From Synechococcus sp. UW179A (lineage in GTDB: Bacteria > Cyanobacteriota > Cyanobacteriia > PCC-6307 > Cyanobiaceae): a stretch of DNA of 64,000 nucleotides. The stretch lies in NCBI RefSeq assembly GCF_900473965.1, contig NZ_UCNJ01000025.1, forward strand, positions 1 to 64,000, in the 5' to 3' direction. Shown here in pieces: positions 1-64,000 of this stretch (its first letter is position 1; each line of letters starts with the position of its first letter). Both the position numbers and the translations under genes were made by a program. The notes below the pieces were generated by a model that searched no databases, was not told where the DNA came from, and saw nothing but the letters and a program-made list of their open reading frames with translations.

Positions 1-28
1 TTTCTATCACGCTAGTGATACGAAGAAA

Positions 29-56
29 GCCACCCCGGAGAGGGTGGCTTTTTTTT
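29..56 (+). terminator. Intrinsic terminator, left edge
   Basis: A 7-bp GC-rich stem (GCCACCC/GGGTGGC) with a 6-base loop is followed by eight T on the + strand. It would end a rightward gene lying left of the window. Read on the minus strand the same stem is followed by TTTCTT, so it may also end the mtnB-mtnC transcript that stops at 103. Confidence 0.85.
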
Positions 57-102
57 GCCTCGACGCGCTTTTGCTGCTGTCAGGCTTAACTCAGCATTGG
101 TT

Positions 103-849
103 TTAATCCGGGTTATTGATCTTGGAAAGATCAATGTCGCAAAGTTGTTGTGCCACTGAGTGGTTGCCAGGGTCTTGATGCGGATTGCCCTTACGTATGC
201 AGAAAATAGTGTTCATTCCTGACCGCTGGGCTGCATCGCATTCGCCTGGATGGTCGCTGACAAACAGCACCTGATTGGATTGAACGCCTAGTTTTTGAGC
301 AATGTTTGTATAGCTTTGCTGAGTCAGCTTGGGTCCTGTGCGTGTGTCAAACCAATGGCAAAAACGATCTGTGATATTTCCTTCGCTGGTATGGGCGTAA
401 AGGAGTTTCTGAGCATGAATGCTGCCGGATGAGTACACGGCAAGACTGATGCCATTGTTTTTCCAGACATCGAGCTGTGGTCGCACATCACTGAATAAGG
501 GTGATTTCAGCTCGCCAGATAAGTAGCCTTTTTCCCAGATAATTCCTTGCAATTCTTTGAGGGCTGTGGATTTTCTGTCTGATCGAATCAGGTGCTGTAA
601 ATACTCTTCCACCTCCCCTGTTGATGGTGGCTTTTGCCTGGTTTCACTCAGCATTGTTTGGCTGTGTGGATCCGAATCAGTCCACCATTCCTCGATGGCT
701 TCATGCACTATTGCATCAATCTCTTTATCGCTTGGTCTGCACATCAATGCCGCTTTCATGTTCTTTTGGGCGAAAGGAAACAGCGTTTTGCTGACGAAAT
801 CGATGGGGCATGTTGTTCCTTCGATATCCAACACGATGGCCTGAATCAC
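103..849 (-). CDS. mtnC: Enolase-phosphatase E1 (MtnC), methionine salvage
   Basis: This 248-aa cytoplasmic HAD-superfamily enzyme would enolise and dephosphorylate 2,3-diketo-5-methylthiopentyl-1-phosphate to the acireductone in the methionine salvage pathway. The N-terminal motif I reads VLDIEGTTCP, the DxEGT form typical of MtnC, and a late FVSDHPGE motif supplies the Mg-binding acidic residues. Length matches the family. Its ATG lies inside the stop of the upstream mtnB (ATGA overlap at 846-849), so the two are co-translated. The next pathway enzyme, acireductone dioxygenase, is encoded at 14.7 kb. Identification is firm. Confidence 0.93.
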   Translation of the reverse strand: MIQAIVLDIEGTTCPIDFVSKTLFPFAQKNMKAALMCRPSDKEIDAIVHEAIEEWWTDSDPHSQTMLSETRQKPPSTGEVEEYLQHLIRSDRKSTALKELQGIIWEKGYLSGELKSPLFSDVRPQLDVWKNNGISLAVYSSGSIHAQKLLYAHTSEGNITDRFCHWFDTRTGPKLTQQSYTNIAQKLGVQSNQVLFVSDHPGECDAAQRSGMNTIFCIRKGNPHQDPGNHSVAQQLCDIDLSKINNPD

Positions 850-1475
850 GAGTGACTCCCGAGTAGTGATTGTCTCCAGGTGAGTTCCAAGAGGAATTCA
901 AGGATTTCGGTGTGGCGACGAGCTTCTCTCAGGTCGTCGCCCCATGCGTAGAGCCCATGCCCTGAGACCAACAGTCCATGAGGGGCTTCACTCATCCGCC
1001 CTGCTGCTGCTTCGCTCAGTGTCTGTAGATCCTGGCTGTTGGCAATGATCGGCACGTTGACTCTGGTGTTGTGGGTGGTCACCCCTTTGATGCCTTTCAG
1101 CATCTCCCAGCCCTCAAGAGTCACGCTGCCTTTGTCCAGCTCCGTTCTCGACAGCAGAGTTCCTGACAAGGAATGGGTGTGCAGTACGGCCCCTGCTCTG
1201 CAACAGTGAATGATGCGCAGATGCAGCAGCGTTTCTGCACTTGCTTTGCCCACTCCTCGGATGACGTCACCGCTGCTGTTCACTTCGATCAGATCTTCGG
1301 GTTGAACCGATCCCTTATCGACTCCGCTGGGGGCCATTAACAATCTCAGAGGCTCACGTGAAGCCACAACGCTGAAGTTCCCCCCCGTGCCGTCGCACCA
1401 GCCTCGGCGATGCAGCAGCTTGATCGTGGCTGAGAGTTCTTCAGCAGCCTGAACCAACGGTTGCGAGCCTCCCAC
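846..1475 (-). CDS. mtnB: Methylthioribulose-1-phosphate dehydratase (MtnB)
   Basis: This 209-aa class II aldolase/adducin-family protein should dehydrate 5-methylthioribulose-1-phosphate in methionine salvage. The family signature GTGGNFSVV lies near residue 30, a conserved HTHS metal-binding histidine pair lies near residue 98, and an SGHGLYAWG block follows near residue 172. It overlaps mtnC by four bases, giving an mtnB-mtnC operon. The upstream isomerase and kinase steps (mtnA, mtnK) are not in the window. The start has room for no strong alternative. Confidence 0.9.
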   Translation of the reverse strand: MGGSQPLVQAAEELSATIKLLHRRGWCDGTGGNFSVVASREPLRLLMAPSGVDKGSVQPEDLIEVNSSGDVIRGVGKASAETLLHLRIIHCCRAGAVLHTHSLSGTLLSRTELDKGSVTLEGWEMLKGIKGVTTHNTRVNVPIIANSQDLQTLSEAAAGRMSEAPHGLLVSGHGLYAWGDDLREARRHTEILEFLLELTWRQSLLGSHS

Positions 1476-1509
1476 TTTCCCGTCTTCTCTGTCCTATCGC
1501 ATCCGAGTT

Positions 1510-2361
1510 TCAGGATTGGCAGGTGGGGCACCAATGGGTGCTGCGTCCCGCAAGCTTCACCCGCTCAATTGAAGTGCCGCAGTTCAAGCAGGGTTGCCCG
1601 GTGCGTCGATAGACCGCGGCCTGCCCTCCGTAATTGCCGTTGACGCCCTCAAGGTCACGGAAATCACTGAACGTTGTGCCTCCAACGCCGATGCTGATCT
1701 CGAGCACGTGCACAAGGCTTTCGCAGACTTGTTCAAGTTGTTTGCGGTTGAGCCTGCCTGCTGGTGTTTGGGGTGCAATGCCTGCTGCGAACAGGCTTTC
1801 ATCGGCATAGATATTTCCTGCTCCTGCAACAAGTGATTGGTCCAGCAGAGCTGCCTTGATCGAACGTGTGGACCCTTTCAACTTCTTCTGTAGATAACCA
1901 GCGTTGAACTCTTCGTTAAAGGGTTCCGGCCCTAGTCGCTTCAATCCGGTGATCACGGAGTCGGTGGCGGTGCCCTTTGGTACCCACCACATCTCTCCGA
2001 AGCTGCGTACGTCGACGAAACGCAGCTCCTGCTCCTTCGCATTCCAGAAGCGCGCCCGTGTGTGTTGACAAGGTTCTGTGGGTTCTTCGTGCCACTGGAA
2101 CTGTCCGGTCATGCGTAGATGTACACCCCAGCAACCACTGGGCTCTCCGGTGTTGGGATGGAGCAGCTGAGCGATCAGATATTTGCCACGTCGCTGCCAG
2201 TCGCCAACTGTCTGACCAGCAAGCCCCTGGCAAAACGCTGTCGAACCCCCAGGGCTGGCCACAGCCCTCTCGCGGAGGATTTCGGCCTCCTGGATAACAA
2301 AGGATTGGAGACGGCTCGCCAGTCCCCGGCGAACCGTCTCAACTTCCGGAAGTTCCGGCAA
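1510..2361 (-). CDS. mutM: Formamidopyrimidine-DNA glycosylase (MutM/Fpg)
   Basis: This 283-aa base-excision repair enzyme removes 8-oxoguanine and formamidopyrimidines and nicks the abasic site. The N-terminus PELPEVETV supplies the catalytic Pro and Glu exposed after Met removal. The C-terminus has a four-cysteine zinc finger, CLNC then CPTC about 20 residues apart. A helix-two-turn-helix region with GAGNIYADE lies near residue 170. Length is typical. It starts six bases after the psaE stop on the same strand, so psaE-mutM may be cotranscribed, pairing a photosystem gene with oxidative-damage repair. Confidence 0.95.
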   Translation of the reverse strand: MPELPEVETVRRGLASRLQSFVIQEAEILRERAVASPGGSTAFCQGLAGQTVGDWQRRGKYLIAQLLHPNTGEPSGCWGVHLRMTGQFQWHEEPTEPCQHTRARFWNAKEQELRFVDVRSFGEMWWVPKGTATDSVITGLKRLGPEPFNEEFNAGYLQKKLKGSTRSIKAALLDQSLVAGAGNIYADESLFAAGIAPQTPAGRLNRKQLEQVCESLVHVLEISIGVGGTTFSDFRDLEGVNGNYGGQAAVYRRTGQPCLNCGTSIERVKLAGRSTHWCPTCQS

Positions 2362-2366
2362 GAGAC

Positions 2367-2576
2367 TCAGGCCGGCTCGAGTTCGTCGAGCGCGAAGTTG
2401 TTGGTGTTGATGCCACCATCTGAACCCTGCAGGCCGTTGTAGTTGACCTGTTCGAACCTAACCACGACTGGGTAGCGGATGCCCGACGTGTCGATTGAGG
2501 CGACCTTGCCGACATCGTTGAACCAGAAGGACTCAGGGCGCTTGATCCGCACCATGTCACCGCGGGAGATCGCCAT
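2367..2576 (-). CDS. psaE: Photosystem I reaction centre subunit IV (PsaE)
   Basis: This 69-aa peripheral PSI subunit sits on the cytoplasmic (stromal) face of the thylakoid, helps dock ferredoxin and supports cyclic electron flow. The N-terminus [11 protein letters not shown], the central [12 protein letters not shown] and the terminal NNFALDEL are hallmark PsaE segments of its SH3-like barrel. The length fits the compact cyanobacterial form. It is the first gene of a leftward pair with mutM. The 156-base region up to 2733 holds its promoter and that of the divergent gene. Confidence 0.97.
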
Positions 2577-2732
2577 CGCTTCGTAGCAATTAAAAGCTCA
2601 TTGAGCGTATCTCTAGGTCCTTCCCTGCAGTGCCGTTGCGTCACACAATGTCGCCCTGATCCGCCATTTGCCGGCTCTGCGCCATGCCAGCATCCAGCCT
2701 CCGGAGTGCTGCCTGCCTTGCTGCCAACGAAT

Positions 2733-3755
2733 ATGGAAACTCCAGTTCTGGAGCTGGATCTGCCAGATCCTGAGCAGGACGACATCAGCACGATGGAGTT
2801 TCTGGCTCGCTTGGAACAGGCCTGGGCTGTCTGTGACAAGTTCGATCTACAGACTGAGATCTGGCGTGGAAAGATCCTCAAGGCTGTTCGCGATCGTGAA
2901 AAGAGAGGGGGAGAGGGACGTGGTGCAGGATTCCTGCAGTGGCTCAGGGAGCGGGAGATTAGTAAGACCCGGGCCTACGGTTTGATCCAGCTTGCAGAGT
3001 CAGCGCAGGAGATGCTGGGTGAGGGCGTGCTCGAGGAGACCAGCGTCAATCAGTTCTCCAAACGCGCCTTTATGGAAACAGCTCAGGCGGCTCCTGAGGT
3101 GCAGCTGATGATCTCTGAAGCTGCCAATGAAGGGCAGGAGATCACTCGCAAGCAGGTCCGACGCCTGACCGATGAGTTCATGGCCGCCACGAGTCCTCTG
3201 CTCCCTGAGGAAATCCGGCAACGCACCCAGGAGAATCTGCTGCCACCAAAAGTTGTGGCGCCGCTGGTGCGTGAGTTGGCCAAGCTGCCGGAGCCACAGC
3301 AGGAGGACCTGCGCAAGGTGCTGCGCGATGAGCCTGAGCTTGATCGCATCAAGGATGTGACCCACACCGCTCGATGGATCACCAAGGCCACGGAATCCAG
3401 TGTCGCCGTCCGCGCCTTCCAGCAGGGTGAGCTTGATCTGGAGAAGGCGATGCAGGAAGCGCAGCGGCTGGATGCACTCGGATTGCTGGCTGATGCAGTC
3501 GGTCAGGCTCAGTCTCTGGAATCGGCAGTGCTCAAACTGCATACTTCTTGGCGACGACTGGGTGGTTTGCAGGAACGGCTTTGGGTGGAAAGTGGAAGCA
3601 GTACGCCGTACCTCCGGGATGTGCTCTCGGCGCTGCAGAGTCTCAGCGGTGCAACGTTGCGGGTGTCTCTGGGCGAATTGGCTGGAGGGAAGCGGGTGCG
3701 ACTCCAGTTGGTTGAGGAATCACCGGATCAGCTGGATCCTCCTCCGATCCACTAG
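2733..3755 (+). CDS. Conserved hypothetical protein, helical, possibly DNA-binding
   Basis: I do not recognise this 340-aa protein with certainty. The ATG at 2733 is preferred over an in-frame upstream start at 2601 because the intervening residues are Cys/Pro-rich, low in sense and overlap the psaE promoter region. The protein is soluble, strongly charged and mostly helical. A segment near residues 68-85 (ISKTRAYGLIQLAES) resembles the helix-turn-helix of ParB-like or DUF3102-like proteins. Later blocks ITRKQVRRL and LDLEKAMQEAQRL look like further helical repeats. It lies divergent from psaE and 42 bases before recQ, so it may be the first gene of a pair with recQ. Confidence 0.7.
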   Translation: METPVLELDLPDPEQDDISTMEFLARLEQAWAVCDKFDLQTEIWRGKILKAVRDREKRGGEGRGAGFLQWLREREISKTRAYGLIQLAESAQEMLGEGVLEETSVNQFSKRAFMETAQAAPEVQLMISEAANEGQEITRKQVRRLTDEFMAATSPLLPEEIRQRTQENLLPPKVVAPLVRELAKLPEPQQEDLRKVLRDEPELDRIKDVTHTARWITKATESSVAVRAFQQGELDLEKAMQEAQRLDALGLLADAVGQAQSLESAVLKLHTSWRRLGGLQERLWVESGSSTPYLRDVLSALQSLSGATLRVSLGELAGGKRVRLQLVEESPDQLDPPPIH

Positions 3756-3797
3756 ATCTGGGGCTCGGTAGGCTATGCACACCATCTATGGAGTGCT

Positions 3798-5285
3798 TTG
3801 GACCTGCTGCTGGATGCGCTCAAGCGCCATTACGGCTGGTCCGATTTTCGGCCAGGACAGCGTCCCGTTGTGGAGTGCCTATTGCAGGGTCAGGACTGCT
3901 TGGCAGTGCTGCCGACCGGTGGGGGAAAGTCGCTTTGCTACCAGTTGCCTGCTCTGGTGAGATCAGGGCTTGTGGTGGTGATCTCACCATTGGTGGCCCT
4001 CATGGAGGATCAGGTTCTCCAGTTGAGACGTCGAGGCATCGCAGCGGCCTGTCTTCATGGAGGAATCCAGCTAGTTCAGAGACAACAGACGCTCTCGCAG
4101 CTCAGCGACGGATCTCTGCGGCTGTTGTATCTCGCGCCGGAGCGTCTTCAGGGTGAAGCTACCCGTGCCGTTCTGCAGGAGCATGCCGCCAGAGGCCATC
4201 TGGTGGCGCTCGCTGTGGATGAAGCCCACTGCATCAGCGCCTGGGGGCATGACTTCCGTCCTGATTACCGCCGGTTGGGTGAGTTGCGAGCACTCTGTCC
4301 AGGGGTCCCTCTGGTGGCCCTCAGTGCCACAGCTGCCCCCAGGGTCAGGGCAGATCTTCTCCGTCTTCTGCATCTCCGGCGGCCGCTGATCCAGGTGGGA
4401 TCGGCTCGGCGTCATAACCTGCACTACGCCATGCGACGGCGGGTTGGAGATCCCCTGCAGGATGTCATGGAGGCCTTGGAGAATGCCCGCGGCGCCTGTC
4501 TGATTTACGCCCGCACCCGTGTTTCGGTGGAGCGCTGGACTGAGCGTCTCTGTGCCAACGGGATTAAGGCCATCGCCTATCACGCCGGTCTTGAGCCTGA
4601 TGTTCGGCATCGGGCTCTCGAACATTTCCTGGAAGCGCAGGATCCTGTGCTGGTGGCCACTGTGGCTTTCGGTATGGGGGTCGACCGGCCAGATGTCGGC
4701 TTAGTTCTGCATCTGGATCTGCCGAGTACCCCGGAGGGTTATCTGCAGGAGTCAGGTCGTGCCGGGCGGGATGGCAAGCCGGCTCACTGTCTGGTGCTGT
4801 TCTCGCCGAGGGATCGAACCAGTCTTGGATGGGCGATGCAGAGTGCACTGCGCCGTTCATCCGCCAGCGATGCCGTTGAAGAGTCGCGTCGGATTGAGCT
4901 GGCGCAGCAACAGTTGCGACGTATGGAGGCCGTAGCAGAGGGTGAAACATGCCGAGAACAGGCTCTGCTGCTGTCCGTCGGTGAACTGGTTCCTCCCTGT
5001 GGGCGTTGTGATCGTTGTCTCTCCGGTGCCTCGAGGCAGGACTGGTCTGACCAGGCCACGGCTGTCTTGGAGTTGCTGGCTGAGGTTCATGGCACAGACG
5101 CTCGCAGGCTGAGCGAACGGCTCAATGCTGAAGAAGGGCGCTCGGCGCACTGGGGATGGCTCACGCGGCGGCTGGTTCAGGAGGAGTTGATCCATGAAAC
5201 CGATGACGGCAGCCAGCGCCTGTATCTGAAAGAAAGCGGCCGGCGCTTTCTACGCCATCCCTGGCCTTTGCACTACGCCGCTTAG
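3798..5285 (+). CDS. recQ: ATP-dependent DNA helicase RecQ
   Basis: This 495-aa superfamily 2 helicase unwinds DNA in recombination and fork repair. Walker A is PTGGGKS near residue 40, Walker B is DEAH near residue 140, motif IV-VI segments include SGRAGRDG near residue 320, and the RecQ zinc domain shows CREQALLL then CGRCDRC near residue 395. The winged-helix region follows, but there is no HRDC domain, so it is shorter than E. coli RecQ. The start is a TTG at 3798; the closest ATG at 3788 is in another frame. The 3' end runs into the convergent LysM gene at 5293. Confidence 0.93.
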   Translation: MDLLLDALKRHYGWSDFRPGQRPVVECLLQGQDCLAVLPTGGGKSLCYQLPALVRSGLVVVISPLVALMEDQVLQLRRRGIAAACLHGGIQLVQRQQTLSQLSDGSLRLLYLAPERLQGEATRAVLQEHAARGHLVALAVDEAHCISAWGHDFRPDYRRLGELRALCPGVPLVALSATAAPRVRADLLRLLHLRRPLIQVGSARRHNLHYAMRRRVGDPLQDVMEALENARGACLIYARTRVSVERWTERLCANGIKAIAYHAGLEPDVRHRALEHFLEAQDPVLVATVAFGMGVDRPDVGLVLHLDLPSTPEGYLQESGRAGRDGKPAHCLVLFSPRDRTSLGWAMQSALRRSSASDAVEESRRIELAQQQLRRMEAVAEGETCREQALLLSVGELVPPCGRCDRCLSGASRQDWSDQATAVLELLAEVHGTDARRLSERLNAEEGRSAHWGWLTRRLVQEELIHETDDGSQRLYLKESGRRFLRHPWPLHYAA

Positions 5286-5292
5286 CCCGTGT

Positions 5293-6369
5293 TCAACCCT
5301 TTGCAGCTGTACAGCGATCCTTGACGAGCGACTTCTCGAATTCAGACTGGGGTGCGATCCAGCTTTTCCACATCCCGTTCGCGCCAGTTGCATTGATCTT
5401 CCTGGCAGAACAATTCACAGCCACGTAGAGAGATTGTCCATCGCTGTTCAGTGTTGGAGCCACCTCGCTTCCACCCATCGACTGCCAATTGCCCCAGTCG
5501 ACCTGAAGTGGGCCGTAGGTGCGCCAGGACGCTGGCTTCGGCTGAACGCTTGTTGTGGTTGCCTGGCTCGCCTTGGCAGTTGTTACGGGTTTGACAACCT
5601 GGGGCTTCGCAGCCACGGGTTTCGCAGCCTCTGATTTCGCAGTTGCTGGTTGGGCCGCTGAAGGCTTGACGCTCTCAGGTTTTGACTGGGCCTGAGCTGG
5701 CTTCTGCTCAACGGGCTGGCTCTCGGTTGCCAAGGGTTGCCGTTCAGCAGCTGTTGTCGACGTGGTAATCGATGTGTTGCTGTTGCTTTCGGTGGAGCGC
5801 AGCATCAGCTGGGTTCCGATGTTGACCTGATTGGGATTTTGGATGGCATTGATGTTGATCAATGACGTGATCGGGATGTCGTAGGCCCTCGCGATCTGAG
5901 TGAGCGTTTGGCCACGGGCCACGGTGTGGGAGATGGCATTTGGCTTGGCCTGAATCGGCACTGGCTTCGCAGCGGCTTTGGGCTTTGCCTGAGGAAGCAC
6001 CGCGTTGCTGGGCAGCTTCAGGGTCTGACCAATCTCAACATGATCAGCACTCGACAGTCCATTCAGGGCCATCAGCTGACGCTCACTGACTCTGTACTGC
6101 GCAGCAATGTCGCTGAGAGTGTCACCTGAGCGCACGTTATGGCGGCCCTTTCCTGCTGAAACGCTCCCCGGTAGCCGAAGTGTCTGACCGGCCTCCACAT
6201 GATTTGAGTTTCTGATGCCGTTCAGGCGCATCAGACTGTTTATCGAAACGCCGTAGCGAGCGGCAATATCTGAAAGGGTCTCTCCTGACTTGACCGTCAC
6301 GTTGGCGCCATGACTGGCGAGTGGTGTCAGGGCCATTGCGGCCAGGACGGTCAGGAGGGTGCGGCGCAT
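5293..6369 (-). CDS. LysM-repeat exported peptidoglycan-binding protein
   Basis: This 358-aa protein has a signal peptide (residues 1-21, ending ASHGA) and three LysM modules at about 24-68, 77-121 and 147-191, each with the SDIAARYGV or TQIARAYDI type core. A low-complexity Ala/Pro/Gln/Lys linker follows at about 195-275, then a roughly 75-residue C-terminal domain with two cysteines that I do not recognise. It should act in the periplasm or cell wall, probably on peptidoglycan structure. No catalytic motif is visible. It is monocistronic between convergent recQ and the aldehyde dehydrogenase gene. Confidence 0.85.
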   Translation of the reverse strand: MRRTLLTVLAAMALTPLASHGANVTVKSGETLSDIAARYGVSINSLMRLNGIRNSNHVEAGQTLRLPGSVSAGKGRHNVRSGDTLSDIAAQYRVSERQLMALNGLSSADHVEIGQTLKLPSNAVLPQAKPKAAAKPVPIQAKPNAISHTVARGQTLTQIARAYDIPITSLININAIQNPNQVNIGTQLMLRSTESNSNTSITTSTTAAERQPLATESQPVEQKPAQAQSKPESVKPSAAQPATAKSEAAKPVAAKPQVVKPVTTAKASQATTTSVQPKPASWRTYGPLQVDWGNWQSMGGSEVAPTLNSDGQSLYVAVNCSARKINATGANGMWKSWIAPQSEFEKSLVKDRCTAAKG

Positions 6370-6447
6370 GCGTGTCCGTTGGCTGGGCGAAAGATAAGGT
6401 GCCTCCCGTGGCGCGCCAGTCCCAGGCTGTACTTATTTCAATGCTGG

Positions 6448-7881
6448 TTAGCTCAACAAACGACGGAATGTTTCCGGCTTCAGGGTGTAAGGCGGATAGC
6501 GCTGAGGAAGATCAAGCCAGAACGGACGCCGCAGCACAGATCGCTCATGGGAAAAGGTTCTAAATCCTGCTTCTCCGTGATGGGCTCCCATCCCGCTGGC
6601 TCCCACTCCACCGAAGGGCAGATCGGGGACGCCACATTGCATCAACACGTCGTTGAAACACACACCACCTGAGCTGGTGCTGCGCAGCACCAGCTCCTGG
6701 TCACAGTCGTCACCGCCAAATAAGTAGAGAGCCAGCGGTTTGTCCTGCTTCTGGATCCTTTGTATGGCCTCATTCAGATCGGTGATCTCCAGTACTGGCA
6801 GCAGCGGTCCGAACAGTTCATCGGCCATCAGCGGGTCCTGTTCGTCTTGAACGCTGATCAGAGTTGGTGCAATTCGGCGTCTGATCGGGTCCGACTCACC
6901 GCCGAGCAGCACACGGCCTTCGTCTTTGGCCTGGTTCAGCAAAGCCTCCAGTTGGCCGAAATGTCGGTCGTGAATCAGACACGCCAGTGATTTGGATTCA
7001 AGTGGATCGCTGCCGTAAAGCTTCAGCCGTTCCTCGGCGATGGCTTGCAGCAGAGGCGCACGCATCTCTGATTGGACAAGCAGATGATCCGGCGCGATAC
7101 AGGCCTGACCCGCATTGAATCCCTTCCCCCAGACCAGCCTGCGTGCCGTGATGGACAGATCGGCACCAGGCAGCACGATCGCAGGGTTTTTGCCGCCGAG
7201 CTCCAGAGTGACCGGCGTGAGATTGGCGGCGGCCCCCTCCAGCACCTTGGCTCCGATCTTGCCTCCGCCAGTGAAGAAGATGTGATCGAAGCGCTGCCTC
7301 ACCAGTTGAGCTGCAACAGCTCCATCGCCGTTGACAACCTGAACCAGATCGCTAGGGAAGTGCTTGGGCACGAGCTTCTCGATGAGCTCTGCGGTTGCCG
7401 GGGCATGTTCAGAGGGCTTGATCACGGCGGTGTTGCCGGCCGCCAGGGCGCTGACAAGAGGCCATAACGTGAGGCCGAACGGCAGATTCCAGGGGCCAAT
7501 CAACAGCACGCATCCGAGTGGCTCACGGATCAGATCGGCACGGCCGGGCTGCTGTACCAATGGAACACGGATTCGGCGTGGACGCATCCAGGCCCGAAGT
7601 CGTCGTTCAGCGAGTTTGAGTTCCTGTAGCAAGGTCACAACTTCTGCCATCCCCTCTAGGTCTGGCTTGGCAAGGTCATGGCGAAGGGCTTCGAGAATCT
7701 CTGACTCGTGTTGTGTCACAAGCTCACGCAGGCGCTGAAGCTGTTCACGACGCCAGGTTTCCGGCCTGGTAATGCCTTCCAAAACGGGTTTGCGCAGGCG
7801 TTCCAGGTCGGTTTCGGTGAAAGCTCGTGCAGCGTTGGCCTGGACCATGACGGGGATGAGCGTGCTGAGTATGGCGTGCAT
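6448..7881 (-). CDS. NAD(P)-dependent aldehyde dehydrogenase (class 3-like)
   Basis: This 477-aa enzyme oxidises an aldehyde to the acid. The general base Glu is in LELGGKNP near residue 226, the catalytic Cys is in GQACIAPDH near residue 261, and the cofactor region reads GPWNLPF near residue 130 and FTGGGKIG near residue 203. The lack of an N-terminal extension and the C-terminal hydrophobic end resemble fatty-aldehyde (class 3) ALDHs, so long-chain aldehydes from lipid turnover are plausible substrates; that is inference. An internal start is possible because the first 18 residues (ending VQANAARA) are weakly family-like. Confidence 0.88.
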   Translation of the reverse strand: MHAILSTLIPVMVQANAARAFTETDLERLRKPVLEGITRPETWRREQLQRLRELVTQHESEILEALRHDLAKPDLEGMAEVVTLLQELKLAERRLRAWMRPRRIRVPLVQQPGRADLIREPLGCVLLIGPWNLPFGLTLWPLVSALAAGNTAVIKPSEHAPATAELIEKLVPKHFPSDLVQVVNGDGAVAAQLVRQRFDHIFFTGGGKIGAKVLEGAAANLTPVTLELGGKNPAIVLPGADLSITARRLVWGKGFNAGQACIAPDHLLVQSEMRAPLLQAIAEERLKLYGSDPLESKSLACLIHDRHFGQLEALLNQAKDEGRVLLGGESDPIRRRIAPTLISVQDEQDPLMADELFGPLLPVLEITDLNEAIQRIQKQDKPLALYLFGGDDCDQELVLRSTSSGGVCFNDVLMQCGVPDLPFGGVGASGMGAHHGEAGFRTFSHERSVLRRPFWLDLPQRYPPYTLKPETFRRLLS

Positions 7882-7967
7882 GCTCGCAGTTTCGTGGGCT
7901 CAACCGTTGGCGTAGGGATGACGTTGAGCACGATCGCCACTACACCGTGATCAGAGGCAACGGCCTG

Positions 7968-9662
7968 ATGAGTCAGCAGCAGCCGTGGTGGAACGGTGCC
8001 GTCATCTATCAGTTGATCGTGCGCAGTTACCGCGATGGCAATGGGGACGGGATCGGAGACCTGCAGGGGTTGGCAAGCCGACTTCCCTATCTGCGTTGGC
8101 TTGGGGTGGAAGCGATCTGGCTGACGCCCATCTATCCCTCACCGCTGGATGACGGTGGATATGACATCACCGACTTCAAAGCGATTCATCCGGATCTGGG
8201 TGATCTTTCAGCGTTCCATCGTTTTTTGACGGCCGCGCATGCGCAGGGCCTCAAGGTGGTGATGGATCTGGTGATGAATCACACCAGCACCCTCCATCCA
8301 TGGTTTCAGCGCGCTCGATGGGCACCACAGGGCAGCCCTGAGCGTGAGATCTATGTGTGGAGTGATGACCCGCATCGTTATGCGGATGCACCGGTGCTCT
8401 TCCGCCATTTCGAGTCGTCGAACTGGGAATGGGATGAGGTGGCAGGTCAGTACTTCCTTCACCGTTTCCTGCGCCATCAGCCTGATCTCAACTACGCCAA
8501 TCCCTTTGTCCAGGAGGCGATGTTGGATGTGGTGGATTTCTGGATTGATCGTGGTGTCGATGGCTTCCGCCTTGATGCGGTGCCTTTCCTGTGTGAAGAG
8601 GAGGACTCACGCTGTGAGGGGCTTCCTGAAACCCACGCTTTTCTCAAGCGACTGCGCCAGCGAGTGGATTCCCATGGCCGGGATGTTTTGTTGGTGGGGG
8701 AAGCGATCCAGCCTGTTGGCGAAATCGCGCCCTATTTGTTGCAGGATGAACTCCACGGCGCCTTCAACTTCGCTCTGACCGCACACCTCTTTGCTGCGAT
8801 CGCCAGCGGCAGTGTGGAGAATCTGCGTCAGTGTCTTGAGGAGGCACAGAAGGTCGTTAGTGGCTGCCGCTGGGCCTTGCCTCTGCGGAACCATGATGAG
8901 CTGTGGCTGGGAGATGGTCACCTGATCCCGGAGGAGGTGATCCAGACCATCCGTGCCGGTCTGCATCAAGGACAGGGACATTGGCTCAACTGGGGAATCA
9001 ACCGTCGCCTTGCGCCATTGCTCAATGGAGATCCTGGATCTAACCGTGTTCTTCACGCTTTGCTTTACAGCTTGCCGGGGATGCCATGCCTCTACTACGG
9101 CGATGAGCTGGGCATGGGGGATTGGCCAGGACTGCGCGACCGCGATCCCAATCGCACGCCTATGGCCTGGACTCCTGCACGTAACGGGGGGTTTTCAACT
9201 GCACCTGATCCGTTGCTTGTGCTGCCACCAATTACTGCTCCCGGCTACGACTACCGCGTTGTGAATGTTGAAGTGCAGAAGCAGCTGCCTGGTTCACTGC
9301 TGAACTGGCACCGTCGCATGCTCACCTGCCGGCGATTGTTGCCGGCGCTGCGACATGGCAATTTCGAGCTTCTGAAATGTGCCCACCCAGGTGTGATCAG
9401 CTACGTGCGCTGTGACGGCAGCATGACGGTGCTGGTGGCTGCCAACCTTTCGGCGGCTGGGGCCTCTCTGCACCTTGACCTCAGCCGCTGGAGCGGTGTG
9501 CGCACGCGTGAAGTTTTCTGGGGGTGTGAATATCCGCCTGCTTCGGAGGATTGGTTCGTTTATCTGCCAGCCCATGGATTCAGTTGGTGGCTCATCGGTG
9601 AAGTGGAGGATGTGAACTCCGAGCGATCAGTGAACACTGAGTTAGTGAACTCCAATCAGTGA
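7968..9662 (+). CDS. treS: Trehalose synthase (maltose-trehalose isomerase), GH13
   Basis: This 564-aa GH13 enzyme most likely interconverts maltose and trehalose. Catalytic motifs are GFRLDAV (nucleophile Asp), LLVGEA (acid/base Glu) and LRNHDEL (transition-state Asp). The RNHDEL motif, the GINRRLAPLL block, YYGDELGMGD, RDRDPNRTPM and the LPPI...VNVE segment together are characteristic of TreS rather than of plain alpha-amylases or oligo-1,6-glucosidases. The ATG at 7968 is preferred over an upstream GTG at 7947 because the family N-terminus begins just before PWWNGAVIYQL. No maltokinase or other trehalose gene lies beside it. The 3' end overlaps convergent glpD by seven bases. Confidence 0.82.
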   Translation: MSQQQPWWNGAVIYQLIVRSYRDGNGDGIGDLQGLASRLPYLRWLGVEAIWLTPIYPSPLDDGGYDITDFKAIHPDLGDLSAFHRFLTAAHAQGLKVVMDLVMNHTSTLHPWFQRARWAPQGSPEREIYVWSDDPHRYADAPVLFRHFESSNWEWDEVAGQYFLHRFLRHQPDLNYANPFVQEAMLDVVDFWIDRGVDGFRLDAVPFLCEEEDSRCEGLPETHAFLKRLRQRVDSHGRDVLLVGEAIQPVGEIAPYLLQDELHGAFNFALTAHLFAAIASGSVENLRQCLEEAQKVVSGCRWALPLRNHDELWLGDGHLIPEEVIQTIRAGLHQGQGHWLNWGINRRLAPLLNGDPGSNRVLHALLYSLPGMPCLYYGDELGMGDWPGLRDRDPNRTPMAWTPARNGGFSTAPDPLLVLPPITAPGYDYRVVNVEVQKQLPGSLLNWHRRMLTCRRLLPALRHGNFELLKCAHPGVISYVRCDGSMTVLVAANLSAAGASLHLDLSRWSGVRTREVFWGCEYPPASEDWFVYLPAHGFSWWLIGEVEDVNSERSVNTELVNSNQ

Positions 9663-11224
9663 TTCAGTTCCAGAGGTGTGCTGTTGGCGTGGCCGCACTG
9701 CTCAAGAATTTCATTCACCAAAGGAGTCAATCGTTGCGCTTCATCGCGGTCGACCATGGCCAGCCGTGTTCGCCGGGCCAGCACGTCTGTGACGCTTCTC
9801 GCCTTTTCGGCTTCGACGGCATGCCGTAGCTCTCCTCTGCAGATTGGCATCACTGAGCTGAGAGGTTCCCGCTCTGCTTCTGACCAACTGTTCACTAGGG
9901 CCTCCGCATGGAGGCCATGACCGCTTTCAAGATGTTCAATCTGTTCCGCTTGCTGCGGCGATTTCGGCAAAAGATCCTGGAGGGTTGACCGTTGTGCAAT
10001 CAGACCGTTTGGGGTTTGCAGTGGATTGGCGTCAGCGCCGATCAGGGGCAGTTCATCGGGCGCTGGCAGTGACTGTCCGAGTTGCTTCTCAACGGCAACG
10101 AGTGTGTCGAGAGCCATGGGACGACAGGTGGTCCATTTGCCTCCCATCACGCTCACCAGACCGCTTTGCAGCGTCTCCACCTCGTGCTCACGCACCACAC
10201 GGCTGCTGTTCATGTCGGCATCGGCAGGCTTAAGCAAGGGTCGCCCTCCAGCCCAGCAACTACCGATTTCAATGCTGTTTAGGCCTGGGAACCATCGCTT
10301 CACGTAGTCCAGGAGATAGCTCTGCTCTTGATCGGATGGCACAGCTGCTTGCTGTTGGCTGCAAGGCGTGTCGGTTGTGCCCACCAATGTGCTCCCGAAG
10401 AAGGGCAGCATGAACAGCACCCGGCCGTCATCGGTGGACGGCAACAGCAGGCCAATTTGCTGTGGACAGAGTCGCTGCTTCAGCACCACATGCACTCCGC
10501 GGCTGGTCAACATGCGTTCCTGGCAATCGGGTTCGGCCATGCGCCTCAGCACATCGGCATGAATCCCAGTGGCGTTGACCACCACGCGGGCTTGCCAGCG
10601 TTCTCTGTGTCCATCCGGGCTTTCGCTGATGGCCCCGCACACCTTCCCATGGCTGTCTTTTTCCAGCTCCACCACCGGGGTCCGCGTGCGGACCACCGCC
10701 CCGTGCTGCTCGGCGCTAAGTGCCATCAGCAGGTTCAACCTGGCATCGTCAAACTGTCCGTCGCTGTAAGCAACCCCACCGCGGATATCGCTGCGCAGAT
10801 CGGGCAACGCTTTCTGTAGCAGTGCTCGAGACATCAGCCGGCTGCTGCCGATTCCCGAACGGCCTGAGAGGGCGTCGTACATGCCGAGCCCAAGGCGGTA
10901 GTAGATCTGGCCGAAGAGCCCGTCTGTGGGCAGAGCCAGCTCAAGGCGATGGGCAAGAAATGGCGCCTGTTTCAGCCAATGACCGCGCTCCAGCAATGCT
11001 TCACGCACCAGTCGAAGCTGAGCGGTGTCGGCGGTTTTGAACGCTAGTTCGAGATAGCGAACACCTCCGTGCAAGAGCTTGGTGCTGCGCGAACTGGTGC
11101 CGCCACCAAGGTCATGGCCCTCGAGGAGGGCCACCTTCAGCCCGCGCTGGACGGCTTCATAGGCCACGCAGGATCCAGCGGCCCCACCGCCGATCACCAG
11201 AAGGTCGAAGCAGTTGTCATTCAT
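9656..11224 (-). CDS. glpD: Aerobic glycerol-3-phosphate dehydrogenase (GlpD)
   Basis: This 522-aa FAD flavoprotein oxidises glycerol-3-phosphate to dihydroxyacetone phosphate and passes electrons to membrane quinone. The N-terminal dinucleotide fold reads VIGGGAAGSCVAYEA, followed by GGTSSRSTKLLHGGVRYLE, a diagnostic GlpD block. The C-terminal DUF-type helical domain (RRTRLAMVD) is present. The ATG at 11224 is chosen over a GTG at 11254. It shares ATGAATGA with the end of glpK, so the last three codons of glpK overlap the glpD start and translation is probably coupled. Confidence 0.93.
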   Translation of the reverse strand: MNDNCFDLLVIGGGAAGSCVAYEAVQRGLKVALLEGHDLGGGTSSRSTKLLHGGVRYLELAFKTADTAQLRLVREALLERGHWLKQAPFLAHRLELALPTDGLFGQIYYRLGLGMYDALSGRSGIGSSRLMSRALLQKALPDLRSDIRGGVAYSDGQFDDARLNLLMALSAEQHGAVVRTRTPVVELEKDSHGKVCGAISESPDGHRERWQARVVVNATGIHADVLRRMAEPDCQERMLTSRGVHVVLKQRLCPQQIGLLLPSTDDGRVLFMLPFFGSTLVGTTDTPCSQQQAAVPSDQEQSYLLDYVKRWFPGLNSIEIGSCWAGGRPLLKPADADMNSSRVVREHEVETLQSGLVSVMGGKWTTCRPMALDTLVAVEKQLGQSLPAPDELPLIGADANPLQTPNGLIAQRSTLQDLLPKSPQQAEQIEHLESGHGLHAEALVNSWSEAEREPLSSVMPICRGELRHAVEAEKARSVTDVLARRTRLAMVDRDEAQRLTPLVNEILEQCGHANSTPLELNH

Positions 11225-12722
11225 GCCAGCGCAGGCTCCTTGAGATGGCGTCACTCCATTGCTTCAGCCAGTTTTGGCGTTGTTCGCAACTGAGCGAGGG
11301 ATTAAAAACGTCCGCCTGCTCACCGCGGAGGGATTCCAGACCCTGCAGGCTGTTGATCACTCCGGCCTGAACGCCTGCCAACAGCGCGACTCCACGGGCG
11401 GTGCTCTGTAGATAGGCAGGACGTCGGACCCTCAGTCCGGTGCTGTCGGCCTGGGCCTGCAGCAGTGGATCAGATGCGGCCGCGCCACCGTCCACGGCCA
11501 GCTCTCCGAGCTCCTGGCCAAGGGACTGCTCCGCGACCTGAACCAGTCCTGCCACCGAGAGCGCAATGCCTTCGAGGGCTGCACGGGCGATTTGTCCGCG
11601 ACCGGTGTCGCGGGTCAAGCCGATTAGAAGTCCGCGAGCACCAGGATCCCAATGCGGTGTCCCCCAGCCTGTGAAGGCTGGAACGAGCATGACTCCTCCC
11701 GAATCTTCAACGCTGAGGGCCAGCCGGTTGACGTCTTCAGATCTCTCGATGATCCCCAATCCGTCTCGGAGCCACTGCACCACCGTGCCGGCGTTGAAGA
11801 GACTGCCCTCAAGGCAATAGGTGGGCTCACCCTGGTCGTCGGTCCAGCCGAGGGTGCTCAGCAACCCTGCATCACTGCGATGAATGGTGCTGCCCGTATT
11901 CACCACAAGAAACGCACCTGTGCCGTAGGTGCATTTGGCTTCGCCTGGTTCTAGGCACAACTGGCCCAGCGTGGCGGCTTGCTGGTCGCCGAGTAGGGCA
12001 TGGATCGGGACTCCGGCAAAGGGGAGTCCCGATGCAATCGTTCCAAAGTCGCCGCGGCAGGGCACAAGCTCCGGCAATGCGCTCAGGGGTAGGCCTGTCC
12101 GTTCGCAGAATGCATTCACCCACTCCCGTTTTTTCAGGTCCATGAGCAGAGTGCGGCTGGCATTGCTCATGTCCGAGCAGTGCCGGCGGTTCCCGCTGAG
12201 GTTCCACAGCAACCAGCTCTCCACCGTGCCAAAGCAGAGATCGTCGTTGGCGGCAGCGCTGCAGGCGCTTTGTTCATGCAGCATCAGCCAGCGGATCTTG
12301 CTGGCGCTGAAGTAAGGGTCTAGGAGTAGTCCGGTGCGGGCACACCATTCCTGCTCCAGGCCTTCCTCTTTCCACTGCTGACAGATGTCCGAGGTGCGGC
12401 CGTCCTGCCATACCAAGGCCGGGCCGCAGGGCTGTCCATCGCTGCGGCGCCACAGGATCGTTGTTTCCCTCTGATTGCTAACGCCGCAGGCCACAACAGC
12501 ATCTTTCTGTTCCTTGCTGATGGTTTGTTCCAGGCGCTCCATCGCCAAGCGCTGGCTTTCCCAGATTTCGCGAGGGTTCTGTTCCACCCATCCGTCTGCT
12601 GGGTAGCTGATGGCTAGAGGAGCGCTGGCACTGGCAACGGGGAATCCACGCGGGTCAAACAGGGCGGCGCGAGAGCTGCTGGTGCCCTGATCCAGTGCGA
12701 GAAGGAGGGGCGTTGCTGCCAT
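11217..12722 (-). CDS. glpK: Glycerol kinase (GlpK)
   Basis: This 501-aa FGGY-family kinase phosphorylates glycerol to glycerol-3-phosphate. The N-terminal phosphate-binding loop reads ALDQGTSSSRA, and the family blocks YGTGAFLVVNTG (near residue 260) and DGGAAASDPLLQ (near 405) are intact. It heads the glpK-glpD operon, so the pair would feed glycerol into triose phosphate. No glycerol facilitator gene is adjacent. A perfect inverted repeat lies 16 bases upstream of the ATG and could be an operator. A glycerol dehydrogenase gene at 61 kb gives a second possible route. Confidence 0.94.
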   Translation of the reverse strand: MAATPLLLALDQGTSSSRAALFDPRGFPVASASAPLAISYPADGWVEQNPREIWESQRLAMERLEQTISKEQKDAVVACGVSNQRETTILWRRSDGQPCGPALVWQDGRTSDICQQWKEEGLEQEWCARTGLLLDPYFSASKIRWLMLHEQSACSAAANDDLCFGTVESWLLWNLSGNRRHCSDMSNASRTLLMDLKKREWVNAFCERTGLPLSALPELVPCRGDFGTIASGLPFAGVPIHALLGDQQAATLGQLCLEPGEAKCTYGTGAFLVVNTGSTIHRSDAGLLSTLGWTDDQGEPTYCLEGSLFNAGTVVQWLRDGLGIIERSEDVNRLALSVEDSGGVMLVPAFTGWGTPHWDPGARGLLIGLTRDTGRGQIARAALEGIALSVAGLVQVAEQSLGQELGELAVDGGAAASDPLLQAQADSTGLRVRRPAYLQSTARGVALLAGVQAGVINSLQGLESLRGEQADVFNPSLSCEQRQNWLKQWSDAISRSLRWHE

Positions 12723-12737
12723 GGCCTAGTCGTTTTT

Positions 12738-12756
12738 CAAGTGCTAGCGGCACTTG
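12738..12756. promoter_or_regulatory. Palindrome upstream of glpK (candidate operator)
   Basis: Two 7-bp arms, CAAGTGC and GCACTTG, are separated by five bases and end 16 bases before the glpK ATG. The hairpin has no T-run after it on the minus strand, so a terminator is unlikely. A repressor or activator site controlling the glycerol operon is the simplest reading, which is inference. Confidence 0.4.
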
Positions 12757-12922
12757 TCGGCTGTCGCCACATGATGCGCTGATGTCGCATCACCAGGGCA
12801 TTGTTGCTCTTGGGCAGGTTTTCATCGATCAAACCTGAGCTGGCCGAGCTCTTTAGAGCTGACGCAACTCAACACCAGAGCAGACGTTCTGAGGAGCAAT
12901 CCATGCTTGATTGCCTCTGGAC

Positions 12923-12947
12923 TCAACACCGGGTGCCTGGGTGTTGA
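12923..12947 (-). other. Hairpin immediately 3' of tRNA-Thr
   Basis: Perfect 8-bp arms TCAACACC and GGTGTTGA with a 9-base loop lie four bases downstream of tRNA-Thr on its strand. There is no T-run, so it may aid 3' processing or termination of the tRNA transcript rather than act as a classic intrinsic terminator. The rest of the 12757-12922 spacer shows no gene. Confidence 0.4.
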
Positions 12948-12951
12948 ATGA

Positions 12952-13023
<72 letters not shown>

Positions 13024-13033
13024 TTGTGGTGGA

Positions 13034-13115
13034 TGGGCCGGGTTGGATTTGAACCAACGTAGGCAGAGCCAGCGGATTTACAGTCCGCCCCCATTAACCA
13101 CTCGGGCACCGACCC
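13034..13115 (-). tRNA. tRNA-Tyr (anticodon GTA)
   Basis: The minus strand folds into an 82-nt class II tRNA with a long variable arm. The acceptor stem is GGGTCGG/CCGGCCC with one T-G pair and discriminator A, the anticodon loop CTGTAAA gives GTA, and the T arm carries GGTTCAAATCC. It is the upstream member of a tRNA-Tyr/tRNA-Thr pair. Divergent aroQ starts about 105 bases away, so that gap must hold both promoters. Confidence 0.95.
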
Positions 13116-13220
13116 GAACCACTCGAAGAACTTACCAGTCGGCCTGGCGATCCTTTCAGTGATCTGTGTCTCTCGTTGGTTCTCGATACGATCAGGTTCA
13201 AAAGGAATTCTCGTAAGGCC

Positions 13221-13664
13221 ATGCGCCTGCTGCTCCTGAACGGCCCCAACCTCAATCTGTTGGGGCAACGAGAACCTGGCCTCTATGGACATCAGACGCT
13301 CGAGCAGATTGAGCAGGATCTGCATCTGCGTGCAACGGCAGCAGGTGTGCAGCTGGAGTGTTTTCAAAGCAATTTCGAGGGTGCGCTGGTGGAACGCGTC
13401 CACCAGGCCATGGGTGTTGTGAACGGGATTCTCGTGAATGCAGGCGCCTACACGCACACGTCGATTGCTCTGCGTGACGCTCTGTTGGGAGTGGCGATTC
13501 CTTATGTCGAGCTTCATCTCAGCAACACGCATGCCCGAGAGGCCTTTCGCCATAACTCGTTTCTGGCCGATCGTGCCGTTGGCGTGGTGAGTGGCTTCGG
13601 GCCCTTCAGTTATGACCTGGCCTTCGATGGCCTGCTGCATCACCTGCGCAGAGCTGCCCTATGA
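13221..13664 (+). CDS. aroQ: 3-dehydroquinate dehydratase, type II (AroQ)
   Basis: This 147-aa enzyme converts 3-dehydroquinate to 3-dehydroshikimate in aromatic amino acid synthesis. The family start [16 protein letters not shown] is intact, with the catalytic Tyr in GLYG, the NAGAYTHTS motif near residue 76 and the [11 protein letters not shown] motif near 101. The ATG at 13221 directly precedes the conserved N-terminus, so an upstream GTG at 13176 is rejected. Its stop overlaps the miaE start by four bases, giving an aroQ-miaE pair. Confidence 0.95.
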
Positions 13665-14287
13665 CCATCACCTCGTCGGTGACGAGCATCCGCTGGCTGG
13701 CAGCACCCACCAGCCGTTGCTGGGTTGAGCAGGCCATTGCCAGGCCGATGGAGGTGCTGATCGACCATGCTCATTGCGAACGTAAAGCGGCTGGGGCGGC
13801 TGTTCAGCTGATGTTTCGCTATTTGTGCGAGCCAGGCCTGGGCGAGGCTCTCAGTCCGCTGGCGCGGGAAGAGCTGGAACACTTTGAACGGGTGTTGAGG
13901 CTGCTCAAGGACCGGGGACGCTATCTTGAACCCCTGCCCTCTCCCGGTTACGGAGCATGGCTGGCCAAGCAAGTACGCCGAGGAGAGCCCGAGCGCATGC
14001 TCGACTCATTCCTGGTTGCGGGGCTGATCGAGGCCAGAAGCCACGAGCGCATGGCCCTGCTCGCTGAACACAGCCCCGATCCAGATCTGCGCTCGCTCTA
14101 CGGTGACTTATTGAAGAGCGAAGCCCGCCATTTCGGCCTCTACTGGGTGCTTTGCGCAGACCGTTATCCCAGGGATGTGATCGTGCCTCGGCTTCAAGAG
14201 CTGGCCGCGGCGGAGGTGGATGCTTTGCGCGGTGAGCTGGCTGCACCGGAAGCTGTGCGCATGCATTCAGTTGGAGTTGATGCGTGA
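13661..14287 (+). CDS. miaE: tRNA 2-methylthio-N6-isopentenyladenosine hydroxylase (MiaE)
   Basis: This 208-aa diiron protein hydroxylates the isopentenyl group of ms2i6A at tRNA position 37, an oxygen-dependent step. Iron ligands are visible as the paired E...HCERKAAG (near residue 40), [10 protein letters not shown] (near 74) and [10 protein letters not shown] (near 152) carboxylate/His clusters of a ferritin-like four-helix bundle. The length is typical. It overlaps aroQ by ATGA. The region from the miaE stop to 14450 (about 160 bases) contains no convincing gene. Confidence 0.9.
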
Positions 14288-14449
14288 TCAGGGATTGCCT
14301 GTCTATTTCCAGATACTGCAAGGCTTTCAGGTGTTCGAGAATGGCGCGACCGCCAGACTCGGGAAGTTCGTAACGAGAGTCCAAAAGAAGTCTGAAGAGA
14401 CACGCCATGGAGCCTGGGTCACTTCTAGAATTGACCCAGTCACTTTGCA

Positions 14450-14689
14450 ATGTCGATGCCAGACCCTGTGATCGCTGTTGCAGATTCGCTGCAGGCTTTG
14501 CGTAACGGCACCACTGATGAGCAATGGGATGGCCTCAAGTCCAACCCTTTGGTTCGTGACCTAATCGGTCGTTGTGCTGACCTAGAGGCCGCGATGTTGC
14601 TGGATGAACAGGCCTTGGCAGCTGAGTTGCCCTGCAGGACTGCATCGTTGAAATCCGCTGTCGACGCTCGTTTGCTGCTGGCGGCTTGA
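14450..14689 (+). CDS. Small conserved-type hypothetical protein
   Basis: This is a 79-aa acidic, helical protein that I do not recognise. The sequence is leucine- and alanine-rich with three internal Leu/Ala helices, no membrane segment and no cysteine pair motif. An in-frame second Met two codons in could be the true start. It lies between miaE and the convergent mtnD gene, whose end is five bases after its stop. Codon use is like that of the flanking genes, which supports it being real, but the function is unknown. Confidence 0.55.
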   Translation: MSMPDPVIAVADSLQALRNGTTDEQWDGLKSNPLVRDLIGRCADLEAAMLLDEQALAAELPCRTASLKSAVDARLLLAA

Positions 14690-14693
14690 GCGT

Positions 14694-15239
14694 CTACGAG
14701 GTCTTGAGGCGGGGATAGCGATCGGCGATTGCGTTTCCGGTGAATTCAGCAACCCATCCGTTCGGATTGTTGAAAAACCTCAATGTGCAGAAATAGGGCG
14801 TTTCTCCCATATCAAACCAGTGAGGCGTTCCAGCGGGAACGCTGATCCAGTCATCGGTTTCACAGAGCACCTGCATCACTTCATCGCCAATGTGCAGGCA
14901 GAACAGGCCGCAGCCTTCCACGAAGAACCGCACTTCGTCCTCTGCATGGACGTGCTCATTCAGAAACTTGCGGCGCAGGGACACACGATCCGGATGATCG
15001 GGAAGCACCCTGATGGCATCAACGCTGGGGTAATGCCCTCGAGCCTGGGTTCGTTCGATTTCGCTTTTGTAGTTTTCCAAAATCTGTGCGGATGAGGCGT
15101 TGGTTTCGGGCCGATGCTGGGTTTGCCAGCGTTCGAAGCCAATGCCGCGTTGCTTCAGTAGATCCTGAATTTCCCTGCCCTCTCGGGTTTTCAGCAGGAT
15201 GCTGTTGGATTGGGCTGAATAGAGAGTCAGTTCGCTCAT
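14694..15239 (-). CDS. mtnD: Acireductone dioxygenase (MtnD)
   Basis: This 181-aa cupin enzyme oxidises the acireductone made by MtnC to 4-methylthio-2-oxobutanoate and formate when iron is bound, closing methionine salvage. The metal site is visible as HVHAEDEVRFF near residue 94 (His, His, Glu) with a later His in GTPHWFD near residue 139. The length is normal. It is physically separate from mtnB-mtnC, which lie about 13 kb away on the same strand. It ends next to a small convergent hypothetical gene and diverges from cobI. Confidence 0.92.
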   Translation of the reverse strand: MSELTLYSAQSNSILLKTREGREIQDLLKQRGIGFERWQTQHRPETNASSAQILENYKSEIERTQARGHYPSVDAIRVLPDHPDRVSLRRKFLNEHVHAEDEVRFFVEGCGLFCLHIGDEVMQVLCETDDWISVPAGTPHWFDMGETPYFCTLRFFNNPNGWVAEFTGNAIADRYPRLKTS

Positions 15240-15300
15240 GGGCCAGAAGCAATCCTGAAGCAGCGCATCAAAGCTGTTGCCACCCTGTTCAGCATGCTGG

Positions 15301-16092
15301 ATGGCTGGTTGGCTTGCATTGCCGTTGTCCGTCTCGTCCGAGTGTTCTCCAGATCAGCTGGTGTTGGTGGGCGTAGGCCCCGGGGATCCTGAGCTGCTCA
15401 CCGTGGCTGCAGTTCGAGCGCTGGAAGCTGCTGATGTCGTTGCCCACCCCATTGCTCATGAGGGGGCTGAGGGCATGGCTCTTGCGATTGCGTTCCGCTG
15501 GATCCGGCCTGATCAACGCTGCCTGCCTCTGTTGTTCCCCATGGTGAATGAGTCTCAGCCACGGATCACAGCCTGGAGACAGGCTGCTGATGTTTTGGCC
15601 GCAGAGGTCAAATCCGGCAACCGGGTGGTGTTGCTTTGCGAAGGGGATGTGTCACTGTTCGCAACCGGGAGCTACGTGCAATTGGCTCTGCGGCGCCATC
15701 ACCCTGATGTGCCGTTCCGTTTGATTCCAGGCATTCCCTCGGTGTGTGCCGCCGCTGCCGCTGCCGTCGAGGGATCTCTCGATGTCCCTCTGGCGTTTCA
15801 GCAGGAGGGCTTGCTCATTCGCCCCTGTCCTGAGACCAATGCCGAGTTGATCGCCTTGCTGCAGAGTGCGCGCAAGACCTCCACGGTACTGGGTTTGATC
15901 AAGCTGGGACAGCGTTGGTCCTGGGTGCGAGCAGCTCTGGAGCAGGAGGAGCTGCTTGATCGGGCTCTCTTTGCGCAACGGGTTGGTTGGCCTGATCAGT
16001 GGGTGGCAGCGGCTCATGCGGTGCCCGACGATGTGAGGCCCTACTTCTCATTGCTGCTGATCCGTCAGCAATGGCCTGAGGTGTTGCCTTGA
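15301..16092 (+). CDS. cobI: Precorrin-2 C20-methyltransferase (CobI/CbiL)
   Basis: This roughly 263-aa SAM-dependent methyltransferase acts in corrin-ring (cobamide) synthesis. The family N-terminus VGVGPGDPELLTVAAV is followed by AADVVAHP, CEGDVSLFATGSY and IPGIPSVCAAAA blocks. The start is uncertain: an ATG at 15301 is used, while a TTG at 15277 would add eight residues and later starts would trim a non-conserved leader. Its stop overlaps the TTG start of the next gene (TTGA at 16089-16092), so the DUF4079 protein is probably cotranslated with it. Confidence 0.9.
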   Translation: MAGWLALPLSVSSECSPDQLVLVGVGPGDPELLTVAAVRALEAADVVAHPIAHEGAEGMALAIAFRWIRPDQRCLPLLFPMVNESQPRITAWRQAADVLAAEVKSGNRVVLLCEGDVSLFATGSYVQLALRRHHPDVPFRLIPGIPSVCAAAAAAVEGSLDVPLAFQQEGLLIRPCPETNAELIALLQSARKTSTVLGLIKLGQRWSWVRAALEQEELLDRALFAQRVGWPDQWVAAAHAVPDDVRPYFSLLLIRQQWPEVLP

Positions 16093-16715
16093 TCGCCGCT
16101 TTGCAACCGTTGACACCCCTCCAATGGCTTGCGCTGGTGCATCCGGTATTAATCATCCTATTTGTGTATCCGGTGATCGGCGCCACGATTCGACTTGGGA
16201 TTCTGGCCAGAGAGCGTCGTCTGGAGATCAATCCCATCGCCCCAACCGTGCCTGTTGAACACGTCGATCACGGTCGATGGGCAACGGCTGGTTTGCTCGT
16301 GGCTGTGCTGTTCGCTTTGAGTCATGACCTGGCTGCCGCAGATGCAGGACTGAGCAGCTGGGTCCTTGCCATCCTGCAGGCATCAGGGGTTGTGTTGGCG
16401 TTTTTGGCCCTGTTGCGCACCCGTCGGCTGGCCCTGCGGCTGCTCTTTGCCTGGAGCTGTTGGCTGTTTCTGCTGCTGATCACGATCCAGCCTTTGCTAG
16501 TGACTGATCGTGCCCTCGCTGCCCCTGCGGTCTGGCAGTCGCACACCTGGGGCGGACTTTTGTTGCTCGCTTTTCTGCTGCTGACCATGGCCTGTCAGCG
16601 CGAGATTGCCGGGCGCCTGTGGGTGCGCCGTTTGCATGTGTCTCTCAATGTTCTCGTGGCCCTTTTGCTGGCGACTCAGGCGATCACAGGGACCCGTGAT
16701 CTCTGGCTTGGCTGA
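16089..16715 (+). CDS. DUF4079-type integral membrane protein (copy 1)
   Basis: This 208-aa protein has about five to six membrane segments and the features of the cyanobacterial DUF4079 family. The N-terminal HPVLIILFVYPVIG block and the C-terminal RLHVSLNVLVALL...ITGTRDLW block hold the conserved His residues, which in related b561-type proteins bind heme; heme binding here is inference. It starts at a TTG overlapping the cobI stop. A paralogue is encoded at 55272-55991. Its last 219 bases are antisense to the 3' end of the glycosyltransferase gene. Confidence 0.75.
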   Translation: MIAALQPLTPLQWLALVHPVLIILFVYPVIGATIRLGILARERRLEINPIAPTVPVEHVDHGRWATAGLLVAVLFALSHDLAAADAGLSSWVLAILQASGVVLAFLALLRTRRLALRLLFAWSCWLFLLLITIQPLLVTDRALAAPAVWQSHTWGGLLLLAFLLLTMACQREIAGRLWVRRLHVSLNVLVALLLATQAITGTRDLWLG

Positions 16716-18710
16716 GTGTGGAGGCGGGGGGTTCTGTGGCATCAGGCAGCGATGGAACGGACGTCGTGAGGGAAGGATGAACAGACGGCTGATCAGGACG
16801 ATCAATGCTCGCCACTCAGGCGTTGCCTGGCGTTCCGGCCAGCAGTAAGGCCGGCAGAACAACCAGAGAATGAGCTGTTGTCGTGCCGTGTCGCTGAGTT
16901 CCTGCCAGCGAAGCGCTAGTTGATTGCCTTTGCTGGTCTCCAGTTCAACGGGCAGTGCCTGCACGTCGTCAGTCCAGCGAAGCCTGCCGATCTTCGCTAC
17001 TGCTGGCATTGCCATGGCTGCCTCTAGCTCCACACCGCTTTCGCTGAGGGCTGTAATTCGACACGGTCGCCACTCCCCGTCGCCGTCTTCCAGCTCTGCC
17101 GGCAAGGACACGGCTTGCCAAGGTGCCGGATCCCGTGCGGGTGGATCCCAGCAGGCACGCAGTGCAATCCAGAGGCTGAGCAGGTTGATCACCGCCCAGG
17201 TCAGGCCAAGCGGCCGGGAGTCAAGGATCTCGCTGTCTAGTGATGCCGTTGCCACCAGTCCAAACAGGTTGACAAGGTTCAGCACCAGCAGCACCAGTAG
17301 GGGGATCACCAGCACGATGCTGAAGCTGCCCCGATTGCGTTTCTGGTGTTTCGGTGTCACACGAAAACCACCGATATGTCCCATCAGATTGGTGAACACC
17401 GTCAGCGTCAGCGGCACCGTTAGCACCCAGCCGGTGAGTTCGCTGAGCAAGGCTGTGCGGGAGCCGCGGTTGATCCAGCCGATGCTGAGCAGAAGTGTTG
17501 CCCAGAGTGGCAACAGCATCCGGAGGGCTTCACTGGTGCTGATCAGGATTGGAAGAGTGCCAAGCAGGCCGTAGCTGAGTGGCATCAGCATCAGCACCAG
17601 CCGGGGCATGTTGTTGAACCAGTGCACAACGCCTTCGAGATAGGCCATCCGCTCGCCAAAGCGGAGGTCGCCCGGACCCAGTGGACCATCACGCAGTCGC
17701 AGACTTTGCAGCGTTCCATTCGCCCAGCGTTGGCGCTGACGCACAAAGTCGGCCATGGTTTCCGCCGCTAGGCCCGCACTGAGCTTCTGTTGGAGATAGA
17801 GCAGTTTCCAGCCCTTGCGACGCAGCCGCAGCCCCGTTACGAAATCTTCTGAGATTGCCTCTTGCTTGAATCCTCCGACTGAATCAATGGCGCTGCGTCG
17901 AGCCAGAAAAGCAGTGCCGGCGCAAACCACTGCGCCCCAGCTATCGCGAACGGGTTCGATCCATCGATAGAAGCTCTCTTCATCGGGCAGTAACCAACGC
18001 TCCATGCCCAAGTTCCGCATCACAGGATCGGCATTGATGAAGGTCTGCGGGGTCTGAAGCAGCCCCACCGAGGGGTCCCGGAGAAAGCCAATGCAGCAAT
18101 CGAGAAAGTTTCGTTGCGGAATGAAGTCGGCGTCGAGCACCGCCACCAGCTCGCTGCTGCAGTGCTTTAAGCCGTCATTGAGATTGCCGGCTTTGGCATG
18201 GGTGCGAGCCGGTCGATGGCGGTAATGGCAGCCGTGCTTGAGAGCCAGTTCTTTCACCTCGTCTCGGCCACTGTCATCCAGCACCCACACGCAATGGTTC
18301 CGATAGTTCTGATGACTACAGGCGATCAGGCTCCGTTCCAGCACCTCAAGGGGTTCTCCGTAAGTGGGCACGAGAATGTCGACCGTCGGCCTCCAGTCGC
18401 TGTTCTGCCACTGGTCTTGCAGCTGCTGCACCGTGCCTCGACGGTCGGGAAAGCGACGCCAGGCCAGCCATAAGGGCAAGAGTCCTGACAGGAGCAGCCA
18501 GGCTTCAGCAGTCAGCAATAACAGGCTTAACCCCGTGCTCAGGTTCGTGCTCAGGTTGAGGCTGCTGGTGATCCGCCAATGCAGATACCGGGCGGTCAGC
18601 AGGCTGATGAGCAGGATCAGACTGCGTCGTTTCCAGATGGGGCTTTGCTGCTCAGGCTGTCTCCTCAGCCAAACAGGCCATACCAGCACCATCAGTGGCA
18701 GCCAGTTCAA
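16497..18710 (-). CDS. Cellulose synthase-like family 2 glycosyltransferase
   Basis: This 737-aa membrane glycosyltransferase resembles BcsA-type processive beta-glycan synthases. Four hydrophobic segments flank a GT2 domain with VPTYGEP (residues 114-120), the DxD motif VLDADF (191-196), SED (287-289) and QRQRW (325-329). A C-terminal cytosolic region near 530-620 resembles a PilZ-like barrel (RITALSESGVELE). Residues after about 665 lie opposite the DUF4079 gene and are low in structure, so they may be read-through past a lost stop. There is no bcsB or cellulase gene nearby. Its start overlaps the dus stop by four bases. The polymer made is unknown. Confidence 0.85.
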   Translation of the reverse strand: MNWLPLMVLVWPVWLRRQPEQQSPIWKRRSLILLISLLTARYLHWRITSSLNLSTNLSTGLSLLLLTAEAWLLLSGLLPLWLAWRRFPDRRGTVQQLQDQWQNSDWRPTVDILVPTYGEPLEVLERSLIACSHQNYRNHCVWVLDDSGRDEVKELALKHGCHYRHRPARTHAKAGNLNDGLKHCSSELVAVLDADFIPQRNFLDCCIGFLRDPSVGLLQTPQTFINADPVMRNLGMERWLLPDEESFYRWIEPVRDSWGAVVCAGTAFLARRSAIDSVGGFKQEAISEDFVTGLRLRRKGWKLLYLQQKLSAGLAAETMADFVRQRQRWANGTLQSLRLRDGPLGPGDLRFGERMAYLEGVVHWFNNMPRLVLMLMPLSYGLLGTLPILISTSEALRMLLPLWATLLLSIGWINRGSRTALLSELTGWVLTVPLTLTVFTNLMGHIGGFRVTPKHQKRNRGSFSIVLVIPLLVLLVLNLVNLFGLVATASLDSEILDSRPLGLTWAVINLLSLWIALRACWDPPARDPAPWQAVSLPAELEDGDGEWRPCRITALSESGVELEAAMAMPAVAKIGRLRWTDDVQALPVELETSKGNQLALRWQELSDTARQQLILWLFCRPYCWPERQATPEWRALIVLISRLFILPSRRPFHRCLMPQNPPPPHSAKPEITGPCDRLSRQQKGHENIERHMQTAHPQAPGNLALTGHGQQQKSEQQKSAPGVRLPDRRGSEGTISH

Positions 18711-19711
18711 GCCAGCTGCTCCTGCTGTTGTTGAAGCAATGTCAGTGCCTGATCAGGGGTGGTTGCACGCATCAGCTTCTGGCGGAACTGAGACGCTCCG
18801 GTGAATCCTGTGCAGGTCCAGCTCATGTGTTTCCGCGCGATCAGCAGGCCGTGAGCTCCCCGCGAGTCAACCAGGGCCTGCAGTTGTTCAGATGCCAGCA
18901 TCAGGCGTTCCCGCGGACCGGGCGTGAGAGGAATAATGCGTCCGCTCAGCGCCGCATCGATCTGACCTACCAGCCAGGGAGCGCCCATGGTTGCTCTCCC
19001 CACCATCACCCCATCGGCTCCGGTTTTCTCAAGGCAGCGCAAGGCGGCATCAGGACTATTGACATCGCCGTTGGCGATGACCGGAATGCTGAGGGACTGC
19101 TTGATCAATGCAATGGCTTCCCAGTCCGCGGATCCACTGAAACGTTGTTCTCGCGTACGACCGTGAACGGTCAGCAGCGTTGCACCCGCATCCTGCAGCT
19201 GCCTGCACCAGGACACTGCCACTTGATGAGACCCTGCAATTTGCGGCTGATTGCACCATCCCAGGCGTGTTTTCACGGTGATAGGCACGCCAACGGCTGA
19301 AGCTACGGATTCCACGATCCGGCAGGCCAGATCTGGATCGCGGATCAGGCCGCTGCCACCGCCCTTGCGGGCGATTTTGCGGACAGGACAACCCATGTTG
19401 ATGTCGATCAGAAAGGCACCGGCGTCCTCGGCTCGTTGGGCTGCATCGGCCATCGCCTCGGGTCTGTGATCAAACAGCTGAACGCCGATGGGCCCCGTTT
19501 CCTCGCTCAGCTCCTCGACTTTGCCCCTGCCGTGGCCCAGCTCAAGGCTGGTGGCGTTCACCATTTCCGTGAACAACAGAGCATCTGGCGCCCAACGTCT
19601 CACCAGAGCACGGAAAATTTTGTCGCTGACTCCTGCAAGTGGAGACTGCAGCACGTTGCAGCGCAGAAAGCGCTCAACGCTGCTTCCACTCAACCGCAGG
19701 CCCCGAACCAT
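18707..19711 (-). CDS. dus: tRNA-dihydrouridine synthase (Dus, DusB-like)
   Basis: This 334-aa FMN enzyme reduces uridine to dihydrouridine in tRNA. The TIM-barrel start LQSPLAGVSDKIFR, the catalytic-Cys motif NMGCPVRKIARKGGGS (near residue 108), VKTRLGW and NGDV...DGVMVGRATMG (near 215-240) are all present. Size fits the DusB/A class, and paralogue choice is not certain. It is translationally coupled by overlap to the downstream glycosyltransferase gene. Confidence 0.93.
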   Translation of the reverse strand: MVRGLRLSGSSVERFLRCNVLQSPLAGVSDKIFRALVRRWAPDALLFTEMVNATSLELGHGRGKVEELSEETGPIGVQLFDHRPEAMADAAQRAEDAGAFLIDINMGCPVRKIARKGGGSGLIRDPDLACRIVESVASAVGVPITVKTRLGWCNQPQIAGSHQVAVSWCRQLQDAGATLLTVHGRTREQRFSGSADWEAIALIKQSLSIPVIANGDVNSPDAALRCLEKTGADGVMVGRATMGAPWLVGQIDAALSGRIIPLTPGPRERLMLASEQLQALVDSRGAHGLLIARKHMSWTCTGFTGASQFRQKLMRATTPDQALTLLQQQQEQLA

Positions 19712-19762
19712 GGGATTTAATCAATTCGCCCATTCTCGCCAACACCAGGCCCCAGCGTGGTT

Positions 19763-20344
19763 TCAGGCTGCAGACTTATCCAGTCCAAGCCGGCTACGGG
19801 TGTTGCGAACCTGGGTTTCGATGGCGTTGCGGAGCCAGGCTTGGTTGGACCAGTCTTCATAGAGGGCCAGTCGCTCCACTTCCTGCATCAGATCCAGCGG
19901 TAGCTGAAGGTTCACGTTCTGAATGCTGTGGGGACTGGCCAGTCCCCCCTGGTGGGGAGCGTCGAGATGAAGCACTTGCACCTTCAAAACCTGAAGCCTG
20001 GTGCCAGCACGGGGTTGGCGGTGTCGCACCTGACGCACTGTCAATCGCACGGAGCAACCCGCACGAATTCGTTGCAGGCCTCTGTTGCCAAGAGGAGCGT
20101 CACGACGGTCGGCAAACACCGGAGTGCTGATGCCGGTCTTGCTGCTGTAGCTGAAGCACACCATGCCCTGTGCATCCCAGGGAGGTGGAGACACTGCAGC
20201 GCTAGGCAGGTTTTTTAGCAGACGTCGGCGATCGCGTTTGGCGGTTGTCATGACCTCGTCTGGAAGCCGAAAAATCAGACGCTGCAGGCGCGCATCACTA
20301 AGAAGTGACGTCTTCGGTTCCAGTGCTGTGTCGAAGACGTACAT
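19763..20344 (-). CDS. Hypothetical protein with ribbon-helix-helix-like C-terminus
   Basis: I do not recognise this 193-aa soluble protein. Residues about 20-135 are beta-rich and basic, with an arginine-rich stretch near 90-115. Residues about 143-190 (VNLQLPLDLMQEVERLAL, then WLRNAIETQV) look like a ribbon-helix-helix or Arc-type DNA-binding unit. It is monocistronic, downstream of the divergent DUF1823 gene. A nucleic-acid-binding role is inferred only from charge and the C-terminal pattern. Confidence 0.6.
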   Translation of the reverse strand: MYVFDTALEPKTSLLSDARLQRLIFRLPDEVMTTAKRDRRRLLKNLPSAAVSPPPWDAQGMVCFSYSSKTGISTPVFADRRDAPLGNRGLQRIRAGCSVRLTVRQVRHRQPRAGTRLQVLKVQVLHLDAPHQGGLASPHSIQNVNLQLPLDLMQEVERLALYEDWSNQAWLRNAIETQVRNTRSRLGLDKSAA

Positions 20345-20425
20345 GCGTCAGAAGTTAATAGAGGTAATCAAGGGTTGTTGTGGTATCAGGGCTATGGCAA
20401 CGGCTGTGGATGACAGCATGCGGCG

Positions 20426-20890
20426 ATGGCATCACATTCCTGGAGTCTGAGCCGGACCCTTCTGATGGTGATCCTCGAGGATCGTCTCAGCGATCGATTC
20501 GTGGCCTCGCTGGTCTGGGAGCGATTGGGGTATGTCCCCCCTGAGGCTGGTGAGGGGCCATGGCTGTCCGGACCTGCAACCCCCGCCGCCTGGAGAGAGG
20601 CCTTTCCGGAAGCCCCGCAGGTGATTGCTTCGCGGCCCGCTTCAGTGCGTCTGACCCGGTCGATTCCTAAGGAATCCAAACAGCTGCTGAAGCAGCAACT
20701 GCAGTTCGGCGGCTACCGCATCACGGAGCTCTATCCAAGGCGCACGCGCCGTGCCACCGCGGTGAACTGGTTGCTGGCCTGGCTGGTTTCAGCTGGTGAA
20801 CAGCTGCCAGAAGACGGGGCTCTGCCAGCTCTGCTCGATGCTCCGGCGGATCCTGTGCAGGGGCACCCAGGCGATCCGCCGGTGCAATGA
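20426..20890 (+). CDS. DUF1823 family cyanobacterial protein
   Basis: This 154-aa soluble protein has the DUF1823 core: ILEDRLSDRFVASLVWERLGY near residues 16-36, then SIPKESKQLLKQQL and a GYRI.ELYPRRTRRATAVNWLL block. The family is confined to photosynthetic lineages and has no assigned function. The start at 20426 gives the usual short N-terminus; an in-frame ATG at 20465 would remove it. It ends three bases before the convergent L,D-transpeptidase gene. Confidence 0.75.
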   Translation: MASHSWSLSRTLLMVILEDRLSDRFVASLVWERLGYVPPEAGEGPWLSGPATPAAWREAFPEAPQVIASRPASVRLTRSIPKESKQLLKQQLQFGGYRITELYPRRTRRATAVNWLLAWLVSAGEQLPEDGALPALLDAPADPVQGHPGDPPVQ

Positions 20891-20893
20891 GCT

Positions 20894-21277
20894 TCACACC
20901 TGAATGACCACTTTGGTGCCCTTGATCGTGTTCTCAAACAGCCAGCGGGCTTGATGCGTGGGCATGCGTACACAGCCATTGCTGCGGGGAACACCGAAGG
21001 CCTGGCCGGCATCTTCCTGCCATGGAGCGCCGTGCATGCAGATCATCTCGTTGGCGGTGATGCACATCGCATAGGGCACACCGGGTGCGACATAGTTCCG
21101 GCCGCGCATGGTCACGGAGCGATATTTGGTCAGCACCTTGGCTTCACCAGTGGGGGTTGGCGTGGACGCTTTGCCGGTGCTCACGGGGATGACCCGCACG
21201 ATTTCATGGTTGTTGTCGTAGACAGTGAGCTGTTGATCTGAGAGGTCAACCACCAGGGTGGCGATCAGTTCGAGCAT
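20894..21277 (-). CDS. L,D-transpeptidase (YkuD domain)
   Basis: This 127-aa protein is almost entirely a YkuD domain, which crosslinks peptidoglycan or attaches proteins to it through a catalytic Cys. The active-site pattern is visible as MHGAPW and, about 15 residues later, SNGCVRM. The ATG at 21277 fits the domain start (LVVDLSDQQLTVYD); an in-frame start at 21358 would add a non-family Cys-rich leader. No signal peptide is evident with either start, which is unusual for an enzyme acting in the periplasm. The missing signal is worth checking against homologues. Confidence 0.85.
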   Translation of the reverse strand: MLELIATLVVDLSDQQLTVYDNNHEIVRVIPVSTGKASTPTPTGEAKVLTKYRSVTMRGRNYVAPGVPYAMCITANEMICMHGAPWQEDAGQAFGVPRSNGCVRMPTHQARWLFENTIKGTKVVIQV

Positions 21278-21460
21278 GATGGCTTGACAGCGGGTGCACT
21301 GATCTACCGCTAGCTGTCTCGCTTGAGACTTACTGGTCTCACTCGGAAAGAATTCCAATTCTTGTCGGTGAAATGAAAAGTCGAGCTGCTTCCGTTCCAG
21401 GGCCTCATCCCACCGACAGACGCCTCTGTACTGTCAAGACTGTTCTTGCTGTAGACCTTT

Positions 21461-22828
21461 TTGGCGCCTCCCGTCGTCGCGATTATCGGGCGCCCCAACG
21501 TTGGTAAGTCCACGCTGGTGAATCGTCTCTGCCGCAGTCGAGAGGCGATCGTTCATGACCAGCCCGGTGTGACCCGTGATCGCACCTATCAGGATGGCTA
21601 TTGGGGGGATCGGGAATTCAAGGTGGTCGACACCGGTGGACTGGTGTTCGATGACGACAGTGAGTTTCTGCCTGAAATCCGTGAGCAGGCTGCGCTTGCT
21701 CTTGAGGAGGCCAGTGTCGCTGTGGTGATCGTTGACGGTCAGCAGGGCCTTACGGCATCGGATGAGGCCATCGCGGAGTTCCTGCGCGGTCAGCGTTGTC
21801 CAACGCTGCTCGCCGTGAATAAGTGCGAGTCACCGGATCAAGGGCTGGCCATGGCTGCGGAGTTCTGGAGCCTCGGATTGGGGGAGCCTTACCCCATTTC
21901 TGCAATTCACGGGGCAGGCACTGCAGAAGTGTTGGATCAGGTGCTCACATTTCTGCCTCCAAAGGATCAGGAGGGTGATCTGGAAGAGCCGATTCAGATG
22001 GCCATCATCGGCCGTCCGAATGTGGGCAAATCAAGCCTTCTAAATGCCATTTGCGGTGAGCAGAGGGCCATCGTGAGTCCGATTCGAGGGACCACTCGCG
22101 ACACCATTGACACCAGCATCGTGCGTGAAAACCGTCCCTGGCGCCTGGTCGACACTGCTGGTATTCGCCGCCGCCGCAGTGTCAACTACGGGCCTGAATT
22201 CTTTGGAATTAATCGCAGTTTCAAGGCGATTGAGCGCAGTGATGTGTGCGTACTGGTCATCGATGCACTAGACGGTGTCACTGAGCAGGATCAACGCCTG
22301 GCAGGTCGCATCGAAGAAGACGGTCGGGCCTGCGTGGTTGTTGTCAACAAATGGGATGCCGTGGAGAAGGACAGCCACACCATGACGGCCATGGAGAAGG
22401 AGCTGCGTTCCAAGCTGTATTTCCTCGACTGGGCTCCGATGCTGTTCACCTCAGCGCTCACTGGCCAGCGTGTCGACAGCATTTTCGCCCTGGCGGTTCT
22501 GGCCGTGGAGCAGCACCGTCGTCGTGTTAGCACCTCTGTGGTCAACGAAGTGCTGAAGGAAGCCCTCAGTTGGAGGAGCCCGCCCACAACCAGGGGTGGA
22601 CGTCAGGGCCGGCTGTACTACGGCACCCAGGTGGCAACTAGGCCCCCCAGTTTCACTCTGTTCGTGAATGACCCCAAGCTTTTCGGTGACACCTATCGAC
22701 GCTATGTCGAGCGTCAGATCCGTGAAGGGCTCGGGTTTGACGGCACTCCCTTGAAACTGTTCTGGCGAGGGAAGCAGCAGCGTGACGCCGAAAAGGATCT
22801 GGCCAGGCAGCAGAACCATCAGGGCTGA
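21461..22828 (+). CDS. der: Ribosome-associated GTPase Der (EngA)
   Basis: This 455-aa essential GTPase aids 50S subunit maturation. Two tandem G domains each carry GRPNVGKS (near residues 9 and 182), DTGG or DTAG, and NKCE or NKWD motifs, followed by a KH-like C-terminal domain with [12 protein letters not shown]. The start is a TTG at 21461 immediately before the first G1 motif. It is first in a tight rightward group der-ecfT-pipX-pipY with gaps of 5 to 22 bases. Confidence 0.96.
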
Positions 22829-22833
22829 GCAGC

Positions 22834-23751
22834 ATGGATTGGCTGAGGCAGATTCCGATCGGGCAATACGTGGATGGTGCCGGTGGTTGGCTGCGCCAGC
22901 TGGATCCCCGTCTGAAGCTGTTGTGGGTTCTGGTGTTTCTGCTGACGCCGGTGCTGGCAGGTCCGCTGTGGCGAGTGGCGCTTGTGGTAGCCCTCCTGGT
23001 GATCACGTTGGTGAGCGGACTGCCAGTTCGGCTGTGGTGGCGCTCGTTGCTGCTGGTCAGCGTTCTTGGTTGCGCAGTGGGATTGCTGGCCATGTTGCTG
23101 CCGACTGGTGATCCTGGAGCCAGCTTGCACCTGCGGCCACCGGGGGAGATTTCAGGCCTCACGCTGACCTCGCCCTCCTGGGAGTTGATTCGCTTGGGGC
23201 CTCTTCAGTTGGGATCTCTGAAACTTGGCCCGCTTGTGGTCGATCGCCGCTCGGCTGAGCTGGGGTTGAACAGCGCCACCTTGATCGTGACCGTTGTCCA
23301 CAGCGTGAATCTGATGTTGCTGTCTACCCCCAGTGAGGAGTTGATGTGGTCTCTGAGTTGGTGGCTGGCTCCCCTTGCTCGGCTTGGCGTGCCGATTGAT
23401 CGACTGAGCTTTCAGTTGCTGCTGGCCCTTCGCTTTCTGCCGTTGGTTCAGGAGGAGCTCCAGAACTTGTTGCGCTCCCTGGCTAGTCGTGCTGTCAACC
23501 TGCGCCAGCTCGGTTTCAAAGCTTCCTTTGCTCTGGTGCTTTCAGTAGGGGAGCGCCTTTTGGCCAACATCCTGCTGCGTGCTGAACAGGGTGCCGAAGC
23601 GCTGCTTGCTCGAGGTGGAACTTGGTTGCCTGCTGATGCGTTTCGTCCAGATCAGGCCACGAAGAGTGCCGCCTGCAACATTCTTAACGGGGTGGCTGCT
23701 GTGGGGCTTATCACTGTTCTGGTGCTGCGCGGAAGGTACGGTGCTCTTTGA
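22834..23751 (+). CDS. ecfT: ECF transporter transmembrane subunit (EcfT/CbiQ family)
   Basis: This 305-aa membrane protein has the EcfT layout of about five to six membrane helices and a cytoplasmic coupling region. The family N-terminus LDPRLKLLWVLVF and the coupling motif LLRSLASRAVNLRQLGFK / RAEQGAEALLARG near residues 210-260 contact the ATPases. It starts five bases after der. The ATPases and a substrate-binding S component are not in the window, so the vitamin or metal carried cannot be told. Confidence 0.9.
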   Translation: MDWLRQIPIGQYVDGAGGWLRQLDPRLKLLWVLVFLLTPVLAGPLWRVALVVALLVITLVSGLPVRLWWRSLLLVSVLGCAVGLLAMLLPTGDPGASLHLRPPGEISGLTLTSPSWELIRLGPLQLGSLKLGPLVVDRRSAELGLNSATLIVTVVHSVNLMLLSTPSEELMWSLSWWLAPLARLGVPIDRLSFQLLLALRFLPLVQEELQNLLRSLASRAVNLRQLGFKASFALVLSVGERLLANILLRAEQGAEALLARGGTWLPADAFRPDQATKSAACNILNGVAAVGLITVLVLRGRYGAL

Positions 23752-23768
23752 TCCCTGTTTTCAGGCTT

Positions 23769-24035
23769 GTGAGCGCTGAGGGTTATCTCAACCACCCCAC
23801 CTTTGGGATGCTCTACAGAGTGGCCCCTGCCGGGGAAGGTCGTGACGTGTACGCCACGTTGTATGCCCAGCGCATGTTCTTTCTCGTCACTCTGCAGCCT
23901 CGAGGGGCTCAGTTCGAGGTGATTCCCTATCTGGATGCGCGTCATCACGCTGAGTTGAATCTCGCCCGGCGTCGCCGGGATTCATCGGAGGATTACGGCA
24001 GCTGGAAGCAGTTGTTTGATCAGACCTTCATCTGA
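23769..24035 (+). CDS. pipX: PipX, NtcA co-activator / PII-interacting protein
   Basis: This 88-aa protein is the cyanobacterial factor that swaps between PII (GlnB) and the nitrogen regulator NtcA according to 2-oxoglutarate level. The diagnostic YLNHPTFGMLYRV and LYAQRMFFLVTLQ segments form the Tudor-like body, and helices end at KQLFDQTFI. The GTG at 23769 is preferred over a TTG at 23748, because the family begins a few residues before YLNHP. It lies 18 bases after ecfT and 22 bases before pipY, the conserved pipX-pipY arrangement. Confidence 0.95.
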   Translation: MSAEGYLNHPTFGMLYRVAPAGEGRDVYATLYAQRMFFLVTLQPRGAQFEVIPYLDARHHAELNLARRRRDSSEDYGSWKQLFDQTFI

Positions 24036-24057
24036 CCATGCAAGACGGACCGCTCCG

Positions 24058-24720
24058 GTGACAGAGATTCAGAGTCGCTGGCAGCAATTGCAACAGCGGC
24101 TCCCGCAGGGAGTCAAGTTGCTTGCTGTGAGCAAGATGCAGCCTGCTTCAGCAGTTCGAGAGCTTGCCGCTTGCGGTCAGATCGATTTTGGTGAAAGTCG
24201 TGTACAGGAGGCCTTGCCTAAGCAGGAAGCCCTGTCGGACCTCACCCATTTGCGCTGGCATTTCATTGGACGGCTGCAGGCCAACAAGGTGCGTGCGGTC
24301 GTGAAGGCCTTCAGTTGGATTCATTCCATCGACTCGATGGCACTGGCGCTGCGTTCATCTCGAATCGCACTAGAGGAAGGGCGATGTCCCTCAGTGCTGT
24401 TCCAAGTCAAGCTGAGGCCAGATCCCTCCAAGGGTGGCTGGGACCCTCACTCTTTGAAAGAGGCTTGGCCGGTGCTGCGTGAGTTGCCTGGCCTGAATGC
24501 CTCCGGGCTGATGACCATGGCCCCATTGGGACTGGACAGCAACGAGCGTCAGGGCCTTTTCAGGGATTGTCGCAATCTGGCGGATCAGCTTGAGCTATCT
24601 CAGTGTTCGATGGGCATGAGTGCCGATTGGCCCCAGGCGGCCGCCGCCGGTGCGACCTGGGTCCGTGTGGGATCAGCCCTATTTGGTGCACGGCCACCTT
24701 TAACCCCTGAAAGAAAATGA
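24058..24720 (+). CDS. pipY: PLP-binding homeostasis protein PipY (YggS family)
   Basis: This 220-aa fold-type III PLP protein has no known catalytic reaction and helps keep PLP and amino/keto acid pools balanced. The PLP lysine is in LLAVSKMQP near residue 24, with [23 protein letters not shown] and the phosphate-binding [10 protein letters not shown] region near residue 185. The start is a GTG at 24058. It lies directly after pipX and is functionally linked to it in other cyanobacteria. Confidence 0.93.
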
Positions 24721-24817
24721 TCAGATCAACGTTGCGAGATGGACATCAATTCATCTGGACACGCTTGCTCACAACTCCCTTGAGCGCTATTCAGGGTCAA
24801 GGTTCTGCAGATTTCCA

Positions 24818-25393
24818 GTGTCGTTGATTTCTCGCCTTCGTGCGGTCGTTGCTGGTGATGATTACCTGGACGGCGATTATGACGAGCTCGACTACGACAC
24901 AGGTGAGCAGGAAGACACTATGCAGGGCATGTCATCTGCAAACACCAGCGCTCTGGCTCCTCTGGATGCATCCAATCCCTTTGAGATGGACCAGAATTTC
25001 TCAGGCTCGAATGTGATCGGTATGCCTGGAATCAGTTCCGGCACTGCAGAGGTTTCATTGATGGAACCGCGCAGCTTTGATGAAATGCCAAGGGCGATTC
25101 AGGCCTTGCGCGAGCGCAAAACAGTGATTCTCAACCTCACGATGATGGAGCCCGATCAGGCTCAGAGAGCGGTTGACTTCGTGGCCGGTGGAACCTTTGC
25201 CATTGATGGGCATCAAGAGCGTGTTGGTGAAAGCATTTTCTTGTTTGCCCCGAGTTGCGTCACCGTGACCAACGCCAGTCAGGACGAGAGCACCACTCCT
25301 ACTGTTGTCACTAAGGATGTGGAGCAGGCTTCGGCTGAGAGCAGCGTTGCCCCCGCGCCAGCCTGGTCCGTTTCGGACGCTGCCGCTCTCTGA
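24818..25393 (+). CDS. sepF: Cell division protein SepF
   Basis: This 191-aa protein helps anchor and bundle FtsZ at the division septum. It has an N-terminal amphipathic segment ([11 protein letters not shown]), an acidic, Met/Ser-rich linker, the SepF core at about residues 88-150 ([17 protein letters not shown], then [14 protein letters not shown]), and a Thr/Ala-rich tail. The start is a GTG at 24818. It precedes proC by 12 bases, the same order as in the ylm cluster of other bacteria. Confidence 0.93.
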
Positions 25394-25405
25394 TTTTTCG
25401 CTTCG

Positions 25406-26224
25406 GTGACCGTTTCCGTTGGTGTGATTGGCCTGGGCCGGATGGCCCAGGCCCTGATTTTTCCTCTCATTGAGAGAGGCAAGCTTCAGTCAGCCGATGT
25501 CATCGGGGTTGTCGGCAGTCAAGCGTCCGTCGCCAGGTTGACCCCTGAATTGCCCCAGGGTTTCGTTGTTGTTACGGCCTCTGATTCCAGGGCTATTGAC
25601 GCCTGGAATGCCCCTGTTCAGTTGCTGGCCATCAAGCCCCAGCAGCTTGATGCTGTGGCTGAATGCGTTGGCCCACCTCAACCCGGCCAGTCAGCGCTGC
25701 TGATCTCGGTGTTGGCGGGTGTCACGTTGGAGCGTCTTCAGAGCCAATTCCCAGGGCGGGTCTGCGTGCGTGCTGTTCCCAATACCCCTTGTTTGGTGGG
25801 TGAAGGGTTGTGTGGGCTGTCATGGGGAGAGGGAATCACGGCGCAGCAGCGTCAGTGGGTCATGGAGGCCTTCGATCCTGTGAGTGAGGTACTTGAGCTG
25901 CCGGAGTCGAAGCTGGATGCGTTTCTGGCGTTGACCTCCTCTGGCCCTGCCTATGTGGCTTTGGTTGCCGAAGCCATGGCTGACGGAGCAGTGGCCGCTG
26001 GTTTGCCGCGTGAGCAAGCCCACCGACTCGCTCATCGGACACTGGCCGGAACCGCCGCATTGCTTGATCAGCAGCAGCTTCATCCAGCTCAGCTCAAGGA
26101 CATGGTGGCCTCCCCTGGGGGCACGACGATGGCGGCTCTTCGCAAATTAGAGAACGCCGGTGTTCGGACAGCCCTGATTGAGGCGGTGATTGCTGCCACT
26201 GAACATGGGCGAGCTTTGCGCTAA
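25406..26224 (+). CDS. proC: Pyrroline-5-carboxylate reductase (ProC)
   Basis: This 272-aa NADPH enzyme makes the last step of proline synthesis. The nucleotide site reads GVIGLGRMAQAL, followed by IKPQQL, AVPNTPCLVGEG and the signature SGPAYVALVAEAMADGAVAAG near residue 170, with GGTTMAALRKLE near the C-terminus. The start is GTG. Its stop overlaps the convergent glycosyltransferase gene end by four bases. Confidence 0.95.
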   Translation: MTVSVGVIGLGRMAQALIFPLIERGKLQSADVIGVVGSQASVARLTPELPQGFVVVTASDSRAIDAWNAPVQLLAIKPQQLDAVAECVGPPQPGQSALLISVLAGVTLERLQSQFPGRVCVRAVPNTPCLVGEGLCGLSWGEGITAQQRQWVMEAFDPVSEVLELPESKLDAFLALTSSGPAYVALVAEAMADGAVAAGLPREQAHRLAHRTLAGTAALLDQQQLHPAQLKDMVASPGGTTMAALRKLENAGVRTALIEAVIAATEHGRALR

Positions 26225-27411
26225 GCCGCAAGCGGAGCTCTTCGCATCAGATCGCCATACAATTGTTCGAGGGCGTCGATGTTGCGGCTGATGGTGTATC
26301 GCTGCAGTACTCTCTCGCGGGCTTGTCGACCGAGTTCGCTCGTGAGCACAGGCTGATCGCGCAGCACCGGAAGCAGGGTGCGCAGTTGGCTGGTTACGCC
26401 CAGGGTGCTCATCACGATCCCTGCCCCGCCGGCGAGCACTTCTCCATCAGCTCCAGCATCGGTGGCCACACAGGCACAGCCACTGGCCATGGCTTCAAGT
26501 AGGGCGAGTGACAGCCCCTCAACAAGGGAGGGAAGCACGAACACCTCGGCGCATTGCAGTAAGGCAATGCGCGTGGCCAGATCTGCTTCATAGCCCCACC
26601 AGAGCACGTCTTCGTCGTAGCTGTTTTGAAGGGTGCTGCGCAGAGGCCCTTCGCCGACAATCACCAGACGACAGCCTTCCATCGGCACCAGACGCCAGGC
26701 CTGCAGAAGAGCCTCCACGTTTTTCTCCGTAGCGACGCGCCCCATGTAAAGGAAGACGCGCTCCTGGCCGAGTCGGGAACGCACCTGATGCATTGGACTG
26801 CCGAGTGGCAGTGCTATTCCAGGCTCTCTTTGTGGGGTAGAGGGAGTCCACTGGTGGGTGTCAACCCCATTGGGGATCACGGCTAGGCGGTCTTCACGCA
26901 CCCCAAGACGCGCCAGGAATTCAGCTTGTAGATCAGAGAACACGATCACTCGGTCGTACTTGGAGAGTGCCGGTGCGTAGAGCTGATAGGTGAGTTGCTG
27001 TGTGCCTGCCGTCAGGTTGCGAAGGCTGGCATCAAAGGGAGGGTGGAAGGTGGCTACCAGCGGCACCCCCAATTGCTGACAGAGCTCCGGCAGTCGGAAA
27101 TCCAGCGGCGACAGCGTGAGGCTCGCATGCACTAGATCGGGTTGCAGGCGTTCCAGCGATTCCCGCAACTCACGCTGGGCACCCGGTGAGGGAATCGTGT
27201 AAACCTGCGATTTCACCAGATAGGGAAGGCTGACATCCGGATCATTGGCTAGAAGCGATGTGCTGCTGCCGGGTGCCTTCGGATTATCGAAGTGAATGAA
27301 ACTGGTCTGATGACCCCGTGCCCTTAGGGCCTCGGTTGTACTGAGCCCATAGGTGACATTGCCGCAGAACGGAGTTTTTTTGCCTAGCCAGGCAATATGC
27401 GTCACCGCCAC
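26221..27411 (-). CDS. Family 4 glycosyltransferase (GT-B)
   Basis: This 396-aa cytoplasmic or membrane-associated glycosyltransferase has the two-domain GT-B layout. The donor-site domain shows PNGVDTHQW near residue 180, YMGRVATEKNVEALL near 220, VIVGEGP near 250 and the E-x7-E motif as SLVEGLSLALLEAMASG near 300. The acceptor is unknown; glycolipid or cell-surface glycan synthesis is plausible. It lies 22 bases downstream of an MFS exporter gene on the same strand, so a coupled glycan or metabolite role is possible but unproven. Confidence 0.85.
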   Translation of the reverse strand: MAVTHIAWLGKKTPFCGNVTYGLSTTEALRARGHQTSFIHFDNPKAPGSSTSLLANDPDVSLPYLVKSQVYTIPSPGAQRELRESLERLQPDLVHASLTLSPLDFRLPELCQQLGVPLVATFHPPFDASLRNLTAGTQQLTYQLYAPALSKYDRVIVFSDLQAEFLARLGVREDRLAVIPNGVDTHQWTPSTPQREPGIALPLGSPMHQVRSRLGQERVFLYMGRVATEKNVEALLQAWRLVPMEGCRLVIVGEGPLRSTLQNSYDEDVLWWGYEADLATRIALLQCAEVFVLPSLVEGLSLALLEAMASGCACVATDAGADGEVLAGGAGIVMSTLGVTSQLRTLLPVLRDQPVLTSELGRQARERVLQRYTISRNIDALEQLYGDLMRRAPLAA

Positions 27412-27433
27412 CGTTCACAAGCCATGGCCGACG

Positions 27434-28813
27434 CTAGCAGCGCTGCCAGGGCTGTTCGAGCAAGGCGGCAATAAGAGCCAGCAGGGCGAGCAACCACAAC
27501 ACCGGACTGAGCCCGATGCTGCTGACCAGAGTGCCTGCCAGCACTAGCGGCAGACTGAGGGCGATGTTGATCAGGTTGTTTTGAAGGCCAAAGACTCTGC
27601 CTCTCTGGGATACCGGAGTGTCCTCCTGGATGGTGGTCTGCGCCGGAATGGCAACGAGTGCGGCTCCAATGCCGAGGATCCCGCAGAACGCCAAAGTGCT
27701 GTTGAGCGAGCCCTTGAACTGGCTGAGCAATACGAGTGAAAAGGTGATTAAGCCAAGGCCTGCTGATGTGAGTCGGCGCCGACTGAAGTGATGACCAAGT
27801 TGGGCCATCATCACGGCGCCAAGGGCCATGCCCAGTCCGCTCATTGCTAGCAACATGCCGAAACCAGAGGGACCAAGACTGCGAATCAGGCCTGCCAGCT
27901 GAAGGGCCAGAACATAGAGAGCGGCCAATAGGCTGTAGAGCAGCACCAGGTGAACCATGGCGTTGCGCACCGTGGGGATACGCTTCAGCACCTGCAGCCC
28001 TTCTCCGATTTCGTGCCACACCGATCGACCATCGTTGTGGATCTCCCGTTCCCGGTGGCGGACCGCCAGCAGGCTCAGGGCCGCCATGCCGTAACAGAAC
28101 GGCAACAGAATGAACTCTCCACCGCGTATGCCAACCGTGCTGAACAGATGGTTCAGTCCTCGCAGGATCGGCTCACCTAGCGCGAAGCCAACGATGGTGG
28201 CTCCCATGCTGGTGGTTTGGTAAAGCGAGTTTGCGGCCAGGAGGTGTTCGCCAGGCACAAGCAAGGTGATGGCCGCCTGTTCGGCAGGTGCAAAAAACTG
28301 CGTAAGGATCGATTCGACAAACGTCATGCCGATCAGACCCCAGTAGCCCCAGGGCAGTCCAAGGATCAGGGGACCTGGAATCAGGAACAGAGGGGTCAGC
28401 ATCACCATGAGTGCCCTCAGTCCGTTTGAGGCCACCATCACGCGCCGTTTGGGCCAGCGGTCAACCCATACCCCCGCCACGCTGCCTAGGACCATCGCCG
28501 GCAGCGTGTTGGCTACGAAGATCCCTGTGGCCAGAAGGGTGATGACCTTTGTGCGGGTACTGATATCGAGGCCGTAATCGGAGGCCACCTCCGCAAGAAC
28601 GCCGTTCTGCTGTGTTGTGAGCAGCAAGTGCTGATCGATCAGAAAGACCATCAGCACGATGTAGAACTTGTCCGCCAGTTGGGAGAAGATCTGGCCGATC
28701 CAGAGTTTGCGGAAGTCGCTCAGGCGCAACACAGCCTGGAGACCGCGGCCTCTCTCGGGATTGTTGCCGGTGGGTAGGACCGGCTCTGGACTGTTCAGTG
28801 GGGATCCGCTCAA
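27434..28813 (-). CDS. MFS transporter, drug/metabolite efflux type
   Basis: This roughly 459-aa protein has about 12 membrane helices and a major facilitator loop motif (GVWVDRWPKRR) between helices 2 and 3. A cytoplasmic N-terminal stretch with LSDFRKLWIGQIFSQLADKFY opens the first helix, as in DHA3-type exporters. The start is uncertain: the frame stays open to 28945 inside recO, but a TTG at 28813, 30 bases after the recO stop, gives a sensible N-terminus. The substrate is unknown. It sits between recO and a GT4 gene. Confidence 0.85.
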   Translation of the reverse strand: MSGSPLNSPEPVLPTGNNPERGRGLQAVLRLSDFRKLWIGQIFSQLADKFYIVLMVFLIDQHLLLTTQQNGVLAEVASDYGLDISTRTKVITLLATGIFVANTLPAMVLGSVAGVWVDRWPKRRVMVASNGLRALMVMLTPLFLIPGPLILGLPWGYWGLIGMTFVESILTQFFAPAEQAAITLLVPGEHLLAANSLYQTTSMGATIVGFALGEPILRGLNHLFSTVGIRGGEFILLPFCYGMAALSLLAVRHREREIHNDGRSVWHEIGEGLQVLKRIPTVRNAMVHLVLLYSLLAALYVLALQLAGLIRSLGPSGFGMLLAMSGLGMALGAVMMAQLGHHFSRRRLTSAGLGLITFSLVLLSQFKGSLNSTLAFCGILGIGAALVAIPAQTTIQEDTPVSQRGRVFGLQNNLINIALSLPLVLAGTLVSSIGLSPVLWLLALLALIAALLEQPWQRC

Positions 28814-28842
28814 GGTTCCAGCAATGATCGGGTCATGATCGC

Positions 28843-29631
28843 TTACGGCGATGGCATGCAGTTGCCGACCATCTCCAGCGAGCGCACCGGGCGGGGCAGA
28901 TGGGTGCGGCACCAGCATTCCAGGACAGCCAGGAGCTTTAGCCACACCGGACGTGGGCCCATCAGTTCGCCATCGCGTCTTCTGGGCAGTTCTGCCCTGG
29001 GCAACCGTTGCAAAAGAGCCAGCTCGGATGGGTTGAACTGCAGTGTGGCGCCCGGTAGGGAGCCGATCGCTAGTCCCTCTTCAGGGAGAAGGCTGCAGCG
29101 CCATTCCCACTGGCCAATCGGAGGAGCCAGCTCTGCTCCGGTGCGGCAGCAGATTTGCAGTGGAATTCCATAGCCGCCCAGCGCCAGCAGATGGACTCCC
29201 GCCTGCACGAGCATGGCCAGGCAGAGATCTGGGTCGGGTTGGGTGGAGCGGCTCAGGGTTTCCAAGCTTTCGAGGTGAATTAGCACCGTCTCCAGCATTC
29301 CGGGAACAGGGTCGCAGTCGCTCACAAGGGCAATCGCCAGTTCCGCCAGAGCCTGGGCTGCTGCCAGCGTTTCCAGTTGTTTTGCAACACCGCTGTAGTT
29401 ATGCACGACCTGAAGCTGCCGCACCCGCTTCAAACTGCGACGACCCACCACCTGCAGATTCAGCAGGGTGAGCGGAACTGCAGCGGCAAGGCTGCTGCGT
29501 GGTTTGCGTGCTCCGGGCACGGCCAGGCGCACGACACCCTCGTCATCACTCAGCAGGGTCAGCAGTCGGTCATGCTCGCCGAGGGGGCCCACTTTGAGGG
29601 CCAGTCCCGTCAGGCGCTTGTCCCCACTCAT
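28843..29631 (-). CDS. recO: DNA repair protein RecO
   Basis: This 262-aa protein helps load RecA at gaps by annealing and SSB displacement (RecFOR path). It has an N-terminal OB fold (GLALKVGPLGEHDRLLTLLSD), a central helical domain and a pair of cysteines (LQICCRTG) in place of the full zinc knuckle. Its ATG overlaps the deoC-like gene stop by four bases. It is followed by the MFS gene on the same strand. Confidence 0.9.
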   Translation of the reverse strand: MSGDKRLTGLALKVGPLGEHDRLLTLLSDDEGVVRLAVPGARKPRSSLAAAVPLTLLNLQVVGRRSLKRVRQLQVVHNYSGVAKQLETLAAAQALAELAIALVSDCDPVPGMLETVLIHLESLETLSRSTQPDPDLCLAMLVQAGVHLLALGGYGIPLQICCRTGAELAPPIGQWEWRCSLLPEEGLAIGSLPGATLQFNPSELALLQRLPRAELPRRRDGELMGPRPVWLKLLAVLECWCRTHLPRPVRSLEMVGNCMPSP

Positions 29632-30308
29632 CGCTTTTGCCGCAGGGCCTTCACCAACGCTGGACCGTGACTGGTGCCCAGCGCGATTGCTCCTGCTTCC
29701 ACAAGATCAAGGGCCTGCTCAAGCTCTCGGATCCCGCCGGCGGCCTTGATGGCGCATCGGCCTCGGGTGAGCTGCCGCAGTTCTCTGATCTGCTCCGCTG
29801 AGACTGCAGCCCCGAATCCGTTGCCGGCCTGCAGCGATGCAGCGCCTGCATCCATGGCGGCCTCGGCGGCTAGAGCCAGCTGCGCTTCATTGAGCTGATT
29901 CACATCCAGCACCACGGTCATGGGCAGATCCAGTGCTGCGATCGCCGCCAGTTCCTCGGCGAAGCTGTTAGCTCGACCATTCATAAGCGCCGACCAGTCC
30001 GGTGTGACCTCCAGAGCTTCGGCCCCATGGGCAGCCGCCCATTCGGCTTGGGCCTGTTTCAGCTCGGCGGGCAGCGCCCCAAATGGGAAGGCAACTGTGG
30101 CGATCAGCTTCACCGGACCCTGGCCTCCCAGGCGCCTGCGCACGACTTCCAGGTGAGTGAGACTGACGCAGACACCGCCGAATCCCAATTGGCGGGCAGC
30201 GTCGCAGAGCGTGAGCAGTTCCTCCTCCTGCAGCAGTGGATTGAGCAGAGCCTGGTGAATCAAAGGGGGGATGTCCGGCAGGTCCTGCCGGCGCGGTGAC
30301 TTGGTCAT
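29628..30308 (-). CDS. DeoC-like deoxyribose-phosphate aldolase homologue lacking the catalytic lysine
   Basis: This 226-aa TIM-barrel protein is clearly of the DeoC family (LCDAARQLGFGGVCV, KLIATVAFPFG, AIKAAGGIRELEQALDLVEAGA). In true DeoC the Schiff-base lysine lies in a VKTSTGF motif; here the aligned segment is LQAGNGFG, so Gln replaces Lys. The EIDMVIN...LKSG block is also changed (EVTPDWSALMNG), replacing the catalytic Asp by Glu. The second conserved lysine (AIKAAGG) remains. It probably does not do the standard aldol cleavage. It is coupled to recO by a 4-base overlap. Confidence 0.85.
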   Translation of the reverse strand: MTKSPRRQDLPDIPPLIHQALLNPLLQEEELLTLCDAARQLGFGGVCVSLTHLEVVRRRLGGQGPVKLIATVAFPFGALPAELKQAQAEWAAAHGAEALEVTPDWSALMNGRANSFAEELAAIAALDLPMTVVLDVNQLNEAQLALAAEAAMDAGAASLQAGNGFGAAVSAEQIRELRQLTRGRCAIKAAGGIRELEQALDLVEAGAIALGTSHGPALVKALRQKR

Positions 30309-30345
30309 CGCTGAGCAAACGACGGATCAAGTCGTCACGAAAGGT

Positions 30346-30933
30346 TCAGTTGCGTGCCTGGATCACTCCATAGCCACCGTGGTTGCGCCGATAGATCACC
30401 TGGAGCTCGCCGCTTTCACTGTCGCGGAACAGATAAAAGTCATGGTCGATGAGATCAAGCTGAGTGCGGGCATCATCCAGCGTCATCGGCGGCATGGCGA
30501 AGTACTTACGCCTCACCCCCGGACTGGGCAGCTGAGCCTCCTTCCCCTCGAGCAGTGAACCGTCTATGGGGCTGTCATCCAGCACTGCTTCAGTGGTTGG
30601 GGTCTCGCTGGCCCGGTGGCCATGGCTGTGGTGATGGTCGCTGTGGCGTTCTTTAAAGCGTCGCAACTGCCGTGCCAGCTTGCTCGCCACTAGGTCAATG
30701 CTGGCGTAGAGATTCTCACTGCGCTCCTGGGCACGAATCACTGTGCCATTTGCGAAGACGGTGACCTCGGCCGTCTGCTGAGGAACGCGGGGATTGCGGG
30801 CCACCGATAGATGTACATCCGCTTCTTGAACAAGATCGTTGAAGTGATGGATCGCCCGATCAAGCTTCGTCTCGGTGTAATCCCGTAATGCGGGAGTCAC
30901 ATCCAGATTGCGACCATGGATCAAGAGCTTCAT
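30346..30933 (-). CDS. lrtA: Long-form ribosome hibernation factor HPF / LrtA
   Basis: This 195-aa protein dimerises and stores 70S ribosomes during darkness or starvation. The N-terminal S30AE domain spans about residues 1-100 ([35 protein letters not shown]), a His-rich linker follows near 105-115, and the C-terminal dimerisation domain ends with YVVIYRR-like sequence ([13 protein letters not shown]). The lrtA name comes from light-repressed transcripts in cyanobacteria. Only 35 bases separate its ATG from the divergent lipB start, so its promoter must extend into lipB. Confidence 0.93.
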
Positions 30934-30968
30934 GCATCCCTCCGGTGCCTGCGCCTAACGGAAAGCTA

Positions 30969-31676
30969 GTGACGCCGTTGAATTCCGGAACCGGGTCTTC
31001 GGCATTTCTTTTTCAGCCTGATCAGCTGGTGCCTTTCCAGCAGGCCTGGGATCTGCAGCGCCGCTGGCAGGAGCGTTTGCTCCTGGAGTCAGCAACCGAC
31101 GCTGATCCAGAAGCGGTCTGGCTGCTGCAGCACCCACGCTGTTACACCCTCGGCCGCGGCGCCAGTGAAGACCATCTGTTGTTCGACCCAGAGCATCCGC
31201 CGGCCCCACTGCATCGCATCGATCGTGGTGGGGAAGTGACGCATCACGCACCCGGTCAACTGGTTGTTTACCCGGTGTTGGATTTGCGCCGTCGTCGAAC
31301 CGATCTGCACTGGTATTTGCGGCAGTTGGAACAGGTGGTGATTGATGTGTTGCAGGTGCTCGGTCTACAGGGGGAACGCATGGAAGGACTCACCGGGGTC
31401 TGGATCGATCAGCAGAAGGTGGCGGCAATCGGTGTCGGTTGCCGTCGCTGGATCACACAGCATGGTCTTGCCTTGAACGTGACCTGCGAGCTGGAGGGTT
31501 TCCAGTCCGTGGTGCCCTGTGGCATCAAAGGGCGAGCTGTCGGTCGACTTTGCGACTGGATTCCTGATCTGGAGATCGAGATCGTGCAACCTTTGCTGCG
31601 CGATGCCCTGGCTGCACGCTTCGAGCTGATCTGGCGCGAGAGCAACCCTGATGCGGCGCTCACCGGTGCACCCTGA
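30969..31676 (+). CDS. lipB: Lipoyl(octanoyl) transferase (LipB)
   Basis: This 235-aa enzyme moves octanoyl from ACP to lipoyl domains such as that of pyruvate dehydrogenase E2. The signature [18 protein letters not shown] (near residue 83), the catalytic Lys in QKVAAIGV and the catalytic Cys in VPCGIKG are visible. The GTG at 30969 is chosen; a longer frame begins at 30888 inside lrtA. The E2 gene that it would serve is 3 kb downstream on the same strand. Confidence 0.94.
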
Positions 31677-31744
31677 TTGCCGAAGCATTTCGATTGCCGA
31701 AGCAGCCTTGAGGTGATAGGCCTGGGCGACTGCATAGCGTTCCC

Positions 31745-33688
31745 GTGACTGCCGCCGCTCAATCCACCTGGCATCCAACCTCCCGCGAGCAGGCGGCACT
31801 GGCTCACCAGGCTCATGTTCAACGTCTCGGCCGGGTGGATCAGGTCTGGCCCTGGTTGAAATCCCATCACGGTGATGTGATGGCCGTTGATGCTCCCCAT
31901 GCGGCTCATCCGGAGCGTCTCAGCTATCAACAGCTGGCGGAGCGGATTGATCAAGCCGCTGCCGCATTCCGCAGTTTGCGGATCGGCAGCGGCGATGTCG
32001 TGGGCCTTTTCGCGGAAAACAGTCCTCGCTGGCTCGTGGCCGATCAGGGGCTGATGCGAGCAGGTGGCATTGATGCGGTGCGTGGGGCAGCAGCACCTGT
32101 GGAAGAGCTGCGCTACATCCTCGAGGATTCGGCGGCCGTCGCGCTGGTGGTGCAAACCGCTGATCTGTTGCAGCGTCTACAGCTTCCGGCGGAGCTGCAG
32201 GAGCGTCTGCGTTTTGTGCTCGTGCTTGAGGGTCCAGCTCCTGAGGGTGCGATCGATTTCGATGCTTTTTTGGCCCTTGGCGATGGTCAGGAAGTACCCG
32301 ATCCAATGACTGGACGGGACCGCGCCTCTGCGCCAGCCACCACGGCCACGATCCTCTACACGAGCGGAACCACCGGTCGGCCCAAGGGCGTGCCTCTCAC
32401 GCATGCCAACCTCCTGCACCAGATGCGCAGCCTTGCCTGTGTCACCCGACCGGAACCCGGATCACCGGTGCTGAGCGTTCTGCCGATCTGGCATTCCTAT
32501 GAACGCAGCGCCGAGTACTACTTCTTTTCCTGCGCCTGTTCGCAGAGTTACACCACGATCAAGCAGCTCAAGAAGGATCTGCCTCGGGTCAAACCGGTGA
32601 TCATGGCCACGGTCCCCAGGTTGTGGGAGGCGGTTCAGGCTGGCTTCGAGGATGCCGTTAAGACATTCCCCGCATCCCGTCAACGCCTGTTGAGGGCTGC
32701 CCTGGCCAACAGCATGGCCTACACCCTCGCCCGACGCCGCAGCCGTGACTTGATGATTCAACCGTTGCGCAAGCGCGACCGTCTGAAGGCTGCGGCAGAG
32801 GCGAGCCGTCGATGGCCAGCCCATGCACTGGCTTCCAAGCTGATCTGGCCCAAGCTGAGGCAGCAGCTGAGTGGTGGAAAACTGCGCTTTCCGATCAACG
32901 GAGGAGGTGCCATTGCTCCCCATGTGGATTCCTTTTTTGAAGCGGTGGGCATTGAGCTCTTGGTTGGGTATGGCCTCACGGAAACCAGTCCGGTGGTGAG
33001 CTGCCGGCGGCCGTGGCGCAACATCCGCGGCAGCTCCGGTCTGCCCCTCCCGGAAACTGAGTTCCGCATTGTTGATGCCGAGACCAGGAAGCCACTCGGG
33101 TTCCGGGAACGTGGAGTGGTGCTGGTGCGTGGTCCTCAGGTGATGGGTGGCTACCTCGGCAAACCTGAGGCCACTGCAAAAGTTCTTGATACCGATGGCT
33201 GGTTTGATACGGGCGATCTGGGCATGCTTCTCCCCGACGGATCTGTGGTCCTGACAGGACGGGCCAAGGACACGATCGTGCTCAGCAGCGGTGAAAACAT
33301 CGAGCCTGGGCCGCTTGAGGAGGCGCTGGTCTCCAGCCCCTTGATCGAGCAGGTGATGTTGGTGGGGCAGGACGAACGTCAGCTCGGAGCCCTAGTGGTG
33401 CCGCGGGCAGATGCGATCAAGGCCTGGGCCAGCTCCCAGGGCTGCGATCCAGGTGATGACCTTGGCGGTCATCCGGGTGATCAGCGCTTGCTCAAGCTGC
33501 TGCGCGGAGAGCTGAACCGACTGTTGGCTGACCGTGCAGGATCCAGGGCTGATGAGCGTCTTGCCGGTGTGGCTCTCGTGGAACCCTTCTCGATAGAGAA
33601 TGGTTTGCTCACCCAGACCCTCAAGCAACGCCGAGATCGGATCACGGACCGGGATCGCTCGTTAATCGAGAGCGTGTATGGCCGCTGA
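31745..33688 (+). CDS. aas: Acyl-CoA/acyl-ACP synthetase (AMP-forming)
   Basis: This 647-aa enzyme activates fatty acids. The AMP-binding P-loop is TSGTTGRPKG near residue 203, the central motif is YGLTETSPV near 403, and TGDLGML near 485 marks the hinge, with a late K in QTLKQRRD as in long-chain ligases. Cyanobacterial members recycle free fatty acids onto ACP, so the gene is usually called aas; the acceptor here is inferred. The start is GTG at 31745. It follows lipB by 68 bases. Confidence 0.9.
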   Translation: MTAAAQSTWHPTSREQAALAHQAHVQRLGRVDQVWPWLKSHHGDVMAVDAPHAAHPERLSYQQLAERIDQAAAAFRSLRIGSGDVVGLFAENSPRWLVADQGLMRAGGIDAVRGAAAPVEELRYILEDSAAVALVVQTADLLQRLQLPAELQERLRFVLVLEGPAPEGAIDFDAFLALGDGQEVPDPMTGRDRASAPATTATILYTSGTTGRPKGVPLTHANLLHQMRSLACVTRPEPGSPVLSVLPIWHSYERSAEYYFFSCACSQSYTTIKQLKKDLPRVKPVIMATVPRLWEAVQAGFEDAVKTFPASRQRLLRAALANSMAYTLARRRSRDLMIQPLRKRDRLKAAAEASRRWPAHALASKLIWPKLRQQLSGGKLRFPINGGGAIAPHVDSFFEAVGIELLVGYGLTETSPVVSCRRPWRNIRGSSGLPLPETEFRIVDAETRKPLGFRERGVVLVRGPQVMGGYLGKPEATAKVLDTDGWFDTGDLGMLLPDGSVVLTGRAKDTIVLSSGENIEPGPLEEALVSSPLIEQVMLVGQDERQLGALVVPRADAIKAWASSQGCDPGDDLGGHPGDQRLLKLLRGELNRLLADRAGSRADERLAGVALVEPFSIENGLLTQTLKQRRDRITDRDRSLIESVYGR

Positions 33689-33760
33689 AAGCCATCAGGC
33701 CAGGGTCGGGTTGACCATCCGCCGTGGTACTGAGACGCTTGGCGCTGCTTCCCCGCCCCA

Positions 33761-34204
33761 ATGTCTGACGGCACCACTCTGTCGATCAAGCGTTCCATCA
33801 CCATCCGTGCCGTTGTTACACCGGCCTGGAAGGAAGAGGCCGAGCGTGAGCTGAGCGCTGGCATCTCAACCACCGACCAGCAATTGGCCCAGCTGGAACA
33901 GGAGGGTCAGCAGGTTGTTGATGATGTTCGTCGTCAGAGCGCCAACCCCCTTGATCCCCGTGTGCAGGAGCAGGTCGCTCAGGTGCAGCAGCAGGTTGCA
34001 GCCAAGCGTGCTGAGCTCGAAGAGCAGAAGCGCAATCTTCTGCAGCAGCAGGCCCAGGTTCGCGATCTTGAAATGGAACAGATCGTGGATCAGGGTCAGC
34101 TTGAGAGCTTCTGCGATATTCAGGTGGGCGACAACCTGGTGAGCAAAATGCAGGTTGCGGTGGTGGTGCGCGACGGTGTGATCGAGTCGATCGAGCAGGG
34201 CTGA
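33761..34204 (+). CDS. YlqD family coiled-coil protein
   Basis: This 147-aa protein starts with a short strand (SIKRSITIRAVVTPAWKEEA), contains a long glutamine-rich coiled coil at about residues 45-110, and ends with a small beta domain (IQVGDNL...VVVRDGVIESI). This layout matches YlqD proteins found in cyanobacteria and firmicutes, whose function is unknown. It lies between the acyl synthetase and pyruvate dehydrogenase E2 genes in the same direction. Confidence 0.8.
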   Translation: MSDGTTLSIKRSITIRAVVTPAWKEEAERELSAGISTTDQQLAQLEQEGQQVVDDVRRQSANPLDPRVQEQVAQVQQQVAAKRAELEEQKRNLLQQQAQVRDLEMEQIVDQGQLESFCDIQVGDNLVSKMQVAVVVRDGVIESIEQG

Positions 34205-34268
34205 GCGCTGATGGGGGCCGGCCTGCCGGCCCGTAAGATTTTTCTAGTCAGCTCCTCTGGAGACGGTT

Positions 34269-35633
34269 TTGGCCACCCACGACATCTTCATGCCTGCCCT
34301 CAGCTCCACGATGACGGAGGGGAAGATCGTTGAGTGGCTCAAAAATCCTGGCGACAAGGTGGGCCGAGGCGAGTCGGTGCTCGTGGTCGAGTCCGACAAG
34401 GCCGACATGGATGTTGAATCCTTCAATGAGGGTTATCTCGCGGCTGTTTTGATGCCCGCTGGCAGCACGGCTCCTGTGGGCGAGACCATTGGCTTGATCG
34501 TGGAGACCGAGGCAGAGATCGCCGAGGCTCAGGCCAAGGCTCCGTCGGCTGGTGGATCGGCTCCGTCACCTGCAGCCCCTTCTCCCGCAGCCCCTGCGCC
34601 AACTGCCCCCGCTCCAGCTGCCGCCGCTGTACCCGCACCCGCACCCGCTCCTGCTCCTGCTCCCGTTGCGGTTCAACCGCCAGCCGCGCCAGCTGCTCCG
34701 GCTACTGCACCAACGAGCAATGGTCGACTGATTGCCAGCCCTAGGGCGAAGAAACTGGCTTCTCAGATGGGCGTCGACCTCAGCGGGGTCCGCGGTAGTG
34801 GTCCCAATGGTCGAATTCAGGCGGAGGACGTGGAACGCGCTGCTGGGCGTCCCATCAGTGTGCCCCTGGTCGCAGAAGGGACCGCCGCTGCTGTGAGTGC
34901 CGGAGCCGCGAGCGCCACCAAGGCTCCCAGCTCCCCTGTAGGCAACAGCTTTGGTCGGCCTGGCGACACCGTGCCGTTCAACACCTTCCAGGGTGCGGTG
35001 AACCGCAATATGGAAGCCAGCCTTGCCGTCCCTTGCTTCCGTGTGGGCTACACGATCACCACGGATCAACTCGACGCCTTCTACAAGCAGGTGAAGCCCA
35101 AGGGCGTCACGATGACGGCTCTTCTGGCTAAGGCCGTAGCCATCACCCTCGCTCGTCATCCTCAAGTGAATGCTGCAACCACCGCTGCGGGCATGAGCTA
35201 TCCCGCCGATGTGAATGTGGCTGTTGCCGTAGCCATGGAAGACGGTGGTTTGATCACCCCCGTGCTGCGTCAGGCCGATCAAACTGATCTGTATGAGCTC
35301 TCACGCCAGTGGGGGGATCTGGTGAAGCGCTCGCGCAGCAAACAACTTCAGCCAGAGGAATACAGCACCGGAACTTTTACCCTCTCCAATCTCGGCATGT
35401 TTGGAGTGGACCGCTTCGATGCCATCCTTCCTCCTGGCACCGGTGCCATCCTCGCGGTGGCTGCTTCAAGACCTGCCGTTGTGGCTGGAAAGGATGGCTC
35501 CATCGCTGTGAAGCGTCAGATGCAGGTCAATCTCACGGCGGACCACCGTGTGATCTATGGCGCCGATGGTGCTGCGTTCCTCAAGGATCTGGCGGAATTG
35601 ATCGAAACCCGCCCTGAAAGCCTGGCGATCTGA
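34269..35633 (+). CDS. pdhC: Pyruvate dehydrogenase E2, dihydrolipoamide acetyltransferase
   Basis: This 454-aa core subunit of pyruvate dehydrogenase transfers acetyl to CoA. One lipoyl domain (residues about 3-78, lipoyl Lys in ESDKADMDV) is followed by a long Ala/Pro linker (about 85-145), the E1/E3-binding domain (SPRAKKLASQMGVDLSGV...NGRIQAEDVE, about 157-192), another flexible linker, and the catalytic domain with NLTADHRVIYGADGA near the end. The start is a TTG at 34269. The single lipoyl domain is normal for cyanobacteria. Confidence 0.95.
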   Translation: MATHDIFMPALSSTMTEGKIVEWLKNPGDKVGRGESVLVVESDKADMDVESFNEGYLAAVLMPAGSTAPVGETIGLIVETEAEIAEAQAKAPSAGGSAPSPAAPSPAAPAPTAPAPAAAAVPAPAPAPAPAPVAVQPPAAPAAPATAPTSNGRLIASPRAKKLASQMGVDLSGVRGSGPNGRIQAEDVERAAGRPISVPLVAEGTAAAVSAGAASATKAPSSPVGNSFGRPGDTVPFNTFQGAVNRNMEASLAVPCFRVGYTITTDQLDAFYKQVKPKGVTMTALLAKAVAITLARHPQVNAATTAAGMSYPADVNVAVAVAMEDGGLITPVLRQADQTDLYELSRQWGDLVKRSRSKQLQPEEYSTGTFTLSNLGMFGVDRFDAILPPGTGAILAVAASRPAVVAGKDGSIAVKRQMQVNLTADHRVIYGADGAAFLKDLAELIETRPESLAI

Positions 35634-35705
35634 ATCATCAGCAGAAGACACTCAGCTGCCGAGCTCAGGGAACCTTGCCACTCTTGATTTGGTGTAGGTC
35701 GCTCT

Positions 35706-37601
35706 GTGTCTGTTCCATCCTTTTCACGCCTGCTGGGCCGTCCCCTGCCGCGTTCCAGTGCAAAGGATGAGCGACTGCCCAATGTTCAGGCATTGCCGAT
35801 CCTGTCTTCGGATGCTCTGTCTTCCGTGGCCTACGCCACGGAAGCGGCGCTTGGAATTCTGATTCTGGGAGGCAGTGCCGCTCTTCGGCTGTCGCTCCCC
35901 ATCACGGTAGCGATCATCGCTTTGATCACGATCGTGGTGCTGTCGTATCGGCAGGCGATCTCGGCCTATCCCAAGGGTGGCGGTTCCTATGTGGTGGCCC
36001 GCGACAATCTCGGACGCAATGTGGGATTGGTGGCAGCCGCTGCGCTGCTGATCGACTACACCCTCACTGCAGCGGTCAGCCTGATGGCAGGTACCCAGGC
36101 GTTGTCTTCGCTGGATCCATCATTTTTGGCCTACGAGGTTCCGATCGCCTTGCTGCTGCTCGTGCTCGTGGGCTGGGCCAACCTTCGCGGGGTCAAGGAG
36201 GCGGGGCGAGTGTTCTCCATTCCCACCTATGCCTTCGTGGTGATGATTGTTCTGCTCACGGTTGCTGGGCTAAAGGATCTCACCTTCCATCACGGCTGGA
36301 GTCCCGATGCTCCTCCTCTCAAGGCTGCGTTAGAGCCGATCGGCTTGTTTCTGATTCTGCGGGCGTTCAGCTCCGGCTGCTCAGCGATGACTGGCATCGA
36401 AGCCATCGCTAATGGTGTGCAGGTTTTTCGGGAGCCTGCTCCAGTCAATGCCCGTAAAACCCTTCTGGTGATGGGCATTCTGCTGTCGGCGATGTTCCTC
36501 GCGGTCAGCACGATGGGCTTCATGTACGGGGTGGCACCCAATCCCGACATCACCGTGTTGGCTCAGATCGGTCAGCGCGTCTTTGGTGATGGCAGCGTTC
36601 TGTACTGGATCCTGCAAATCTCAACGCTGCTGATTCTGGTGCTGGCAGCGAACACGGCCTTCTCCGGATTCCCGCGTCTGGCGGCAATGCTGGCGGAGGA
36701 CTACTGCTTACCGATGCAGATGAAGTTGCTGGGTGATCGGCTCGTTTACCAGAACGGGATCGGGGTGCTGGTGGCAATCACGGCGCTGATCATCGTGATC
36801 TGCCGGGGTGACACCACCGTGGCCGTCAATCTGTATGCCCTTGGAGTCTTCACTGCTTTCACGCTGTCGCAGCTGGGTCTGGTGCGTCGCTGGTGGAAGC
36901 TTCGCGGAGAGGGCTGGCGGGGGCGGATGGCCATGAATGCGCTCGGATCACTCACCACCTTTCTGGTGTTGATGGTGATCGTGGTGAGCAAATTTGAGGA
37001 GGGGGCCTGGACCGTGGTGATTGCCATTCCACTGCTGGTGTGGGGGTTGGCCTTGATCCGCCGCCGATACCGGGAGATCTTCACTGCCATTGCTCTCGAC
37101 CCTGATGGCTCGTCACTGAGGCTGGTTCCCCGCGATTCACCCACCGGGCACCACGCAATCGTTTGGATCGCGGGAATGATGCAACCCTCCTTTGAGGCGT
37201 TGCGTTACGCCTGTTCGTTCGCCGATTCGGTGACGGCGGTGATGGTGGTGCAGAAGGAAGAGGATGCCGGCAAGCTCAGCCAGATGTGGGATCGCTATGC
37301 GGGCACGGATACCGGTGCTCTGGAGCTGGTGCTGCTCGACAGCCCATACAGTTCGCTGCTGGATCCCTTCTGTGACTTTGTGAAGGAAGAAGAGCGACGG
37401 CATCCCGAGCGCACCACCACGGTGGTCATGCCTGTGGCCATTCCCAGGGATCGACTGGATGTGGCTCTGCTCAACCAAAGGGCTCGCAACCTGTTCGAGG
37501 CGCTCTCCGACGACCAAAGCAGGGTGTTTTCAATCGTGCGCTACTTCATTCCCCGCTTGGCCAGCAAGGGAGGGTCGTTGCCTTCAGGCAGCATGGATTG
37601 A
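35706..37601 (+). CDS. APC-superfamily amino acid/cation permease
   Basis: This 631-aa protein has about 12 membrane helices in residues 25-460 and a soluble C-terminal region of about 160 residues with a USP-like or regulatory look (IVWIAGMMQPSFEALRYACS). The start region PILSSDALSSVAYATEAAL and the YPKGGGSYVVARDNLG motif are typical of APC permeases annotated as amino acid or KUP-like transporters. The substrate is unknown. The start is a GTG at 35706, 72 bases after the E2 gene. Confidence 0.87.
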   Translation: MSVPSFSRLLGRPLPRSSAKDERLPNVQALPILSSDALSSVAYATEAALGILILGGSAALRLSLPITVAIIALITIVVLSYRQAISAYPKGGGSYVVARDNLGRNVGLVAAAALLIDYTLTAAVSLMAGTQALSSLDPSFLAYEVPIALLLLVLVGWANLRGVKEAGRVFSIPTYAFVVMIVLLTVAGLKDLTFHHGWSPDAPPLKAALEPIGLFLILRAFSSGCSAMTGIEAIANGVQVFREPAPVNARKTLLVMGILLSAMFLAVSTMGFMYGVAPNPDITVLAQIGQRVFGDGSVLYWILQISTLLILVLAANTAFSGFPRLAAMLAEDYCLPMQMKLLGDRLVYQNGIGVLVAITALIIVICRGDTTVAVNLYALGVFTAFTLSQLGLVRRWWKLRGEGWRGRMAMNALGSLTTFLVLMVIVVSKFEEGAWTVVIAIPLLVWGLALIRRRYREIFTAIALDPDGSSLRLVPRDSPTGHHAIVWIAGMMQPSFEALRYACSFADSVTAVMVVQKEEDAGKLSQMWDRYAGTDTGALELVLLDSPYSSLLDPFCDFVKEEERRHPERTTTVVMPVAIPRDRLDVALLNQRARNLFEALSDDQSRVFSIVRYFIPRLASKGGSLPSGSMD

Positions 37602-37616
37602 TCACGTTCAAGCGTT

Positions 37617-38738
37617 GTGGTGGATCCAAGGGATCTTCAGCTCAGCTCCTACGACTACCGCTTGCCTGATGAGCGGATCGCGCAGGCACCGGTGGAGCCA
37701 CGCCATGCAGCACGACTGCTGATAGCACCCCCCCTGAACCAACCCATGACGGAGCTGATGCATCGTCGGGTGTGGGATTGGCAGGATGAGCTGCGTCCTG
37801 GCGACCTGCTGGTGGTCAACGACACACGGGTTTTGCGTGCGCGCTTGAGGGTGCGGCGTTCCGGCGGTGGGCTTGCGGAGCTTTTGGTGCTCGAGCCCCG
37901 CGGCGAAGGCCGCTGGTTGTGTCTTGCCAGACCCGGTAAGAAATTGAAGCCCGGTGATCAGGTTTGGCTTGAAGCCCTCGAACAGGAGCCCATTCCTCTG
38001 CAGGTGTTGGCATCGGATGGCGCAAGTGGTGGTCGCATCATCCAGTTCCCTGCGGCTTTCGTTGATGCTGCAGCGATTGAAAACCTCCTTGAGCGCTATG
38101 GAGAAGTGCCGTTGCCGCCCTACATCACGCGTCATGACGAGTCGGATCAGGAGCGTTATCAGACTCGCTACGCCGCCAGGCCAGGAGCGGTTGCTGCTCC
38201 AACGGCGGGCTTGCACCTCAGTGACGAGCTCCTGAAGGTGATCCGCAGCCGCGGCGTTCAATTGGCCACGGTGACCTTGCACGTGGGGTTGGGGACATTC
38301 CGGCCCGTGGAGACAGAAGATCTCACGGATCTGAGTCTGCATAGCGAATGGGTGGAGGTGACTCCTGAGCTTGTGGAAGCTGTCGTGGCGTGCCGGCAGC
38401 GTGGAGGACGTGTGATTGCCGTGGGCACGACTAGCGTGCGGGCTCTGGAGGGAGCTGCGGCCGCAGGGGGTGGCAGCCTGCAACCTCTAAGGGGACCTGT
38501 GGATTTGGTGATCCAGCCCGGCTTTCGCTTCCTGGTGGTGCAGGGTCTGCTCACCAACTTTCATCTGCCCAAGAGCTCGCTGCTGCTTCTGGTCAGCGCT
38601 CTGATCGGACGCAGCAGGTTGCTTGAACTTTATGAAGTCGCCATTCACGAGGGCTACCGCTTCTATTCCTATGGCGATGCCATGTGGATCGCTCCGGATG
38701 CTGTGCTTCCTGGTGTGACGTCACATGCTGATGGTTGA
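37617..38738 (+). CDS. queA: S-adenosylmethionine:tRNA ribosyltransferase-isomerase (QueA)
   Basis: This 373-aa enzyme builds epoxyqueuosine in tRNA anticodons. The family start [34 protein letters not shown] near residue 67, [10 protein letters not shown] near 160, the [10 protein letters not shown] block near 196 and the C-terminal [17 protein letters not shown] are all present. Two adjacent GTG codons (37617 and 37620) are possible starts. A minus-strand terminator for cysK lies just after its stop. Confidence 0.95.
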
Positions 38739-38751
38739 GCAGCTCGGCATC

Positions 38752-38776
38752 AAAAAAGCCCCGGTGTTCCGGGGCT
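38752..38776 (-). terminator. Intrinsic terminator of cysK
   Basis: An 8-bp stem AGCCCCGG/CCGGGGCT with a four-base loop is followed by six T when read on the minus strand. It is 24 bases after the cysK stop and has no T-run on the + strand, so it serves cysK rather than queA. Confidence 0.88.
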
Positions 38777-38799
38777 GAGTGGTGTGCAAACGCTGAGGT

Positions 38800-39786
38800 T
38801 CAGGCTGTGACGGGTTGCTCGATGATCCCGGTGGGAACATCGGCGAACATCACTGAAGAGAGGTAGCGCTCAGCCAGATCGGGGAGAACAACCACGATGG
38901 TCTTACCGGCGTAGGCGTCTTGCTTGGCCAGGCGAATAGCGGCTGCGGCTGCAGCTCCGCAGGAGATGCCCACCAGCAGGCCCTCTTCCTTGGCCAGTCG
39001 AAGAGCCATCTCAACGGACTCGTCGTTGGTCACCTGTTCCACCTTGTCGACCACGGAGAGGTCGAGGTTCTTGGGAATGAAGCCGGCGCCGATCCCCTGG
39101 ATCTTGTGGGGACCTGGCTTCAGCTCTTCGCCGTTCATGGTCTGAGTGATCACAGGGCTGTGGCTGGGCTCCACCGCCACTGATTCGATGGCCTTGCCTT
39201 TCTCATTTTTGATGTAGCGAGATACGCCAGTGATGGTGCCGCCGGTGCCGACGCCGGCCACCAGAACGTCGATAGCGCCTTCGCAGTCGTTCCAGATCTC
39301 AGGGCCAGTGGTCTTTTCGTGAATCTCAGGGTTGGCGGGATTCTCAAACTGCCCGGGCATGAAGTACTTGCCAGGGTCGCTGGCTGCGATCTCCTTGGCT
39401 TTGGCGATGGCACCAGGCATGCCCTTGGCGGCTTCGGTGAGCACGATTTCAGCGCCAAGAACGGCCATCACGCGGCGACGTTCGATCGACATCGACTCGG
39501 GCATCGTGAGCACGAGCTTGTAACCGCGAGCGGCAGCGGTGAAGGCGAGAGCAACGCCGGTATTGCCCGATGTGGGCTCGACGATCACCTTGCCTTCGGT
39601 GAGTTCACCACGCTTCTCGGCATCCCAGATCATGTTCGCGCCGATGCGGCACTTCACGCTGTAGGCGGGATTACGGCCTTCGATCTTGGCAAGAACGGTG
39701 GCTTTGCAGTCCTTGGTGACATGGTTCAGACGCACCAGGGGGGTATTACCGATGGCCTGGCTGTTATCGGCGTAAACGCGAGACAT
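38800..39786 (-). CDS. cysK: Cysteine synthase A (O-acetylserine sulfhydrylase)
   Basis: This 328-aa PLP enzyme makes cysteine from O-acetylserine and sulfide. The PLP lysine is in [14 protein letters not shown] near residue 44, the phosphate site is [11 protein letters not shown] near residue 71, and the [11 protein letters not shown] cofactor loop lies near 177. The Ser/Tyr at the C-terminal cofactor site is in [12 protein letters not shown]. It is downstream of two transsulfuration-type genes on the same strand, separated by 133 bases that may hold its own promoter. Confidence 0.95.
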
Positions 39787-39919
39787 GAGGGAGTCGAAAA
39801 AATGGCCAATTTTCGCAATTTAGGGAGACTCTCAGTCAGGTGCCTGGCTCTTAAGAGCTTGTTCAAACTCTGTCAATCCAGCAGGCGGTAACTCAGCATT
39901 CATCAACTCAGTTTTCCGC

Positions 39920-41407
39920 TCACGCGTTCTCCAGAGCCAGCTGGAACCGCTTCCAGAGATCCTGCCGTTCCTCAAGCCCTACTGAGACACGCAGCAGATG
40001 GGATGGCACATTGCAGCGTTTCGCCCATACAAGCTCTTCGTAGTGAGCAAGAAGCACGTAGGGGCAGACCAGAGTGAAGGCGGTGCCGAGACTTGGTCCC
40101 TTGCAGACCGCCAGTGCGTCATAGACCTTCTGTGCCGACTGGGTTCCTCCTTTCAGTTCAAAAGAAAGCAGACAGCCATGGCCAGCACCCGGCCGCTGCA
40201 GAGCTTTGAAGTTCTCGCATTCACCCGGATGAAACACCTTCGCTATGGCGGGGTGGTCGCGTAGGCGTTCAGCCAGGAACAGTGTGTTGCGATTGAGCTG
40301 GTGCACCCGTTCGACCACGTCTTCGCTGCCCTGGTCGAGGGCAATCACATCGACGTCGGCAAGCTCCGCCAATTGCTGCAAGGCGCGAGCTGATGCGGCG
40401 AGCTGATCTCTCCATTTGGAGTGGGGACTCAGCAACAGACTTCCTGCCAGCACATCGCCACGGCCGGCAAAGCTTTTGGTGAGCGAGCTGAAGACCAGAT
40501 CGGCGTGGGGCAAGGCGTCGATATTGACCCCGGCCCCGATGGTGTCGTCGGCGATCACCGGAATGCCCTGCCGGTGGGCAAGCCTGGCGATTGTTGACAG
40601 ATCAATGCAGCGCAGCAGCGGATTGCTTGGTAGCTCCACCACCACTGCCGAGGGCTGAAGACGCTCGAGGGCCGCGCTCACGCTGGCTGCACTGTCATCC
40701 AGCAGCAGTTCGGCCCCGTTGAACACCACCTGGGGCAGCTTGAGCACATCCACATAGGGAAAACCGATCTGCAACACGGGCCTGTTGGGCCGAATGGCCG
40801 AGATCAGTTGAAGTGCTCTGTGCAGAGCGGACATGCCGGAGGGGTGGAGGCTGATCGACCCCCTATCGCAGCGATAGATCCGCTCCAGGCGCCGGATCAC
40901 ATTGCTGCGGGCGTTCTCAGCTGCGGAATCGCTGGCGCCCTGCTCTTGACCAAGGGCAATGGCCGCCAGCCTGGAGGATGCTCCAAGGCCAGTGTGTTGC
41001 CAGTAGGCCTTCGCGGCAGGAGTGCTGGCAGCATTGGCAATCAGGCAGGTCAGCCCATGAATGTTGATGAGCTGTGTTTCTGACGATGGCCTTGTCCTGC
41101 GGCAATAGGTGAGAGCGGCTTCAGCTGCCGCGCGGTTGGGATAGGGCCAGCTGCTTGCTCCATTGGAGCGGGCAACATTGGAGACCTTCAGCGAAAGCTT
41201 CGCTACTTGTGCCACCAGCGGATGCTGACCGAATCGCGGATACACCGCCCGCAAGGCTCCTCGACAAGCTGGATCCTGTTCCTCGTAGGCGATGACATCA
41301 CTCCATCGAGGCAGGGCCACCGAGACGGCATGGGTGGCATCAGGAAGAGGGTGGCCGAGATCTCTGCCTTGCCAGCAGGGATCGCGCAGCAGGTCGCGCG
41401 AACTCAT
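39920..41407 (-). CDS. Cys/Met-metabolism PLP enzyme with N-terminal extension
   Basis: This 495-aa protein carries a cystathionine gamma-synthase-type PLP domain in its C-terminal 330 residues: SGMSALHRALQ, VVELPSNPLLRCID, ADDTIGAG and the PLP lysine in SSLTKSFAGRGDVLAG. About 150 preceding residues have no PLP motif and I do not recognise them. True bacterial CGS is about 390 aa, so the extension is unusual. The ATG at 41407 lies in an ATGA overlap with the upstream MetC/MetB-like gene and is better than an ATG four codons earlier. It should act in cysteine-to-homocysteine transfer, but the reaction is not certain. Confidence 0.82.
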   Translation of the reverse strand: MSSRDLLRDPCWQGRDLGHPLPDATHAVSVALPRWSDVIAYEEQDPACRGALRAVYPRFGQHPLVAQVAKLSLKVSNVARSNGASSWPYPNRAAAEAALTYCRRTRPSSETQLINIHGLTCLIANAASTPAAKAYWQHTGLGASSRLAAIALGQEQGASDSAAENARSNVIRRLERIYRCDRGSISLHPSGMSALHRALQLISAIRPNRPVLQIGFPYVDVLKLPQVVFNGAELLLDDSAASVSAALERLQPSAVVVELPSNPLLRCIDLSTIARLAHRQGIPVIADDTIGAGVNIDALPHADLVFSSLTKSFAGRGDVLAGSLLLSPHSKWRDQLAASARALQQLAELADVDVIALDQGSEDVVERVHQLNRNTLFLAERLRDHPAIAKVFHPGECENFKALQRPGAGHGCLLSFELKGGTQSAQKVYDALAVCKGPSLGTAFTLVCPYVLLAHYEELVWAKRCNVPSHLLRVSVGLEERQDLWKRFQLALENA

Positions 41408-42585
41408 TGGAGCAAGCAAAGTGCCTGGTCGAGATCAGCGATCAGATCCGAGGCTTCTTCACAGCCCACCGAAAGACGGATCAGGCCATCGCTGATGCCC
41501 AGTTTCTCTTTGACCTCCATTGACACCGAAGCGTGGGTCATGGTGGCTGGGTGGCAGATCAGGCTCTCCACGCCTCCAAGGCTTTCGGCCATGGTGAACC
41601 ATTGCAAGGCCTTGCACATGGCGTAAGCCTGATCACGGCTGGCTTCGACTCCGATCGTGACGATGGCCCCACCGCTGCTCATCTGCTGCACTGCCACCGA
41701 GTGTTGGGGGTGATCCTGGCGATGGGGATAGCGCACCCAGTTCACCTGGGCATGGTTGGCGAGGTGGTCAGCCAAAGCGGCCGCATTGGTCATCTGCTGT
41801 TTGAGTCGCAACGGCAGGGTCTTGATGCCGCGGGTGATCAGCCAGCAATCGAACGGAGAAGGCTGCAGGCCCAGGGCTTTCTGGGCAAACTCCATCTTTT
41901 GCTGCCAGGCCGGATCGTCAGTGCAGACCGCACCACCAAGGGCGTCGGAGTGTCCGTTGATGTATTTCGTTGTGCTGGTGAGTGAAAGCGTGGCCCCAAG
42001 CTGCAGGGGTCGCTGCACAAGAGCAGTGGCGAATGTGTTGTCCACCACCACGGGCACATCGATGGCCGCGGCTGCAGCGCAGACCTGTCTCAGGTCGATC
42101 ACCTTGAGCAGCGGGTTGGTGGGACTCTCCAGCCAGATCATCGTTGGCTTTCGAGCCGCGATGCTGGAGACAGCCTCGGGTGATGTGAAATCCACCCACT
42201 CAGTGCGGATTCCGAATTTGGCGAACACCTGTTCAAACAGCCGCACAGTGCAGCCGTAAAGGTTCTCCTCGCAGAGCACCAGATCCCCTTGGCTCAGACC
42301 GGAGGCAATCGCCGTGATCGCGCTGACTCCCGACCCAAACACCGTGGCATGGTCGCAGTGCTCAACCGAAGCGAGCACGCCCTCAAGGATGCGGAAGTTT
42401 GGATTTCCAGAGCGTGTGTAATCGAAACCACCCGCGTTGCCGTGAGCAAACGTCGATGTGGAGTAGATCGGCGGCATCACGCTGCCCGTCCCCTCCGCAA
42501 AGCTCTCCCCGTGGTGAATCGCCCGGGTGGCATCGCCTGGTGTTGGTGCTGGGCGCTGCAATTGATGGCTGCGATCAGGTCTCAA
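41404..42585 (-). CDS. Cystathionine gamma-synthase / gamma-lyase family enzyme
   Basis: This 393-aa PLP enzyme has the complete family set: THPP-like TSTFAHGNAGGFDYTRSGNPNF with the cofactor-binding Tyr/Arg, FGSGVSAITAIAS, WLESPTNPLLKV, VVDNTFATAL and the PLP lysine in STTKYINGHSD. It is of standard length. The family cannot be split by eye into MetB, MetC or gamma-lyase activity. It is the first gene of a coupled pair with the extended homologue at 39920-41407, with cysK downstream, forming a sulfur amino acid cluster. Confidence 0.9.
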   Translation of the reverse strand: MRPDRSHQLQRPAPTPGDATRAIHHGESFAEGTGSVMPPIYSTSTFAHGNAGGFDYTRSGNPNFRILEGVLASVEHCDHATVFGSGVSAITAIASGLSQGDLVLCEENLYGCTVRLFEQVFAKFGIRTEWVDFTSPEAVSSIAARKPTMIWLESPTNPLLKVIDLRQVCAAAAAIDVPVVVDNTFATALVQRPLQLGATLSLTSTTKYINGHSDALGGAVCTDDPAWQQKMEFAQKALGLQPSPFDCWLITRGIKTLPLRLKQQMTNAAALADHLANHAQVNWVRYPHRQDHPQHSVAVQQMSSGGAIVTIGVEASRDQAYAMCKALQWFTMAESLGGVESLICHPATMTHASVSMEVKEKLGISDGLIRLSVGCEEASDLIADLDQALCLLQ

Positions 42586-42645
42586 AACTAGGAAACAGGC
42601 TGACTGTCGCCGCTAGCGTCGAATCCGACATAGAGACCAGGAGCC

Positions 42646-42903
42646 TTGACTGACACCTCAGTACCACAGAGCCATAAAGATGAGTGGCGGGATCATGTGC
42701 TCAGCGAAATCGTCACGTTTCTGAGCGAGAACAAGCAGCAGATTCATGCTCGCTACCTCGAGCAGCGGCAGGGTCAGCTCTCTCATGATCTGATCGAGCA
42801 GGAGGGACTGATGGATTTCGAGCTTGCTATCACTTTTCTGGAAGACAAGCCCAAAGGCTTCGGGTTGGGACTCGGCTTTTTTAAGGCGAACCTGATCCGT
42901 TGA
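42646..42903 (+). CDS. Small hypothetical protein
   Basis: This 85-aa charged protein is not recognised. It has a helical, Glu/Gln-rich middle (IVTFLSENKQQIHARYLEQRQ) and a Gly/Phe-rich end (KGFGLGLGFFKANLIR). The start is a TTG at 42646. It lies divergent from the transsulfuration pair and at the left border of the AT-richer island, with codon use still like the core genes, which supports it being real. Confidence 0.55.
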   Translation: MTDTSVPQSHKDEWRDHVLSEIVTFLSENKQQIHARYLEQRQGQLSHDLIEQEGLMDFELAITFLEDKPKGFGLGLGFFKANLIR

Positions 42904-43065
42904 AGTGACCGCGCCACTAACGCCAGTTGCGTCGTGAAAGTTGATATCCATGGGGCTAATCAATAAAAAGCTCCTAAAAGTTGCTGTCAGTTATTGCCTA
43001 ATGCAGTTCTTACGCCGAAGCTCAGAATCTCTGTAAATACGAAATATCTCATGTCTTAATGCAAG
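42904..43065. other. Spacer at island border
   Basis: No convincing gene is present. A 28-codon frame beginning with ATG at 42950 on the + strand is too short and unsupported to call. Base composition becomes AT-richer from here. Confidence 0.3.
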
Positions 43066-43365
43066 TTATCCATTCTGGATGGGTTTTGCAGGAGTAAGTG
43101 TTGCATAGTGGAGCGCTTTATAACGAGTGTTGTCACCCACAGCCACGTTTTTTAATTCAGCTCTTGATATCACTGAGTGAGGTGATCCTGTTGAGCTTGA
43201 TTCGTCCGTAGAGAGGCTAAATCCTACCTCTTTGGCAATTGCAGCCACTGCTTCAGTATCAGCAGCGGCTTTGAGTTTCTCCTGAAGGTTGATATCACCT
43301 TTCACTTTTTCAAGGAATGATTGAGATCGTTTATGAACAATGGTGATTGGCCAATTCAGAAGCAA
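43066..43365 (-). CDS. Nif11-type leader domain ORF without a clear start
   Basis: Residues corresponding to about 43190-43330 read SQSFLEKVKGDINLQEKLK then EAVAAIAKEVGFSLS, a clear Nif11-like leader domain. In picocyanobacteria such domains head precursors of modified peptides or stand alone. The tail after the domain (about 47 residues) has no cysteine, so it is not a lanthipeptide (prochlorosin) precursor. No ATG or GTG precedes the domain in frame at the usual distance; the start given is a TTG at 43365. A frameshift or decay relative to the overlapping upstream frame is possible. Confidence 0.5.
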   Translation of the reverse strand: MLLNWPITIVHKRSQSFLEKVKGDINLQEKLKAAADTEAVAAIAKEVGFSLSTDESSSTGSPHSVISRAELKNVAVGDNTRYKALHYATLTPAKPIQNG

Positions 43366-43624
43366 TAGCCATGCCCAGTAAAAGTTCGGAGTGAGCTCGA
43401 TCTTTATGGAAGTGGCTCCAGGAATGACCGTGTTCGTGCGCCACGACGAACTGACTGGAGGGAAGCACGACAATGATTGGTAGATCGAACACCTCATCTA
43501 TGGCGGCGGCGCTGCCCGTGACCCGAAGATCCACAACCTTTTCCAAATTGCTGATGTGGACTCCAGCGAGATCAAGTGGGACAACGCTGACCTTGGGACC
43601 CGCAAGAAATATCGATTTGTTCAC
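43331..43624 (-). CDS. Possible hypothetical protein upstream of the Nif11 ORF
   Basis: This 97-codon frame begins with GTG and ends 35 bases inside the Nif11 ORF. The middle (VVPLDLAGVHISNLEKVVDL, AAIDEVFDLPIIVVLP) looks like a real alternating beta/alpha protein, and a His-rich HEHGHSWSHFH stretch follows. The family is not recognised. If the Nif11 frame is its shifted continuation, the locus is a frameshifted or decayed gene. Confidence 0.35.
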   Translation of the reverse strand: MNKSIFLAGPKVSVVPLDLAGVHISNLEKVVDLRVTGSAAAIDEVFDLPIIVVLPSSQFVVAHEHGHSWSHFHKDRAHSELLLGMAIASELANHHCS

Positions 43625-43735
43625 CTGCTTTTCACCAGAAATACTCTGACTTCTGACCAGAGTTTGACCAAACGCTCAAACATGAGACATGCAGAGTGAA
43701 GATGTTTGGGATCAATCCCACAATCCTTTGATGTA

Positions 43736-43876
43736 ATGCCTGAAGGACAAGCAAATAAGGCTCTTAAGGAAGAGTCACTATCAAAAAAAATCAAAGACAA
43801 TATTGACGACAGTGGCAGCAAACAGCCTCAACGACCGTCAATCTGGGACCTCTTGGATGTGTTGTGGTGGATTTAA
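43736..43876 (+). CDS. Candidate 46-aa small protein
   Basis: An ATG at 43736 opens a 46-codon frame encoding a Lys/Glu/Asp-rich, Gln/Pro-containing peptide that ends in an aromatic PSIWDLLDVLWWI. The amphipathic Trp/Leu tail looks selected and could sit on a membrane surface. No ribosome-binding site stands out. The opposite strand has a weaker overlapping frame (43621-43821) that I reject as its shadow. Function is unknown. Confidence 0.45.
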   Translation: MPEGQANKALKEESLSKKIKDNIDDSGSKQPQRPSIWDLLDVLWWI

Positions 43877-44457
43877 GATCAAATAATAGTTATTCAACGC
43901 CATCCCTGTCATGGGATGGTAAAGACTGAAAATCATGCAAGTTGATTCATTCGCGTGAATAATCTTGAGATAGATGATTCTAAATTACTGGACATAGTTT
44001 GAACTCAGTCAATGCGGACGTTGATCACGCCACTGGCCGGCTCATCGCCGCAGCAATTCCTTAGAGATTTTGTTGCCATGTAAGGCTTGCTGCAGGCTTG
44101 GCCTTGCTTCTCAGTTTGATTGACTCATCCGCAAAGATTGATATGCCGTCTTCAGCTGGATTAAATCCATCAGCGAGTGGTGGATCTCTTTTTCTTGCAG
44201 AAGCAGTTTATTACGTTCCCTTCTATTCAATACTTTCTAGGTAGCCGCTTGGCTTCAGGGTGAATCCGATTCCCTGGCAAGCCGAGTCTTTACAGGTTCT
44301 CTCTGCTTCTAGGCGTGAAGGATCATTGCTGTCGAAGGCTGCTAGTCCGCCGCTAGCTCATCTGCGAACTATTTGAAAAGACTTCGCTTCAAGAGAGTAT
44401 TCTCAAACTGAATGCTGTCGATTTCCTGCATCAGTTAATTTAGGCTTCTAAAGCATT
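43877..44457. other. Gene-poor spacer
   Basis: No full gene is visible in about 580 bases. One + strand frame at about 44084-44240 reads like an exported-protein start (RLAAGLALLLSLIDSS) followed by a Ser/Gly-rich stretch, but it lacks an in-frame start codon and ends within 60 codons, so it may be a remnant of a small secreted protein. Confidence 0.3.
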
Positions 44458-44479
44458 AAAAACCCCGCACTTGGCGGGG
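44458..44479 (-). terminator. Intrinsic terminator downstream of the repeat protein
   Basis: A 6-bp stem CCCCGC/GCGGGG with a five-base loop is followed by TTTTT on the minus strand. It lies about 130 bases after the stop of the leftward repeat-rich secreted protein gene and probably ends its transcript. Confidence 0.75.
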
Positions 44480-44610
44480 CCTGATTGATCTAGAGATTCT
44501 GTCGGGAGATTCGTAGAGAAACTCAACGCTTCTCCCTTTTCTATTCTCGAGTTTTTTGTTTCTGTCAGTCCACGCGTGATGCCCTCAGGCTTTTTGGCAG
44601 AAGATTTAAA

Positions 44611-45558
44611 TCAATACCTCCTTCGGATTCCGAATTGACTGATACGGTAGTTGGATTTGTTAGCAGTAAGCACATGTGGTTTGCCAGTTACCTTACGGGT
44701 ATAAACTCTGCGAACATCTTGTTGGGATGCTTGATGAATTCTGCCCGACTCAATATATCTCGGATCACGATATCTAGGATCATGATGCCTAGGGTCATGA
44801 TGCCTAGGGTCATGATGGTGATGTTGCTGCTTTGTATCACTTGATTGTTCATATCTAGAATGATCTTTATGGTCTGTTGCGTACTTTTCTTTGCTTGACG
44901 TCTTGCCTTTGGAGGATTTATCGCAGTCCTTCTTATGTTTTTCATTGCTTGATGTGCTGTTTCTGGAGGACTGGCGATCGTTCGTAGTGTATTTTTCATC
45001 ACTTGATGTTCTATCTCCAGAAGACTGATGTTCCTTCGTTCTGTAGTTTTCTTCATATGATCTCCCATTTGTAGACGCCGATGTGCCCCCCGCGTGCACA
45101 TGATTGGTACTTGTTGTCGTGGCTTCGACATCTGTTGCGATTGAATTAAATCCTGAATCAATGGAGCCCGCTCCTGAATCAATGGAGCCCGCTCCTGAAT
45201 TAGTGGAGCCCGCTCCTGAATTAGTGGGGCCCGCTCCTGAATTAGTAGGGCCCGCTCCTGAAGCTGATGTTCCTAGCCTGAAAGCACGAGTCGCAGACAT
45301 TTCGTATTTGCTTTTGCCTTCCCAGCAAGTAATCATAAAAGCATTGTTACCAATGCCTTGAAGCTTGCATTGGTCGGGTGTTTTTGTTAATGACGATTTG
45401 CCTTCATTTTTGGCGGCAAATGTGACGGCTTGTGTTTCGGCAACACCGAAATTGGTGGCTCGCTTTTGAGCAATAACTGGTTGAATTGCCATCCTAGATA
45501 TGCCTGGAGCAGCGGATCCAGCAATGACTAGGGTGACAAGAACTGAAGTGAGATTCAT
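44611..45558 (-). CDS. Repeat-rich exported protein (GAG-T/I-NS repeats and His-Asp-Pro-Arg repeats)
   Basis: This 315-aa protein has an N-terminal signal peptide (hydrophobic to about residue 30), a small Cys-containing domain (residues about 35-92, CKLQG...ITCWEG), five tandem 7-residue repeats of GAGPTNS or GAGSIDS type (about 100-135), a long Ser/Lys/Glu/Asp hydrophilic stretch, and a HHHHDPRHHDPR block of four near-identical units before a basic C-terminus. It should be secreted or exposed on the surface. The repeats are of a kind that change length by slippage. It lies 46 bases after the pilin-like gene on the same strand. No known family is recognised. Confidence 0.8.
   Translation of the reverse strand: MNLTSVLVTLVIAGSAAPGISRMAIQPVIAQKRATNFGVAETQAVTFAAKNEGKSSLTKTPDQCKLQGIGNNAFMITCWEGKSKYEMSATRAFRLGTSASGAGPTNSGAGPTNSGAGSTNSGAGSIDSGAGSIDSGFNSIATDVEATTTSTNHVHAGGTSASTNGRSYEENYRTKEHQSSGDRTSSDEKYTTNDRQSSRNSTSSNEKHKKDCDKSSKGKTSSKEKYATDHKDHSRYEQSSDTKQQHHHHDPRHHDPRHHDPRYRDPRYIESGRIHQASQQDVRRVYTRKVTGKPHVLTANKSNYRISQFGIRRRY
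45140..45270 (-). repeat. Tandem 21-bp coding repeats
   Basis: About five to six copies of a 21-base unit (GGAGCGGGCYCCACTAATTC-like on the minus strand) encode the seven-residue GAG-x-x-x-S repeats. Copies 1-2 and 4-5 are almost identical at the base level, indicating recent duplication or gene conversion. Confidence 0.85.
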
Positions 45559-45604
45559 GGTTTTAGTTTGGTGGTTTGGTTATTTGGGTATTTAATTGTC
45601 AGAT

Positions 45605-45991
45605 TTAGGAGATCGTAGACTTAACTGGGAATTCCGGAATGCCATCTTCATCAATAACAACTGTCCAGCGATCTTCGCCTCCTTCAGCAACAACTGATCC
45701 TGTTTCGATGCAGTTGTAAGTGGCAAGAGTCACGTCAGATCCAGCATCAGCTTGAGTGACGGTTGGTACTGGGTGTTCGAAGATTAGTGCAGTTGAACAA
45801 TCTCTAGCAGCGTCAACAACGAATTGCTTGGCGTTACTGGAATTAGTGCTTTCAAAAGCTCTAGTAAAGCTTGGAAGAGCTAGTGAACTGAGGATGCCGA
45901 CGATTGAGACGGTGACCATCAGCTCAATGAGTGTGAAACCGTTTTGCTTTTGATTGCGCTTAGCAATAAAACGGCTGAGACGAGTTTTCAT
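45605..45991 (-). CDS. Type IV pilin-like protein
   Basis: This 128-aa protein has a basic leader with a prepilin peptidase site, NG/FTLIELMVTVSIVGILSSLALP, in which Phe is residue +1 and Glu residue +5. A hydrophobic N-terminal helix and a variable C-terminal head with two cysteines (CSTAL, YNCIETG) follow. It would be exported and assembled in a type IV pilus or pseudopilus used for surface contact or DNA uptake. The ATG at 45991 is preferred over a start at 46075. No pilus assembly genes are nearby, so this is an orphan pilin next to a secreted repeat protein. Confidence 0.88.
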   Translation of the reverse strand: MKTRLSRFIAKRNQKQNGFTLIELMVTVSIVGILSSLALPSFTRAFESTNSSNAKQFVVDAARDCSTALIFEHPVPTVTQADAGSDVTLATYNCIETGSVVAEGGEDRWTVVIDEDGIPEFPVKSTIS

Positions 45992-46671
45992 TGGTTTTGA
46001 GTGAAGTAATAGAGGTCTCCCTCCGATGCACACACCATCTCCGGATCTACTGTCTGCTGTGATGACCTGAGACAATGAAGGCTGTGATTCTGCTCACAGC
46101 GTCCTGAAGACTGAATTGTTTTGCCGAGGGGTGGGGTTAGTCACCCACAACTTGCAAGACCACCCTGCTTTCCCTTTAAGGGGCTTGTATTTCTTTCAAA
46201 CACCTCGCATGGGTAGCAGGCTTTACGACCATTATTCAATAAGACATAGTCATTGCTTGCTCGCATATCTTCTTGACCAGGGAACTTCCGCCAGTGTGTA
46301 GCGTGTCAATACTTAAACTTCCTGCGTGCAAAGTTTAGATTATGCAACGGTTGGCTTCTATCTAAAATAGATGTTTTGATAACTATATCCGCAATCTTTG
46401 AAGGATTGTGGTTTTCATTGTTAAACTAATTTCTTGATCTGCTTCCGTGAGCAATCATTGTTTTGTGGTTTTTATCATTGCTGCTTAACTCGGTAAGATA
46501 TTTAAACTATGAAGCTAGCCAACTCTGTTAGGGTTAGGGATTAAAAAGAATCTGCCGATAACACCAGCAATAGCGACAAAAGTAGACAGTTTCATGTATT
46601 TGATAAAAGGAGAGAAGGTCGTCGCTCCCGGACCTCTTGACCATCTCCGCAACCAATTCGATTCATATCAC
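45992..46671. other. Gene-poor AT-rich spacer
   Basis: No supported gene is seen in about 680 bases upstream of the pilin-like gene. Several hairpin-prone and T-rich tracts occur. It presumably holds the pilin promoter on the minus strand. Confidence 0.4.
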
Positions 46672-46953
46672 TTAAAGGCTTGAAACAGCAACCATTAACT
46701 CTCCCCACTCGGGGCGGATCGCTACATGATCAGGTCCGTCGGTTGATACCCGTCTAGCGTCCGTGCCCATGGGGTAGCTTCCGGATGCCTGCCTCGAGTT
46801 GTCTTCAAAAAATGTCCGGACTACACTTTCCCGGCTCAGGGGGCATCAATGTAGGCCGAGTCCCGACTGATCAGTAAGACGGAGCCTTGTTTAAGCCTTA
46901 GCGCGTCAAAGCTGATGTCAGCAACATTTGCAATGAGGTTGTTGGCTTTTTAT
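46672..46953 (-). pseudogene. Decayed coding remnants, two frames
   Basis: Two adjacent minus-strand frames read like protein but lack starts. The first (about 46836-46950) gives LIANVADISFDALRLKQGSV and ends IDAP. The second (46672-46845) gives DARRVSTDGPDHVAIRP then EWGELMVAVSSL. The block is more GC-rich than its surroundings. I take these as fragments of a lost gene or genes; the family is not recognised. Confidence 0.35.
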
Positions 46954-46993
46954 TTCTAATCAGCTATCAATATTAAGGAGCCATGTATAGACC

Positions 46994-47152
46994 ATGCATC
47001 AAAAACTTTTAGGGTTTCTTGCCGTTGCTCTCCTTTTTGCTGGATGCAACGTTGACGTCAAGATGCTTGAGGAATGTAAAGATAAAGATGGAAAACCCCT
47101 GCCTGAGTGGATCTGTCGCAAAGGGGGGCCAGGAGAAGGTCAAGGCAATTAG
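46994..47152 (+). CDS. Small lipoprotein, 52 aa
   Basis: An ATG at 46994 opens a 52-codon frame with a classic lipoprotein signal: MHQKLLGFLAVALLFAGC, lipobox FAGC with the lipid-attached Cys at residue 18. The mature part is 35 residues, with Cys at 28 and 41 of the precursor and a Gly-rich end. AAGGAG lies at 46975-46980, 13 bases before the start. It should be anchored in a membrane facing the periplasm. It is an orphan in the island with unknown function. Confidence 0.72.
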   Translation: MHQKLLGFLAVALLFAGCNVDVKMLEECKDKDGKPLPEWICRKGGPGEGQGN

Positions 47153-47211
47153 ACCACTAAAAGATGGGTATGGCAAATACAACGGCTTTAAAGGTTAAAG
47201 GTCTATCCAAT

Positions 47212-47246
47212 AAAAAAGACCCAACGCCTTGGCGACCGCTGGGTCT
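47212..47246 (-). terminator. Intrinsic terminator, minus strand
   Basis: A stem AGACCCA/TGGGTCT is followed by six T on the minus strand. It would end a leftward transcript arising at about 47296-47500, where only a weak 64-codon frame is seen. Confidence 0.7.
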
Positions 47247-47295
47247 CATGGTTGTCCGTGTAAGGAGTTGGATGCCCTAGTGAGGAGAACCAACT

Positions 47296-47490
47296 CTATA
47301 AATCATAGCAAACACATGTACTATCTGCTAGTGAATTTGTACTCATTTGCGTAGACAGATGATCCGAGCTGCTCTTCAAGCAAAAAGGCTCTTCCTGCTC
47401 ATGACTGGGTGATGCCAGTAAAAGACATGCACGTTCCGCTGGGGTGCAGGGTGGGGGTGAGGAGTTGGGACTCATGCTGTGAAGGGCCAA
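47296..47490 (-). CDS. Possible small hypothetical protein
   Basis: This frame encodes up to 64 residues from a TTG at 47490, or 59 from an ATG at 47475, with six cysteines and a Ser/Pro-rich start. It is supported mainly by the minus-strand terminator 50 bases after its stop. No family or ribosome site is recognised, and the transcript could instead be an RNA. Confidence 0.35.
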   Translation of the reverse strand: MALHSMSPNSSPPPCTPAERACLLLASPSHEQEEPFCLKSSSDHLSTQMSTNSLADSTCVCYDL

Positions 47491-47543
47491 TTGTTTCCGA
47501 AAGCGCGAAAGCTTGTGCCGTTTGCCCCACTGGTCGCAACTGA

Positions 47544-47571
47544 TTGCATGGCCATGCTCAGCGAATAATAT
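47544..47571 (+). promoter_or_regulatory. Sigma-70-type promoter of the small RNA
   Basis: TTGCAT at 47544-47549 and TAATAT at 47566-47571 are separated by 16 bases, a good match to a housekeeping promoter. A start near 47578 would begin the small RNA directly upstream of its terminator. Confidence 0.65.
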
Positions 47572-47577
47572 CTATTT

Positions 47578-47665
47578 GTGAGGAGAAAACACTCGCGGGG
47601 TGGAAACAAGGCAACACTCCCTCAAGAGTTTTCAGAACCCCTGCCTTCGGCAGGGGTTTCTTTTT
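47578..47665 (+). ncRNA. Yfr2-family-like small RNA
   Basis: A promoter, about 88 transcribed bases and a strong terminator form an independent RNA gene with no coding frame. Its middle folds as GGGGTG/CACTCC (47597-47602 and 47615-47620) whose loop presents GGAAACA (47602-47608) and a near-copy GGCAACA (47610-47616). From memory, doubled GGAAACA in a hairpin loop is the hallmark of the cyanobacterial Yfr2 family. A covariance search would settle it. Its regulated target is unknown. Confidence 0.65.
47636..47665 (+). terminator. Terminator of the small RNA
   Basis: A 10-bp stem AACCCCTGCC/GGCAGGGGTT closes a three-base loop and is followed by TTCTTTTT on the + strand. It ends the Yfr2-like RNA and separates it from the pseudogene at 47688. 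Confidence 0.9.
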
Positions 47666-47687
47666 GATTAATTGGCCAGTGAACATT

Positions 47688-48006
47688 GTGCGCACATTGA
47701 TGATCAGTGGTGCAAGTCGTGGCATCGGGCAGGCCATTGCAAAGAAGGCATTGGCTGATGGTCACCGCTTAAGCCTCGGTCTCAGAGATTTGAACTCGGT
47801 ACAAGGTTCAGTGCTGGATCCAGACGTTGCTGGAAAACATCGCGTCATGCTGCACTCATACTCAGCCTGAAGATATTGCCGAAATAAGCTCTGCACTGCT
47901 TAAGTTTGACAATAGAGCTGTTCCTTTTGAAGTATCTGTTAACTCAATCTTGGATGGTAATGAGTCTGTTAAAGTGTCTGGATTTGGTGGATGGTCTATT
48001 AACTAA
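47688..48006 (+). pseudogene. Short-chain dehydrogenase with large internal deletion
   Basis: From a GTG at 47688 the frame encodes an SDR start with the nucleotide motif SGASRGIGQAIAKKAL and stops after 60 codons at 47870. From about 47863 a second frame, shifted by one, reads QPEDIAEISSALLKFD then VPFEVSVN, the usual C-terminal end of an SDR, to a stop at 48006. An intact SDR is about 230-250 aa; roughly 120-140 codons covering the catalytic Tyr-Lys are missing. It is therefore a broken gene with both ends retained. Confidence 0.75.
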
Positions 48007-48038
48007 ATAGTTGCACGTTCGTTGTGTTGTTTGGAGCA

Positions 48039-48152
48039 ATGGATATTTTGGAGATGCTTGGCTTGCTGGCAAGCAGGCCTAAAACAGTGATTGGGATTGC
48101 TCGTTTCACTGCGTTTGCTGTTGTATTGGCGATCTACACACTCAATTGCTGA
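48039..48152 (+). CDS. Candidate 37-aa small membrane protein
   Basis: An ATG at 48039 opens a 37-codon frame with a short polar start (MDILEMLGLLASRPK) and a hydrophobic C-terminal helix (FTAFAVVLAIYTL). TTGGAG precedes the start by three to eight bases. It follows the SDR pseudogene by 32 bases. The length and the hydrophobic stretch are compatible with a small membrane peptide, but no homologue is recognised. Confidence 0.35.
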   Translation: MDILEMLGLLASRPKTVIGIARFTAFAVVLAIYTLNC

Positions 48153-48577
48153 TCGAAAGTTCTCGGCTACCCCACTGCACTTGGTACTGAGCATCAGAGT
48201 CTTTCATCAAATCAGGTGCAGCAGTCTGAGCTGATGTTTAACCAGCTTCATGTCGGGCAATCATCAGATTGATGGTGTCCTCAGGCTGCTTATCAGGGGG
48301 ACGCAGCTTTAAGTCATGACTTGTGGGAAGCAGGTTGAGTCTGTTCTTTTGGGAACTTCTTGTCTCCAGAGGTTGAAGGCGGCAGAACGGGTGGGCCTAT
48401 GGTTTAGGCTCTCATCTCGTTATCAGTGCTGTCTGGTGGCGGACGCACGCAAATGGATCAATCAAGAATGCATGTTGTTTATTTGGCATAACAAGACCTA
48501 TGTCAATGAAAACGACGGTTTCTTTGTTGAGTGCTTCTGGTTGCGATCTTGCGTTTTGAGTGGCCCTCGTTATGACA
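48153..48577. other. Spacer with one weak frame
   Basis: A + strand frame from 48316 to 48642 (108 codons) contains a plausible middle (ARKWINQECMLFIWHNKTYV) but an implausible Cys-rich end that lies opposite a better small gene. It may be a decayed gene. Nothing else is supported here. Confidence 0.3.
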
Positions 48578-48760
48578 TCAGCGCTTTTCATTGGCTTTGT
48601 TGTCAAACATCCATTCCATCATTCCCTTGCTGTCGTTTTTAAGGGAGACAATTCCGAAGCTCACTAGAAACACCAGCGAGACAGTGATCAGAACAGCTGC
48701 ACTGATCTCGCTGATTTCCAGATTTCCCAGTGAAAGAGTGAGTAACACTAGCCAATTCAT
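48578..48760 (-). CDS. Small single-pass membrane protein, 60 aa
   Basis: This 60-aa frame from an ATG has a hydrophobic segment (ISAAVLITVSLVFLVSFGIVS, about residues 19-39) followed by a charged C-terminal tail (LKNDSKGMMEWMFDNKANEKR), which would be cytoplasmic. The composition is that of a genuine small membrane protein. It is isolated in the island, with unknown function and no recognised family. Confidence 0.5.
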   Translation of the reverse strand: MNWLVLLTLSLGNLEISEISAAVLITVSLVFLVSFGIVSLKNDSKGMMEWMFDNKANEKR

Positions 48761-49112
48761 TCAGCCGTTTCGCATCGTCCTTCTCTGGGGACTGGGCCAA
48801 GAATGAGGAGCATTTTTTCGTCTGGAAATGTCTGATTGACAGACAAAACTGATATCAGCCAGTTCAACATTTTATTCGACCATATTGGACAAGGTTAGCC
48901 CTGGCCTTTGAGTTGGAGTTCGCCAGTTAGAGCCGCTTATCAACACTCAATATCGTTGTATCCGATTTGACTCAGCAAACGATGCTTTTGCGGTTTGGTG
49001 TTTCCGGTCAAGATGGCGATGGCTAGTGCTGCGATTGCGTGAGTACGACCAAACGTTCATGGTGCGTAGCGGTCCATGCCAGTGGTCTTTTGGATGAATC
49101 TCAATCCAAAGC
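48761..49112. other. Spacer without supported genes
   Basis: About 350 bases hold no convincing coding frame. A 65-codon minus-strand frame at 48947-49144 is Arg/His-rich, overlaps the downstream terminator and is not accepted. Confidence 0.4.
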
Positions 49113-49139
49113 AAAAGGGGCCGGATGAATCCGACCCCT
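49113..49139 (-). terminator. Terminator of the small exported protein gene
   Basis: AGGGG/CCCCT and GGAT/ATCC pairs form an imperfect stem followed by TTTTGC on the minus strand, about 85 bases after the stop of the 47-aa exported protein gene. Confidence 0.6.
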
Positions 49140-49223
49140 ACCACCTACTTCTTTTGATGATGGCAGTGAAGTTAACTCTTGCAGGGAAGCCTTAACGTGT
49201 CGAGACCAACTATGTCGTTGCCG

Positions 49224-49367
49224 TCAGGACTGAGCCTCGCGTTCCTGAATTTGCTCAGTGGTCTCGGCATCTGCTGAGTTCTGGCTGCGCTGACATCCAG
49301 CTGAGCCTGCGAATGCAGGAGCTGAAATTAAAAGCGTTGCGCAGAGGAGAGTTGAGAGGCGAAGCAT
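49224..49367 (-). CDS. Small exported protein, 47 aa
   Basis: An ATG at 49367 on the minus strand opens a 47-codon frame with a clear signal peptide, MLRLSTLLCATLLISAPAFA, and a probable AFA/GS cleavage site. The mature 27 residues are Gln/Glu/Ser-rich with one Cys. SAGC is a poor lipobox, so it is probably periplasmic or secreted rather than a lipoprotein. A downstream terminator supports expression. Function is unknown. Confidence 0.65.
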   Translation of the reverse strand: MLRLSTLLCATLLISAPAFAGSAGCQRSQNSADAETTEQIQEREAQS

Positions 49368-49451
49368 CGTTGTGAATCAAGTTTTGAAATGTTGGCGAAT
49401 CAACCCCTTCGACCGCGAGCATCAACCACCAGACTCAAAAAATCAGGCCAT

Positions 49452-49544
49452 ATGAAACCAGCCTCGCCGCCCGATTGGTTTGACTCTTTCCGTGACAAGT
49501 TCAGGCGTAAGGCATTGCTCATATCGTCGTCAGACGCTGCTTGA
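49452..49544 (+). CDS. Candidate 30-aa basic peptide
   Basis: An ATG at 49452 opens a 30-codon frame with an amphipathic, aromatic/basic core (DWFDSFRDKFRRKALLI). Codon choice is gene-like, but nothing beyond that supports it. It precedes the 100-aa hypothetical gene by about 50 bases in the same direction. Confidence 0.3.
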   Translation: MKPASPPDWFDSFRDKFRRKALLISSSDAA

Positions 49545-49595
49545 TCCCAAAGCTCATCTATTGCTTAGTGGCTTAAAAATGCTGGCTGACGCAAA

Positions 49596-49898
49596 GTGAT
49601 GTCATCAAAGGGTGCGACCGTGTTTTGTATTCAACGGCTTTCTGACAAAGGCTGGGACTGCATCGCAGAAAATCTCAACCTGCTTGAAGCAAGAGCGAAA
49701 GCAACACTTTGGTCTCAAGAGCATGCAGCTGCCTTTCGGGTCGTGAGTGTCGATCAATCCGACATGCAGTTTCTCTGCAGGGATGGGGTGATTCTGGTTG
49801 ATCTTTCCGAACCAGCGGATCTGACTGCCGCTTTGGAGGGGCAGCCATCCGTGCTGATGGAAGACATCTCCTGGAAAATTCTGGCGGAGGCCAACTGA
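49596..49898 (+). CDS. Hypothetical protein, 100 aa
   Basis: This small soluble protein is not recognised. It has an alternating strand/helix layout (VFCIQRLSDKGWDCIAENL, LEARAKATLWSQEH) that recalls compact alpha/beta domains, with two cysteines. GTG at 49596 and ATG at 49599 are both possible starts. It is the last gene of the island before rpsD, and its composition is again GC-richer. Confidence 0.6.
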   Translation: MMSSKGATVFCIQRLSDKGWDCIAENLNLLEARAKATLWSQEHAAAFRVVSVDQSDMQFLCRDGVILVDLSEPADLTAALEGQPSVLMEDISWKILAEAN

Positions 49899-49971
49899 AG
49901 CTTGCCGCTATGGCTTGTGGTGAGAGGTCGTTTGAGTGACCCCTCTGCTAACGATGCATTGATTTCGACAT

Positions 49972-50003
49972 AAAAAACCCCGCTCCAGAAGAACCGTGCG
50001 GGG
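49972..50003 (-). terminator. Intrinsic terminator of rpsD
   Basis: A CCCCGC/GCGGGG stem is followed by TTTTTT on the minus strand. It lies about 40 bases after the rpsD stop. Confidence 0.88.
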
Positions 50004-50041
50004 AATACAAAGCAAGAACGTGGTGAGATGCGAGGCAGGCC

Positions 50042-50650
50042 TCAGACTTTGCGGGAGTAGTACTCCACCACCAACAGTTCATTGATCTCGAGAGCGACCC
50101 ATTCGCGTTCGCACTTACTGATCACCTTGGCGTTGAGCTTTCCTTTGTCGAGCTCTAGATGGGGGGGCACGTTGGCAAGACCTGGGAATTCCAGGTTGCC
50201 TTCAGCCAATTTCTTGCTGCCCTTGCGCTCACGGACGGCGATGACATCACCGGCCTTGCATTGATAGCTGGCGATATCGGTGACGCGGCCATTCACGGTG
50301 ACATGGCCGTGATTCACAAGCTGGCGGGCGCCAGGCACTGTGGGGCCGAAACCGAGGCGGAAGCAGACGTTATCGAGACGGTTTTCGAGAAGTTTGAGCA
50401 GGTTGGTTCCTGTGGAACCGTCCTGAGCGCGTGCTTTTTTCACGTAGCGCACAAGTTGGCGTTCGGAGACGCCGTAGTTGAAACGAAGCTTCTGCTTCTC
50501 TTCAAGGCGGATTGCATATTCAGAGCGCTTGCGACGGGCTTGGCCGTGCTGACCGGGTGGATAGGACCGCTTTGCGGCCTTCCGGGTGAGACCAGGGAGG
50601 TCTCCCAAGCGCCGCGTGATCCTCAGGCGAGGGCCGCGGTAACGAGACAT
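50042..50650 (-). CDS. rpsD: 30S ribosomal protein S4
   Basis: This 202-aa primary 16S rRNA-binding protein nucleates 30S assembly. The family start [15 protein letters not shown], the [11 protein letters not shown] motif, and the S4 RNA-binding domain ([14 protein letters not shown]...[14 protein letters not shown]) are intact. The ATG at 50650 begins the conserved N-terminus, so a longer upstream frame to 50737 is rejected. It is monocistronic with its own terminator. Confidence 0.97.
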
Positions 50651-50790
50651 AGGTGAAGAAGGTGTTGGACCATTCACGCTGATGAAACGCCATGCTGGAC
50701 TTGATGTCAGCTTTGCGTTTCTGCATGCGCGAACCACCCATCCTATCTGTCGGCTTCCTCGAGACCGTTGGACAGGGTTTCAGCAAGGCC

Positions 50791-51003
50791 ATGGCCCAAC
50801 TGATGATCGCAGCGATCGGTTTTTATCGCAGCTGGTTGTCTCCACTATTTGGCCCACGTTGTCGCTTCATTCCCAGCTGCAGTGCCTACGGATTGGAAGC
50901 GATTCAGCGCCACGGCCCCTGGCGTGGTGGCTGGCTCACTCTGCGCCGGGTCTGTCGCTGTCATCCCTTTACCCCCTGCGGTTGTGACCCCGTTCCTGAT
51001 TGA
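50791..51003 (+). CDS. yidD: Membrane protein insertion efficiency factor YidD
   Basis: This 70-aa protein helps YidC-dependent insertion of inner-membrane proteins. The diagnostic FYRSWLSPLFGPRCRFIPSCS and YGLEAIQRHGPWRGGWLTLRR segments and the closing CRCHPF are present. The ATG at 50791 is chosen over an upstream ATG at 50692 that would add 33 non-family residues. The next gene begins four bases after its stop. Confidence 0.95.
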   Translation: MAQLMIAAIGFYRSWLSPLFGPRCRFIPSCSAYGLEAIQRHGPWRGGWLTLRRVCRCHPFTPCGCDPVPD

Positions 51004-51007
51004 GTCC

Positions 51008-51292
51008 ATGCATCTGACCTTGTTCAGCAGGCAGGGCTGCTGCCTATGTGAAGGCTTGGAGCAACGGCTTCAAGGCCTAGATCTCAGTCGCTTCGAGCCA
51101 CCGCTGAGTTTGGAGGTGATCGACATTGATGGCGAGGGGATTGATCCGCAACTGCGGACTCGTTACGACCTTGAAGTGCCGGTTCTGGCACTGCAGGGCA
51201 AGCCCTTGCCACGGGTTTCCCCTCGCCTGAGCGGTGAGGGACTGTTCAATTGGTTGCAACGGCACTGCTCCAGCATCGCCGGATCGGACTAG
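51008..51292 (+). CDS. Glutaredoxin-like (DUF836) protein
   Basis: This 94-aa thioredoxin-fold protein carries a CCLCEG motif (redox CxxC) directly after the first strand (HLTLFSRQG), the cis-Pro in YDLEVPVLAL, and a short C-terminal helix, as in DUF836/glutaredoxin-like proteins. It is probably a cytoplasmic thiol oxidoreductase, but its partner is unknown. It lies between yidD and murE in a tight rightward group. Confidence 0.87.
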   Translation: MHLTLFSRQGCCLCEGLEQRLQGLDLSRFEPPLSLEVIDIDGEGIDPQLRTRYDLEVPVLALQGKPLPRVSPRLSGEGLFNWLQRHCSSIAGSD

Positions 51293-51318
51293 AACGGCCT
51301 CAGCTTTAGGAGCCGGTG

Positions 51319-52824
51319 ATGACGCAGACGCTCCATTCGCTGCTACAGGCAGTGCTGCTTCCGCTGCCGGCGGGACTTCCCAATCCCGCGGTTACATCGA
51401 TCACCTGTGATTCCCGCAGTGTCGGTAAGGGCTGTCTTTTCATCGGCCTCCCCGGTGAACGCGTTGATGGCGGCCGTTTCTGGCCGGAGGCCCTGAAGGC
51501 TGGAGCCGTGGCCGCGCTGATCGGGTCTCAAGCAGCACAGTTGAATCCGCCCTCTGATCAGGATCCCGTGCTGGTGATTCCTGAGCCGGTGTCCCATTGG
51601 GCCGGAGAGCTGGCTGCCGCCTTCTGGCAGCAGCCCTCATTGCGCATGCATTTGATTGGTGTAACCGGCACCAATGGCAAGACCACCACAACCCACTTGA
51701 TTGAACATCTGAGCCTGGAGTGCGGTTGTCCTGCAGCACTGTTTGGAACACTGGTCAATCGCTGGCCCGGACATAGCGTGACGTCGACGCATACCACTGC
51801 GGTTGCGGATCGGTTGCAGGCTCAGCTGGCTGAAGCATTGAACCGGGGCACCGAGGTGGCGGCCATGGAGGTCAGTTCCCATGCTCTGGATCAGCAGCGC
51901 GTCGCGGGTTGTCGTTTTTCTTCCGCGGTGTTCACCAACCTCACGCAGGACCACCTCGACTACCACGCGACGATGGAGGCCTATTTCGAAGCTAAGGCGC
52001 GTCTGTTTGCCGATCCTTTCCTGATCGGGGAAGGCCCCAGGGCGGTGGTGAATGTCGACGACCCCTGGGGGCGTCGTCTGGCGGATCGCCTTGGCGATCG
52101 CTGTTGGCGCTGCAGCCTCGACGAGATGGCCGATCTCAGCATGCGTGATCTCGTAATGACGTCTAGCGGTGTGGAGGGAATGCTGCTCACACCTCGAGGG
52201 GAAGGTTGTTTTCATTCGCCTCTGGTGGGTCGCTTCAATTTGATGAATGTGATGCAGGCCATCGGCTCGCTGCTCCAGCAGGACCTGCCACTGCCCCTGT
52301 TGTTAAGGGCCCTTCCGCATTTCCGAGGTGTTCCTGGCCGAATGGAGCGGGTGCTGCCTTCCTCCCCTGCTGCAGACCAGCTGCCCGCCGTTGTTGTGGA
52401 TTACGCCCACACCCCGGACGGTCTACGCAGCGCTCTTCAGGCCAGTCGTCCCTTTGTGGATGGACAGCTGGTGTGTGTGTTTGGCTGCGGTGGAGACCGT
52501 GATCGGGGCAAGCGTCCTCAGATGGCCTCGATTGCTGCAGAGCTGGCTGATCGCGTTGTGGTTACATCCGACAATCCACGTACGGAAGATCCTCAGCGCA
52601 TTCTCGACGATGTGGTGGCGGGGCTTTCTTCAGGCATCGACTACCAGGTGGAAGCTGACCGAGCGATCGCGATCGCTCAGGCGATTGCTCAGGCAGGACC
52701 TGGCGATCTTGTCTTGATCGCCGGTAAAGGGCATGAGGATTACCAGATTGTGGGCACTGAAAAGCTGCATTTCGATGACCGAGAAGAAGCAGAGCGAGCG
52801 CTCAAGCAACGCTTCGATGCCTAA
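51319..52824 (+). CDS. murE: UDP-MurNAc-L-Ala-D-Glu:meso-DAP ligase (MurE)
   Basis: This 501-aa cytoplasmic ligase adds meso-diaminopimelate to the peptidoglycan precursor. ATP-binding [15 protein letters not shown] lies near residue 112, and DNPRTEDP near residue 416 is the DNPR signature of the diaminopimelate-adding type rather than the lysine type. The C-terminal domain ([11 protein letters not shown]) is complete. An AGGAG 6 bases before the ATG at 51319 favours it over the adjacent GTG at 51316. Confidence 0.96.
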
Positions 52825-52929
52825 AAATTTGGTCGTTAAGCTTCAGTTTTTGATTGAGCATCGGTTTAATGATTGCCACTCAAGAGGCGATTGTCTTGAG
52901 TGATTTTGATGCTAATAACTTCTTTGCTC

Positions 52930-53832
52930 CTATCGATTTGGCTTTGATTGCTGTGCTGCTATTTTCACGAGATGATTGAGTTGTTCGCAAACGAGCTTGG
53001 GATGCTCGATCTGTATGAAGTGGCCACCCTGAGCTTTGAGAGCCGTGCTGTTTGGATTCTGGTTTAACCATTGCTTTTGCAGGCTATGCCAATTTCCTTT
53101 GATTGGAGCACTGGAATTCATTTCAGTAGATGACATGATGATGATTGGAAATGTGCTGCTCATCAGTGGCAGTTCTGCCACTTGCCTTTTGCTTGTCTTA
53201 AATCCTTTCTGTTGATAAAACCCATCGGCTGTTATTCCATTGTTTTTGCTTTGTCTTGAAACACCGTATAGCTTGTAGGCTTCCCTGCTAGGGATTGTTC
53301 CAATTGTTGTGAGGGCGATGTCAAATTGATTTTGAATCCGGTCTGAATACAGGAAATTGCTCGGCACTGGATCAACCATCAGCATGCCGGCGACTGAGTT
53401 AGGATATTTGCGTGCAAAATATCCTGCATAAAGTCCACCGTATGAGTGTGAAACGAGAATATATGGTGATTTGATTCGATTCCTGTCTAGGAGTTGGACA
53501 AATTTGGAATTGACGTGTTGCGCTGTGATCGGATTCGCTGAAGAGACGCTGAAATCTGGTGAGCTTTTGCCTAGGCCGCTTCTGTCGTACATGAACAGAT
53601 TGCCGAGTTGTTTGATGCATTCAAAGAACGTTTTGTTTGTAGACCATGCTTCTAATGATGATCCCGTCCCATTTTGAAAGACAACGGTGCCTTTGAATTT
53701 TGAATGAGGATTTGGGTGGTATTGAGAATGCAAAAGACTGCCGTCAATTTCAGTGAAATTGACCTGAGCAGAAGCCTGAAAAGCCCAGAAAAAAGAAGAT
53801 AAAATTATTAGTTTTTGGAATGTATTTTTCAT
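52930..53832 (-). CDS. Exported alpha/beta hydrolase, AT-rich
   Basis: This 300-aa protein has a signal peptide (hydrophobic to residue 22, ending QASA/QVNF) and an alpha/beta hydrolase fold: oxyanion-hole GTGSSLEAW, nucleophile Ser in VSHSYGGLYAG, acid Asp in MLMVDPVPS and catalytic His in GGHFIQIEHP near the end. The substrate is unknown; esterase or lactonase activity outside the cytoplasm is likely. Its codons are distinctly AT-rich compared with neighbouring murE and the PLP gene, suggesting recent acquisition. The ATG at 53832 starts the signal peptide. Confidence 0.85.
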   Translation of the reverse strand: MKNTFQKLIILSSFFWAFQASAQVNFTEIDGSLLHSQYHPNPHSKFKGTVVFQNGTGSSLEAWSTNKTFFECIKQLGNLFMYDRSGLGKSSPDFSVSSANPITAQHVNSKFVQLLDRNRIKSPYILVSHSYGGLYAGYFARKYPNSVAGMLMVDPVPSNFLYSDRIQNQFDIALTTIGTIPSREAYKLYGVSRQSKNNGITADGFYQQKGFKTSKRQVAELPLMSSTFPIIIMSSTEMNSSAPIKGNWHSLQKQWLNQNPNSTALKAQGGHFIQIEHPKLVCEQLNHLVKIAAQQSKPNR

Positions 53833-53866
53833 GTCTTTTGAGGTTCGCCTCATGGCGTTCTTGGTG

Positions 53867-55069
53867 CTACCTGCCCTTTGCTGACAGCGTCCGAAGCTGA
53901 TCGATGAGTTGCACCATGTCGTTCTCGCTGGTGCAGATATGGGTGCAGGCTCGCAGGCAGATCGGATCTGCCAAATCACGGATCCAGATCTGATCTGCCC
54001 CCAGTGCTTTCACCACATCGGCTGGTGTTGCTGCCGTTGTTTCAGAGTGCATTTGGAAACTCACGAGACCAGCAGGGGGTGGCCCATCAAGTAGTGGTGA
54101 GACCCCGGGGATCGACTGCAGATCTCTCCACAGCTGTTCGCTCAGAGAGCGGATGCGCTCGAGTCGAGCACCATCCGAGCCTTCCTGATCTAACAGCTCA
54201 AGAGAGCAGCGCAGACCAGCCATCAATGGCACGCAGCTGGTGGCCACCTCAAAGCGACGGCTGTCGTGATGGAAGGGGTCTGGATCATCAGCTACAGCCC
54301 GCGTTTCATCCTGAAGGCTGCGCCAGCCGATCACGGTGGGATGGGCCTCCGTGAGCATGCGCTCTGAGAGCGCCACCCCACCCAGCCCTTCCGGACCACA
54401 GGTCCATTTGTGCCCGGTAAAGGCATAGATATCGGCCGCTTGTGCCGCCTCCCCAACGGGGATCTGGCCGACGCTCTGTGCAGCATCCACGAGTAAGTAG
54501 GGCTGTGCCGGGTGCTGTTGTAGCTCTGCGGCAACTGCTGCGATCGGCATCTGCTGACCGGTGTTCCAGAGCAGATGCGACAACACCACCAGCCGGGTTC
54601 GGCTGGTGAGCTGCTGTTCGAGGGCCGCCAGTACGTCGCGATTGGTGCGGGCCTGCTGATCGTGGCCGAGCCTGCACTGCTTCACCGGCAGCGTGTGAAC
54701 CTGCAGCTGGCGGCGCCGAGCCAGCTCATGGCAGGCCGCTACGACTCCGGGGTGCTCACAGTCGCTGATCAGAATGTGGTCGCCATCGTCCAGGGGGAGG
54801 CCCCAGAGCGGCAGCACACATCCTGTCGTCACGTTTTCGCTGAGGGCGAGCCGATGGGCTGGCACATTGCATAACCGCGCCAGACGACCGCGAGTTTTGT
54901 TCACTTCGGAGCTGATGTAGGGCCAGATGTCTGTGGTGAAGGGGCCGAGTTCCTGGATCCGTTTCCAGCTGGTGGTGATGGCCTCCAGAGAGGGCGTTGG
55001 CAGCGGCCCCTGCCCGCCGTAGTTGAAGTAGGTCTTGTTGGCCAGGGCGGGGCAGAGTTTTCTCAGCAT
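53867..55069 (-). CDS. Class V PLP enzyme, cyst(e)ine lyase / cysteine desulfurase-like
   Basis: This 400-aa fold-type I PLP protein belongs to the aminotransferase class V family. It has the cofactor motif SHLLWNTGQ, LLVDAAQSVGQIPV and the PLP lysine in AFTGHKWTCGPEGLGG. It lacks the mobile loop with the active-site Cys of IscS/SufS. It resembles the cyanobacterial L-cystine C-S lyase (C-DES), which releases persulfide for iron-sulfur clusters; that assignment is inferred. It is monocistronic. Confidence 0.85.
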   Translation of the reverse strand: MLRKLCPALANKTYFNYGGQGPLPTPSLEAITTSWKRIQELGPFTTDIWPYISSEVNKTRGRLARLCNVPAHRLALSENVTTGCVLPLWGLPLDDGDHILISDCEHPGVVAACHELARRRQLQVHTLPVKQCRLGHDQQARTNRDVLAALEQQLTSRTRLVVLSHLLWNTGQQMPIAAVAAELQQHPAQPYLLVDAAQSVGQIPVGEAAQAADIYAFTGHKWTCGPEGLGGVALSERMLTEAHPTVIGWRSLQDETRAVADDPDPFHHDSRRFEVATSCVPLMAGLRCSLELLDQEGSDGARLERIRSLSEQLWRDLQSIPGVSPLLDGPPPAGLVSFQMHSETTAATPADVVKALGADQIWIRDLADPICLRACTHICTSENDMVQLIDQLRTLSAKGR

Positions 55070-55271
55070 TAGGGATCTAGACCTGATCTCATGATCGCTC
55101 CTGAACTCATGCCTAGCTGCGTTCTCAGGCTGCTCTGCATGAGGTTGCGCTGAGCGCTGCAGTCGGCGCTCTCGAATGGTTCAGTTTTTGAATTTCAAGA
55201 CTTGGCTCTGCTGCGGAGTGTTCAGCCACGCCATGGCTACGTTGCGTTTGTTCGTTGGGTTGGTATCACCG

Positions 55272-55991
55272 ATGGCCCTGGTGGACTGGCTCTGGATCCT
55301 TCACCCTGCGTTGGCGGTGGTGTTGGTCTATCCCCTCATTGGGATCGTGATACGACTGGCGATGCAGACACGCTCCAGGCGACTCAAGACCTCAAAACCG
55401 CCTGCGACCGTGGGACGTGACCACAGTGATCTCGGCCGTTGGCTCGCGGCAGCTGTGGTTGGTCTGGTGATTGTTGCGCTCACCGTGGTCATCGCAACGT
55501 CTGGACCGCTCGATCAGTTTCAAGGCGGCTTCCGCCGGGCTGGCACGCTGCTGCTGGTATTGATCGGAACCCTGCTCAGTCTTGGCGCGCTCTGGATGGC
55601 GAAGGCACCTGGCCTGCGGCTGGCGTTTGCTCTGATCACCTGGGCTGGTGTTCTGGGTCTGGGAGCTCAGCCGGAGGTTTGGCGATTGTCTGATGACCCT
55701 TTCTCTCCCGCGTTCTGGCAATCCCATTACTGGTCGGGTGTCGCGGTGGTGGGCCTGATGTTGTTTTCTCTCGGTGCCCGGCCAGAGATTCTGCGCGACC
55801 TGCGTCTGCGCCGCCTGCATGTCACCGCCAATCTGCTTGCTGCGCTGCTGTTCGTGGCGCAGGGCATCACGGGCACCCGCGATCTGTTGGAGATTCCACT
55901 GAGCTGGCAGAAGCCGACGATCTATGCCTGCAATTTCGAGACCCGCAGCTGCCCGCCGTTGGCCCCGCCAGCTCAGGCTTCAACGCCTTAG
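55272..55991 (+). CDS. DUF4079-type integral membrane protein (copy 2)
   Basis: This 239-aa protein has about six membrane helices and the DUF4079 pattern: LHPALAVVLVYPLIG at the start, FWQSHYWSGVAVVG in the middle and RLHVTANLLAALLFVAQGITGTRDLL near the end. Conserved His residues could bind heme. The ATG at 55272 matches the family start; earlier in-frame ATGs (55233, 55176) are possible. The paralogue at 16089 is about 30 residues shorter. Its stop overlaps the convergent UrtA-like gene end by four bases. Confidence 0.78.
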   Translation: MALVDWLWILHPALAVVLVYPLIGIVIRLAMQTRSRRLKTSKPPATVGRDHSDLGRWLAAAVVGLVIVALTVVIATSGPLDQFQGGFRRAGTLLLVLIGTLLSLGALWMAKAPGLRLAFALITWAGVLGLGAQPEVWRLSDDPFSPAFWQSHYWSGVAVVGLMLFSLGARPEILRDLRLRRLHVTANLLAALLFVAQGITGTRDLLEIPLSWQKPTIYACNFETRSCPPLAPPAQASTP

Positions 55992-57238
55992 GGAGCGGTG
56001 CCGCTGCTGTGATTACAGTGCTGCCCTGCTGAGTCCGGATGATCAGGATTCCAGGGTTGGGGTTCAATCACGCCGAAATCTTTCACCACCTGGAAGTTTC
56101 CAGTGTCATCGGCCCTGCCAAGCAGGGAGCGCTTGTTGAGGTGCTGGCTGGGGGTGACGGTCAGCAAACCCTGCGGGGCTGCAAAGCTGGTTCCTATTAG
56201 ATGCTGACGGACGTCTTTGGGATTGGTGCTGCCTGCGCTTTCCGCCGCGCGGGCCCAGAGATTGACCAGGCTGTAGGCGGCTTCCGCGGGGTCGTTGATC
56301 ACGCGGTGATAGCCATAGCGACGACGAAAGCGCTGCGCGAATGTTTTGGAGGCGTCTCCAGCTAACGATTGGAAATAGCTCCAGCTGGCGTAAGTCCCGG
56401 AGATTTTGTTCGCACCGATCGCCAGGGCTTCTTCCTCCGAGACAGAAAGACTCAACACGGTCACTCCGCGATCCACGGCTTGTGAGCCAATAAGGCCCTC
56501 GCGGTAGAGCTGTTCAAAGAAGGCGAGGTTGCTATCGCCGTTCAGGGTGTTGATCACCACAACCGGTCCGCTTGTACTGGCTTGCCGAATGCTTTCAACC
56601 AGCGGGTGCACCTCTGCACTGCCGAGTGGGAGGTAGCGCTCAGCAAGCACTGTTCCTCCTTCCCGTTGCACCTGGGCACGCATGATGCGATTGGCGGTGC
56701 GCGGATAGATGTAGTCCGAGCCGATCAGCAGGATGCGTTTGCTGCGGTTAGCCAGCATCCAGTTCAAGGCGGGTTCTGACTGCTGATTGGGAACCGAACC
56801 GCCATACACCACATAAGGGGAGCACTCCTGGCCTTCGTATTGCACCGGATAAAACAGCAGTGCGTCCCGTGTTTCCAGGGCTGGCAGCATCGCTTTGCGA
56901 CTGGCCGAGGTCCAGCCTCCGAAGATGGCTACCACTTGCTCGTCACCCAGCAACTGTTCGGTCTGCCTCGCAAAGGTGACCGGATCGGACATGCCGTCTT
57001 CCTCGATGGGCTGAATCAAGACGCGCTTGCCTTTCAGCATCAGCCCGCCGCTCGCGTTGATTTCTTCGATCGCCAGTCGTTCGGCTTCGGCCACGGTGTT
57101 TTCAGACAACGCCATCGTCCCGCTGCGGGAATGGAGCAGACCCACGCGCACCACATTGACGTCGGTTGTGGAAGCGCCAGTACTGCAACTGCTCACCAGC
57201 AGGCTGGCCAGCAGGCTGAACAGCATCTTGTCTTTCAT
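55988..57238 (-). CDS. UrtA-like periplasmic binding lipoprotein, partner of an ion channel
   Basis: This 416-aa type I periplasmic binding protein resembles urea/short-chain amide receptors (UrtA, FmdD, AmiC). It has a lipoprotein signal ending LLVSSC, then VRVGLLHSRSGTMALSE, AIFGGWTSASRKAMLPALE, FYPVQYEGQECSP and SDYIYPRTANRI, all family blocks. No urtB-E permease or ATPase gene is near. Its ATG lies in an ATGA overlap with the stop of the ligand-gated channel gene, so the two proteins are made together. Ligand delivery to the channel, rather than transport, is the likely role (inference). Confidence 0.88.
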   Translation of the reverse strand: MKDKMLFSLLASLLVSSCSTGASTTDVNVVRVGLLHSRSGTMALSENTVAEAERLAIEEINASGGLMLKGKRVLIQPIEEDGMSDPVTFARQTEQLLGDEQVVAIFGGWTSASRKAMLPALETRDALLFYPVQYEGQECSPYVVYGGSVPNQQSEPALNWMLANRSKRILLIGSDYIYPRTANRIMRAQVQREGGTVLAERYLPLGSAEVHPLVESIRQASTSGPVVVINTLNGDSNLAFFEQLYREGLIGSQAVDRGVTVLSLSVSEEEALAIGANKISGTYASWSYFQSLAGDASKTFAQRFRRRYGYHRVINDPAEAAYSLVNLWARAAESAGSTNPKDVRQHLIGTSFAAPQGLLTVTPSQHLNKRSLLGRADDTGNFQVVKDFGVIEPQPWNPDHPDSAGQHCNHSSGTAP

Positions 57239-58380
57239 CGACTTCCCCAGCTGATCAACGCGGTCAGCACCAGGGCCAAGGCCGAGATGATCTGAAAGCG
57301 CTGGTCAGCTCGGTTGATCTGGCGCATGGTCTTCAGCTTCTGGTCGTCGGCAGCGCTGGTGTAGGCGTTGTAACCCCAGGTGAACAGACCGAAGAGGGCC
57401 ATGGCGATCAGGTAGCTGGCAGTGAACAGATCATCGAGAAAGGTGGTGTAGGGCAGTTTTGGCAGCGAGGAGTGATATGACTGCTGCAAAAAGATCAGTG
57501 TGAGCAGTGCCGTGGATGGGATGGCCAGTCGTACATCAGAGAGTGTTCCCTCAACGGAAGGAGCCATCAACACAATCGAGTTGATGATCATCAGCGGGAT
57601 GACCCAGTTGACGATTCCAGGCCAGAGATTCGACTGGTAGACCACTTCCAGACGAACTTGGCTCAGGTGCGGTCGATACCAGGTGCCTCGACGGTTGCTT
57701 GTGCGTCGGAGATAAGGCGTGAAGCTGGCACTCTCGAGCTGATAGCCGCTGAGGGTGCCCAGCTCACCCACCAGGTTGCCTTCATTCGGTTCGGGTAGCA
57801 ACCGCAGATCGGCGTATTTCTGCGACGTCCACAGTGGTTTGAGCTCCACGATCACCGGCAGCCGCAAAATATCGAACGGATCACGGCGGAAGTCGACTTC
57901 ATCGTCGTAAAAGCGGCTCGAGAAGTGAAAAAGCTGCTGGCGCCTTCCACCAGAAAGCTCCCGTGGTGCATCCGTGGAGGGTTCGAAGGTGGAGTCCCAC
58001 ATTTCGATGCGGTTGGCAAGTGCAATCAGGTCGGCAGGTTTGTGGCCATGTTTCTGCAGCAGTGCTTCCACTTCAGGCAGCCACTCCAGCCAGATCTCAC
58101 CATCAGCTGTGAATGTGCGTGAGTTCAGATTCAGCTCATAGATCTTGTCGAGATGGATTCCGGCGTAGATGAACGGATGCTTGCGCACCAGATCTTCCGA
58201 GAGCTGCACCTCTTCCAGGCCTGAGGGACCCTCCATCACCGCCGTAACAGCGTCGCGGTCGAGCACGTTGGGGGGGGCCTGGCCGATCAGCGCGCGTCCG
58301 CTCAGCATCAGAACGAAAACGATCGTGAGTGCCGCTGTTAGCACCAACACGATCAGGCGTGGACGTGGCATCCTCGGCAT
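57235..58380 (-). CDS. Prokaryotic pentameric ligand-gated ion channel (Cys-loop superfamily)
   Basis: This 381-aa protein has an N-terminal signal/anchor (residues 8-29), a beta-rich extracellular domain (about 60-250) with the YELNLNSRTFTADGEIWLEW strand pair (81-100) and the Cys-loop-equivalent DFRRDPFDILRLPV (163-176) without cysteines, then four membrane helices: TM1 252-274, TM2 280-300, TM3 about 313-336 and TM4 about 358-378. LPKLPYTTFLDD (307-318) is the conserved TM2-TM3 motif. It is first in a coupled pair with the UrtA-like lipoprotein. Ion selectivity and ligand cannot be read from sequence alone. Confidence 0.88.
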   Translation of the reverse strand: MPRMPRPRLIVLVLTAALTIVFVLMLSGRALIGQAPPNVLDRDAVTAVMEGPSGLEEVQLSEDLVRKHPFIYAGIHLDKIYELNLNSRTFTADGEIWLEWLPEVEALLQKHGHKPADLIALANRIEMWDSTFEPSTDAPRELSGGRRQQLFHFSSRFYDDEVDFRRDPFDILRLPVIVELKPLWTSQKYADLRLLPEPNEGNLVGELGTLSGYQLESASFTPYLRRTSNRRGTWYRPHLSQVRLEVVYQSNLWPGIVNWVIPLMIINSIVLMAPSVEGTLSDVRLAIPSTALLTLIFLQQSYHSSLPKLPYTTFLDDLFTASYLIAMALFGLFTWGYNAYTSAADDQKLKTMRQINRADQRFQIISALALVLTALISWGSR

Positions 58381-58454
58381 CGACAGCTGCTCGTGCCTGC
58401 ACTGATGTCTTCAGGATGGCTTTTCGCTCTGAGCCTGTCAGTGGCTGGACTGGA

Positions 58455-58700
58455 TCAGAGAACTTGAACCACTTCACTCACTTCAGGAATGGATTCGCGC
58501 ATTTTGCGCTCGATTCCCATTTTCAGGGTCATGGTGCTGCTGGGGCAGCTGCCGCAGGCGCCCTGCAAGCGCACTTTGACCACGGGTCCATCGATTTCCA
58601 CCACTTCCACGTTGCCACCATCGGCCATCAGGAACGGGCGCAGCTCATCGAGCACCTTTTCCACGTTTTCTTGGTTGAGCGGCAGCGTTTCGGTGCTCAT
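58455..58700 (-). CDS. nfu: NifU C-terminal-like iron-sulfur scaffold (Nfu)
   Basis: This 81-aa protein is a stand-alone Nfu domain with the cluster-binding CGSC motif in [20 protein letters not shown] near residue 50. In cyanobacteria such proteins pass 4Fe-4S clusters to photosystem I and other targets, fitting psaE elsewhere in this window. It lies 75 bases upstream of the channel gene on the same strand, and diverges from mqo. Confidence 0.94.
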
Positions 58701-58790
58701 GGCCGGATGGGGGTTAATGCTTTCACTCAGGGTAGGCAGGCACGTGTCCGGATGGATTCATACCCTTGAGAAGCAGGAACAGCTCACGCG

Positions 58791-60272
58791 ATGGATCGTT
58801 ACGACGCCGTGCTGGTGGGTGCGGGAATGATGAGTTCCACCCTGGCTTCGTTGCTGCATGCCCTCGACCCTGAGATGCGCCTTTTGCTGGTTGAGCGTCT
58901 CGAGGCGTCGGCTCTGGAGAGCAGTGCAGCGGTCAATAACGCCGGCACTGGTCATGCTGCCAACTGTGAGCTCAACTACACCCCCCAGCAGGCCGATGGG
59001 ACGGTGTCCACTGAGAAAGCCCTGGCGATCAATGCGGCCTTCGAGCGAAGCCTGGAGTTCTGGGCCTCTCTCACAGAACGGGGAGTTCTAGATCCAGGCA
59101 GCTTTCTTCATCAGGTGCCGCATCTCAGTTTTGTCTGGGGACAGGAGGATGTGGCGTTCCTGCAGCAGCGGCATCGTCAGTTGAGCGCCCTACCGGCCTT
59201 CGCAGCGATGCACTGGAGCACGGATGCCGAGCAGATCGGCGATTGGATGCCTTTGGTGATGCAAGGGCGTCGGCCTGGTCAACAGATTGCAGCCACCCGT
59301 ATCGAGCGTGGACTCGATCTCGACTTCGGGGCTCTGACCAGGGCACTGCTGCTGCCGCTGCAGACAGCGGGCGCTCTTCAGGTGGTATATGGCTCGTCAG
59401 TTCAGGGACTCAAGCGACCGCTGACGGAGTCGATGACCTGCTGTGACTGGCAGCTTGATTTGCGCGGTCCTTCGGGCCGTCGCAAGGTGCAGGCTCCGTT
59501 TGTGTTCCTTGGCGCTGGCGGTGGAGCTCTGCCACTGCTGCAGAGCAGTGGCATCCCGGAGGCAGCCGACTATGCCGGCTTTCCCGTGAGCGGCCAATGG
59601 CTAGTGTGCGGCGAGCCAGCTCTGGTGGGGCGTCACCACGCCAAGGTGTATGGCAAGGCGAAGGTGGGTGCGCCGCCGATGTCGGTGCCCCATCTCGATA
59701 CCCGCTGGATTGACGGCAAGCGATCCCTGCTGTTCGGTCCCTACGCCGGGTTTAGCAGCAAATTTCTCAAGACCGGTTCGCTGTTGGATCTGCCGCTGTC
59801 GGTGCGTCCCGCCAACCTGCTGCCGATGCTGCAGGTGGGAGTGAACAACCTGCCTCTGGTGAAGTATCTGATCAATCAGTTGCGCCAGAGCGAAGCTGAT
59901 CGGATGGAGGCATTGCATGCCTTCCTGCCTGAGGCCAATGCGGATGACTGGAGCCTTTCGGTGGCTGGTCAACGGGTGCAGATCATCAAACGCACGCCTG
60001 ATGGTGGTCGCCTGCAGATGGGCACGGAAGTGGTCAGTGCAGCAGATGGATCCCTGGCCGCTCTGCTTGGTGCATCTCCTGGGGCCAGCACCTCTGTGCA
60101 GATCATGGTGGAGGTGCTGGAGCGTTGCTTTGCTGCAAAGCTGGCCACGCAGGCCTGGCAAGAGCGCCTCAATCAGCTGATTCCCAGCTACGGCCAGGAT
60201 CTCAACAGCGATGCGGAGCTGTTGACTCGCACCCGAGAGCGTAGTGATGCGCTGCTGGGCCTACGTGTCTGA
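58791..60272 (+). CDS. mqo: Malate:quinone oxidoreductase (Mqo)
   Basis: This 493-aa FAD-dependent peripheral membrane enzyme oxidises malate to oxaloacetate with quinone as acceptor. The FAD-binding start [19 protein letters not shown], the [17 protein letters not shown] block near residue 48, and the C-terminal [19 protein letters not shown] are diagnostic. The length is typical. Its stop overlaps the convergent TVP38-type gene end by 12 bases. Confidence 0.95.
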
Positions 60273-60914
60273 ACCCGCCTGCTTGCGCATGCGCTGCTGG
60301 ATCACTCCTGCCACAATCGCCAGGGCGAACATGCCGAATACAGCTCCGATCAGCAAGAATTTGCCGCCGCTGAAAATTCCAGCGCCCAGGGCCACGATCG
60401 GCCCACTGCTCAGCAGCACACTCACCAATAACGGCAGTACGAACGCCCGCCAGGGGACGCCACCTAGGCCTGCGCCATAGCTCACGAAATCGAACAGTCC
60501 GGTCATTAAAAGACCAGTGAGCAGAAACGGATTGCCTTCAAGCTGGTTGCGACTGAAGCGTTCGATGGTGGTCATCGCTTTTTCTCCCACCAGCTGCTGG
60601 ATCGGTCCGCGTCCGTAGTTGCTGGCCAGCAGGAAGGCGGCCTGGCAAAAGATCAGATCGCAGATCACGATCGTGATGAAGCCCGTCTGGAACCCCAGCA
60701 ATGCTCCGGCCAGCAGGGAGTAAGCCGTGCTGGGCAGTGCCGGCAGGATGATGCTCACGCCGCGTAGGAACAGGATCCCCAAGGGAGCCCAGACCCCAAG
60801 GCGTTCAACTTGCGCTCGGATCGGCTCCAGCCCGTGCACGTTGATGAGATGGAACAGCACGGCCAGCCCGGCAATCACAGCTGCAATCAGCAGGAATCGG
60901 CGAAAGCGCAGCAC
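60261..60914 (-). CDS. TVP38/TMEM64 (DedA-like) membrane protein
   Basis: This 217-aa inner-membrane protein has about five to six hydrophobic segments and the VTT-domain features of the TVP38/SNARE-associated family: [23 protein letters not shown] near residue 58 and a later G-rich [15 protein letters not shown] near residue 145. Related proteins scramble or flip lipids; the substrate here is unknown. It is followed on the same strand after 65 bases upstream by gldA, so they could share a transcript. Confidence 0.85.
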
Positions 60915-60979
60915 AGGAAGGGAGGTTCAGCGTGTTGATGACCTTCCCATATCGATGTGATCTCCTGTGACGACCGGTA

Positions 60980-62119
60980 TCAGTTGATATAGGCACGCCC
61001 TTGTTGATCAGCGGCCCGCATGGCAGCCGCCACCGCTGCGGCGGTGACTTCGAAGGGCTCGTTGTGGCTGCTTTCTCCTGGGATGACCGTCCGTTGCGCA
61101 ATCTGCTGGATGGCCTCGTCGTCGTCTGGGTTGATCCCGATCTGCTGCAGCGTGGTGGGGAGACCTACAGATCGGCAGTAGCTGAAGATCTCTTGGATCT
61201 CCGACTGCGGCTGCCCTTCCATGACTAGTTGGGTGTGTAGTCCGAAGGCGACCTTCTCCCCATGAAGCATCGCGTGGCTTGCGGGGATCTCGCTGATGCC
61301 GTTGTGAACGGCATGGGCAAGTGCCAGGCCTCCGCTTTCAAAGCCAAGCCCTGATAGCAGATTATTCGCTTCCACAATCCGCTCGAGAGCGGGGGTGGTG
61401 ACCTGCGAATCCACCGCTGAGCAGGCGGCAGGGCCATCGGCCATGAGAATGTCGCAGCACAGCTTCGCCAGGGCTGTGGACGTGGTGGTCGGGTAGCCCC
61501 CAACCACATTGCAACTGTGGCTTTGCCGGCAGCTTCGGGCTTCAAACCAGGTGGCTAGGGCATCACCGAGGCCAGCGACCAGTTGCCGCTTCGGCGCCCT
61601 AGCCACAACCTCCGTGTCAACAAGCAGCAGCAGCGGATGGCGGTTGTAAAAGCGGAAACCCTGCACCCCTCCGCCATTGGTGTAAATCACCGATAGGGCA
61701 CTGCATGGCGAATCAGTGCTCGCGAGGGTGGGCGTGATCACTACCGGCAGATCCAGCTCATCGGCTACGGCTCTTGCTGTGTCGGAGGTTTTGCCACCAC
61801 CAGCGCCAACAACGGCGCAGAAGGGCTGCGTTGCCGCCAGGCCGACCAAACGGCTGATCTCCTGGTCGCAGCATTCGCCACCGAAGGCTTCAACCACAGG
61901 TGTGATCCCGACAGGGGGGAGGGTTTCCTTCCAGATCGAAGCCAGAGTTCTGCGGGCTGTGCCACCAGCGATGAACAGCACCGGCCCACTCAGGCCAAGG
62001 CGTTTCAGCTCTGTGCCTAGTTCCCAAGTAGCACCGGGACCTTGGACGTAGCGTCCCGGTGAGGCGAACACTGCCAGCGGGCGTTCGTGATCCCGACCGA
62101 AATCTGTGCGATAGCCCAT
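60980..62119 (-). CDS. gldA: Glycerol dehydrogenase (GldA-like, iron-containing ADH family)
   Basis: This 379-aa NAD enzyme oxidises glycerol to dihydroxyacetone in the reference family. It has SPGRYVQGPGA near residue 20, GAGGGKTSDTARAVA near 105, TPTLASTDSPCSALSVIY near 133, and metal ligands in GLGDALATWFEA (Asp), LALAHAVHNGI (His) and MLHGEKVAFG (His). The range of dedicated substrates is not certain. With glpK-glpD it suggests two glycerol routes in this organism. Start at 62119. Confidence 0.87.
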   Translation of the reverse strand: MGYRTDFGRDHERPLAVFASPGRYVQGPGATWELGTELKRLGLSGPVLFIAGGTARRTLASIWKETLPPVGITPVVEAFGGECCDQEISRLVGLAATQPFCAVVGAGGGKTSDTARAVADELDLPVVITPTLASTDSPCSALSVIYTNGGGVQGFRFYNRHPLLLLVDTEVVARAPKRQLVAGLGDALATWFEARSCRQSHSCNVVGGYPTTTSTALAKLCCDILMADGPAACSAVDSQVTTPALERIVEANNLLSGLGFESGGLALAHAVHNGISEIPASHAMLHGEKVAFGLHTQLVMEGQPQSEIQEIFSYCRSVGLPTTLQQIGINPDDDEAIQQIAQRTVIPGESSHNEPFEVTAAAVAAAMRAADQQGRAYIN

Positions 62120-62192
62120 AGCCCATCAAGGCAATGATCTTTCCCTAGCCAGGCCTTGGGAGTCCGTCAGTGCTTCGGCTGTTGAGGCGCGT

Positions 62193-62522
62193 TCAACCAG
62201 GATGACCGCTGAGGTTCACCGTGATCACTCCGGCTGTGATCAGGGCCATACCCATCAGTTGCCCCTGGGTCGGCACCTGGTGATAGAGGAGCAGGCCAAT
62301 CATCACGATCGCCACGATGCCGATTCCACTCCAGAGGGCGTAGGTGAGGCCCATGGGGAGCACTTGCACCACCCGTGACATCAACGTCATCGAAATGGCA
62401 TAAGCCGATAGCACAACCAGGGTGGGAACCGGTCGACTGAAGCCTTGCGAGAGCTTGAGGCAAGAGGTGCCGATCACCTCAGCTGTGATGGCCAGAAGCA
62501 GTAACAACCAGGGAGAGCCCAT
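62193..62522 (-). CDS. Small multidrug resistance (SMR) family transporter
   Basis: This 109-aa protein has four membrane helices and the SMR set: AITAEVIGTSCLKLSQGF with the essential Glu in helix 1, YALWSGIGIVAIVMIGLLLY in helix 3, and GMALITAGVITVNLSG in helix 4. EmrE-like drug efflux and Gdx-like guanidinium export cannot be separated by eye. The ATG at 62522 begins the first helix. It lies 73 bases upstream of gldA on the same strand. Confidence 0.9.
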   Translation of the reverse strand: MGSPWLLLLLAITAEVIGTSCLKLSQGFSRPVPTLVVLSAYAISMTLMSRVVQVLPMGLTYALWSGIGIVAIVMIGLLLYHQVPTQGQLMGMALITAGVITVNLSGHPG

Positions 62523-62643
62523 GCCTGTCCGAGTTAGGGACACTTTCTATTCAACGCAATGATGTTTGGCTTTGCCCTTGGGCTTCATCGAGATGTTGTC
62601 GATGGAGTCGTGCTTTGAATCAACCAGGCGGATTGTTCTGCGA

Positions 62644-62907
62644 TCAGCCCTGGCTTCGACATCGCGCTTGACTAAGGCTATCTACAAATCCTTGTCTGCA
62701 GATCGCCGATCGATATGGAGAAGATTTTAAAGTCGTTGGGCGGATGATGACGACCGAGCATGCGCCGTCTCTGACCTCAAACCCGTGTTGTTTAGTCGAT
62801 CTGCAACTAACGACTCGAAGTTTTTGCAAAGCCTTTAAATCCTGCAAGAATCGCTGAATAAGAGGTTTCATAGAGGGTTCCTGAGCTGGATAATTCCTCG
62901 TCATCAA
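62644..62907 (-). CDS. Doubtful small ORF
   Basis: This frame encodes up to 87 residues from 62907 or 75 from an internal ATG. The middle is Arg/Cys-rich with a helical start (PLIQRFLQDLKALQKLRVV) that could be genuine. The remaining sequence looks random. It fills most of the 384-base gap between the SMR gene and the sulfatase gene and overlaps the likely promoter of the latter. No family is recognised. Confidence 0.25.
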   Translation of the reverse strand: MMTRNYPAQEPSMKPLIQRFLQDLKALQKLRVVSCRSTKQHGFEVRDGACSVVIIRPTTLKSSPYRSAICRQGFVDSLSQARCRSQG

Positions 62908-62927
62908 GTCTTGATCAACTGGGGTTG

Positions 62928-64000
62928 ATGCCCAGTGAGGACGAGCGGCTTGTCGCTGAATTGGCGGGATTCAATCCAGATCAGCTCAGCGACCAACAGC
63001 TGTTGCTCTGCAGGGATTATTTGAGTGTTGCTGAGCAGATTGGATTGTCCGGCCTGCAAAGCACTGCTGATTTGAATCAGGTCCGTCAGTTTCTTGCTGA
63101 TGCTGAGTCGTCAACGGCACGACCACCCAATCTGGTTGTGTTCATCCGAGATCAGGTCAAACCAGAGGACCTTTGGCTTCCTCGCGATTGGGCGAAGGAG
63201 AAACTTCCCACTCGTCAGTGGTTGCTGGATAACGGACTTTCATTTGAGAACTCCTTCACCAACACGGCGATGTGCTCTTCTGCACGCGCCACGTTTTTCA
63301 CGGGTAAGTTCCCAGCTCAACATGAAGTCGACCTGCTTCTCAGCGACATTGAGAATCCAATCCTCGATTCTCAGGTTCAGCTCAATCCTGATCTGCCCAC
63401 TCTCGGCAATGTGCTGCTGGATCAGGGATACGACGTGTCGTATTTCGGCAAGACCCACCTGAGCAAGACCATCACCCTCGAAGACGGCGAGGTGGTGTAT
63501 CAGGACATGCAGCCCTATGAGTTCAGTAACTGGCAGGGGCCGGATGCCGGGCAGGATATGGATCCTGCCAACGCAGGTGGTGGTTACGCCGACAACGACT
63601 CCCGTTTTGTTGATGAGGCCACCAGCTGGCTGAATCAACGCGTGAAGTCGGGGAATGATCGCCCGTTCGCCATGGTTGTGTCGTTGGTCAACCCCCATGA
63701 TGTGTTGTCTTACCCAGAGACCTGGGGCAAGGGCGACCCTCAGACGAAGTTCGGCTACAGCCGGGAGATGATCGAAGGCAGCATCGACATCCTGCCGAAG
63801 ACGGTGAAGGAACCGATCGCATCACCGACGGCGGTTCAGCAAGGGCTTGATTTAGCAGGCAATTACAAACCTCAGATTCAGCGTGAGTGGCTGCTTGCGC
63901 AGGCCGGCGCTCAACCGCTGCCGACCGATGAGATGAAGCTCAACTATCTCAACTTCTACGGCAATCTCATGGAGATCGCCGACACTCAGATGGGCAACGT
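62928..64000 (+). CDS. Sulfatase / alkaline-phosphatase-superfamily hydrolase, partial
   Basis: The gene runs off the right edge; 357 residues are seen. From residue 67 the protein has the sulfatase fold: PNLVVFIRDQ (metal-binding strand), a formylglycine-type CSSARATFFTG at 116-126, DVSYFGKTHLSKT with the conserved Lys/His, and SLVNPHDVL. In this protein the usual Pro/Ala after C-x is Ser (C-S-S-A-R), and RDQ replaces the common DDQ/DD metal site, so activity is not assured. A roughly 66-residue helical N-terminal extension precedes the domain. An upstream in-frame TTG at 62925 is possible. Confidence 0.8.
   Translation, partial: MPSEDERLVAELAGFNPDQLSDQQLLLCRDYLSVAEQIGLSGLQSTADLNQVRQFLADAESSTARPPNLVVFIRDQVKPEDLWLPRDWAKEKLPTRQWLLDNGLSFENSFTNTAMCSSARATFFTGKFPAQHEVDLLLSDIENPILDSQVQLNPDLPTLGNVLLDQGYDVSYFGKTHLSKTITLEDGEVVYQDMQPYEFSNWQGPDAGQDMDPANAGGGYADNDSRFVDEATSWLNQRVKSGNDRPFAMVVSLVNPHDVLSYPETWGKGDPQTKFGYSREMIEGSIDILPKTVKEPIASPTAVQQGLDLAGNYKPQIQREWLLAQAGAQPLPTDEMKLNYLNFYGNLMEIADTQMGN

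Follow-up and report, generated by a model that had tools for sequence, protein, structure and literature searches.

Organization of the locus

The window, that is, the whole stretch of 64,000 nucleotides analyzed here (C25:1-64000), carries on its minus strand two overlapping genes, the upstream one coding for a pentameric ligand-gated channel (pLGIC) subunit, P0001, and the downstream one for a UrtA-like binding lipoprotein, P0002. The features of the pair are the following.

57235..58380, minus strand: pLGIC subunit gene (P0001), 381 aa, from homology and predicted structure
58285..58359, minus strand: predicted N-terminal hydrophobic helix of P0001, residues 8-32 (signal or membrane anchor), from the secondary structure of the model
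57631..58221, minus strand: predicted periplasmic ligand-binding beta domain (ECD) of P0001, about residues 54-250, from model and alignment
57241..57627, minus strand: predicted four-helix transmembrane domain of P0001, residues 252-380, from the model
57469..57549, minus strand: predicted pore helix M2 of P0001, residues 278-304, from model and alignment
57235..57238, minus strand: ATGA stop/start overlap of both genes, from the ORF calls
55988..57238, minus strand: gene of the UrtA-like, urea-type binding lipoprotein (P0002), 416 aa, from profile matches
57185..57238, minus strand: putative lipoprotein signal peptide of P0002 ending in the lipobox VSSC, with Cys18, from the lipobox pattern

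In the window, as in the other pairs seen, the channel and the binding protein each have an ORF of their own, which departs from the plan of an N-terminal PBP-I/pLGIC fusion. An earlier note on this DNA had proposed that the genes of a pLGIC and a UrtA-like lipoprotein overlap by ATGA at this position with no ABC machinery nearby. The overlap and both identities are borne out by ORF coordinates, homology and profiles. As for the ABC machinery, no ABC ATPase gene lies anywhere in the window, compared with 50 PF00005 matches genome-wide, and none of the scanned flanking genes of the pair is an ABC permease.

A channel of the pLGIC fold

Pfam and NCBIfam alone would leave the channel unnamed, as P0001 matches no Pfam family over its cut-off and LGIC_1 just reaches an E-value of 0.11. 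Comparison with PDB sequences (phmmer) nevertheless retrieved ELIC (E 5.2e-8) over residues 73-348, which span the ligand-binding and transmembrane domains. The AlphaFold2 model of P0001 (pLDDT 88.8, pTM 0.83) finds its best Foldseek match in GLIC (E 3.5e-19, TMt 0.79) and aligns with it at a Z-score of 22.7 over 284 residues at 3.0 Å (VIA-align). The predicted structure consists of an ECD beta-sandwich followed by four transmembrane helices, i.e., the pLGIC fold, a domain plan shared with GLIC, ELIC, sTeLIC and DeCLIC, the first of which has an identity of about 18-20% to P0001. None of these four channels is known to need a separate binding protein.

Three residues of P0001, P168 and, within M2, R284 and P288, are invariant across 66 aligned channels. 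According to the ELIC alignment, P168 would be the conserved proline of the beta6-beta7 loop. Asp282, two residues before Arg284, suggests cation selectivity when the M2 register is aligned by hand with that of GLIC. Of the 18 positions whose conservation is confined to the clade to which this channel belongs, 16 map to the ECD, as would be expected of a surface facing a ligand or a partner, yet the 18 positions are also kept in two unpaired members of that set (L157 and L222) and are thus not tied to pairing.

A lipoprotein with the ligand site of UrtA

P0002 matches PF13433 at 412 bits and the UrtA family TIGR03407 at 440.8 bits, below the curated cut-off of 492.75. Its closest solved relative is 8HIC, a full-length match (E 6.6e-112), and it shares 44.8% identity with the transporter UrtA of its own genome. 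Ahead of the mature domain, 26/26 paired proteins have a lipobox-like site, 25 of them by the strict pattern.

The crystal structure of Prochlorococcus UrtA has been reported with eight strictly conserved residues, W120, S122, Y141, Q144, E146, Y190, N246 and S274 (PMC10392092). With the residue numbering of the 8HIC protein verified against the alignment, their equivalents in P0002 are W109, S111, Y130, Q133, E135, Y176, N233 and S265. Seven of the eight are kept in 26/26 paired proteins, and S274 (8HIC numbering) in the 25/25 checked, a count from which the protein of Synechococcus CS-1330 was left out. Our best guess from this conservation is that the paired lipoprotein binds urea or a near analogue. 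At the thresholds used, just two positions separate paired from transporter UrtA proteins, and with so few clade-specific positions no docking surface is claimed on the UrtA side.

Conservation of the pair in Synechococcus and beyond

Among 31 genomes of the genus, 19 contain a channel match, which in 10 is an orthologue with 70-100% identity to P0001. A UrtA-like gene lies directly downstream on the same strand in 10/10 of the latter, and no UrtA-like protein of 67-100% identity turned up in the genus genomes at any place other than next to the channel. With the start codon nearest to the stop taken, a 4-nt overlap is possible in 10/10 of these pairs. One of the genomes, G021, also carries a broken tandem copy of the channel, which was excluded from the counts.

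Outside the genus, a search of one genome per species (84,980 species) yielded 121 channel relatives; the analysis continued with the best 80, from 78 loci. Fifteen distant loci among these best 80 of 121 (L226-L239 and L246, from 14 genomes labelled Myxococcota, Deltaproteobacteria or Gammaproteobacteria, Halieaceae among them) encode channels 49-59% identical to P0001. In 15/15 a UrtA-like gene lies directly upstream on the same strand, i.e., in the order reversed relative to Synechococcus, and by the same choice of start codon a 4-nt overlap is possible in six. Adjacency in two opposite gene orders, in the genus and at the distant loci, is more than chance. The gene-neighborhood check thus disposes of the alternative that the two genes adjoin in a single genome. 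The idea that the unit is a speciality of marine cyanobacteria has to be abandoned, given its presence in genomes labelled as three other groups and the parallel pair with a second binding-protein family described below.

Altogether, 26/30 loci of the channel clade are paired, the distant part being drawn from the best 80 of 121 relatives. In Synechococcus CS-1330 the clade channel faces a UrtA of transporter type. No adjacent UrtA was found at three Cyanobium-type clade channels (L222-L224), nor at L282, a truncated channel copy of HTCC2143 with 60% identity over 118 residues that is too short for the channel tree. The channel occurs in just 4 of 117 relatives of one Halieaceae genome and its distribution is therefore patchy.

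Several candidate contexts were rejected. No neighbor family runs through the distant set, and a wider operon is not proposed; of ten neighbors that were scanned, four matched no family; an RND gene recurs at three distant loci and an oxidoreductase gene at three, each within groups of close relatives. Relatives of P0001 are absent from 50,697 phage and 72,556 plasmid records, and viral contigs searched with the channel alignment yielded none, so a mobile element was dismissed. Seven long ORFs with the channel at their C-terminus (L119-L125, 597-885 aa) were considered as fusions. They gave no Pfam match at E 0.01, and their N-terminal parts did not match two binding-protein profiles at E 10. 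In the five that were aligned (L119-L123, with L124 and L125 left out of the alignment), the extensions are rich in Gln, His and Arg and are followed by a signal-peptide-like start, and they were read as out-of-frame.

Co-inheritance of the two genes

In a tree of 127 of the 171 distinct channels (after removal of near-copies and of nine loci; the CS-1330 channel is not represented), the UrtA-paired channels fall in one 20-row clade (SH-aLRT 100), in which the unpaired rows are two Cyanobium-type channels and the broken tandem copy. Channels without a binding-protein neighbor are common in this tree (83 of the 127 rows), and the pairing labels require seven changes on it compared with a mean of 41.2 when shuffled. 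In the UrtA tree (54 rows, partial L062 omitted), 25 of the 26 paired proteins form one clade apart from transporter UrtA, with a moderate bootstrap of 86 and an SH-aLRT of 100; the paired UrtA of CS-1330 groups with transporter UrtA. Distances between channels and between UrtA proteins are correlated over 25 pairs (Mantel r 0.956, the highest of 2000 permutations being 0.470). This correlation shows that the adjacent genes are inherited together, which does not prove contact between their products.

Urea importer and urease genes in paired genomes

The genome from which the window derives carries a complete urtABCDE operon on contig C2, each gene over its NCBIfam cut-off. This operon has its own UrtA (585.8 bits against TIGR03407), and P0002 is not encoded with urtBCDE. 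In five of the paired genus genomes (G002, G011, G017, G021 and G026), neither UrtB nor a second UrtA nor urease alpha was found. Three of them, G002 (Synechococcus WH7803), G011 and G026, are single-contig and 99% complete, whereas G017 and G021 are 73% and 85% complete. The remaining five paired genus genomes carry both UrtB and urease. Among the 21 unpaired genus genomes, urease was found in 10/10 tested, and G009 and G027 have neither UrtB nor the pair.

UrtB over cut-off is missing from 10 of the 14 distant genomes; three encode urease alpha at full strength (189-191 bits), and the other 11 yield either no match or weak ones (21-26 bits, in part slightly above the 23-bit cut-off) that we read as related amidohydrolases, both counts being weakened by MAG gaps, as are all absences outside the single-contig genomes. 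The joint absence of UrtB, a second UrtA and urease alpha from the five paired genomes argues against feeding of a urea transporter and for sensing. Retention of a urea-type protein with a channel where importer and urease were not found is best explained if the protein is part of a sensor, and the pair probably senses urea and signals by way of an ion channel.

Proposed function of the pair

On balance, we consider it fairly probable that the two genes encode one two-protein receptor, in which the urea-loaded lipoprotein acts on the periplasmic domain of the channel and alters its gating. The lipoprotein would be anchored in the periplasm, sharing this compartment with the ECD, and would close around urea, or around a closely similar small amide, in its UrtA-like site. 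The closed, loaded form would then act on the ECD of a homopentameric, probably cation-selective pLGIC of the inner membrane and shift its gating, thereby converting periplasmic urea into an ion flux or a depolarization to which a downstream response could be coupled. Chemotaxis toward nitrogen compounds is known from swimming marine Synechococcus. No such role is claimed here, as WH7803 is not known to swim.

Three other explanations were weighed. The lipoprotein could bind a small amide other than urea, for instance a short aliphatic amide as AmiC does, with the pair sensing that compound, a possibility that we regard as unlikely without being far-fetched. AmiC is the next solved relative of P0002 (E 2.2e-50), the five paired genomes without urease alpha have no evident use for urea, and position 192 is Tyr in 26/26 paired proteins compared with Phe in 20 of the 21 transporter UrtA proteins examined in the genus. 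However, the only one of these 21 with Tyr192 is the transporter UrtA of the window genome itself, and the residues strictly conserved in UrtA are kept in the paired proteins.

Ligand delivery, in which the lipoprotein only raises the local concentration of urea at the membrane and urea itself occupies the orthosteric site of the channel with no protein contact, appears rather unlikely. A role of this kind was proposed by Tasneem et al. (2004; PMC549065) for bacterial pLGICs that have a binding protein as partner, and the conservation of fourteen aromatic ECD residues within the channel clade would suit it, although a free binding protein should, on general grounds, normally lower the concentration of free ligand. 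It is improbable that the lipoprotein instead works for an ABC importer, of urea or of something else, whose genes lie elsewhere, and that the channel next to it has a separate job, despite the complete urtABCDE on C2 and the orphan urtA genes of marine Synechococcus for which alternative ABC machinery has been suggested (PMC8786288), since the C2 operon has its own UrtA, five paired genus genomes and 10 of the 14 distant ones lack a UrtB over cut-off, and the two genes stay together in both orders and across three phyla; for the UrtB-less genomes this reading is refuted, short of proof that some other importer uses the protein. The concern of the earlier note that P0002 might be the receptor of a separate urt operon is settled by the first two of these observations.

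Relation to known systems

P0002 resembles the UrtA of the urea ABC transporter (8HIC, 7S6E and 7S6F) in its full-length match and in the key urea residues, and differs from it by falling into a clade of its own with other paired proteins, by scoring below the NCBIfam cut-off and by having no urtBCDE alongside; proteins of this clade also occur in genomes in which UrtB was not found. Type I binding proteins that work on a partner and not on an importer are exemplified by AmiC and by receptors of the LuxP/LuxQ type; here the partner would be an ion channel instead of a regulator or kinase.

The nearest precedents are those of Tasneem et al. (2004; PMC549065), who described PBP-I domains fused to pLGICs in Magnetospirillum and Bradyrhizobium as well as operons with stand-alone PBP-II or Cache proteins, characterized the cyanobacterial pLGIC forms as simple in architecture, and proposed a cooperation between binding proteins and pLGICs in chemotaxis. 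These systems share with ours the association of a pLGIC with a small-molecule binding protein and the proposed cooperation in sensing. Ours is distinguished by a stand-alone UrtA-type PBP-I lipoprotein with a conserved urea site, found in three phyla and in both gene orders; the word urea is absent from the main text of that study (PMC549065). No description of a UrtA-pLGIC pair was found in the literature searched, most subscription papers and preprints lying outside that search. The remark of the earlier note that it had not seen such a unit described hence stands for this particular combination within that scope, whereas the general notion of binding-protein/pLGIC cooperation has been in print since 2004 (PMC549065).

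A 2021 review called the role and partners of orphan urtA genes unresolved (PMC8786288), and the pair would offer such genes a partner if they belong to this clade.

GLIC and ELIC serve as standard models of neurotransmitter receptors, while the roles of bacterial pLGICs in their own cells are largely unknown. Here, both ligand and partner are predicted and one host, Synechococcus WH7803, is in culture, so that the function of a bacterial pLGIC becomes testable. Should the complex form, it would provide a bacterial parallel to the glutamate receptors, in which a channel bears domains resembling binding proteins.

A second type of pair

Seventeen further channel loci of the genus encode proteins with 26-30% identity to P0001, and 13 of them adjoin a different type I binding protein in divergent or convergent orientation. 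This second binding protein matches PF13458; among solved structures it is closest to 4kv7, which bears the name of a probable Leu/Ile/Val-binding protein, and to 3lop. Of the 52 genus matches to PF13458 over cut-off, 23 adjoin a pLGIC, 10 being UrtA-like and 13 of the second kind. In the wider family, 79 of 251 genomes contain a pLGIC; the genus and 100 fetched family regions, with at least seven short fragments left aside, together comprise 44 pairs of the second type, with a distance correlation of 0.916.

We tentatively propose, as a generalization that is close to an even call, that the pair is a binding-protein-dependent urea-gated channel, a pure urea sense of bacteria without the usual genes for urea import and hydrolysis, and that a second lineage works likewise with a Leu/Ile/Val-binding-like protein. 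Both would then represent a general class of bacterial receptors, in which orphan UrtA proteins and bacterial pLGICs would find a function.

With two home-made profiles, no such binding-protein neighbors were detected in the other channel clades. A family scan of the immediate neighbors of unpaired channels (94 of the 97 listed) found no binding-protein family among the first 25 of 81 families, the most frequent being DnaJ (9) and ALAD (7). A Na/Ca exchanger gene, of which none was found in the window, lies beside the second type of pair at six genus loci and one family locus.

A second channel pair and the chromosomal site that it shares with the first

Pairing of a pentameric ligand-gated ion channel (pLGIC) with a binding protein extends to another channel lineage, whose genes lie beside the gene of a Leu/Ile/Val-binding-like type I binding protein (PF13458) in 44 pairs (channel loci L073, L080, L126-L156 and other family loci). 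The two genes are divergent at most sites, and convergent at six genus loci, where they adjoin a PALP (trpB-like) gene. A single chromosomal site, close to genes for murE, a class-V aminotransferase, DUF4079 and malate:quinone oxidoreductase, holds either this pair or the UrtA-type pair, depending on the genome (L079-L083, L068 and the window), and both occur together at this murE-region site in genomes G004 and G021.

At six genus loci, the PF13458 binding protein gene is followed by a Na/Ca exchanger gene (PF01699), whose product could handle an ion let in by the channel.

Features of the site and of the second pair type
Window, 51316-60272: same chromosomal site as in L079-L083 and L068
L068, 14288-15415: Na/Ca exchanger gene (PF01699)
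L080, 4660-5805: Na/Ca exchanger gene (PF01699)

Unpaired channels and irregular loci

Among 94 scanned immediate neighbours of unpaired pLGICs (L240-L284), dnaJ and hemB (ALAD) are frequent, accounting for nine and seven respectively.

In G021 and G004, an intact paired channel gene is adjoined by broken tandem copies.

Broken tandem channel copies
L071, 7540-8720
L068, 6522-6778

Very long ORFs extend upstream of the channels at L119-L125; a fusion reading of those at L119-L123 was rejected, and they were taken as out-of-frame artefacts.

In Synechococcus CS-1330, a channel of the UrtA clade is faced by a transporter-type UrtA (L159, 2654-5237; also L225), apparently a separate adjacency; another UrtA is present in this genome, with UrtB beside it. 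In one genome of the genus, a pair of full UrtA genes is separated by about 5 kb (G005:C1:1970298-1976973).
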